Of a DNA stretch of 36,912 nucleotides, positions 1 through 36,912 are shown piece by piece (the stretch's first letter is position 1; each line of letters starts with the position of its first letter). Made by a program: the position numbers and the translations under genes. The stretch covers positions 1 to 36,912 of the forward strand of contig CAJCCR010000079.1 of the NCBI GenBank assembly GCA_903960945.1, given 5' to 3'. The notes below the pieces were generated by a model. It saw nothing but the letters and a program-made list of their open reading frames with translations. It had not been told where the DNA came from and did no database searches. Origin of the DNA: an uncultured Planctomycetaceae bacterium (GTDB lineage Bacteria; Planctomycetota; Planctomycetia; Gemmatales; Gemmataceae).

Positions 1-1
1 A

Positions 2-88
2 AGATCAATCGAAGCCTTAAGGCGTATGGAGCTTTACATGGATAATAAACCATTGATGAAGGCAGAGCAAATCAGACTGGCAGCTTAA
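2..88 (+). CDS. C-terminal end of an unidentified CDS entering from the left edge (RSIEALRRMELYMDNKPLMKAEQIRLAA*)
   Basis: Open frame 2 from the left edge to TAA at 86-88; its stop interlocks with the convergent cupin stop, as at other gene pairs in the window. Too short to identify. Confidence 0.45.
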   Translation, partial: RSIEALRRMELYMDNKPLMKAEQIRLAA

Positions 89-414
89 AGATAATCTTCA
101 CGAATGGGACTAAAAATATCAAGGGCTTCAGCACCTTCTTCAAACGACCAAACCTGATGAACCACATTTGAAGGAATGCGATAAAAATCGCCTATGGCAA
201 GTTCTTTCTTTTCATCACCTATTTTAAAAACCGCCCTACCCTTGAGCACAATTCCAATTTGCTCATGAGGATGGGAATGGCTTTTAACTTCCGAATTAGG
301 CTCCATCTTAACTAGCGACATCATCATCTGGGAAGCAGCGCAGGTGGTGATACTAACCCCAGGAAAGATATTGTGCTTTGCCAATTCATTAGGAAGAGGA
401 AAAAACTCACTCAT
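85..414 (-). CDS. Small cupin-domain protein (109 aa)
   Basis: Cupin-like 'VKSHSHPHEQIGIVLKGRAVFKIGDEKKELAIGDFYRIPSNVVHQV'. ATG at 414 (MSEFFPLPNELAKHNIFPGV) is preferred over the longer ORF start at 558, which would overlap the neighbouring gene. Confidence 0.78.
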   Translation of the reverse strand: MSEFFPLPNELAKHNIFPGVSITTCAASQMMMSLVKMEPNSEVKSHSHPHEQIGIVLKGRAVFKIGDEKKELAIGDFYRIPSNVVHQVWSFEEGAEALDIFSPIREDYL

Positions 415-442
415 AGTAATTTTGTCCGGACAAATTAAACGG

Positions 443-1711
443 TTACTTGGATCCAACCAAAAAATGAAACTCGGCTGTTTGCCTAATGATGAGTGACATG
501 GTACTTGGTTCGAAAACAATCGATCCAGCACCTTCAGGCTGCCAGCTTTTAGGATCAAGCGCCATGATACTATTCATGATGTTTTGCACATTCTGAATGA
601 ACACAGCTTGATTATAATTCCCGGGCATATTCATGTTCATATTGCCAATGATATCACCAATGGGATAGGCCCTAGTGGTCATGGTTTCTTTGGCACGATC
701 GGGGCTGGTGATATGGATTGTTTTCTCTTTGATCACATACGATAGCCCAAGATCAGAAAGAACTTTCCGCAGGATTGTACGAGTACTCCAACCCCGGGAG
801 TTAACAGTAATCGGCGTTTCAGTGGTGATATTCATCAATTGCAATGCTTGTTGATCAATCACCAAGGGGCTGCCAAATTGTTTTTCCATGATATCAAGGA
901 ATGATTGGAAGGGCTCATTCTTAAGGCTAAAGGTTAAAGGGGATGACATCGTATTCATGATTTTGCGATCTTCTTCACTAACTTTAGCGCCCGCAGTACG
1001 GCGTTTAGATTTCTCAACCCAATCATCAGGGAATGATATATCACCAGTGACGGGAATTGATGCTTTAAGAATATCTCTTTGCAGCGCAAGCATCATATCG
1101 GAGCGAGTGGCACGAAGTTTGGATTCAGCACCGATATTATCTTGAAACTTGCTAAGTCTTCCAAGAGCTTGTACCTCGAGATTATTTGGATACTTTTTTG
1201 CAAGTTCATCAAAGCTACGGTTAGCTTCGGCAGTTTGGCCATCTTTACGAAGATTTTTAATTGAGTCTATATTTCTGGAAAGCTTTTCATTTTCTCGTGA
1301 AGTGCGGTCGATATCAGCAATGCGCTCATTGGCTTGCGCTTGCGATTGAACTGCATCCAGATTCTTGGAAGCGGATGCGCCAATATTCTTTTCATAAACT
1401 TTAATTTGGGATCGGATACTACGGGCAAGAGAATCACGTTTTTCTGCAGGAAGCAGTTCATCGCTTTCGATGCTTTCGAGAATCGGTTTCAAATATTCTG
1501 CAGCTCTTGTGAGCGAAAACTTTGACAATCTTAAACCTTCTGTCAAAGCCTGCTTTGCTTCATTCTCTCTTTTTTGTATTGCAACTTCCCGGAGCTGGCG
1601 AGCACGCGTCACTAACTCATCTTCTGCAATAACAGTCGAGTTATTGATGGAAGCTATCACCATGAAAGTGGCTGCGATTGTAAGTAGATTTTTACGGTAT
1701 GCTAATAACAT
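443..1711 (-). CDS. Exported protein with coiled-coil/TPR-like region and C-terminal secretin/STN-like domain
   Basis: N-terminal signal-like hydrophobic stretch; C-terminal 'NITTETPITVNSRGWSTRTILRKVLSDLGLSYVIKEKTIHITSPDRA' resembles the short N-terminal domain of secretins/TonB receptors. Confidence 0.72.
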   Translation of the reverse strand: MLLAYRKNLLTIAATFMVIASINNSTVIAEDELVTRARQLREVAIQKRENEAKQALTEGLRLSKFSLTRAAEYLKPILESIESDELLPAEKRDSLARSIRSQIKVYEKNIGASASKNLDAVQSQAQANERIADIDRTSRENEKLSRNIDSIKNLRKDGQTAEANRSFDELAKKYPNNLEVQALGRLSKFQDNIGAESKLRATRSDMMLALQRDILKASIPVTGDISFPDDWVEKSKRRTAGAKVSEEDRKIMNTMSSPLTFSLKNEPFQSFLDIMEKQFGSPLVIDQQALQLMNITTETPITVNSRGWSTRTILRKVLSDLGLSYVIKEKTIHITSPDRAKETMTTRAYPIGDIIGNMNMNMPGNYNQAVFIQNVQNIMNSIMALDPKSWQPEGAGSIVFEPSTMSLIIRQTAEFHFLVGSK

Positions 1712-1864
1712 GTCCGAGATCCTCCCGAACCAAAAAACTGGTTGTTAAATTCCTAAAGTTATTATACTACCAAAAAAGACCACACAACTAAAACCAATAA
1801 TTAATTTGTGAGTAATGGTATCTCGAAACAAAAACTTTAAAAATTCGAATGGGCTCAACGCAGA

Positions 1865-3226
1865 TCAATCACCGGATATTAGCTTTGAAAGGATCGGGGA
1901 GATTTCTCCAGCGAGAAAGACCGATCCGGTGATGCACAGAATGCCGGGGTTGGGCGTTGCAAAAAAAGCTTTTCTTCCAGCTTCTTCTAAAGTTTCACCA
2001 AGAAAAGCTTCACCAGTGCTGTTTTGGGTCCAAATGTCTAACAATTCTTCCGGCTTTGCTGCTCTTGGGCTGTTTATCGATTGCGCAAAGATAACCTTGG
2101 TAAATATTCCTGAGAATTCTTGAAACATGCCAGAAATGTCTTTGTCGGAACTAGCGCCAAAGAGTAATACCCTTGGAACTTCTGGAAAACTTTCTTTGAT
2201 GGTTCGCACCAACGCCGCGGCTGATGCACGATTATGGGCGCAATCAACCACAACCCATGGGCTTTGACATATAACTTGCATACGGGCAGGCCATTTTGTA
2301 TTTCCCAACCCCCATTGCACCGCTTCATCCGAAATCACAAATCCCAATAAACGCAATTCTTCTACCGCGCTTACAACTATCGCAGCATTTGCTGCCTGAT
2401 GCTCACCCAGTAAAATCATTTCCATCCAAGGCCATTGTTTTTTTTGAGTTTTAATCTGTACTGAAGGTGCAACAATCAAACTATCTTTAAAAATCCCAGG
2501 CCGATAATCCCAACTAAAATCCACATTGGCTTCAACCAACTTAGAACCCACCGTAGATGCAATATCTTCAATGACTTGCCTAGGGCCTGAGTTGCAAACC
2601 CCGCTAATAACCGGAACGCTAGGTTTAATGATTCCAGCTTTTTCCCTAGCAATATGTAAAAGTGTAGGCCCAAGCTGCTTTTCGTGATCCAAGCTAATGC
2701 TGGTAATGATAGAAAGCAAAGGATTGCAAACATTGGTGGAATCCAACCGACCTCCCAACCCAACTTCGAGAATTGCAAAATCGACTTTGTTTTCCAAAAA
2801 ATAAATGAATGCAACAACGGTTGCAACTTCAAAAAAAGTGGGCATAAACCCAAGTGGCTCGCACTGCGGAAACCCAATGGCTGTTTTGATCTTCGTAAGA
2901 ATCAAATCGAGCGAATCCGCAGAAATGTTTTGGCCATTGATACTGAACCGCTCTTCCACAAAAAACAAATGAGGAGAAGTATATAGCCCTGTGCGAAATC
3001 CCTGCTGTGAAAGAATTGCAGCAAGCATGGCAGAAGTCGAACCCTTACCCTTGCTCCCCGCCACATGAACGAAATTAATTTTTTTTTCTGGGTTACCGAG
3101 AAGGTCTAAAACCTTGCGCATCCGATCGATTTTAAAATCATCCGGGGTGGGAAGGCGATGCTCGAAATTAATCAAGCCGTACCAGAACCCCCGGGGTGAC
3201 TCATCAAGGTGTTTCGAAGAAAGCAT
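1865..3226 (-). CDS. folC: Folylpolyglutamate synthase / dihydrofolate synthase
   Basis: 'NFVHVAGSKGKGSTSAMLAAIL' P-loop, 'EVGLGGRLDSTN', 'VVDCAHNRASAAAL': Mur-ligase/FolC motifs. Confidence 0.95.
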   Translation of the reverse strand: MLSSKHLDESPRGFWYGLINFEHRLPTPDDFKIDRMRKVLDLLGNPEKKINFVHVAGSKGKGSTSAMLAAILSQQGFRTGLYTSPHLFFVEERFSINGQNISADSLDLILTKIKTAIGFPQCEPLGFMPTFFEVATVVAFIYFLENKVDFAILEVGLGGRLDSTNVCNPLLSIITSISLDHEKQLGPTLLHIAREKAGIIKPSVPVISGVCNSGPRQVIEDIASTVGSKLVEANVDFSWDYRPGIFKDSLIVAPSVQIKTQKKQWPWMEMILLGEHQAANAAIVVSAVEELRLLGFVISDEAVQWGLGNTKWPARMQVICQSPWVVVDCAHNRASAAALVRTIKESFPEVPRVLLFGASSDKDISGMFQEFSGIFTKVIFAQSINSPRAAKPEELLDIWTQNSTGEAFLGETLEEAGRKAFFATPNPGILCITGSVFLAGEISPILSKLISGD

Positions 3227-3286
3227 AAATACCGGCCCATCCCAAGATGGCTAAGGTTCAACACAGGCAAAACGCCTACCTATAGC

Positions 3287-5548
3287 TTATTCACCTTGGA
3301 CAGGCATGCAAATCTGCTCGAGCAACTTTTCACATTTTTCTTGAACTAAATTGGCAAGATTAGGCAATGGCTGGCCTTCAACCAACCCCTCCGCCAAGCT
3401 TGCTAAAATCCTTGGGAACGCATAAAGAGAAGCGCAGCCATCAAGGGTAAGAGGCTCCATCCTGCTATGCCTGCCTTTTTTTTCCATGTCTTGCCAGGCC
3501 TGTTTTCCCTTACCAACAAGCATCATGTCGGTCTCGGGCCTAAGAAGAATCAAATGATCGATTACAGCGGGCTCCAAATCCCAAGCAGAAAGTTTAACTG
3601 CGAGATCTCGGGATTTCCCCTGACCATTAGCCAAGAATAGCCCAATCCCGACTTTCCATGGCTGACCATCTCTGCAAACCCAATGCGCAAGTGTAATCGC
3701 ACCATAAGTTGGGTGATCACCGAATGTCCATTCCGATACCACATGCTGTAAACGCCATGGCCCAACCTTAAGTCCTTGATCATGGCAAAGATGCAGCAGA
3801 CTACCCAAACCGGCCTGCAATTCTTTTGTCGCACCAGCAAGTGCACCCTCAGGAGACAACTGCTCCTTGGCAAGAGAAAATTCTTGCGCCCATAGCTGGC
3901 TCAAGGCTTCAGGCTGAAGTTCCTGTATTCTTTTTTCTTCTTTCAGTTCTGCGGCAGATGCATTTTTAAACTCGCCACTGATTGGCAAGCTGTTTCTGAG
4001 TTCGGCTTTTTCAATCTGCGCCTCTTTTCCCATATGGCATTCGGGGGTAGTATCCAGAATAACCATTGATCGGACTCCCTCAGGCAATTGGTCCTGTGGA
4101 ACTTCCAACTCGACGGAATCAACATGGTAGCCCACGGATGAAGTTTGGCCAGAAGATGAAGTAGGAACCTCGTTGATTGATTCGCTTTCTGCCCCATAAA
4201 CAATTTTGTCAAAGAAATGCCTGAATTGTTGAAGCATATCTCGAAGAGTCGGTTCGGTTCTTGCGATACGATCGATTTGTTCCAAAGTAAAAGGATAAAA
4301 CTCTGGAAGGCTTTTAAAATTTGGCAAACCACGAAGTGCAGGTTCGAGCCTAGCCAACACAACTTTCCGCACCAGTTCAAATGGGGGCGCATCAAGCTTC
4401 ATGCATTTGATTGTGCCATACCCAGGAACATGAACCGGATTATTAAGCCTGTCTTGAATATAACCATCAAGCGAGGGAATGAATCTGTTCCATAATCCGC
4501 GTTCCGCAAAAACGAGAAAGCTGATGCCATCAAGCTGATGCATCGCTTTAACAATACCTGCGAAAAAGGTTTCAGCAGTTTTGTGGGCATCATCATTTCT
4601 TCGGGCAAGCAAAAGATCTTCCAATTGATCAAATGCGATAACAACCGGGATACGGAGTTCCTGCATTACACCCATCATGGCCTTAAAAAGCGCAAGCACA
4701 AGGTCCTGCCTGCCTGGATGCATTTTAAAATCGAGTTCTGCAAAGCCATAAGTTAGAAAGCTTGCCAACTCGGTCTCATCCTGAAGCAAAACCGATCTAG
4801 CAAAACCCTGCAAAATAGCATGTCGCATCATAGCAGCAGCATCGTGACCAGAAGTACGATCGACATATTCGCAAACAAGTTCAAAAGCCCGATAACAAGT
4901 TAATCCAGCTTCATCACAAAGCTTACGCACCATACCAGGCGACTTAGCATCCTGACTTGGTCGAGACAAAGCATCGATGAGCCATTGGGTTCGCTCAAGG
5001 GCTTGAGTGCTACCTAGGCCAAAAGTTTTCGCAATCCATCCCAAGCCAGGCGGTGGGAAAAGATCGAGCCTTTCCTCGGAGGAAAGATCTGAAAGGGTGC
5101 GGGTTAAAAGCATACGAATCAACTGCTCGCCCACATATTCGAGGGGCCTGCTGTTTCGTTGTTTACCACCCCCAAGCAAGGTGTCAAGCAACTGAAACAA
5201 AAGGTACTCTAAAAAATCGGTGTCGCGTTGATAAGAACCGGGGGTGACAAGTAATTGCCAATTACCTTCCATGCCATGTTTGATGGAATGCAAAAGGTGG
5301 GTTTTACCTGCGCCCTTATTTCCAAGAATTGGAACCACTTCAGAATGCGTATTCGGGGTGTATCGGTATTGATCAACAACACGGAGTAGTTGTTCACGTT
5401 CGCGCGAATAAAGCTCGGGAACATGATAAGTCGAACAAACTTCATCATCCGGATTGCGGGCAAAATAATTCCGGAATGGGTTACCTTGGCGCTTGAGCCA
5501 ATCGATAGCATTCTGATGATTCGGTTCGTTAATTAAAAGCTGGGACAT
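3287..5548 (-). CDS. Large P-loop ATPase (AAA/STAND-like) with uncharacterised C-terminal domain
   Basis: Walker A 'LGNKGAGKTHLLHSI', Walker B-like 'VVIAFDQLEDLL'. Start at MSQLLINEPNH (5548), 19 nt downstream of the upstream gene's stop. Confidence 0.88.
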   Translation of the reverse strand: MSQLLINEPNHQNAIDWLKRQGNPFRNYFARNPDDEVCSTYHVPELYSREREQLLRVVDQYRYTPNTHSEVVPILGNKGAGKTHLLHSIKHGMEGNWQLLVTPGSYQRDTDFLEYLLFQLLDTLLGGGKQRNSRPLEYVGEQLIRMLLTRTLSDLSSEERLDLFPPPGLGWIAKTFGLGSTQALERTQWLIDALSRPSQDAKSPGMVRKLCDEAGLTCYRAFELVCEYVDRTSGHDAAAMMRHAILQGFARSVLLQDETELASFLTYGFAELDFKMHPGRQDLVLALFKAMMGVMQELRIPVVIAFDQLEDLLLARRNDDAHKTAETFFAGIVKAMHQLDGISFLVFAERGLWNRFIPSLDGYIQDRLNNPVHVPGYGTIKCMKLDAPPFELVRKVVLARLEPALRGLPNFKSLPEFYPFTLEQIDRIARTEPTLRDMLQQFRHFFDKIVYGAESESINEVPTSSSGQTSSVGYHVDSVELEVPQDQLPEGVRSMVILDTTPECHMGKEAQIEKAELRNSLPISGEFKNASAAELKEEKRIQELQPEALSQLWAQEFSLAKEQLSPEGALAGATKELQAGLGSLLHLCHDQGLKVGPWRLQHVVSEWTFGDHPTYGAITLAHWVCRDGQPWKVGIGLFLANGQGKSRDLAVKLSAWDLEPAVIDHLILLRPETDMMLVGKGKQAWQDMEKKGRHSRMEPLTLDGCASLYAFPRILASLAEGLVEGQPLPNLANLVQEKCEKLLEQICMPVQGE

Positions 5549-5567
5549 AGTAACTCCATTTGGTAAA

Positions 5568-6317
5568 TCAGCCAGCACTGCACAAGGCAATTGAACTGTC
5601 ATCCGGATTAAATACAGCAGCAGCGGGCCCTAAACTTGCATAACAGGCAATTTCATGGCCAGCCATCAAGGCTAACTCAGGCTTGGGAATTTCATAAAGT
5701 GGGCCGGTCCATGGATGCAACTCAATGAGTTTCTTCTGCCTTAAATTACGCAGCGCATCATGAAAAGCCCCCGGTGTAATCCCTGGGTATAAAGGCGTTA
5801 ACAGTTGATAAAGATAATAAAGCTGACAATCCCCTGCTCTGCCCGAATCACTCCATTCCTTCAAAAGAATGAAAATATGTTTAGCAGGCGAACTAAAATC
5901 TTCTAATAAAGGTGCGCCCAATTTCATGGGTGCTCCCAATTTCAGGGCGATCGAGCCCGCAACTTTCTCCAAAGATTGATAGAAAGCGATATCATCATTT
6001 GCGGGATTAATAACGCTCTTTTCAGCCGGGGATTCGATTATTGCGGATGCATTTTCCAACAACCTATCAATCTTAATTCCTTCCAACACCGCACGAATAC
6101 CCAGACGAGTAATCTTGACCATTTCGGTAAAGGGCTTGGTGGATTGTTCAACCACCTTTAATAACCGCATCTCAAAACAATATTTCGCTGCAAGCTTTCC
6201 TGATGCAGATAGAGGAAACAAACCCTGCACACCTTTTTTGTTAAACAAAGAGCAAACGCCAGCAGATTCCAAGGCAAAGCTTAAGGCATGCAATATGATG
6301 ATTTGTTGATCCGCCAT
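5568..6317 (-). CDS. Uncharacterised 249-aa protein with winged-helix-like C-terminal segment; first gene of the pair with the 3287-5548 ATPase
   Basis: Single long ORF; 'LYYLYQLLTPLYPGITPGAFHDALRNLRQKKLIELHPWTGPLYEIPKPELALMAGHEIACYASL' has helix-helix-wing character; close spacing to the ATPase gene. Confidence 0.75.
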   Translation of the reverse strand: MADQQIIILHALSFALESAGVCSLFNKKGVQGLFPLSASGKLAAKYCFEMRLLKVVEQSTKPFTEMVKITRLGIRAVLEGIKIDRLLENASAIIESPAEKSVINPANDDIAFYQSLEKVAGSIALKLGAPMKLGAPLLEDFSSPAKHIFILLKEWSDSGRAGDCQLYYLYQLLTPLYPGITPGAFHDALRNLRQKKLIELHPWTGPLYEIPKPELALMAGHEIACYASLGPAAAVFNPDDSSIALCSAG

Positions 6318-6554
6318 GCCCCCTCCTTGGGTCTTTAAATCTCTAGCCTAGTAATCACTTCTTCCATGAAGTAACGCAATCAGGCCATAATCCGAGCGTA
6401 GCATAGCTTTTTATTAATAAGAAAGGCAAGATCACAAAGGAACCTAACATGTAAAGCTTTGGAGTAGAAACCCGGCTTACCAATTAGGGCAAACAAGGAA
6501 GCTTAGAGGGTTTAGCCCGGTATCCGCACAAAGTGCTCAAGAGCCTGTTTTACT

Positions 6555-7142
6555 CTAAGGAGCTAGGTCGATATCAAGCTCCCGGATTTTAGCGCCCTGC
6601 AAAATCAATTCCAACAGTTCATCCGGTTTTGTTGCAACCAACAACAGTTGTCTGAACTTTGGCTTTACAAAACCCTGCTCAATCATTTGATCTATCCATG
6701 CCAGCAAAGGATCAAAAAAACCTGCGGTATTTAGAATTCCGATTGGATTATGATGGATACCAAGTTGCGCCCAGGTGAGTATTTCAAACAATTCATCGCA
6801 GGTTCCAAAACCACCAGGCAATGCAATAAAAGCTTCCGATTTTGAAGCCATCAAAGCTTTTCTTTCATGCATGGAATCAACAACAAACAATTCGGAAAGG
6901 CCTTTGTGGGCAACTTCTTTTTCAACTAATTTAGTTGGGATAACACCTATGACATGGCCATTTGCAGCGAGACAAGCATCTGCAATAACGCCCATGAGGC
7001 CAATATTGCCTGCGCCATAGATGAGCTTAATTTTTTCTTTTGCGAGCAAAGTTCCCAAATGGGATGCAGCGCTGGCGAAGATGGGATTATTTCCGGATCG
7101 AGAGCCACAAAAAACACTAACACTTTGTATTTTAACTGACAT
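6555..7142 (-). CDS. LOG family protein (TIGR00730-type; Rossmann-fold nucleotide phosphoribohydrolase)
   Basis: 'SVFCGSRSGNNPIF', 'LIYGAGNIGLMGVIADA', 'MHERKALMASKSEAFIALPGGFGTCDELFEILTWAQLG': PGGxGT..E signature. Confidence 0.93.
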   Translation of the reverse strand: MSVKIQSVSVFCGSRSGNNPIFASAASHLGTLLAKEKIKLIYGAGNIGLMGVIADACLAANGHVIGVIPTKLVEKEVAHKGLSELFVVDSMHERKALMASKSEAFIALPGGFGTCDELFEILTWAQLGIHHNPIGILNTAGFFDPLLAWIDQMIEQGFVKPKFRQLLLVATKPDELLELILQGAKIRELDIDLAP

Positions 7143-7151
7143 AAAAGCACC

Positions 7152-8717
7152 TCACAAAGCCACCCCATACTGGATTTTAAAAGTTGCACCAAAACCTTTT
7201 TGCGAAGAAACAGTCATTTTCCCGCCCGACTTATCCAGCACCGATTGTACAAAGGAAAGCCCCAATCCCATGCCCGAACCAAGACCTTCAAAGATTGCAC
7301 TTTCCCTGCGAGTGGAAAAATAAGCTTCGGTACACCTTGCAACAACCTCGGGGCTCATTCCTGCGCCATTATCTTGCACTTCCAAAATAACATTATTTGA
7401 AAGGGAGGAAAGGCTGAATGAAATTCTTCCACGCCATGCCGCAGCCTCGATGATCGTTGCTTTTGATTTTTGAATATCATTAATTTGCTGGCTTCTAGCT
7501 TGTTCTCGCAAAGCAAGACGCTGTTCAAAAATGGCATCACGAGCGTTAAAAACAAGATTTTCAAGGATCTGTTGTAGATGAGAGGGATCAGCTTTAATAA
7601 AGATTTCGCTTTCAGTTTGCCCAGTAATTTCAAGATCTATTTTCCACTTATCATTAGCAAGGGCTTTCCAATTGGAAACAGTTCGAATAACCAACTCATT
7701 CAAATCAAACCGTACGGGTTCGAATTTATCATCCTGCCTGCGAACCGCACGGAGGATTTGTTCCAACCTATCCGCAACTGCACCGAGGGTATTTTCCACT
7801 TCCCCAAGCATGGAAGAAGTATTTTGATCAAGTGCCTTGTTTGAAGTGCATCTTCGAAGTAGATCAAGAGGCCGAACCAAAAGGTTTTTAATATTGTGGG
7901 CATAAGAACCTGCCATGATTCCGACACCTGCATACATTTGAGACCTTAGTTCCACGGAATCTTTTTCTGCGGCCTTTGCAACAAGTTGTTGTGCTAGCAG
8001 TTCTTTTTCCGCCAACGCTGCAGCTTGCGCCACCTTTTGCGACTGAACGAATCGTGATCGCTCCCTAAAATAGCTGTAAAAAGACTGGATTGTAACTGCA
8101 AAGGCAAGGCCAGCACCGACAAGAAAAAGCCAGCGCCCGCGCGAAAGTTTCTCCTGCTCGATAGATCTTCTACGATCGTACGCATGAAGCTGGTAATAGA
8201 GCTTTACCTTGGCATTATCTGCAATGGTGTATTCGAGAATCTGGGATTGCTCGGGCTGAAAAGGAAGCCCTGAAGCCCAACGAATCGGACGGTCAGACTC
8301 TTCTGCAATTGTAATTTCGATTTCATAAAAAGTAGGAAACAAAGGAAGAATACCAGGGTGAATTTTTGTCGGGGGCTCTCCAAGAGCGCGGAGATGCTGA
8401 TATATTTCTTCCCTGCGAACCAATACCAATTGATTCAATCCATCCTGCAATGATTCTACCTTGGTGTTTTCAGTATCTGCGAGCTTCCGATAATTATCAA
8501 TTAACTCTGGTAATGATTTACGAAACACCCTGGCTTCTTCCAGCCATTCCTTCAAGATGTTCTGTTCATACTTCGCCTCACCCTTGATCCAAAACAATAA
8601 TGCATCGGAAATAGCAAACAAGGCTATGGCCCAAAAGAATAAAGGCAGAAGGAATAAATACAAACCAAATCGTGGTGTATTACTTTTATCTTGGTTTAAA
8701 AGGCTTGGGTTATTCAC
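7152..8717 (-). CDS. Membrane-bound sensor histidine kinase (GTG start)
   Basis: Two hydrophobic segments flanking an extracytoplasmic region; H-box 'GSYAHNIKNLLVRPLDLL'; N-box 'LQQILENLVFNARDAI'; 'DNGAGM' and 'GLGSGMGLGLSFV' ATP-binding motifs. Confidence 0.91.
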   Translation of the reverse strand: MNNPSLLNQDKSNTPRFGLYLFLLPLFFWAIALFAISDALLFWIKGEAKYEQNILKEWLEEARVFRKSLPELIDNYRKLADTENTKVESLQDGLNQLVLVRREEIYQHLRALGEPPTKIHPGILPLFPTFYEIEITIAEESDRPIRWASGLPFQPEQSQILEYTIADNAKVKLYYQLHAYDRRRSIEQEKLSRGRWLFLVGAGLAFAVTIQSFYSYFRERSRFVQSQKVAQAAALAEKELLAQQLVAKAAEKDSVELRSQMYAGVGIMAGSYAHNIKNLLVRPLDLLRRCTSNKALDQNTSSMLGEVENTLGAVADRLEQILRAVRRQDDKFEPVRFDLNELVIRTVSNWKALANDKWKIDLEITGQTESEIFIKADPSHLQQILENLVFNARDAIFEQRLALREQARSQQINDIQKSKATIIEAAAWRGRISFSLSSLSNNVILEVQDNGAGMSPEVVARCTEAYFSTRRESAIFEGLGSGMGLGLSFVQSVLDKSGGKMTVSSQKGFGATFKIQYGVAL

Positions 8718-10351
8718 CGATTAGCCCCCGAAGAAAACAATAATTCTGAACGGAGGGTAGGCAAAGGAAGTTGGTTTTTACCTTGCGAAAGTAATGACCA
8801 TATTTCAAGTTTTGCTGAAGTACGATCGCTTGGATCTAAAAAGGGCTTAAGAACGCCAATGAACTCTCCTGTACCTGCATTGCGATTTCCTGCTGCATCA
8901 AACAATGAGGTTCCTTTTTCAACGGTAACCCGATCTCCATCCCAAGTAAGTTTTTTAAGGTACAAAGATAAATCGCCAGTATCGATAAAAAGCCCTGGAA
9001 GAAGTCCCTCGAGAATCTGACTCGAAAAAATCAGTTCTTCGGTACTCGTGGCTTCTGCTAAATGCCCCGTATCCGCCCAATCATTAATGGGCCTGAATCC
9101 CGCTTCACGGGAAACAGGATTTGCATGGCTAAAAAAAACAACCTTGGAAGGCAGTTCAGAAACCGGCCATGCAACTTCACGATCACGGTAAACGGTATTC
9201 AAGGAAAGAGTATCACCCGTTACCACCACCATTTTTTGTGCAAGTTTTGGATCTGAAAGAGAAAGTTCCCGTAAAAATCTTCTTGCTTGCAACGCCTGCG
9301 AACCGACAACCATCAAAGGTTGCGTTTGTTCCGGTTTCAGTTTGATATCTAAAAGCAAAAATCTCAAGGCTTCTTTTTCAAAACGATTTGCGGCATAACG
9401 AACCCCGATGCTGGAGTCAACAATCTGTGGGATAGGATGCATATTCATGGAAAAAGACGATGCTTTTTTCCCTAGCATTTGCAAAGGCGGGGCCAAAAGA
9501 AATGCGAAGTTTGTATTTTGCTGGGCTAAAACGGTGGAACAAACCCAACCATACGCTGCCAATCCATCTGCGACCGTTTGTTTATTGAGAGAAGCCCAAA
9601 AGGTTGCGACAAAATCCCGTGCATAAGAGTCGTCTTCCCATAACACAATATGAACCGGGTCTGAATCTGGTTTCAAATCCGGGTTAGACCAAAGCAAACG
9701 GATTATGGCATCAGACATGATTCGATTATCAAAACCAAATCGAAAAGTTTTTTCAGGGTAAATCCCCATTAATCCGATTTCATCTGCAGAATTGGGCCCA
9801 AAAGTTCCGTTAAAATCTTTTGCAAGTGTATTAGAAGAAGCGGTAGTAAGAATTAGCGGAGGCGATTTCACAACATTAAGTTTTGCAGCAACCTTGGAAA
9901 CGGCTTGAACTATCGCCATTGCGTCGTCTGTAGTTGGCCCCCCAACAATTGCTGAGGGAATTATGGTTCGGGAGAATAATTTTTCCACCCAGTCTTCATA
10001 CTTCATACCACTGGAAATCTTGTACCACTTTACAACAATTGTCTGTTTGGAATCGGGGTGCGATATTTTAAAAAAAGGAACGCTAGCCGTAAGTTCAGGA
10101 AAAGTTTGACTTCCTAATTCAAACTTAACCTTGGCAAGAAAAGGATCCGGATGATTTGCCAACAATTTTCCCGAGGATACAAGCCTTTCCCATGCGGATG
10201 AGTAACTTGCGGGATAAACCCAAGCGATCTCTTTTTGATTGGGTTCTAATTCCTCTTCTTTCTGTTTAAAAAGTTTAAGGTTCCACAAAAAAAGCAGAAA
10301 CAGCACCAGTACAAAACTAAACCAATACACCTTACGCAAGAGATTCCTCAT
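8714..10351 (-). CDS. Membrane-anchored periplasmic-binding-protein-like protein (receptor/ligand-binding type)
   Basis: N-terminal TM anchor; 'AIVGGPTTDDAMAIVQAVSKVAAKLNVVKSPPLILTTASSN' and repeated alpha/beta segments resemble type I periplasmic-binding folds; overlaps the HK start (GTGA). Confidence 0.7.
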   Translation of the reverse strand: MRNLLRKVYWFSFVLVLFLLFLWNLKLFKQKEEELEPNQKEIAWVYPASYSSAWERLVSSGKLLANHPDPFLAKVKFELGSQTFPELTASVPFFKISHPDSKQTIVVKWYKISSGMKYEDWVEKLFSRTIIPSAIVGGPTTDDAMAIVQAVSKVAAKLNVVKSPPLILTTASSNTLAKDFNGTFGPNSADEIGLMGIYPEKTFRFGFDNRIMSDAIIRLLWSNPDLKPDSDPVHIVLWEDDSYARDFVATFWASLNKQTVADGLAAYGWVCSTVLAQQNTNFAFLLAPPLQMLGKKASSFSMNMHPIPQIVDSSIGVRYAANRFEKEALRFLLLDIKLKPEQTQPLMVVGSQALQARRFLRELSLSDPKLAQKMVVVTGDTLSLNTVYRDREVAWPVSELPSKVVFFSHANPVSREAGFRPINDWADTGHLAEATSTEELIFSSQILEGLLPGLFIDTGDLSLYLKKLTWDGDRVTVEKGTSLFDAAGNRNAGTGEFIGVLKPFLDPSDRTSAKLEIWSLLSQGKNQLPLPTLRSELLFSSGANR

Positions 10352-10527
10352 TCCAGTAAAAAAAAGTATTTAGTGCTAACCGCTACAACATTTATTTTAC
10401 CTTCCTAAAATTTCAAATGTCTGTCATAATTCATAAATTATATACAAGGATTATTTGGAAAGACCTTCGGGAGTATTGTAGCGTTCTTTCCAAGATATCT
10501 CCTCATCTAGTTTCAATAAGGTTTTTT

Positions 10528-12024
10528 ATGGCTATTAGCCCGACTACAATTGTTATTTTTGGCGCTTCTGGTGATTTAACCTCACGAAAGCTTATTCCTT
10601 CGCTTTATCGAATGGATCGCAAAGGAAGACTCCCTGAAAACATCAAGATAATTGGCGTGGCAAGGTCACCCTTCGATGACAACTCGTTTCGCTTAAAAAT
10701 GGCAGACGCCATCAAATCTTTATCCGCAGATGACTGGAATGAAGAAGCTTGGAATAAATTTGCCCCCCGTTTGGGATACGCCCGAGGCGATGCCTCTATG
10801 GATGGTGGCTTAGAAAATCTCCAAACCCAACTTGAAACCATCGAAAATGGATTACCTGGTAACAGGCTTTATTATCTTTCCGTTGCCCCACAGCTATACC
10901 CAGAAATCACAAAAAACCTTGGCAAACTTGGCATGGCAAGCTCCGTTGATGGAAATGCTTCCAACCCCGGCTGGCGCAGACTTATCATCGAAAAGCCCTT
11001 TGGTCATGACCTTTCTACCGCAAAAAGCCTAAACAGGGTTATTCGAACTCATTTTCACGAAGACCAAATCTACCGAATCGACCATTATCTCGGCAAAGAA
11101 ACTGTGCAAAACCTTTTGGTTTTCCGTTTTGCAAACACTCTTTTTGAACCTCTGTGGAACAGTAACTACATTGATCATGTGCAAATCACCGTTGCTGAAA
11201 CAGTAACTATCGGCAACCGCGCAGACTACTACGATAACGCTGGCATTTTACGCGACATGTTCCAAAATCATCTTTTGCAACTACTTTGCCTAGTGGCAAT
11301 GGAAGCCCCAGCACGATATGCAGCAGATCCACTTCGAAACGAAAAAACCAAGGTGCTTGATGCCATGCCTGTTTTTTCTGTCGAAGAAGCAAGGCAGCGA
11401 ATCGCAACCGGTAGGTATCAAGGATATTTGAATGAACGTGGTGTTAAACCCAATTCCCAAACACCGACCTTTGCTGCAGTAGAATTTTCAATCGATAACT
11501 GGCGCTGGAGAGGTGTACCCTTCTACTTGCGCTCTGGGAAAGGCCTTGCACTCCGCTCTAGCGAAGTGGTTATCCAATTCCGATGCCCCCCACACTTAAT
11601 GTTCCCCATGCCTCCGGGAAGCTCGATCCAATGCAACAGACTAGCAATTTGTATTCAACCTGATGAGGGCATTCATCTAAACTTCATCACCAAAGAACCC
11701 GACCGTGATGGAACTGTTCTAATGCCCTCTGATATGGAATTTCACTATCGAAACGCTTATGCCAACGTCAAACTTCCCGAGGCATACGAAAGGTTGCTGC
11801 AAGACGCCCTAAATGGTGATGCCTCGCTATTTATGCGGAGCGATGAAATTGAAAGATCTTGGGAGCTAATAGAGCCTTTTCTGCTCGCAACTGAAGATTC
11901 CCATGCAAAAACCCCCGAAGACTACCACATTGGCACTATGGGCACCGCAGGGGCAGACGCACTGCTTGCCAAGAATGGCCGATCTTGGATCTCGATGGGA
12001 TTAGCAAAAAAACCTAAGGATTAG
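10528..12024 (+). CDS. zwf: Glucose-6-phosphate 1-dehydrogenase
   Basis: 'TIVIFGASGDLTSRKLIPSLY', 'RIDHYLGKETVQNLLVFRFAN', 'PFYLRSGKGL'. Start MAISPTT chosen over the longer ORF start at 10417. Confidence 0.96.
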   Translation: MAISPTTIVIFGASGDLTSRKLIPSLYRMDRKGRLPENIKIIGVARSPFDDNSFRLKMADAIKSLSADDWNEEAWNKFAPRLGYARGDASMDGGLENLQTQLETIENGLPGNRLYYLSVAPQLYPEITKNLGKLGMASSVDGNASNPGWRRLIIEKPFGHDLSTAKSLNRVIRTHFHEDQIYRIDHYLGKETVQNLLVFRFANTLFEPLWNSNYIDHVQITVAETVTIGNRADYYDNAGILRDMFQNHLLQLLCLVAMEAPARYAADPLRNEKTKVLDAMPVFSVEEARQRIATGRYQGYLNERGVKPNSQTPTFAAVEFSIDNWRWRGVPFYLRSGKGLALRSSEVVIQFRCPPHLMFPMPPGSSIQCNRLAICIQPDEGIHLNFITKEPDRDGTVLMPSDMEFHYRNAYANVKLPEAYERLLQDALNGDASLFMRSDEIERSWELIEPFLLATEDSHAKTPEDYHIGTMGTAGADALLAKNGRSWISMGLAKKPKD

Positions 12025-12116
12025 CCAAGTTTCTGATTGGCCTTGCCCAGATTTACAAAAGCGTTACGCTACTGCCTAAAGCTGAAACTTTAGCTCCAGA
12101 CAAAAGGCAGGGTTCC

Positions 12117-12821
12117 ATGGATTGGATTTTATATTTCGTTGATTTGATCAGGCATTTAGATGTCCACCTTAATGACCTTGTAGGAACCATGGGCCCGTGG
12201 TTTTATCTAGCCATGTTTGCAATCATTTTTTGCGAAACAGGCTTGCTCGTTACCCCATTTCTTCCAGGCGACTCTTTGCTATTCACCCTGGGCGCAATGT
12301 GCATGTCAATCAATAGCGAATTAAATCTTCCAGCAATGGCCCTTACTCTTTTAGTCGCAGCAGTCTTAGGTGACGCTGTTAATTATTCTTTGGGATATTG
12401 GACAGGGCCAAGGGTATTCAAATTTGAAAAATCCTTTTTGCTAAACAAAGATCACCTATTGAAAGCGCAGGGATTCTACGAAAAGTATGGAAAAAAAATG
12501 ATTATTTTAGCAAGATTTGTCCCAATTATTCGCACCTTTGCCCCTTTTGTCGCAGGCATAGGCAAAATGACTTACCCTACATTTTTAGCTTACAATGTGA
12601 TTGGTGCCATTGCTTGGGTAGGGCTTTGCATGGGTGCAGGCGTCATGTTTGGGCAAATACCATGGGTTAAAAAGAATTTTGAAGTGGTAATTCTTGGAGT
12701 CATCTTTATTTCAATTTTACCATTGATCTACGAATTTGTTCTTAGCCGCTATGCTGCCCCAAAAAAAACGATTCTTAACGCCAAGGATCTGAGTGCTGAC
12801 CTCCAAAGTAAAGCAGGGTAA
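12117..12821 (+). CDS. DedA/SNARE-associated family membrane protein
   Basis: 'FCETGLLVTPFLPGDSLLFTLGAM', 'GDAVNYSLGYWTGPRVF', 'KYGKKMIILARFVPIIRTFAPFVAGIGKM'. Confidence 0.94.
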   Translation: MDWILYFVDLIRHLDVHLNDLVGTMGPWFYLAMFAIIFCETGLLVTPFLPGDSLLFTLGAMCMSINSELNLPAMALTLLVAAVLGDAVNYSLGYWTGPRVFKFEKSFLLNKDHLLKAQGFYEKYGKKMIILARFVPIIRTFAPFVAGIGKMTYPTFLAYNVIGAIAWVGLCMGAGVMFGQIPWVKKNFEVVILGVIFISILPLIYEFVLSRYAAPKKTILNAKDLSADLQSKAG

Positions 12822-12822
12822 A

Positions 12823-13185
12823 ATGCCAAAAATCATCTCGAATCCGATTCAAATCGAAGCTGCAGGTACAGGCAATAAAATCATTCAAGAATTCTTTGGC
12901 AAAATTACCTCTGCAGATTCCAACATCAGTATTGCCAAAATGATAAGCCCTGAAGGATGGTCTGAACCGGGCCAAACTCCTGAATTCGATGAATACACCC
13001 TTGTATTAAAAGGCTGCATGCATGTTGAAACAAAAACTGGCCTAAACGTTATCAAAGCGGGTCAGGCAATCCAAACTTTTGCGGGAGAATGGATTCGCTA
13101 CAGCACCCCGGAAAAAGGTGGGGCGGAATATATCGCAATCTGCCTTCCTGCTTTTACCCCGGAATCAGTCAACCGGGACGAATAA
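12823..13185 (+). CDS. Cupin-domain protein (120 aa)
   Basis: 'EFDEYTLVLKGCMHVETKTGLNVIKAGQAIQTFAGEWIRYSTPE'; ATG 1 nt after the DedA stop codon. Confidence 0.82.
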   Translation: MPKIISNPIQIEAAGTGNKIIQEFFGKITSADSNISIAKMISPEGWSEPGQTPEFDEYTLVLKGCMHVETKTGLNVIKAGQAIQTFAGEWIRYSTPEKGGAEYIAICLPAFTPESVNRDE

Positions 13186-13275
13186 TTCGTTTTTTAATCC
13201 ATTACAATTTGGTAAGCTATTCTTGGTCTAAGTTAATGGTCAACCACATTGGTGGTTACTCATCTAGGAATCGCC

Positions 13276-14619
13276 ATGGATAGCCTTTTGCACCACAATC
13301 TAACCCAAGCACAATGGGTTTCCTTTATTACTCTTTTGGTGATCGGCCTTCCTGTTGCTGCATATATTTTAAGAACATGCCTGAGCCTATTTAATGAGGA
13401 AATGCCTTCCTACGGAAGAGCAATGTTCATTGTTCCTGCTGTAGCCTTGGGAGCTTATCTTGCCTTTGATGTACTTTCTTACCTCGTGTTATTAGCGATC
13501 AAAGATCTCAAAGTGATTCAGCGGACTCCCTATGGGCAAGCCGGATTCGGCTTTTCGCAATGGCTATTTACTGCACTACCAATTAAATGGGCCATTCTTT
13601 CTGTCATTCCGTTTATTCGATACACCCTTGTATTTATCGTGATAGCGATTGCAGGAATATTGCAAGTTTTCTTTCTAACGATTCCATTTCGAAAAGCGTT
13701 ATTCATCTTTGCTGCTCAATGGGCCGCCAACTTATTTGCATTCTTCATCATCAGCAATGTATTGCATTTTTCCTCAGGGCTTTTGGGGCATTCTTCCGGA
13801 CTGAATGTTGATATGAAAACCATTCATGACAAATACGAAGCAGTGGTTTCCAATGATAAAGCAAAAGATGCAATAAATGGGGCCAATGAAACCGTAAAAA
13901 CAGGCCTTCATGCGGTGCATGAAAGGGCTGACCCGATACTCAAGGAGTTAAAGGAAAACCTAAAGCCAATAACCGATAAGTTACCCGCATCTGTAAATCA
14001 TTTTTTGGATTCTGGAGGTTGGTGGTTGGTAATTGGGTTGTTAAGCGTGATCTTTTTCTTTTGGGCAAGATCTCTTTGGTACAAGATCAAACGAGCATTC
14101 AGGAAAGGTAACGCCAACAAGAAAAAACTACTGCTATCATCAGAAAAATGGGCAGCAGGAGAACTATTCGAAGATTTATCAAAAATGACTCCCCCGATCA
14201 ACAGGCCGGGTAAAGATCGTGTGACCGTCAAAGGAATACCTGCAAGAATATACCTTATTATTATGGCAAAGGCAGGCGGTTCTGGCCCTGATTTAAGCGA
14301 AAGCCAATCAGAAGCCATACTTGATTATGTATTATCAGGACTAGGCGAAGTTTCGAGCCGAGATTATCCACGAGTAAAGATATGGGAACCGCAATACAGC
14401 CCAGAAGGATTCACCCAAATCTTCAATCAAAATATCAGGGTGCCTGAACCCAAAGGCACCAAATCTAATTGGATATTAGCCAACGGCACAGTGAAAATGG
14501 GGCGAGATAAAATCTATCTGGGTATCGCCTTTTTTGCAGATGAGCCAAACCTTGTCCGAAATATCGCAATCACAGGTGATCAATGGCTTGATGTTCTGCG
14601 CATTGAAACGCTTGATTAA
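13276..14619 (+). CDS. Multi-pass membrane protein of unknown function
   Basis: Several hydrophobic helices in the N-terminal half, an amphipathic central region, one more TM segment, and a soluble C-terminal domain. ATG at 13276 preferred to GTG at 13249. Confidence 0.78.
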   Translation: MDSLLHHNLTQAQWVSFITLLVIGLPVAAYILRTCLSLFNEEMPSYGRAMFIVPAVALGAYLAFDVLSYLVLLAIKDLKVIQRTPYGQAGFGFSQWLFTALPIKWAILSVIPFIRYTLVFIVIAIAGILQVFFLTIPFRKALFIFAAQWAANLFAFFIISNVLHFSSGLLGHSSGLNVDMKTIHDKYEAVVSNDKAKDAINGANETVKTGLHAVHERADPILKELKENLKPITDKLPASVNHFLDSGGWWLVIGLLSVIFFFWARSLWYKIKRAFRKGNANKKKLLLSSEKWAAGELFEDLSKMTPPINRPGKDRVTVKGIPARIYLIIMAKAGGSGPDLSESQSEAILDYVLSGLGEVSSRDYPRVKIWEPQYSPEGFTQIFNQNIRVPEPKGTKSNWILANGTVKMGRDKIYLGIAFFADEPNLVRNIAITGDQWLDVLRIETLD

Positions 14620-15998
14620 TAATCCTCTGCCGATTGGGCATCGTTATTCTGAGAATTGCGCCAGTTGCAAAAAGATTCAACACTGTAGGAAATTACGCCG
14701 CCCATAATTAGACAAACCAAGCTCATAAAATGCCAACCTGTGATAAGATGCAAAAATGCGACAATTAAAAGGCTAAGCACAGATCCCAATCCTAAAAATG
14801 TCAGATCCCTTGTATCGGGGTTAAACTCTGCAATGAGTTTCTTGACTGAAAATTCTTCATCATCTTCAGAAACATCAGGTCGCACGGTTGGAATAATTTT
14901 AAGTTTCGGGGTCGCGGGTTGTGTCGTTTCAACATTAGGCATGGTAGGCACATAAGGAACAGCAATGTATTCTTCGTTACGGCCAGCAACCGCTTCTTCC
15001 TCAGCAGCCAAAGAAACACGAAGAGCTTTTGCAGCATGAACAATTTTTGCAGGCCTGTCTGAAACCGTCGGAGAAACCATCTGGTCGGCTAACGCTGCCA
15101 ACTCTTCCGGGGCTTCGGGGGTAATAGAATTGAGTGGGGGGAAAATCCCTGTTCCTTCAACTTCAGCAGACAATTTGCCCGCAATAGAACTATAAAGCAA
15201 TTTACCTACCCGAAAATTCTCTTCGGCCAAGGTCAAATCTTTTACCCCATTAAAGCTTGAGCCACTACTTAAAGGGACAATATTACCTTCAGGAGAAACC
15301 TTAACTTCGGTGGCAATCATATTAGGAGAAATAAAGGCGTTTGTAACCTTGACTGTTTTTGGCCCCTTGGGTTGATTCTTGTTCGTTGCAAGGATCACAT
15401 CCGAGTTGGAAAGATTACCACAAGGTACAGATTTCTCCTGGGCATGAGCCACTGCAACCATCACAATCGCCATGATTTTTGCAGCATTTTGGTGCGGTAT
15501 TTTACCCCGACGGGAGAGAATCATTTCGAGGCTTTCGCCCTCAAAAAATTCTCTGACTATAAAAGTGTGGCCGTTTGATTCACCATTATCCACCAAACCT
15601 GCAAGATGTGGGTGCTTTATTTCCAGACCTATTTGCAATTGCCCCTGAAACTTTTTATTCAATGCGGGGTCTTTTATTACTTCATCGTTAACAAACTGCA
15701 GGGCAAATTGTTCGCCTAGTGGATTTTGTACTTTCACCCCACCTGCATAGGCTCCCGTTTTTATTATTTCGATCACTTTATAATTTGCAATTTTAAGAGC
15801 AGAGACTTTCCCAGACACCAACACCATTGCTTGAAATTCACTCAAAAACTTGTTCAAAACCATCCATTTTAGAAACATTTTAACATCGGCAGACTCAGTC
15901 CGATTCGCTACAAACCAACGTTGCTTGGCGCCCTCAACATCGCGGGAGGTAAGCAACTTCTTTTCAATAATCGTTTGAATTACTTGGTCAACATTCAT
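14616..15998 (-). CDS. Protein kinase-like (probable pseudokinase) with two C-terminal TM helices
   Basis: Kinase-fold context 'KHPHLAGLVDNGESNGHTFIVREFFEGESLEMILSRRGKIPHQNAAKIMAIVMVAVAHAQEKSV' but catalytic motifs are substituted; C-terminal hydrophobic pair. Confidence 0.83.
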   Translation of the reverse strand: MNVDQVIQTIIEKKLLTSRDVEGAKQRWFVANRTESADVKMFLKWMVLNKFLSEFQAMVLVSGKVSALKIANYKVIEIIKTGAYAGGVKVQNPLGEQFALQFVNDEVIKDPALNKKFQGQLQIGLEIKHPHLAGLVDNGESNGHTFIVREFFEGESLEMILSRRGKIPHQNAAKIMAIVMVAVAHAQEKSVPCGNLSNSDVILATNKNQPKGPKTVKVTNAFISPNMIATEVKVSPEGNIVPLSSGSSFNGVKDLTLAEENFRVGKLLYSSIAGKLSAEVEGTGIFPPLNSITPEAPEELAALADQMVSPTVSDRPAKIVHAAKALRVSLAAEEEAVAGRNEEYIAVPYVPTMPNVETTQPATPKLKIIPTVRPDVSEDDEEFSVKKLIAEFNPDTRDLTFLGLGSVLSLLIVAFLHLITGWHFMSLVCLIMGGVISYSVESFCNWRNSQNNDAQSAEDY

Positions 15999-16156
15999 TT
16001 CTGCACCCAAATCTTATTTGTTAATGATTTGTTGTTTAATAGACATTGCTAGATGTTACAACATTTAAACCATTATTTCACAAGAAAAATACTTTGACTT
16101 ATTGCTAAATTCTCAATTTACCAATATACCTACCCTATTACCTTGGGAGATATTTC

Positions 16157-16654
16157 ATGCGTCATGTACTTTCGGCTTTAGTTCAAAATCAACCCGGTGT
16201 GCTTGCCCACATCTCTGGCATGCTTGCTTCGCGTGGTTTTAACATCGAAAGCCTCGCTGTAGGAGAGACCGAAGACAAAAATCTTTCCAGAATGACTTTT
16301 GTCGTTCATGGTACTAATGCTGAACTTGAACAAGTTCGAAAGCAATTAGATAAAGTCGTTACTGCTGTTCGTGTAGATGATATTAGCTCTGAAAATTTCA
16401 TCGAACGCGACCTAATGCTTATTAAAGTTCAGGCTATGCCAACTCAAAGAGTTGAAATTTCTTTGCTCGTTGAAATGTTTCGAGGTAAAGTTGTTGATAT
16501 AGGCACTGAAACTTTGGTTATTGAAATCAGCGGACAAGAAACTAAAGTTGTTGCTTTCATTGATCTCATGCGACCCTATGGCATTATTGAACTAGCCCGA
16601 ACAGGCAGAATTGCGTTGGTTCGTGGCAAAGGCAGCAAAGAGGTTCGAAATTAA
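16157..16654 (+). CDS. ilvN: Acetolactate synthase small (regulatory) subunit
   Basis: 'LSALVQNQPGVLAHISGMLASRGFNIESLAVGETED..LSRMTFVV' ACT domain, 'ERDLMLIKVQA', 'RPYGIIELARTGRIALVRG'. Confidence 0.96.
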   Translation: MRHVLSALVQNQPGVLAHISGMLASRGFNIESLAVGETEDKNLSRMTFVVHGTNAELEQVRKQLDKVVTAVRVDDISSENFIERDLMLIKVQAMPTQRVEISLLVEMFRGKVVDIGTETLVIEISGQETKVVAFIDLMRPYGIIELARTGRIALVRGKGSKEVRN

Positions 16655-16959
16655 TGAGCAATCAAGAACTGATTCAATCTTCCACACGGAACCTTAATCC
16701 CGAAATTTCAAATATTTTAAATACCCTTACCAAAGGGCAAAGAATCAGGGTTACTCTCAAACTTCGAGTTGGGAGCACTGCAACTTGGATGGCACCTGTT
16801 GAAGGCACCTTCAGGCATTTCAATTTCCTCTCAACTGGAATAGCAACCGATCGTATTCCTGAAGATGATATCGTTGTTGTTTGTGTTCATTTCACAAAAG
16901 ACAACGGCGAACTAAGTAGTTTCACCGTAGACGATCATACCAAAATAGAAAAGCTTTAG
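16654..16959 (+). CDS. Small protein of unknown function, translationally coupled to ilvN
   Basis: TAATG stop/start overlap with ilvN; 101-aa ORF. Confidence 0.75.
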   Translation: MSNQELIQSSTRNLNPEISNILNTLTKGQRIRVTLKLRVGSTATWMAPVEGTFRHFNFLSTGIATDRIPEDDIVVVCVHFTKDNGELSSFTVDDHTKIEKL

Positions 16960-16961
16960 GG

Positions 16962-17918
16962 CTATCTGCTTCGCCAGACTTTTTCTTTGCTTAGTCCCAA
17001 GGCTGCAGCTTTTTCTTTGATTAATTCGTAAAATCTTGGAGCATCACCAGGGTAGCCTGCAGTTGGTACTATTCCGGGCACCTGCTCTGCCCAGTAGATA
17101 TTAAACTGCTTCATTAACCTTTCACGCATCCATTTTGCGAGCATACTCGCAAGGCCCACCATGGGGTAATTAACATCCGCCTTGGGAAGAATCTTGAAAT
17201 TCCAATTTTGATCCGCGCCTAATGATTTGTAATTACTTTCACTTATCCCCTCCTGCCTAGCAAGAATCAAACCTTTGTTCAAAATGTTTTGTAATGTTGC
17301 TGAATAATTGTTTTTCCCGCCATGCTTGTCCACATATCCGTAAATGGAATCATTCTGCGAAAAGTTTGATTCAAAATGCTTGAAGATATTTATCATCCCT
17401 TTGGAAAGAACCGCGCCTTTGTTGTCTTCTTTTTCAACCACCTCATTGAATGCCAGCGAGGGCAGGATAAAAAATCTACAATCAAAAGATTCGAACCCGG
17501 CCTCTGCAAAATTCAAACTGTTTATGGAATGAAGGGCATCCGAATCTATGCCTGGCAGGAACGTATTTTCTTCAGGTTTAAACCAAGATTCTTGGGCTAG
17601 ATCTGTTGTCCCAAAAACAGACTTTTCATTAAGCCAGGCCCCAAGTGTTTCCTTGGTATTAAAAAATAATGCGACAGTTTTTTCCAACCCTTCGAGGCCT
17701 TCTTTTGCATAGGCTTTTTTCGAATCATCCACCAAGGGCTTAGAGTCCGGTTTTTTCTTGGCAGATCGAGAAAGGGTTTTAAAAGCTTCTACCCAATCGC
17801 CCTCTCCCTTCCACTTCGCCATAACTCCTGCCATCACAAACGGTCCTAGATTTGGACCATAGCCGGCCTCATCCATTCCTACCACCCATGTCGGCGTCGC
17901 ACCCTGAAATTGGCTCAT
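16962..17918 (-). CDS. Divergent ribonuclease HII-like protein
   Basis: 'VVGMDEAGYGPNLGPFVMAGV' (cf. GIDEAGRGPLAGP), 'LVDDSKKAY', 'GYVDKHGGKNNYS', 'MVGLASMLAKWMRERLM' follow RNase HII motif order. Confidence 0.78.
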   Translation of the reverse strand: MSQFQGATPTWVVGMDEAGYGPNLGPFVMAGVMAKWKGEGDWVEAFKTLSRSAKKKPDSKPLVDDSKKAYAKEGLEGLEKTVALFFNTKETLGAWLNEKSVFGTTDLAQESWFKPEENTFLPGIDSDALHSINSLNFAEAGFESFDCRFFILPSLAFNEVVEKEDNKGAVLSKGMINIFKHFESNFSQNDSIYGYVDKHGGKNNYSATLQNILNKGLILARQEGISESNYKSLGADQNWNFKILPKADVNYPMVGLASMLAKWMRERLMKQFNIYWAEQVPGIVPTAGYPGDAPRFYELIKEKAAALGLSKEKVWRSR

Positions 17919-17978
17919 AAAGTTCTCGAAGTCTTTCTGAAATTTTGTAGTTTATTCTATAACACAAGGGGACCAACA

Positions 17979-18323
17979 ATGCTTAGTGAAAACATATTCT
18001 TAAAAATCATCTCGAAAGCAATTCCAGTAACCATAATTCATGAAGATAGTGAATGCCTTGCATTTAACGATATAAATCCGCAGGCGCCTGTTCATATTCT
18101 TATAATTCCTAAAAAAGAAATAAAAACGCACGCTGATTTAACACCAGAAGACGCCCCCCTTATGGGGCATCTTCATCTAGTTGCAACCAAGATTGCAAAA
18201 GATCTTGGGTTGGAAAAAGGCTATAGGTTGGTCATTAATTGCAAAGAAACCGGCGGGCAGACTGTACCCCATATTCATATGCATTTGCTAGGTGGTAGAA
18301 ATCTAAGTTGGCCACCAGGTTAA
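17979..18323 (+). CDS. HIT family protein (histidine triad hydrolase)
   Basis: 'FNDINPQAPVHILIIPKKEI' and 'GQTVPHIHMHLLGGR'. ATG at 17979 preferred. Confidence 0.95.
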   Translation: MLSENIFLKIISKAIPVTIIHEDSECLAFNDINPQAPVHILIIPKKEIKTHADLTPEDAPLMGHLHLVATKIAKDLGLEKGYRLVINCKETGGQTVPHIHMHLLGGRNLSWPPG

Positions 18324-19540
18324 TTCGCCAATAAGGCTTCGATTTTTTCCTGTGCTAAAAGACCATCCTTCTCTAATAGCAAAATCGATTCACCAATTTT
18401 TTCCTGATACGCAAGTTCTGTTTTAGAAATGTCATTAATCTCTAAAATATCATCGGGCAAAACAAAATACTTAATCAAAGGGTCTGATTTATTAATTTCA
18501 GAGGGCTTAAGAAAATAGGCCCTGGAATGTGTCCTCATAACTTTTGAACCCGTTTGCGAATCATGCGTGTAAGCAAATTTCCTGCCGCCCTCTTCCACAT
18601 ACTTTGTTTGCATGATTGATTTGCCTTTATATCCCTCAATAGAAATACCGCAGATATCTGCCAAGGTTGGCGCTAAATCAACATCCTGAAAATACCCCAT
18701 TCGCCTTTGCCCACCGTTACGAGACTTAGGCTGAAAAATCAAAAATGGTAGGTGCGAGAATTCACTGTAAAGCCATTCTGGCTTGGTGCCAAAAATCCCA
18801 TGCTGCGAAGTCGCACTTCCTCTATCTGATGTTATTATGACGGCAAAATCTTCCTCGCCATACTTCTCTTGAATTGAAGCCACCATCGCACCCAGCATAT
18901 CATCCACCGCAGCCCAAGCGGCGGCACATCCTGCTGCCAGCGCCAGATATTCTTTATCATCGCTTGGCTTAAAATCTTCTCCAGGGTTTAGTATTGGTCC
19001 AGGAAACTCTTCATCTTCCGCAACCTCTTCACGATTAAGAAAATAATCCTGCAACTCTTCCTGAACGGGTCCTAAAAATTCTTTCCCTGCATCCCATGGT
19101 GGAAGCAATGAAGGCACCTCAATCCAAACTAAAGAATTTTGGTCCTGTTTTTTAAAACTGGCTGATTCAATCATAGACTGATGATAATCAAGCGGGCTCG
19201 AAGAATTAGATCTTAGCAACGTTTTATGGGTAAAATTGGAGGAGAAGCTTAAGCTTAAAGTATCCTTATCCGCGCCTATAAAGTCGGTGACCCAACCATT
19301 GTTTTTTAAAGTTTCAGCCCAACTTGGCAAATTGGTTGGTAAATGATGTGGCGTTTGAAAATCCCCACCAAGCCATACCTTTCGTATTTCACTCTGTTCG
19401 TAACTACTGCAATAATAATGATCCAAAACCAGACTTTGTGCTGCAATGACATTCATATTTGGCATTTGAGTCCAATTATTGCCATAGCAAGGCAGAAAAG
19501 CAGTATTAGCCCCTTTTAAAACAATAATGAAGGCTTTCAT
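18320..19540 (-). CDS. Sulfatase/alkaline phosphatase superfamily-like protein, apparently lacking the formylglycine motif
   Basis: 'FLPCYGNNWTQMPNMNVIAAQSLVLDHYY' and 'FAVIITSDRGSATSQHGIFGTKPEWLYSEFSHLPFLIFQP', 'DVDLAPTLADICGI' match the sulfatase layout. Confidence 0.82.
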   Translation of the reverse strand: MKAFIIVLKGANTAFLPCYGNNWTQMPNMNVIAAQSLVLDHYYCSSYEQSEIRKVWLGGDFQTPHHLPTNLPSWAETLKNNGWVTDFIGADKDTLSLSFSSNFTHKTLLRSNSSSPLDYHQSMIESASFKKQDQNSLVWIEVPSLLPPWDAGKEFLGPVQEELQDYFLNREEVAEDEEFPGPILNPGEDFKPSDDKEYLALAAGCAAAWAAVDDMLGAMVASIQEKYGEEDFAVIITSDRGSATSQHGIFGTKPEWLYSEFSHLPFLIFQPKSRNGGQRRMGYFQDVDLAPTLADICGISIEGYKGKSIMQTKYVEEGGRKFAYTHDSQTGSKVMRTHSRAYFLKPSEINKSDPLIKYFVLPDDILEINDISKTELAYQEKIGESILLLEKDGLLAQEKIEALLAN

Positions 19541-19825
19541 AATAATCGTTAATAACCACATGAAAAAAAGTTAATTGTAACACCAATCAAAACATACAAT
19601 TACAATTATAATGGCTTTTGCACAGTTTAGTTAAAAGCAAACTGAAAGGTTTGAATCAAAAGTGGCTGGATTACAAACGAATCGAGAATTTATAACACAA
19701 AGTAATTTTAATGAAAAACCAAGGAGCACAGTAAATAATACCTTGCGCTTTCTCATCATTTAAGTGGAAACTTTATTAAAGTAATAGTCGCATAAATTCC
19801 AGCAGCTAATCAGGGGTAAAAAGAA

Positions 19826-22771
19826 TTGGTTCAGGATCCAGCAATACAAGAAATGATTTTCGATGACCTTAAAGGCATCATCACGGGAAAAATCCTGATT
19901 GATGCCCTGTCGATAAAATTATATTCCTGTGACGCTTCGCCATTTGAAGTAACTCCTCTTGCTGTTGTAATTCCTAATAATCAGGAAGAAGTAAGCGCAC
20001 TGGTAAAGTATGCATTTGAAAAAAAAATCCCTCTGATTCCCAGAGGTTCGGGAACGGGTACTAGTGGCGCAGCTCTGGGAAATGGTATCGTCATCGATCT
20101 ATCCCAAAAGTTCAAAAACATCATCAGCCTTGAGGATGGCATTCTTCATGCTGAATGCGGTGTAACAATTAAACAGCTTTCTGATTTTATTACGCACACC
20201 CAATTCCGAATTCCCTCTGCGCCTTGGAATGAAGAACGCTCGCTAGGAGGCTGGTTATCTTCGGATGCCGCCGGCCCTTTCCTGCTTGCGGACAAACATC
20301 CAAGGCATTATGTCACTGCATTAAAAGTCGTTTTAGATGATGGATCGATAAGTTGGATTGAATCACCAACCCTAGGAGGTGAACCTGCGAGAGAAAGAGT
20401 ATCCCGCATGGAAATCCTACAAGAGGGTTTTTCCTTTATTCTAGAAGAACAAAAAGAAGAACTACTCGCAGCTTTTTCCACATTGCCTTTGCCTCATGGA
20501 AACTACAACCTATGCGAAATAATCAAATCCAAGAATAAAGAAATGCACCAAGTTTTTTTGGGGGCGGAAGGAACGCTGGGTATTATTCTCGCTGCCAAAA
20601 TCCGGGTGATCGAAAAACACCAAAGCCCTCAATGGGGACTTTATTGCTTTAGCACGCTTCAGGAATGCTTAGAGGCTTCCCACTACGCCTTACAACATTC
20701 GCCTGATCTTTGCGACATTCTTGAACACCGTTTTTTCAGCCTTGCCAAAGCTAACGATAACCTTTGTGCAGAATGGATTCATCCAGACACCAACGCTGTT
20801 TTACTTGTGTGCTTTTCGGGGGTTAATCAAAACACATCTCTGGCTGCATTTGAAAAATCAATTTCCGCAACAGGCGTTATACCCATACGAACTTATCAAT
20901 GCCTAGATGCTTTAACGCCAAACCCTTGGAGGCTGAGGGAAGTAGCATTAAAAGCACTTGCCCGAGTTAAGGGCCCTGAAACGTTTCTGCAGTTCATCGA
21001 TGATTTGGTTTTGCCAAGAGAAAATCTCGGACAGTTTCTTGAGCAACTTACCACCGTTTTAAAAGATCATGAATCTACTGCGATATACGCCATTTGCCCC
21101 GGTACAGGCCAGATACAACTTAGGGTGCTGGGCACACCACAAAAAAGAAAAGAGAGTGCAAGGCTTTGGTCATTAGCAGATAAAGTTTATGGGCTGGTGC
21201 AAGATTTTGGTGGGGCTTTATCCTGCCAGGAAGCACTGGGTTTATCGCGTTTACCCTGGCAAACGAAAATCTCTGCGGGGGTGCTGCCCTCCCTTCGAAA
21301 AATCAAAGATTTATTTGATCCATACAACCAATTTAATCCAGGAAAGGTTGTGGGAACTTCTTCTGAAATCCCAATTTGGCCCTTTCGCAGCCTAGGCGAC
21401 CTTGAAAACCAATCAGAATCAAACATAGATTCTGTAATCAATTTACAACCCATACTAAAATGGAAAGAAAACTCGCCGTTAATTGAATCATCGCATTGCA
21501 ATGGATGTGGACTTTGCAGAACTCAAAGTAGTGCAAAAAGAATGTGCCCCACCAACCGGGTGATTAAAAATGAACACGCAACCCCCAGAGCCAAGGCAAA
21601 CCTCGCCCGAATGCTTTTGGGTTCCCCTAAAGAACAACAGTTATTCAGTTCTGAAGAGATGCGGGATATTTCCGATTTATGTATCAACTGCAGAATGTGT
21701 GCAATCGAATGCCCTTCCCATGTTGATATTCCAGGCTTAATGCTAGAAGCAAAAGTTGCCAATGTTGAAATGCATTCCATCGAGAGATCGGATTGGGTTT
21801 TATCCCGTACCGAACTTTTTTCATCCTTAGGCAGTATGCTTGCGCCTCTTTCAAACTTGATAATGGGAAATATCTTTTCCAGATGGCTGATCGAAAAACT
21901 GTTTGGGATTTCGCGATTAAGAAAGATTCCTCCTTTTGCCCGATCAAACTTCATTAAAAGGGCCAAGAAAAAAGGTTGGACAAAAAAACCCTCTCCTGCA
22001 AAACCAAAAGTCGCCTATTTTGTCGATATCTTTGCCAATTACCATGACCCCTCCATTGGCGAAGCCATTGTTGCTATCCTGCATCACAACGGTATCGAAG
22101 TTCATGTTCCTGAAGGTCAGGTGGGATGTGGTATGGCGCCACTGGCCCAAGGGGATATTGATTATGCAAGGGCGGCCCTACGGCAAAATGTCAGAATTTT
22201 TGCTGATTTAGCCCGTGAAGGTTACCCCATCATTTGTTCGGAACCCACCGCTGCGCTTTTTTTCAAGCAGGATGCCGGGCGACTTTTAGAAGATCCCGAT
22301 GTGGATTTGGTTGCTAGCAAAGTGGAAGAATTTACCAGCTTCCTTTGGAACCTCCATATGCAAGGGCTGCTAAAAACTGATTTCGCCCCCGTCGACTTAA
22401 GAGTCGGGCAACATGTCCCTTGCCATCTCAAAGCTTTGGGCCAACCACTGGTGACTTCACAACTTCTCGGGCTGATTCCCCAACTCCATCTCGAAGCTTT
22501 AAATGATTCTTGTTCAGGGATGGCAGGAACTTTTGGGCTTAAGGCTGCTAATCTGAGCCTTTCAAAAAGCATTGGGCAGCCCATGCTTAGCCATCTTGAA
22601 CAATCAAATTTGGTATTGGGAACCACCGAATGCAGTGCATGTAGAATTCAAATGGAAGATATTGGAACCAAACAAACCCTGCACCCTGCACAATTGCTGG
22701 CACTTGCTTACGGCTTAATGCCTGGATTATCGAAAACGGTACCCAAGCCGGCGGAAAAAAGGCTACCATGA
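19826..22771 (+). CDS. FAD-linked oxidase / Fe-S (GlpC-like) fusion oxidoreductase (TTG start in the supplied track)
   Basis: 'IPLIPRGSGTGTSGAALGNGIVIDLSQKF' FAD-binding; 'CNGCGLCRTQSSAKRMCP' and 'CINCRMCAIECP' Fe-S motifs; 'QVGCGMAPLAQGD', 'CSGMAGTFG', 'TECSACRIQME' CCG-type region. Confidence 0.92.
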   Translation: MVQDPAIQEMIFDDLKGIITGKILIDALSIKLYSCDASPFEVTPLAVVIPNNQEEVSALVKYAFEKKIPLIPRGSGTGTSGAALGNGIVIDLSQKFKNIISLEDGILHAECGVTIKQLSDFITHTQFRIPSAPWNEERSLGGWLSSDAAGPFLLADKHPRHYVTALKVVLDDGSISWIESPTLGGEPARERVSRMEILQEGFSFILEEQKEELLAAFSTLPLPHGNYNLCEIIKSKNKEMHQVFLGAEGTLGIILAAKIRVIEKHQSPQWGLYCFSTLQECLEASHYALQHSPDLCDILEHRFFSLAKANDNLCAEWIHPDTNAVLLVCFSGVNQNTSLAAFEKSISATGVIPIRTYQCLDALTPNPWRLREVALKALARVKGPETFLQFIDDLVLPRENLGQFLEQLTTVLKDHESTAIYAICPGTGQIQLRVLGTPQKRKESARLWSLADKVYGLVQDFGGALSCQEALGLSRLPWQTKISAGVLPSLRKIKDLFDPYNQFNPGKVVGTSSEIPIWPFRSLGDLENQSESNIDSVINLQPILKWKENSPLIESSHCNGCGLCRTQSSAKRMCPTNRVIKNEHATPRAKANLARMLLGSPKEQQLFSSEEMRDISDLCINCRMCAIECPSHVDIPGLMLEAKVANVEMHSIERSDWVLSRTELFSSLGSMLAPLSNLIMGNIFSRWLIEKLFGISRLRKIPPFARSNFIKRAKKKGWTKKPSPAKPKVAYFVDIFANYHDPSIGEAIVAILHHNGIEVHVPEGQVGCGMAPLAQGDIDYARAALRQNVRIFADLAREGYPIICSEPTAALFFKQDAGRLLEDPDVDLVASKVEEFTSFLWNLHMQGLLKTDFAPVDLRVGQHVPCHLKALGQPLVTSQLLGLIPQLHLEALNDSCSGMAGTFGLKAANLSLSKSIGQPMLSHLEQSNLVLGTTECSACRIQMEDIGTKQTLHPAQLLALAYGLMPGLSKTVPKPAEKRLP

Positions 22772-23016
22772 TTAAAATTTTCGTTATATTCTTTGCAGGA
22801 GCGCGAGATATTGTGGGCCAAAACCGCTTGGAAATGCAAATACCCGCCCTTACTAGTGTTGCAGAACTAAGAGCGATACTAATGGCAAAATTTCCACAGC
22901 TTGAAAGCCTAGCTACCAGAGCTGCCTTTGCGGTAAACGAAATATTAGTACTTTCGGATACTCTGCTTGTCGAAAATGATGAAGTAGCATTTTTACCTGC
23001 AGTTAGTGGCGGATAA
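22768..23016 (+). CDS. moaD: Molybdopterin synthase small subunit (MoaD)
   Basis: 82-aa ubiquitin-like, ends 'LPAVSGG*'; ATGA overlap with the preceding gene and next to moaE. Confidence 0.92.
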   Translation: MIKIFVIFFAGARDIVGQNRLEMQIPALTSVAELRAILMAKFPQLESLATRAAFAVNEILVLSDTLLVENDEVAFLPAVSGG

Positions 23017-23022
23017 GGTTTA

Positions 23023-23445
23023 ATGAACATGCGAATTAAATTAACGAATGAGCCGATTGCACACGAAGAAATGATTGAAAATTGTCGAACCAAGTCCGCC
23101 GGGGCAATCGTACTTTTTCTCGGAACTGTCAGGGAAATTACTGGAAACGAGCAGACTTTGTTTCTGGAATATGAAGCCTTTGCTCCACTTGCTGAAAAAA
23201 CATTGCTTGAAATCGCTGAAGAGGCTACTTCCAAGTGGGGCATTCAAAAAATCGAAATAATTCACCGCTTGGGCATTCTTCATCCCGGTGAAACAAGTAT
23301 TGCTGTTTGCGTAAGTTGCCCCCATCGGGCCGATGCCTTTGCAGCCTGTCAGCAAATAATGAATAAGATAAAAGAAGTGGTTCCGATTTGGAAAAAGGAA
23401 ACCAGCCCCAAAGGTGTTTCTAACTGGATTCATCCTAAAAATTAA
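23023..23445 (+). CDS. moaE: Molybdopterin synthase catalytic subunit (MoaE)
   Basis: 'SAGAIVLFLGTVREITGNEQTLFLEYEAFAPLAEKTL', 'IIHRLGILHPGETSIAVCVSCPHRADAF', 'VPIWKKE'. Confidence 0.95.
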   Translation: MNMRIKLTNEPIAHEEMIENCRTKSAGAIVLFLGTVREITGNEQTLFLEYEAFAPLAEKTLLEIAEEATSKWGIQKIEIIHRLGILHPGETSIAVCVSCPHRADAFAACQQIMNKIKEVVPIWKKETSPKGVSNWIHPKN

Positions 23446-23474
23446 CCCAAACGATCCACGAGTCTTGGAAACCA

Positions 23475-24521
23475 ATGAATCCCCTGCCAATACACGACCC
23501 CCTCATTAATAAAGACCTTGCTCAAGTTGCAAGCTCTGGCAATCTCGTAGATACTTTTGGACGGATCCACAATAATCTTCGTATTAGTGTTACCGACCGC
23601 TGTAATTTACGCTGCGTTTATTGCATGCCTGAAGATGTTCAGTTTCTCGATAGCAAGGAACTCCTTTCCTTTGAAGAAATAACTGCCTTTGTAAAAATCG
23701 CAGTAACCCGCGGAGTCAACAAAGTAAGGCTTACAGGGGGCGAGCCTCTCCTGCGTAGAGATCTTTCGACCTTGGTGGGGTTCCTATCACAGATAAAAGA
23801 AATTAAGGATCTTAGCCTTACCACCAACGGGATGTTGCTAAACAGCCAAGCTGTGGCTTTAAAACAGGCAGGTTTAAACCGCATCACTATCAGCCTCGAC
23901 ACTTTGCTCCCTGAGCGATTTAAGGATCTTTGTAAAAGGGACGGGTTGGAGCAAACTCTTGAAGGCATCGATGCAGGCATAAAGGCCGGATTCCAAAGTA
24001 TCAAATTAAACACTGTTTGCATTAACGGGACCAACGACGACGAAGTAGTTAGCTTGGCGAAATTTGCCCGCGAGAAGCAAATCGAAATTCGATTCATTGA
24101 ATATATGCCCATAGGTGCCAACCCTTGGGAAAAGGCAAAAGTGATGGTTGCCCACGAAATTCTCGAAAAAATCGATAAAGAAGTCGGTCCATTGGTGCCT
24201 GCAACCAATTATGACCCAATGGCGCCCGCCATGGAATTTGTTTATGAGGATGGCAAAGGAAAAGTGGGCATAATAGCCTCGGTATCCAAACCCTTCTGCC
24301 AAAGCTGCAATCGGATTCGAATAACTGCCGAAGGAAAGTTGCGAAACTGCCTCTTTGCCTTGGAAGAAATAGATATAAAGCCATTTCTTAGACCAGAGGT
24401 CGATGAAAAAAGCATTTTAAGGATGTTAGAAACGAATGTTAATTCTAAATGGGCTGGCCATCAGTTTAATACAAAAGAATTTATAAAACCCTCAAGAACC
24501 ATGCATGCAATTGGGGGCTAA
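23475..24521 (+). CDS. moaA: GTP 3',8-cyclase (MoaA)
   Basis: Radical-SAM 'DRCNLRCVYCMP', 'VRLTGGEPLLRRDL', 'CQSCNRIRITAEGKLRNCLF', C-terminal GG. Confidence 0.97.
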   Translation: MNPLPIHDPLINKDLAQVASSGNLVDTFGRIHNNLRISVTDRCNLRCVYCMPEDVQFLDSKELLSFEEITAFVKIAVTRGVNKVRLTGGEPLLRRDLSTLVGFLSQIKEIKDLSLTTNGMLLNSQAVALKQAGLNRITISLDTLLPERFKDLCKRDGLEQTLEGIDAGIKAGFQSIKLNTVCINGTNDDEVVSLAKFAREKQIEIRFIEYMPIGANPWEKAKVMVAHEILEKIDKEVGPLVPATNYDPMAPAMEFVYEDGKGKVGIIASVSKPFCQSCNRIRITAEGKLRNCLFALEEIDIKPFLRPEVDEKSILRMLETNVNSKWAGHQFNTKEFIKPSRTMHAIGG

Positions 24522-24523
24522 AT

Positions 24524-25093
24524 CTAGCGCCTCTGCCAAGATGATTCTGCAAGAGTTTTATCCCATGTCGTTTCTACATAAGACTTTACATCGGCCAATG
24601 GAGTTGATTCCTTAACTTCGTCAAGTTCAACTCTGAAGTCGGCTTCGGAGGGTGTTGCAGCGAGATCAAACCATTGAATCTCGTTTTCCGTCATAGTTCC
24701 CAAACCCAACCAATCAACGACTTCGATTTCATCTCGTCCGATTACGGTAACCACAGAAGTTGGTGTACCATCAAAAAAATGAACCCTGCCCGAGTTATCT
24801 TGCTTGTGAAGATAAAAACGACGGACCCTATGGCCAGGGATTCGCGTAAGAGGATCGTCTTTACCTTTTAAAGGAAAGAACTTCATATCAATCATTTTTT
24901 CATTGCAACCCTGTAAGTACTTGCCCAAACCAAGCAAACGTTGGCCGTGCTTACAAAGTGCGTCAATTGCAAGTTCAGCAGGGGTCCCATCGGGCCATAA
25001 AATATTATAGCCTTCAAAAGGAATCTTTTCTTCCAAACGATCTTTGGAAGGGTCTCTGCGAAACATTAGGGTTAGCGTTCTCGCCATCCACAT
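24524..25093 (-). CDS. Hypothetical protein (about 189 aa)
   Basis: Long ORF between moaA and ruvB; no family recognised. Alternative ATG at 25087. Confidence 0.75.
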   Translation of the reverse strand: MWMARTLTLMFRRDPSKDRLEEKIPFEGYNILWPDGTPAELAIDALCKHGQRLLGLGKYLQGCNEKMIDMKFFPLKGKDDPLTRIPGHRVRRFYLHKQDNSGRVHFFDGTPTSVVTVIGRDEIEVVDWLGLGTMTENEIQWFDLAATPSEADFRVELDEVKESTPLADVKSYVETTWDKTLAESSWQRR

Positions 25094-25177
25094 CTCTCAA
25101 CTTAGACATTAAGTGTCAGTTTAGAACCGTCTCCAAACTAAATCTTGCTAGTAGAACTATAACAACAACCAGAATGC

Positions 25178-25198
25178 ATGTAAATAATTACTTTACAT
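25178..25198. repeat. AT-rich palindrome ATGTAAA-N7-TTTACAT in the gap between ruvB and the 24524-25093 gene
   Basis: Perfect 7-bp arms separated by taattac. Confidence 0.6.
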
Positions 25199-25304
25199 TA
25201 AATCAGGTAGCATAACAAGATACGCAAATTTTATGGTGAATAATTGGAATGACTAGTAAAATCCATTTTAAATAGCACAACTTTTGATCGTTTGTACACT
25301 ATAG

Positions 25305-26351
25305 CTAAAACAGGGAAGGCTGAGAAGAAGTGTCATCTTCTGCGTTTTCTTTGATGGGCTCTTCCTTTCCTAGAAGGCTATATGCTTTACTAGTGGCGAT
25401 GCGGCCGCGAGGAGTTCGAATGGTGAATTGCTCTCTAAGCAGATAGGGTTCGATTTCATCACTGAGTGTATCGACCGGAAGATTCATGGTAGCGCTTAAA
25501 GCTTCGATACCTACTGGGCCCCCAGCAAAAACCCCAATAAGGGTTTCCAAGTATCTGCGATCTTGTTTATCCAATCCCGCTCGATCAACTTCTGCCATCG
25601 CCAATGCTGTTTTAGCAATCGCCAAATCAATACTCCCATCCCCCTCACTTGCAGCAAAATGCCTAGTCCACCACAATCTAGAATTGGCAATTCTCGGGGT
25701 GCCACGACTTCGAATAGCGATCTCTTGGGCTGCCTCTTCAGTAATTGGTGTGTTTAACTTCTTGGCATTGATCATCAGAATTTCTGCAAGTTCAGCAGGC
25801 GAATAAAACTCCAAATGCTCATGCATTTTAAAACGGTCACGCAATGGACTCGAAAGCATCCCGCTGCGGGTGGTTGCTCCAATCAAGGTAAAGCGCTTTA
25901 GCTTTAGGCTGATTGTTCTAGCGTTCATGCCCTCGCCCAAAACGATATCAACCCGAAAATCTTCCATTGCAGGATAAATAAATTCTTCAACCGTTCTGGG
26001 AAGGCGATGGATTTCATCAATGAAAAGAATCGAACCCTCTTCCAAGTTGGTTAAGAAAGGAAGAAGATCGGCAGGTTTCGTCAAAGCCGGCCCAGAAGTT
26101 AACTGTAAAGCCGTACCCATTTCATTTGGTAAAACGGTGGCAAAGGTCGTCTTTCCCAAACCCGGAGGGCCATCGAAAAGCATGTGTGAAAGCGGTTCCT
26201 TTAGTTTCTTACATGCCTTTAATACTATCTGTAATCTTTGCACTACCGCCTTTTGCCCAATCACCTCTCGTAACCAACGAGGGCGTAACGCCGAGTCATG
26301 TTCTTTCGGGTCCTTTGATGCATCGGGCTGAAGTATCGGTTGTCGAGCCAT
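25305..26351 (-). CDS. ruvB: Holliday junction branch migration helicase RuvB
   Basis: 'LRPRWLREVIGQKAVVQRL', 'LFDGPPGLGKTTFA', 'ILFIDEIHRLPRTVEEFIYPAMEDFRVDIVLGEG', 'RGTPRIANSRLWWTRHFA'. Confidence 0.97.
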   Translation of the reverse strand: MARQPILQPDASKDPKEHDSALRPRWLREVIGQKAVVQRLQIVLKACKKLKEPLSHMLFDGPPGLGKTTFATVLPNEMGTALQLTSGPALTKPADLLPFLTNLEEGSILFIDEIHRLPRTVEEFIYPAMEDFRVDIVLGEGMNARTISLKLKRFTLIGATTRSGMLSSPLRDRFKMHEHLEFYSPAELAEILMINAKKLNTPITEEAAQEIAIRSRGTPRIANSRLWWTRHFAASEGDGSIDLAIAKTALAMAEVDRAGLDKQDRRYLETLIGVFAGGPVGIEALSATMNLPVDTLSDEIEPYLLREQFTIRTPRGRIATSKAYSLLGKEEPIKENAEDDTSSQPSLF

Positions 26352-26373
26352 AATTTAATCTTTCAATTCCAAA

Positions 26374-27003
26374 TCAGGAACCTTTGAAAACAGCATTAAT
26401 CGCATCTTCAACGGAGGTAGGCACCTTCCCCGATGCAATCAATTTATCGATTCGTAGTCTGGCCTCTGAGGGCCCCAAACCAAGCGCCATTAATGCGTTA
26501 AACACATCTGCAAAAATCTTGTCATTGCCTGTATCTGGTCCACCAGAAATGGCTTTCAACCCTCCATGGGCTAAAGCAAAGGTAGCAACTTTTTTCCGCA
26601 GACCCGCAACAATTTTTTCCGCCATCGCTGGCCCTATCCCAGGCAACGTCGTTAACCATTTTGTATCTGACCGCTGGATGGCGTCAGCAATCTGGTCGAC
26701 TGGCATAGCAATAACCCGAATTGCTTTCCGAACTCCTATGCCATCCACGGTACAAATAAGCTCGAAAAAGCTCATGTCAGATTCATGAAGAAAGCCCAAC
26801 AATCTTGGGATCATGCGACCTTGCTGAACTGGATTACCCTCAAAAAAATGAAGGGTATGAAGTGTTATCTCCTGCCCTATACGATCTTGTATCTGCCTGC
26901 GGACCAATTCGGTAACTAGGACTTGATATTCGAAGGCCCCAACTTGAATTCGTGCGTCTTCTTCTTCGGCCTTGTTCAATATGCCGGTGATCTTGGTAAT
27001 CAT
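26374..27003 (-). CDS. ruvA: Holliday junction DNA helicase subunit RuvA
   Basis: N-terminal OB-like region, 'GIGVRKAIRVI' and 'LPGIGPAMAEKIVAGLRKKV' HhH motifs; adjacent to ruvC and ruvB. Confidence 0.95.
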   Translation of the reverse strand: MITKITGILNKAEEEDARIQVGAFEYQVLVTELVRRQIQDRIGQEITLHTLHFFEGNPVQQGRMIPRLLGFLHESDMSFFELICTVDGIGVRKAIRVIAMPVDQIADAIQRSDTKWLTTLPGIGPAMAEKIVAGLRKKVATFALAHGGLKAISGGPDTGNDKIFADVFNALMALGLGPSEARLRIDKLIASGKVPTSVEDAINAVFKGS

Positions 27004-27560
27004 AAAAGCTCCGGCTTCTCTATGGAAATTGCATGAATATGAGTAAGGCCGATAGCCATTGCATCTGCAACATCGGGAGGTTCAGGCAGATCTACCAGCC
27101 CTAATTCCCTTTGAATGGCCCATTGCACTTGCAACTTCCCTGCCCTGCCACTGCCCGTCAAAGATTTCTTAACTCGGGTAGGATTATAACTGGTGACAGA
27201 CAATTTATATTGGGCAGCAGCAAGTAGAATTACCCCCCTAGCGTGCGCCATTAAAATAGCAGTGCGGGGATGTTTGTAATGGGAAAACAGTTGCTCCACA
27301 GCCATGGATTGAGGTTTAAATTGTTCGATTATTTCCATCAGACTTTCGTATAGGGAAGCAATCCGAACGTGGAGTAATTTGCTTCCCGAATCTTTAGTGG
27401 AAATGATACCAGCTTCAAGAAGCTTGGCGCCCTGCCCAATTTTCTCCAATACTGAATACCCAGTAACCTGCAACCCGGGATCAATCCCCAGAACTCTTGT
27501 AAAGGTCTGAGGCTGTAATTCACGGATATTTGAAGAGGCAATCGCCATGAGTTCTTCCAT
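27000..27560 (-). CDS. ruvC: Crossover junction endodeoxyribonuclease RuvC
   Basis: 'RVLGIDPGLQVTGYSVLE', 'AVEQLF', 'LMAHARGVILLAA', 'PPDVADAMAIGLTH'; ATGA overlap with ruvA. Confidence 0.95.
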   Translation of the reverse strand: MEELMAIASSNIRELQPQTFTRVLGIDPGLQVTGYSVLEKIGQGAKLLEAGIISTKDSGSKLLHVRIASLYESLMEIIEQFKPQSMAVEQLFSHYKHPRTAILMAHARGVILLAAAQYKLSVTSYNPTRVKKSLTGSGRAGKLQVQWAIQRELGLVDLPEPPDVADAMAIGLTHIHAISIEKPELL

Positions 27561-27581
27561 GAAAAGCCAATGAAAGGCTGT

Positions 27582-29063
27582 TTAAGGCCCAACGCGCCAG
27601 CCGGTTTCTCCGGGCCGATCTTCCAAAGTGATGTTTAACTCGGTCAGCCTTTTACGAACCAGATCAGCCAAGGCAAAATTCTTAGCCTTCCTAGCCTCAG
27701 CCCGAATATCAATCAGGAGAGTCATCACCCCATCCATCAACTGATTATTCCCCTGAGCGGTTGCAGCTTCTTGTGGTTCAAGAAACAGTCCAAGAATCTG
27801 AGTGATTTCCCTGAAAACACTAACAGCAGCAAAGAATTCAACCTTGGCTTCGGGATTGGCCTCGGGGGTTTCAATCTTCGATTGATCTACAAAGCGATTT
27901 AAAGCATTCAGAAATTCGTGCAAGGTACCCAGCGCACCGCCCGAGTTAAAATCGTCTGAGAATGCATCTAGAAAAGCATCTCGAAGCTTGTAAATTTCAC
28001 CAAGAAAAGTTGAAAGCCCTTGTGGCGTAGGCTGGTGCTTTAACTTCCCAACAACCTGATAAAAGCTATTACCACTGATGCGTTTAACCCGATCGAAGAA
28101 CCGATAAAAGGAATCAAGAGATCTACGCAGTTCCAGTAAGCGATCTTCGCTATATTCAATAGGGCTGCGATAATGCGATGTTAAAAGCAAATACCTAAGG
28201 GTTTCGGGCTGATGCTTTTTCAACAACTCGGTAACTACGATTTCGTTACCTTCGCTCTTCGACATTTTCTTATCGCCCGTCTTCATCAACCCATTATGAA
28301 GCCAGTATCGGGCAAAGGTTTTTCCTGTGAATGATTCGGATTGCGCTAGTTCATTTTCATGATGCGGGAACTGCAAATCCAGCCCTCCCCCGTGCATATC
28401 AAATGATTCGCCCAATAATTTCATGCTCATTGCAGAGCATTCGATATGCCAGCCTGGCCTTCCAGATCCCCAAGGGCTATCCCACATTGGTTCGCCTGGC
28501 TTAGCGCCTTTCCATAGCGCAAAGTCACCGGGGTTCCTTTTTCGTTCGTTAATTTCAATCCGGGCACCCGCCTCAAGTTGTTCAGGATCCCGGTTGCAAA
28601 GTTTTCCATAATCTTCATCTTTGGAAACATCAAAATAGACATCCCCCATCGATGCGTAAGCAAATCCTTTTTCGATCAAGCCGCTGATCATCGATTGAAT
28701 TTCGCCAATATAATGAGTCGCCCTGGGAAAGTGATCAATGCCCGTAACTTGAAGTTTCTTAAGATTGGAAAGATAATCTGCAGTCACCCTTTCAGCGAGT
28801 TCTGTCACCGTAATATTCTGTTTTTTTGATTCGACGATCAGCTTGTCATCAACATCGGTGATGTTAACAACAAAGTTGACCTGATAATCAAGATAAGAAA
28901 GGTAGCGCTTGATGGTATCAAAGATGACGGGGCCAACCATATGCCCAACATGGCTTGGTTTATAAACCGTGGGGCCGCAAACATACATGCCAACCTTACC
29001 GGGCTGGAATGTTTGAAAATCTTCTTTTTGGCGTGTAAGCGTATTGTAAACTTTAATCTGCAT
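27582..29063 (-). CDS. cysS: Cysteinyl-tRNA synthetase
   Basis: 'YVCGPTVYKPSHVGHM', 'PGWHIECSAMSMKLLG', 'DLQFPHHENELAQSE', 'KKMSKSEGN'. Confidence 0.97.
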   Translation of the reverse strand: MQIKVYNTLTRQKEDFQTFQPGKVGMYVCGPTVYKPSHVGHMVGPVIFDTIKRYLSYLDYQVNFVVNITDVDDKLIVESKKQNITVTELAERVTADYLSNLKKLQVTGIDHFPRATHYIGEIQSMISGLIEKGFAYASMGDVYFDVSKDEDYGKLCNRDPEQLEAGARIEINERKRNPGDFALWKGAKPGEPMWDSPWGSGRPGWHIECSAMSMKLLGESFDMHGGGLDLQFPHHENELAQSESFTGKTFARYWLHNGLMKTGDKKMSKSEGNEIVVTELLKKHQPETLRYLLLTSHYRSPIEYSEDRLLELRRSLDSFYRFFDRVKRISGNSFYQVVGKLKHQPTPQGLSTFLGEIYKLRDAFLDAFSDDFNSGGALGTLHEFLNALNRFVDQSKIETPEANPEAKVEFFAAVSVFREITQILGLFLEPQEAATAQGNNQLMDGVMTLLIDIRAEARKAKNFALADLVRKRLTELNITLEDRPGETGWRVGP

Positions 29064-29096
29064 GCATAATCCTTTACTAAACGACACGTTCCAACT

Positions 29097-29573
29097 CTAG
29101 GAACGACCCAAAAGAACCACCGCCTGGCAACTCATTGCCTCTACCCTTCCAATAAACCCAACTTTTTCACCAGTCTTCGCCTTAACATTCACACACGAGC
29201 CATCCAAAGAAAGCAATCGGGCTAGATTATCTCTGATACGAGATTTCACCATTCCCAATTTTGGCTCCTGAGCAAAAATAATGACATCTACATTAATAAG
29301 ATGCCAGCCCAGAGTTGCAATTTGAGCCAGTGAATGTTGTAGAAAGATTGAAGAATCCACATCTTTATTGGCAGCATCGGTATCGGGGAAGGCATCGCCT
29401 ATATCCCCAAGGCCAGCAGCCCCAAGTATCGCATCGGTAAGGGCGTGCAACACAATATCGGCATCGCTATGGCCAGCTAATCCACGCGGGTATTCAACTA
29501 ATACCCCACCTAGAATTAGCTTTCTTCCTGCTTCAAGCCTGTGTGTATCGTGGCCGATTCCAACCCGATTCAT
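29097..29573 (-). CDS. ispF: 2-C-methyl-D-erythritol 2,4-cyclodiphosphate synthase
   Basis: 'RVGIGHDTHRLEAGRKLILGGV', 'GLAGHSDADIVLHALTDAILGAAGLGDIGDAFPD'. Confidence 0.97.
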   Translation of the reverse strand: MNRVGIGHDTHRLEAGRKLILGGVLVEYPRGLAGHSDADIVLHALTDAILGAAGLGDIGDAFPDTDAANKDVDSSIFLQHSLAQIATLGWHLINVDVIIFAQEPKLGMVKSRIRDNLARLLSLDGSCVNVKAKTGEKVGFIGRVEAMSCQAVVLLGRS

Positions 29574-29591
29574 CCCGGGGCTCCATCCTTG

Positions 29592-30953
29592 TTAATTGTC
29601 AAAAGGCACGCCTACGGCAAAGTTCTCAAAGCGCATCATGTTTTTGTTAAAGGTAAGGGTGATTTCACCCACGGGCCCGTTACGCTGTTTTCCGATGATC
29701 ACTTCGGTGAGGCCTTCATGCTGCCCAGGCTCAAACCTTTCAGGTCGGTGCAAAAGTATCACGGTATCTGCATCTTGCTCGATACTACCTGATTCACGCA
29801 AATCCGAAAGTCTCGGCTTATGATCTTGCCTATCTTCAGAAGAACGATTTACCTGAGCCAATGCGATAACGGGGATAGAAAGTTCGCGAGCCAAACCCTT
29901 TAACCTGCGGCTAATTTGGGCCACTTGCTCCTGCCTGGGGTCCCTACGATTTTCTGGCTCAATCAACTGTAAATAGTCGATCACCACCATTTTAAGATCA
30001 TTTCTTAATTTCAATCGCCTAGCATTTGCTGCTATTCGAAGCATACCCTGACCAGGCGAGTCATCAATAAAAATCTTGGCGTTTCTCATTACACCACTAG
30101 CTGATATCAGCCTTTCCATATCTTCAGCATTCATCAAACCTTTTCGCAATTTCTGGGCATCAACGCGCGCATGGGAACACAAAAGCCTCTCAACAATTTC
30201 CACCCGCGATTGTTCCAATGAACAAAACAGAACCGTCGATTTCTCATCTACAGCAATATTGCGAATCAAGTTCAATGCAAATGCGGTTTTCCCAACCGAT
30301 GGCCTCGCTGCGATAATTATCATTTCGCTATTCTGGAACCCTGCAGTTACCTCGTCCAAATCGGGATAACCACTGCTTATCCCGCTTATTGATGAACCAC
30401 CGCGTGTCTGACGCTGGTCAATACGATCAAAGGTTTCTTCCAGCATTTTATCCATGCCATAGACACGGCCTGTTACACCGCGTTCTGCAACATCAAGCAT
30501 TTTTCCTGTGGCTTGATGCAGCAATTCATCAGCTGGCCCAACTTGGTCATAGGCATCCCGAAGGATTTCATTACCAACATTAATGAGGGATCGCACAATC
30601 GAACGGTCACGAACAATATGAGCATAGTGCACAGCATTAGCAGCGGTGGGGGCAGCATCCCAAAGTTCAGCCAAGGCACCATAGCCTCCGACATCATCAA
30701 TTTGATTGGCTAGTTTAAGAGCTTCGGTGAGAACCACTAAATCTACTGGTTTGCCTGCCTCGTAAAGAACGATCATGGCTTTATAGATTTTTTGGTGGGC
30801 GTCAGAATAGAAGTTATCAACATTAAGAATTTGAACGACATCGCCTATGACGTCGTTACTTCTGAACATACTACCTAGAACGGATCGTTCAGAATCGAGG
30901 CTTTGGGGCAAAAGTCGCCCCGAGCCCGAACTTTCATAACTGGCAGAAGCCAT
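29592..30953 (-). CDS. dnaB: Replicative DNA helicase DnaB
   Basis: 'SVLGSMF', 'MIIIAARPSVGKTAFALNLI', 'LKMVVIDYLQLI', 'SRRLKGLARELSIPVIALAQVNRSSEDR', 'LSDLRESGSIEQDADTVILLHR'. Confidence 0.98.
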   Translation of the reverse strand: MASASYESSGSGRLLPQSLDSERSVLGSMFRSNDVIGDVVQILNVDNFYSDAHQKIYKAMIVLYEAGKPVDLVVLTEALKLANQIDDVGGYGALAELWDAAPTAANAVHYAHIVRDRSIVRSLINVGNEILRDAYDQVGPADELLHQATGKMLDVAERGVTGRVYGMDKMLEETFDRIDQRQTRGGSSISGISSGYPDLDEVTAGFQNSEMIIIAARPSVGKTAFALNLIRNIAVDEKSTVLFCSLEQSRVEIVERLLCSHARVDAQKLRKGLMNAEDMERLISASGVMRNAKIFIDDSPGQGMLRIAANARRLKLRNDLKMVVIDYLQLIEPENRRDPRQEQVAQISRRLKGLARELSIPVIALAQVNRSSEDRQDHKPRLSDLRESGSIEQDADTVILLHRPERFEPGQHEGLTEVIIGKQRNGPVGEITLTFNKNMMRFENFAVGVPFDN

Positions 30954-31020
30954 GGGAATCCTCCCGGCAAGTGACTTCCCGGGAAGATATGCGCCCCGGT
31001 TAAATGAGGCCTAATCTAAA

Positions 31021-31536
31021 TTACTTTCCGGGAATTACAGCAACAGTAAGTTCTGTTTCGATATCGTAACCAAGATTCAGCTTAACAGCATAAATGCCAG
31101 TTTCCTTGATGGCACCTTCGAGACGAATCATCTCTTCTTCGATCATAAGATTCTTCGCTTTGAGAGCCTTCAAAATTTCTGCTGCACCAACAGAACCGTA
31201 AAGATGACCTTCTTCATTGACTCGTGATTCAATATTCACACCACCAAGGCGAACAATTTGTTCAGCCATGGCTTTAAGATCGGCGTGACGGGCATCGCGA
31301 GCTTGTTGAAGCTTAACTTTGAATCGATCAAGGAGTCGCAAGTTATGTTGGGAAGGCGCAGTTGCAAGGCCTCTTGGCAAAAGGAAATTTCTGCCATAAC
31401 CAAGGCGAACTTCGACGACTTCGCCTTGTTTGCCAACATGAAGTACATCCTGAGTAAGAACCAGCAGCATGCCGCCGGATTTACCTTTGATGACCTGAGC
31501 TCTTTTCCGTTTGTTCTGTTCCAAAATCTTATTCAC
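31021..31536 (-). CDS. rplI: 50S ribosomal protein L9 with a basic N-terminal extension
   Basis: 'LLVLTQDVLHVGKQGEVVEVRLGYGRNFLLPRGLA' L9 signature. The canonical-like start would be M at 31470; the ORF adds 22 basic residues. Confidence 0.95.
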   Translation of the reverse strand: MNKILEQNKRKRAQVIKGKSGGMLLVLTQDVLHVGKQGEVVEVRLGYGRNFLLPRGLATAPSQHNLRLLDRFKVKLQQARDARHADLKAMAEQIVRLGGVNIESRVNEEGHLYGSVGAAEILKALKAKNLMIEEEMIRLEGAIKETGIYAVKLNLGYDIETELTVAVIPGK

Positions 31537-31560
31537 TTTTAAACTCCCTTAGCCCTTCGA

Positions 31561-32058
31561 TTAGAAGGGAAGTTCTTCATCTTCACGAGGAGCAGGGCGA
31601 TTGCCGCCTTCTTCTGCAAAATCCTCAGCACCAAAATCATAAGCGTCACCGCCAGAGGATGCGCCACCTTTGCGGGGTGCGCCTTTGGACTGTCCGCCAC
31701 CATCTTCTGAATTACCTCGGCCATCGAGCATTTGCAAACTATCGACTACAATTTTAAGAGCTTGCCTTTTCTCGCCAGCCTGAGAAGTCCACTGTTCTAA
31801 GATTATATGACCTTCAAGGTAGCATTGCTTGCCTTTGGTCATCATTTGTTCAACACGGTCAGCAAGTTTACCGTAATCCCCACGATTAAAAGCCTGACAA
31901 TCAAGAAAAACCGGCTCATCAACCCACTCGCCGCCTTTTTTGGTCCGATTATTAACCGCAAAACCAAACTTGGCAACTTTTCCACCATTACTAAAGGTTC
32001 GAATCTCAGGATCCCTAGTCAATCGGCCAATAAGCATTACTTTGTTGAGGTTCGCCAT
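31561..32058 (-). CDS. ssb: Single-stranded DNA-binding protein
   Basis: 'NKVMLIGRLTRDPEIRTFSNGGKVAKFGFAVN', acidic tail 'EDEELPF'. Confidence 0.96.
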   Translation of the reverse strand: MANLNKVMLIGRLTRDPEIRTFSNGGKVAKFGFAVNNRTKKGGEWVDEPVFLDCQAFNRGDYGKLADRVEQMMTKGKQCYLEGHIILEQWTSQAGEKRQALKIVVDSLQMLDGRGNSEDGGGQSKGAPRKGGASSGGDAYDFGAEDFAEEGGNRPAPREDEELPF

Positions 32059-32177
32059 GGTGTCACTGCTCCTGTGAAATTAACGGTACTTTTTGCCAAC
32101 TGAAAGCTTGTCACAAGTTAAAATAGAAATCTGAAAAATCAAGCCTAGCAGCAACAAAGGTACGCTGAAAATACTCG

Positions 32178-32669
32178 TTAATCCTTGCTATCATAGCGAC
32201 GACCACCGCCACCACCGCCACCACGACGGGAACCACGATCATCTTCTTGGAAATAATCTTCGCCCGTAGGATCTTGCTGAACCGTCTGCAATGCAACAGG
32301 CCTGTCTTCACGAGCCAAAGAAAGCATTACATCAGTAAGTTTAGGATCAATTTTGAGGAAAAGAAAACGAAGGACGTTTTCATTAAGGAGGCAGTCATGT
32401 TCAACAGCCGCCAAATTTGGCCCTTCAATTTTGATATAAATCAAGTAATAAAGAGCCTTCTTTTGGCCCTTCACGGTATACGCCAATTTACGATCATCCC
32501 ATGGGCGGGAGATTAAAATTTCAGCCTTGTGCTTTTCAAGGATAGCATGAACCTGATTGGATAACTCGGTGGTATTTCCTGCGACCTTATTGGTGTCGAG
32601 CAAAAACATGCATTCATAAACATTCACGTTCGCAGTAGTCACACTCGCAGTATTCACATTCGCAGTCAT
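32178..32669 (-). CDS. rpsF: 30S ribosomal protein S6 with N- and C-terminal extensions
   Basis: 'YECMFLLDTNKVAG', 'RKLAYTVKGQKKALYYLIYIKIEGPNLAAVEHDCLLNENVLRFLFLKID'; upstream of ssb and rplI. Confidence 0.94.
   Translation of the reverse strand: MTANVNTASVTTANVNVYECMFLLDTNKVAGNTTELSNQVHAILEKHKAEILISRPWDDRKLAYTVKGQKKALYYLIYIKIEGPNLAAVEHDCLLNENVLRFLFLKIDPKLTDVMLSLAREDRPVALQTVQQDPTGEDYFQEDDRGSRRGGGGGGGRRYDSKD
32622..32666 (-). repeat. Three imperfect 15-nt tandem repeats at the 5' end of rpsF
   Basis: Minus-strand units actgcgaatgtgaat / actgcgagtgtgact / actgcgaacgtgaat directly after the ATG, encoding TANVN-TASVT-TANVN. Confidence 0.93.
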
Positions 32670-32711
32670 GATTTACACCCTATCCTTGATAATAAAACTA
32701 CAAAAATATTG

Positions 32712-33278
32712 TTACTTTACCGGGCCATTGAATCGATTCATGCAAACATGAATCCCATCCTTAACCCAGCTCCAAACCGCATCTACCGCATCATCAACCA
32801 TCATTTTCGCTTCAGTCATCTCGTGAGGCCTGAATTTACCCAACACATATCCTGATAAATTCGCTTCACTCGGACCGCCAACACCAAGTCTAACTCTGGG
32901 ATAATTTGTGCTCCCCAGTTTATTTTGTATGTCTCGGAGGCCGTTATGCCCACCGTGACCACCTTCCGCCCGAATCCGAATTTTGCCCAAAGGCAAATTC
33001 ACATCGTCGCAAAGCACTATCAAATCCGCAAACTCAACCCGATAAAAACCCAGTATCTCTGAAACGCACGACCCACTAAGATTCATGAATGTCATGGGCT
33101 TTACAAGTAAAATCTTTTGGTCGCCCTTAACTACCTGACAAACTGCACCATGAAACTTTAACGCGTACTTACCATCCCCATCCGTCTTCGCTATTTTGTC
33201 AAGTACATCAAACCCTATGTTATGGCGGGTACCATCATAATCAACACCAGGGTTTCCCAAACCCACAACCACCTTCAT
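32712..33278 (-). CDS. pth: Peptidyl-tRNA hydrolase
   Basis: 'VVGLGNPGVDYDGTRHNIGFDVLD', 'LVKPMTFMNLSGSCV', 'GGHGGHNGLRDI'. Confidence 0.97.
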   Translation of the reverse strand: MKVVVGLGNPGVDYDGTRHNIGFDVLDKIAKTDGDGKYALKFHGAVCQVVKGDQKILLVKPMTFMNLSGSCVSEILGFYRVEFADLIVLCDDVNLPLGKIRIRAEGGHGGHNGLRDIQNKLGSTNYPRVRLGVGGPSEANLSGYVLGKFRPHEMTEAKMMVDDAVDAVWSWVKDGIHVCMNRFNGPVK

Positions 33279-33314
33279 GCGTCTGCCCTTTTGTTAAATC
33301 CAAAAGGCTACTAA

Positions 33315-33959
33315 TTATTCTTCGTCATCAGCTACTGGCTTGGGCTTCTTAATAACCTCAGGTTCGGTAGCAGCGGCGCCAAGTTCTGGAGGCATCGTAG
33401 ATGCTACTTCAGCTTTAGCCGATACGATATGAACAACAACTGCATCTTCATCTGCAAGGAATTTAACACCTTCAGGAGCAACCAGTTGTTTAACATGAAT
33501 TACACCACCTACTTGCAATTCGCTAACATTAACGCGAATCACATCAGGAATATTGATAACCAAGCACTCAATGTGAATGGAATGCATAGGCATATCAAGA
33601 ACACCACCAGCCAACAGGCCGGGTGCAGTGCCCTTCAATTCAAGAGAAACGGTGATATGGATTTTCTCATCAGCGCTAACGCGAGAAAAATCGACATGAA
33701 TCACATCATTTCCAAGATAATCCCATTGCACATCGCGGATAAGCGCCTTTTCAATCTTGCCATCAGTTTCAAGATCAACAAGGCGAACGCCATGCTTTAC
33801 GATCTTCATAAGTTCATCATGGCTAGCAGAAAGGCTTACAGCGCTTTCTTTATGGCCATAGATAACACAAGGCACCATGCCTGTTTTTCTAAGCTTTTTA
33901 GAAGCTTTTGATCCGTGTTCTGTGCGACTTGATGCTTTAACTTTTACAACTTGAACCAT
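33315..33959 (-). CDS. rplY: 50S ribosomal protein L25 / general stress protein Ctc
   Basis: 'GSKASKKLRKTGMVPCVIYGHKES', 'DVQWDYLGNDVIHVDFSRV' plus C-terminal TL5-type domain; upstream of pth. Confidence 0.95.
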   Translation of the reverse strand: MVQVVKVKASSRTEHGSKASKKLRKTGMVPCVIYGHKESAVSLSASHDELMKIVKHGVRLVDLETDGKIEKALIRDVQWDYLGNDVIHVDFSRVSADEKIHITVSLELKGTAPGLLAGGVLDMPMHSIHIECLVINIPDVIRVNVSELQVGGVIHVKQLVAPEGVKFLADEDAVVVHIVSAKAEVASTMPPELGAAATEPEVIKKPKPVADDEE

Positions 33960-34102
33960 GACATTTATACCTGAAAAAAAAATAAAGGAACCAACCCCTA
34001 CTGGGAAGTTCTCTTGAGTGTCTCAATGCAGATAAGATATTATCGTAAACAGAGGGGCAAGGAGCAATAGGCTGAAGAAAAAAACCTCAATTTAAGAAGA
34101 AT

Positions 34103-35044
34103 TTATGCAGCTTTTTTGAGGCTTCTTGATCGATCTTGATTGGGTAATACTAGCACGCCAGCAAGTCTGCTGCCTGAATCTTCAATTCTTCCAAGTATTT
34201 CTTCGACGGTTGCAGAACCTGATTTGCTTGCTGGTACTAAAAGACAAATTCCATCACATTCTCGGGCCAAACCCAGTGAACCTGACTCTTCTGACCAGAT
34301 ACCACCATCAATAAGAATAAGACGGTGCTGTTTTCTTAAGGTTCGAACCAAGCCCCTAGGTGAACGGGCGATCAGTCGTGGGCCATTTTTAGCTCCACCA
34401 TTGCGGCTTCCTGCAGTCACCACTTTTAATCCGGGAATATTTGTATCTTGCAAGCAATCTTCAAGTTCAGCTTTACCCGATACCACATCTTGCCAACCTG
34501 GAGATTCCTGTAAGCCTAGCCAACGCTGCAAATTTCCAGAATTCTCTTTAGCTTCCACCAACACCACTTCGCCCAACAATGCGGCTTCTTTTGCCAATTT
34601 AAGCACCGCATCCGCAATTTGCACTGCAGGAGGGGTTACAAATAACAAGGTTCCTTCTTGCTTGGTTGGAAATTCCGCAATCAAGCTTTTCATCAAATCT
34701 GCGTAACAACCACCTTCATCTTCTGAAACTTGAGTATTAACTGCGGGCAAGATCGCAGAAATAGCGGGCGCTATCTCTGGTTCGATCGTACTTAAATTTA
34801 ATTTGGGGCCTTCTAGTACAGGAGCAATTACCACAACATCGGGCGAACCAACGAGATAACCTTTGGGGCCAACCTCAATAAACGAAAAGCCATTGTTGGA
34901 ATTATTATCTTGGGACTGCTCTACTGCGGATTCCTGAATGGGCGCAGTTTCCTGCATTGGGATAGGTGCTACTTCAACTTTTTTGGTTTTGCGACCAGTT
35001 TTGGGTTTTGCCCCCGAACCTAGCGCATCGAACATTCTTGCCAT
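34103..35044 (-). CDS. ParA/CpsD (BY-kinase)-like protein with apparently degenerate P-loop
   Basis: 'GTLLFVTPPAVQIADAVLKLAKEAALLGEVVLVEAKENSGNLQRWLGLQESPGWQDVVSG' and 'RLILIDGG' follow the CpsD-type layout; adjacent to an ExeA-like ATPase. Confidence 0.75.
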   Translation of the reverse strand: MARMFDALGSGAKPKTGRKTKKVEVAPIPMQETAPIQESAVEQSQDNNSNNGFSFIEVGPKGYLVGSPDVVVIAPVLEGPKLNLSTIEPEIAPAISAILPAVNTQVSEDEGGCYADLMKSLIAEFPTKQEGTLLFVTPPAVQIADAVLKLAKEAALLGEVVLVEAKENSGNLQRWLGLQESPGWQDVVSGKAELEDCLQDTNIPGLKVVTAGSRNGGAKNGPRLIARSPRGLVRTLRKQHRLILIDGGIWSEESGSLGLARECDGICLLVPASKSGSATVEEILGRIEDSGSRLAGVLVLPNQDRSRSLKKAA

Positions 35045-35061
35045 CCTTGAAAAACCTCCGT

Positions 35062-35098
35062 TTAGGCAATGCAGCCTAATCCTAGGCAGTCCTGCCTA
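35062..35098. repeat. Two tandem short palindromes (TTAGGC-N6-GCCTAA and TAGGCAG-TC-CTGCCTA)
   Basis: 35062-35079 and 35083-35098 are adjacent inverted repeats sharing the TAGGC core; the second overlaps the stop codon of the 35082-36002 gene. Confidence 0.7.
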
Positions 35099-36002
35099 AT
35101 TCGCCATGATTTAATAATCGGACTTCTGGGCCCTGCACTCGATCAATGTTTTGTAAAAGATCAAATTCTTTGTTTTCTCGAAATTGAAGCCAAGGGCGTT
35201 TGAGCAATTCGATAGCAGCCTGCACATGCTCTAGATCCAGCCTATTCTTCCCTGCCTGGGTTACTTGCTGGTGTGAGATTTCGCCCACTTGATTTAAAAT
35301 GCGCGGGATACCACAGCTAAAAGAAACCAGCTTTTCAAGAGCGCTTTCGGTAAAATAACTCGGCGACTTTTGCGCAAATCTGGCATGATGGATTAAATAA
35401 TCAGCGGCTTCATATTTGCCCAAAGGTTCAAGAGAAGGGCAAACCGTAATGCGTTGTTTAAAAGATTCGAAGTAAGGTTTTTTGAGAGTTTCAAGGATAT
35501 CAGGCTGGGCCAAAAGAACCACTTGGGCTGCCCTGCCCGCTCCCGTTTCAAGGTTTCCAATCATTCGATATTCTTCGAGCAATTCTGGGTGTAAAAGGTG
35601 CGCTTCATCCTGAATGATTAACGCTGGGCCATTCTCTGCAAAAGATTCATAGAGTTTTTCGGTGAGATCCATGCGCAACTCTTGTGCAGTTTGTTTAGAG
35701 CTGGTAAACCCAAGATCGAAAAGAATGCCCTGCAGCAAACCAAGAGTGTTATCAAATCTGGCATGCGGAAGAAAAGCCACTGCTTTAGGGTTTTCAAGCC
35801 TTTGAAGTAATACCTGAGCTAATAATGTTTTGCCCAATCCGGGCTGCCCAATCAAGAGAGCAAAAGGTTCGCCAAATTCCAACGCTTTAACAAGCCCCGC
35901 CAACGCTACCTCGTGACCCGTTGATGGGTAATAATACGAAGCATTTGGGGTGGTGGGGAAAAATCTGCCTGAGGTATCGTTATTCAGGCCAACCATAAAC
36001 AA
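35082..36002 (-). CDS. ExeA/GspA-like AAA ATPase
   Basis: 'HEVALAGLVKALEFGEPFALLIGQPGLGKTLLAQVLLQRL', 'ALIIQDEAHLLHPELLEEYRMIGNLE', 'CGIPRILNQVGEISHQQV'. Confidence 0.92.
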   Translation of the reverse strand: MFMVGLNNDTSGRFFPTTPNASYYYPSTGHEVALAGLVKALEFGEPFALLIGQPGLGKTLLAQVLLQRLENPKAVAFLPHARFDNTLGLLQGILFDLGFTSSKQTAQELRMDLTEKLYESFAENGPALIIQDEAHLLHPELLEEYRMIGNLETGAGRAAQVVLLAQPDILETLKKPYFESFKQRITVCPSLEPLGKYEAADYLIHHARFAQKSPSYFTESALEKLVSFSCGIPRILNQVGEISHQQVTQAGKNRLDLEHVQAAIELLKRPWLQFRENKEFDLLQNIDRVQGPEVRLLNHGELGRTA

Positions 36003-36239
36003 TATCTCTCCTTAGTTTCATGATTCCATTCACGAAACCAAAGGAAGTATCGGCACAATATGCCACTAACTTAAGGTGTTAGGAATTACCCAGTTGAACC
36101 AGATTGGTACTTTTGCGAAGGAAACTTAGGCTCTGAGCTTGCCAAAGGGTTACAAAGCGTCGGCCCATTCTTGTTATATATTTCTCAAAATAGGGGCTAT
36201 GGGGTAAATACCTTATGTTTTTCATTGACATTGGTTTTT

Positions 36240-36283
36240 CACCAGATAAATTAACGAAGTATAACTTTCGATTTCATCTGGTG
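36240..36283. other. Long imperfect inverted repeat / hairpin in the divergent intergenic region
   Basis: caccagat-aaat-taa-cgaa-[gtataact]-ttcg-attt-c-atctggtg: 8 bp outer, 4 bp middle and 4 bp inner pairing. Confidence 0.8.
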
Positions 36284-36365
36284 CTTACTTTGTACCGAAA
36301 ATGCTCTTGATTCCTAATTTTTACTTCGATTCAGTTAATCTGCTTTAGTTTAAAGGACCCCTCCG

Positions 36366-36912
36366 ATGTTTTATAATGCTTTCAAAAATCTTTTCACATC
36401 CAAAACAGCATTAAAAGGGATTCGCCGTAGGCTAGAGCTCCTTGGCCTAGAAGATAGAATCACCCCTGCGGTTCCTTTCTCGTCGGCATTTCCGCATGCC
36501 TTATCCATTAATGCACCTGGGAGTGCTGTAACCACCTCCGCCTCGTTCGCGGTTACTTTCAATCAGTCTGTTACCGGGGTGGATGCAACCGACTTCAATT
36601 TAATTGCTACCGGTACCGTTGCCAACGGCACCATATCCTCCGTAACCGGTTCAGGGGCCACTTACACGGTAGATGTTACCGGCATCACTGGTACCGGCAC
36701 TCTTGGTCTGAACCTAGTCGATTTGCCAACGTTTACTGCCTTGCCTTCGTTTGCAGGTCAAACCACCTTCGCCACGGGAACTAATCCAAATTCCGTAACT
36801 CTTGGTGATGTGAACGGCGATGGCAAACTCGATCTTGTCACTGCAAATCGTAACTCCAATGGTTTTGTAAGCGTGCTTTTGGGCAATGGCAATGGCACCT
36901 TCCAAGCCCAGC
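36366..36912 (+). CDS. N-terminus of a large surface/extracellular protein with Ig-like and FG-GAP/VCBS repeats, running off the right edge
   Basis: Open ATG frame: MFYNAFKNLFTSKTALKGIRRRLELLGLEDRITPAVPFSS...VTGVDATDFNLIATGTVANGTISSVTGSGATYTVDVTG...SVTLGDVNGDGKLDLVTANRNSNGFVSVLLGNGNGTFQAQ. No stop to window end. Confidence 0.9.
   Translation, partial: MFYNAFKNLFTSKTALKGIRRRLELLGLEDRITPAVPFSSAFPHALSINAPGSAVTTSASFAVTFNQSVTGVDATDFNLIATGTVANGTISSVTGSGATYTVDVTGITGTGTLGLNLVDLPTFTALPSFAGQTTFATGTNPNSVTLGDVNGDGKLDLVTANRNSNGFVSVLLGNGNGTFQAQ

Follow-up and report, generated by a model that had tools for sequence, protein, structure and literature searches.

A conserved winged-helix and Orc/Cdc6-like ATPase gene pair of the Gemmatales related to HerA/FtsK-linked systems

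The locus and the two predicted proteins

The window analyzed here is a stretch of 36,912 nucleotides and represents contig 79 of the 4.67-Mb assembly of an uncultured Planctomycetaceae bacterium (Gemmataceae in GTDB). Two neighboring genes are present on its minus strand, a gene for a 249-aa protein and, after a spacer of 19 nt, a gene for a P-loop ATPase of 753 aa (Table 1). Lengths, coordinates, gap and motifs had been given correctly in a preliminary description of this DNA, which left the strand unstated. Both genes were called uncharacterized there, and indeed no profile library names either of them: for the 249-aa protein nothing was found in Pfam, NCBIfam and PADLOC, and the ATPase yielded only sub-threshold AAA_16, AAA_22 and DnaA-like matches in these libraries. 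A sequence search gave no close solved structure for the ATPase, and searching the PDB with sequence profiles returned nothing convincing. An earlier in-frame ATG at position 5602 would extend the ATPase to 771 aa. The start at 5548 is preferred because of the GGAG motif in front of it and the starts of the orthologs. Since many conserved homologous frames are found in the same order, both ORFs are real beyond chance. A promoter scan revealed fewer sites than in shuffled sequences and was not used.

Table 1. Features of the locus, given in window positions.
Feature	Position	Strand	Basis
AGGAGG, ribosome-binding site for the winged-helix gene	6322..6327	-	sequence
Double winged-helix partner protein, 249 aa, stop codon included	5568..6317	-	ORF list; AlphaFold2; Foldseek; orthologs
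Winged helix 1, residues 1-81, candidate DNA-binding domain	6075..6317	-	AlphaFold2; charge
Helical connector, residues 83-126, partly low confidence	5940..6071	-	AlphaFold2
Winged helix 2, residues 143-232, acidic, candidate protein-protein surface	5622..5891	-	AlphaFold2; charge
GGAG, ribosome-binding site for the ATPase gene, within the 19-nt spacer	5554..5557	-	sequence
Orc/Cdc6-like AAA+ ATPase, 753 aa, C-terminal (most likely inactive) nuclease-fold domain, stop codon included	3287..5548	-	ORF list; profiles; AlphaFold2; Foldseek
AAA+ domain, residues 17-455	4184..5500	-	AlphaFold2; Foldseek
Walker A GNKGAGKTH, residues 76-84	5297..5323	-	alignment of 25 sequences
Walker B VVIAFDQLED, residues 302-311	4616..4645	-	alignment
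Disordered, fast-evolving linker, residues about 456-545	3914..4183	-	AlphaFold2; identity comparison
PD-(D/E)XK-fold domain, residues 546-750, without (D/E)XK triad on the third strand, (most likely) inactive REase-like	3299..3913	-	AlphaFold2; Foldseek; alignment
folC-like gene, 60 nt downstream of the ATPase gene; neighbor, outside the pair	1865..3226	-	ORF list; neighborhood survey

The AlphaFold2 model of the ATPase (pLDDT 83) displays an AAA+ domain, a disordered linker and an alpha-beta C-terminal domain. In Foldseek the AAA+ domain matched archaeal Cdc6 (1fnn, probability 0.99) and ORC2 (1w5t, probability 0.93), and RdrA of the RADAR system was also among the matches of the ATPase. Here, the whole-protein E-values are weak (best 0.009) and the domain assignments rest on probability and topology. 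Drg1, p97 and NVL, the top whole-chain matches, were discounted due to low probability and an rmsd above 25. Within the 25 aligned sequences, G76, G79, G81, K82 and T83 of the Walker A motif as well as D307, L309 and E310 of Walker B are invariant.

The elements of the C-terminal domain follow, in the predicted structure, the order known from PD-(D/E)XK nucleases. The restriction enzyme EcoT38I was matched with a probability of 0.96 over 194 aligned columns, which fits the size of this domain. The strand expected to carry the (D/E)XK residues reads KVGIGLFL, and an acidic residue at positions 632-639 was present in none of the 25 sequences. This indicates that the domain is most likely catalytically dead. 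Its last helix ends at residue 721, and the remainder of the protein is a short tail that contains a single helix but no C-terminal winged-helix (wHTH) domain.

The model of the 249-aa protein (pLDDT 82) contains two confident winged helices with a helical stretch between them. The closest solved folds in Foldseek are MarR, PadR and F-93 winged helices, and Fur regulators were found too. With a mean net charge of +1.6 across 64 orthologs, winged helix 1 is mildly basic, and winged helix 2 is acidic (mean net charge -2.8). The latter carries the signature DC-L, G-FHD-LR, HPWTGPLY-P-P and GHE-AYY and contains most of the strongly conserved positions of the protein. Being both acidic and highly conserved, it probably offers a surface to a protein rather than to DNA. 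The preliminary description had pointed to a helix/wing-like segment, which corresponds to residues ~180-229 and is indeed predicted as winged helix. Of the two functions proposed for it, protein binding is likely, whereas DNA binding is disfavored by the acidic character. We infer that winged helix 1 may contact DNA and winged helix 2 the ATPase. A solitary winged-helix paralog termed WH2 (L076-L091; G000:C232:307-528) is encoded in many or most Gemmatales genomes, some of which have no ATPase; its neighbors are not generally conserved.

Distribution, pairing and selection in the Gemmatales

A single-sequence search in 99 relatives identified the ATPase in 63 and the 249-aa protein in 65, essentially all of them Gemmatales. 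Named homologs from Zavarzinella formosa, Limnoglobus roseus, Gemmata sp. IIL30 and many Gemmataceae MAGs assign the DNA to the order Gemmatales of the Planctomycetota. Using a profile search in 398 genomes of the class, the ATPase was found in 92 of the 102 Gemmatales genomes. Seven of the ten genomes without it are at most 82% complete, yet G019, G058 and G062 lack it at more than 90% completeness. Outside the order, only nine weak matches (E 1e-8 or worse) were obtained among the class genomes and no ortholog. In a phylum-wide sample of 392 genomes, some of them also part of the class sample, no ATPase match at E 1e-10 was obtained except in the genome of the window itself. Likewise, no match to the pair was found in collections of plasmids, phages and viral contigs.

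The 249-aa gene lies directly upstream of the ATPase gene on the same strand in 71 of 78 named loci, or 71 of 75 assessable ones, since three run off their contig; the pair of the window comes on top of this count. In the remaining four loci (L170, L171, L175 and L187) the ATPase is present without an upstream wHTH gene. These loci, together with the three near-complete genomes lacking the ATPase, indicate that the pair is not strictly essential and that the partners are separable. In L170 and L171 a LOG-family gene is still located upstream of the ATPase, and the arrangement suggests that the wHTH gene was lost from the ancestral locus. An apparent fusion of both genes in L164 was rejected, since the second half of the wHTH domain is in the wrong frame, which points to a frameshift caused by sequencing error or decay.

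Among 18 genomes, the mean identity is 61% for the ATPase, 39% for the 249-aa protein and 43% for DnaA. Within the ATPase it amounts to 65% in the AAA+ domain, 26% in the linker and 63% in the C-terminal domain. For folC it is 48%, a value drawn only from the 8 genomes in which folC adjoins the pair. Pairwise distances correlate with those of DnaA for the ATPase (r 0.81) as well as for the 249-aa protein (r 0.91), and with each other (r 0.84; Mantel p 0.001 in all cases). The dN/dS values are 0.02-0.05 for the ATPase, 0.11-0.15 for the 249-aa protein and 0.08-0.14 for folC; purifying selection on the ATPase is therefore stronger than on folC. Distances that track DnaA and a low dN/dS argue for vertically inherited core genes, unlike a defense gene with fast turnover. 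Besides a full-length DnaA, the genome of the window codes for a DnaA-like paralog with a shorter frame of 356 aa (G000:C254 and G000:C262), and similar pairs are present in many of the tested genomes.

Co-conservation, adjacency and correlated divergence lend good support to the initial proposal that an ATPase and an adaptor work together. The survey of co-occurrence, which had been suggested as a check, revealed co-conservation in relatives and favors the core genome over a defense setting.

In 32 of 67 assessable relatives, folC lies no more than about 300 nt downstream of the ATPase, and LOG-family, histidine-kinase and G6PD genes recur near the pair. A HerA/FtsK-like frame was present in none of 99 loci around the pair, and no nuclease was recognized among the conserved neighbors, with divergent nuclease families scanned in some loci only. 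A dedicated FtsK/HerA partner encoded elsewhere in the genome was considered and rejected, as no SspH-like partner is common to all tested genomes; these contain an ordinary FtsK and mostly also an FtsK-like protein of ~1300 aa. A minority of Gemmataceae harbors a divergent paralogous operon (L072-L075 and L128-L131) consisting of a wHTH gene, an ATPase gene whose product shows an identity of ~30% at most, and a third gene. The product of the latter is about 210-255 aa long, has no Pfam name and contains one or two hydrophobic segments at its C-terminus; it is possibly membrane-anchored.

Relationship to HerA/FtsK-linked and other known systems

In other planctomycete families, three loci (L122-L124) contain a wHTH gene (~300 aa) followed by a gene for an AAA+ ATPase (~660 aa). 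The latter is followed in L123 and L124 by a gene for an FtsK/HerA protein that bears SspH/mad8 signatures as well as an FtsK-alpha domain. Homology between the ATPases of these systems and those of the Gemmatales begins at the N-terminus and extends across the C-terminal domain (hhalign 98.3%, E 2.6e-14), and the wHTH proteins show a weak sequence link (hhalign 7%). The FtsK/HerA protein with FtsK-alpha domain at L124:9736-11706 gave a Cas4-like match in PADLOC within its N-terminal half and lies next to the wHTH and Orc/Cdc6-type genes; this is likely a complete capture-type defense operon. Single proteins of 1071-1213 aa in L126, L127 and L133 combine an AAA+ domain with a HerA/FtsK-type ATPase.

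Loci of the L122-L124 type match the Orc/CDC6-iREase-wHTH-HerA/FtsK neighborhoods ("HerA-FtsK capture") which are predicted to be counter-invader systems and whose FtsK-alpha domain is traced to cellular FtsK (Rakesh, Aravind, Krishnan 2024, PMC10853773). The Gemmatales pair shares with them the Orc/Cdc6-type AAA+ domain and the inactive REase-fold (iREase) domain after it. Their neighboring multi-wHTH protein has a counterpart in the 249-aa protein with its two predicted wHTH domains, although the sequence link is weak. In contrast to the capture systems, the pair has no linked HerA/FtsK in the 99 loci, and no linked active REase was recognized beside it in the scan described above. Furthermore, the capture ATPases carry a C-terminal wHTH after the iREase domain (in the distant homologs, this domain is followed by about 105 residues), which is missing from the Gemmatales ATPase. 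Finally, the capture systems are mobile and patchy, whereas the pair is vertically inherited core genome. The Gemmatales pair has either lost or never possessed HerA, an active nuclease and a wHTH at the C-terminus of the ATPase.

Other systems show a similar logic. In the phosphorothioate system SspABCDE, as far as described in PMC10853773, SspC is an AAA+ protein of the Cdc6/Orc clade and SspB a triple-wHTH protein, which resembles the two-protein arrangement of the pair. Modification genes are, however, not near the Gemmatales pair, and the available part of this article describes no SspC with an iREase domain, which the Gemmatales ATPase has. The restriction modules DndFGH/SspFGH also combine a multi-wHTH subunit, described as three wHTH domains in the case of DndG, with P-loop subunits. 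Here, the Gemmatales pair lacks a DndF kinase as well as a protein of DndH size with active REase and HerA, and neither protein of the pair gave a PADLOC match to Dnd/Ssp subunits. The archaeal Orc1/Cdc6 initiators share the AAA+ fold but carry their own wHTH, which is a separate protein in the Gemmatales. The inactive nuclease fold is an addition, and the host bacterium has an ordinary DnaA.

Possible role of the pair

The simplest account, to which we give about an even chance, is a DNA-handling complex that is specific to the order, vertically inherited and derived either from the Orc/Cdc6-iREase ATPase and wHTH modules or from an ancestor common to both. The pair resembles an anti-phage or mobile-system module that has become a permanent housekeeping pair of the chromosome. 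The direction of descent, from defense to housekeeping, and a role in chromosome maintenance are what we infer from these comparisons. DNA handling had been suggested before and is supported by the predicted folds and homology, namely the Orc/Cdc6 AAA+ domain, the nuclease-fold domain and the winged helices. In such a complex, the AAA+ domain would assemble as an ATP-dependent oligomer on duplex DNA, and the inactive nuclease-fold domain, held by a flexible tether, might passively contact DNA or protein. The 249-aa protein would supply in trans the wHTH missing from the C-terminus of the ATPase, placing the basic winged helix 1 on DNA while the acidic, highly conserved winged helix 2 docks on the ATPase. 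Instead of cutting foreign DNA, the complex may then act on the chromosome in replication, segregation or repair, where it would have something to mark, load or remodel.

It is rather unlikely that the pair is a standing anti-phage or anti-plasmid system fixed in the order, which would detect or scan foreign DNA and bring in a nuclease from elsewhere in the genome. Such a function would fit the homologous ATPases that adjoin wHTH and FtsK/HerA genes with SspH/mad8-like signatures, also Cas4-like in L124, in neighborhoods of the kind that PMC10853773 predicts to be counter-invader systems, as well as RdrA among the Foldseek matches. However, the near-universal single locus, slow evolution and housekeeping neighbors speak against it, the sampled flanks contain no recognized effector, a mobility signal is absent, and PADLOC gave no match for the pair. 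The initial suggestion of a role in conflict therefore holds for the distant relatives, whereas the Gemmatales pair behaves as core genome and defense is not the favored reading. We regard it as unlikely that the ATPase, as a STAND or signal-ATPase, controls the 249-aa protein as a DNA-binding transcriptional regulator. MarR, PadR and Fur regulators are its closest solved folds and the solitary WH2 paralog is present in most of these genomes, but wHTH 2 is acidic with a surface motif more conserved than that of wHTH 1. In addition, the AAA+ domain is Orc/Cdc6-like and not a sensor with repeats, a sensor domain is absent, and the nuclease fold is better explained by DNA contact.

Orc/Cdc6-clade ATPases also serve transposons such as Tn7, according to PMC10853773. 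This would be in line with the DNA-targeting ATPase of a domesticated, TniB/IstB-like transposon, now idle or choosing integration sites. We regard this as highly improbable, since no transposase, terminal repeats or copy-number variation were noted, the synteny with folC is stable and selection is strong. Returning to a chromosomal DNA-handling complex, a more specific version is that the module was domesticated at the base of the Gemmatales into a chromosome-maintenance complex working with the cell's own FtsK, which we consider a decidedly long shot.

The ATPase is less diverged than DnaA and under stronger selection than folC, yet the pair has no name in Pfam, NCBIfam and PADLOC, and nearly all genomes of the Gemmatales, an order whose cell biology is unusual, carry it. 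Provided that the pair is indeed a domesticated relative of the HerA-coupled defense ATPases, it would represent a testable case of traffic between defense or mobile systems and chromosome maintenance, as well as a candidate for how Gemmatales handle their own DNA. To our knowledge, budding planctomycetes have no FtsZ. If the link to FtsK were true, the pair would add a component, new and specific to this lineage, to chromosome segregation in these bacteria.
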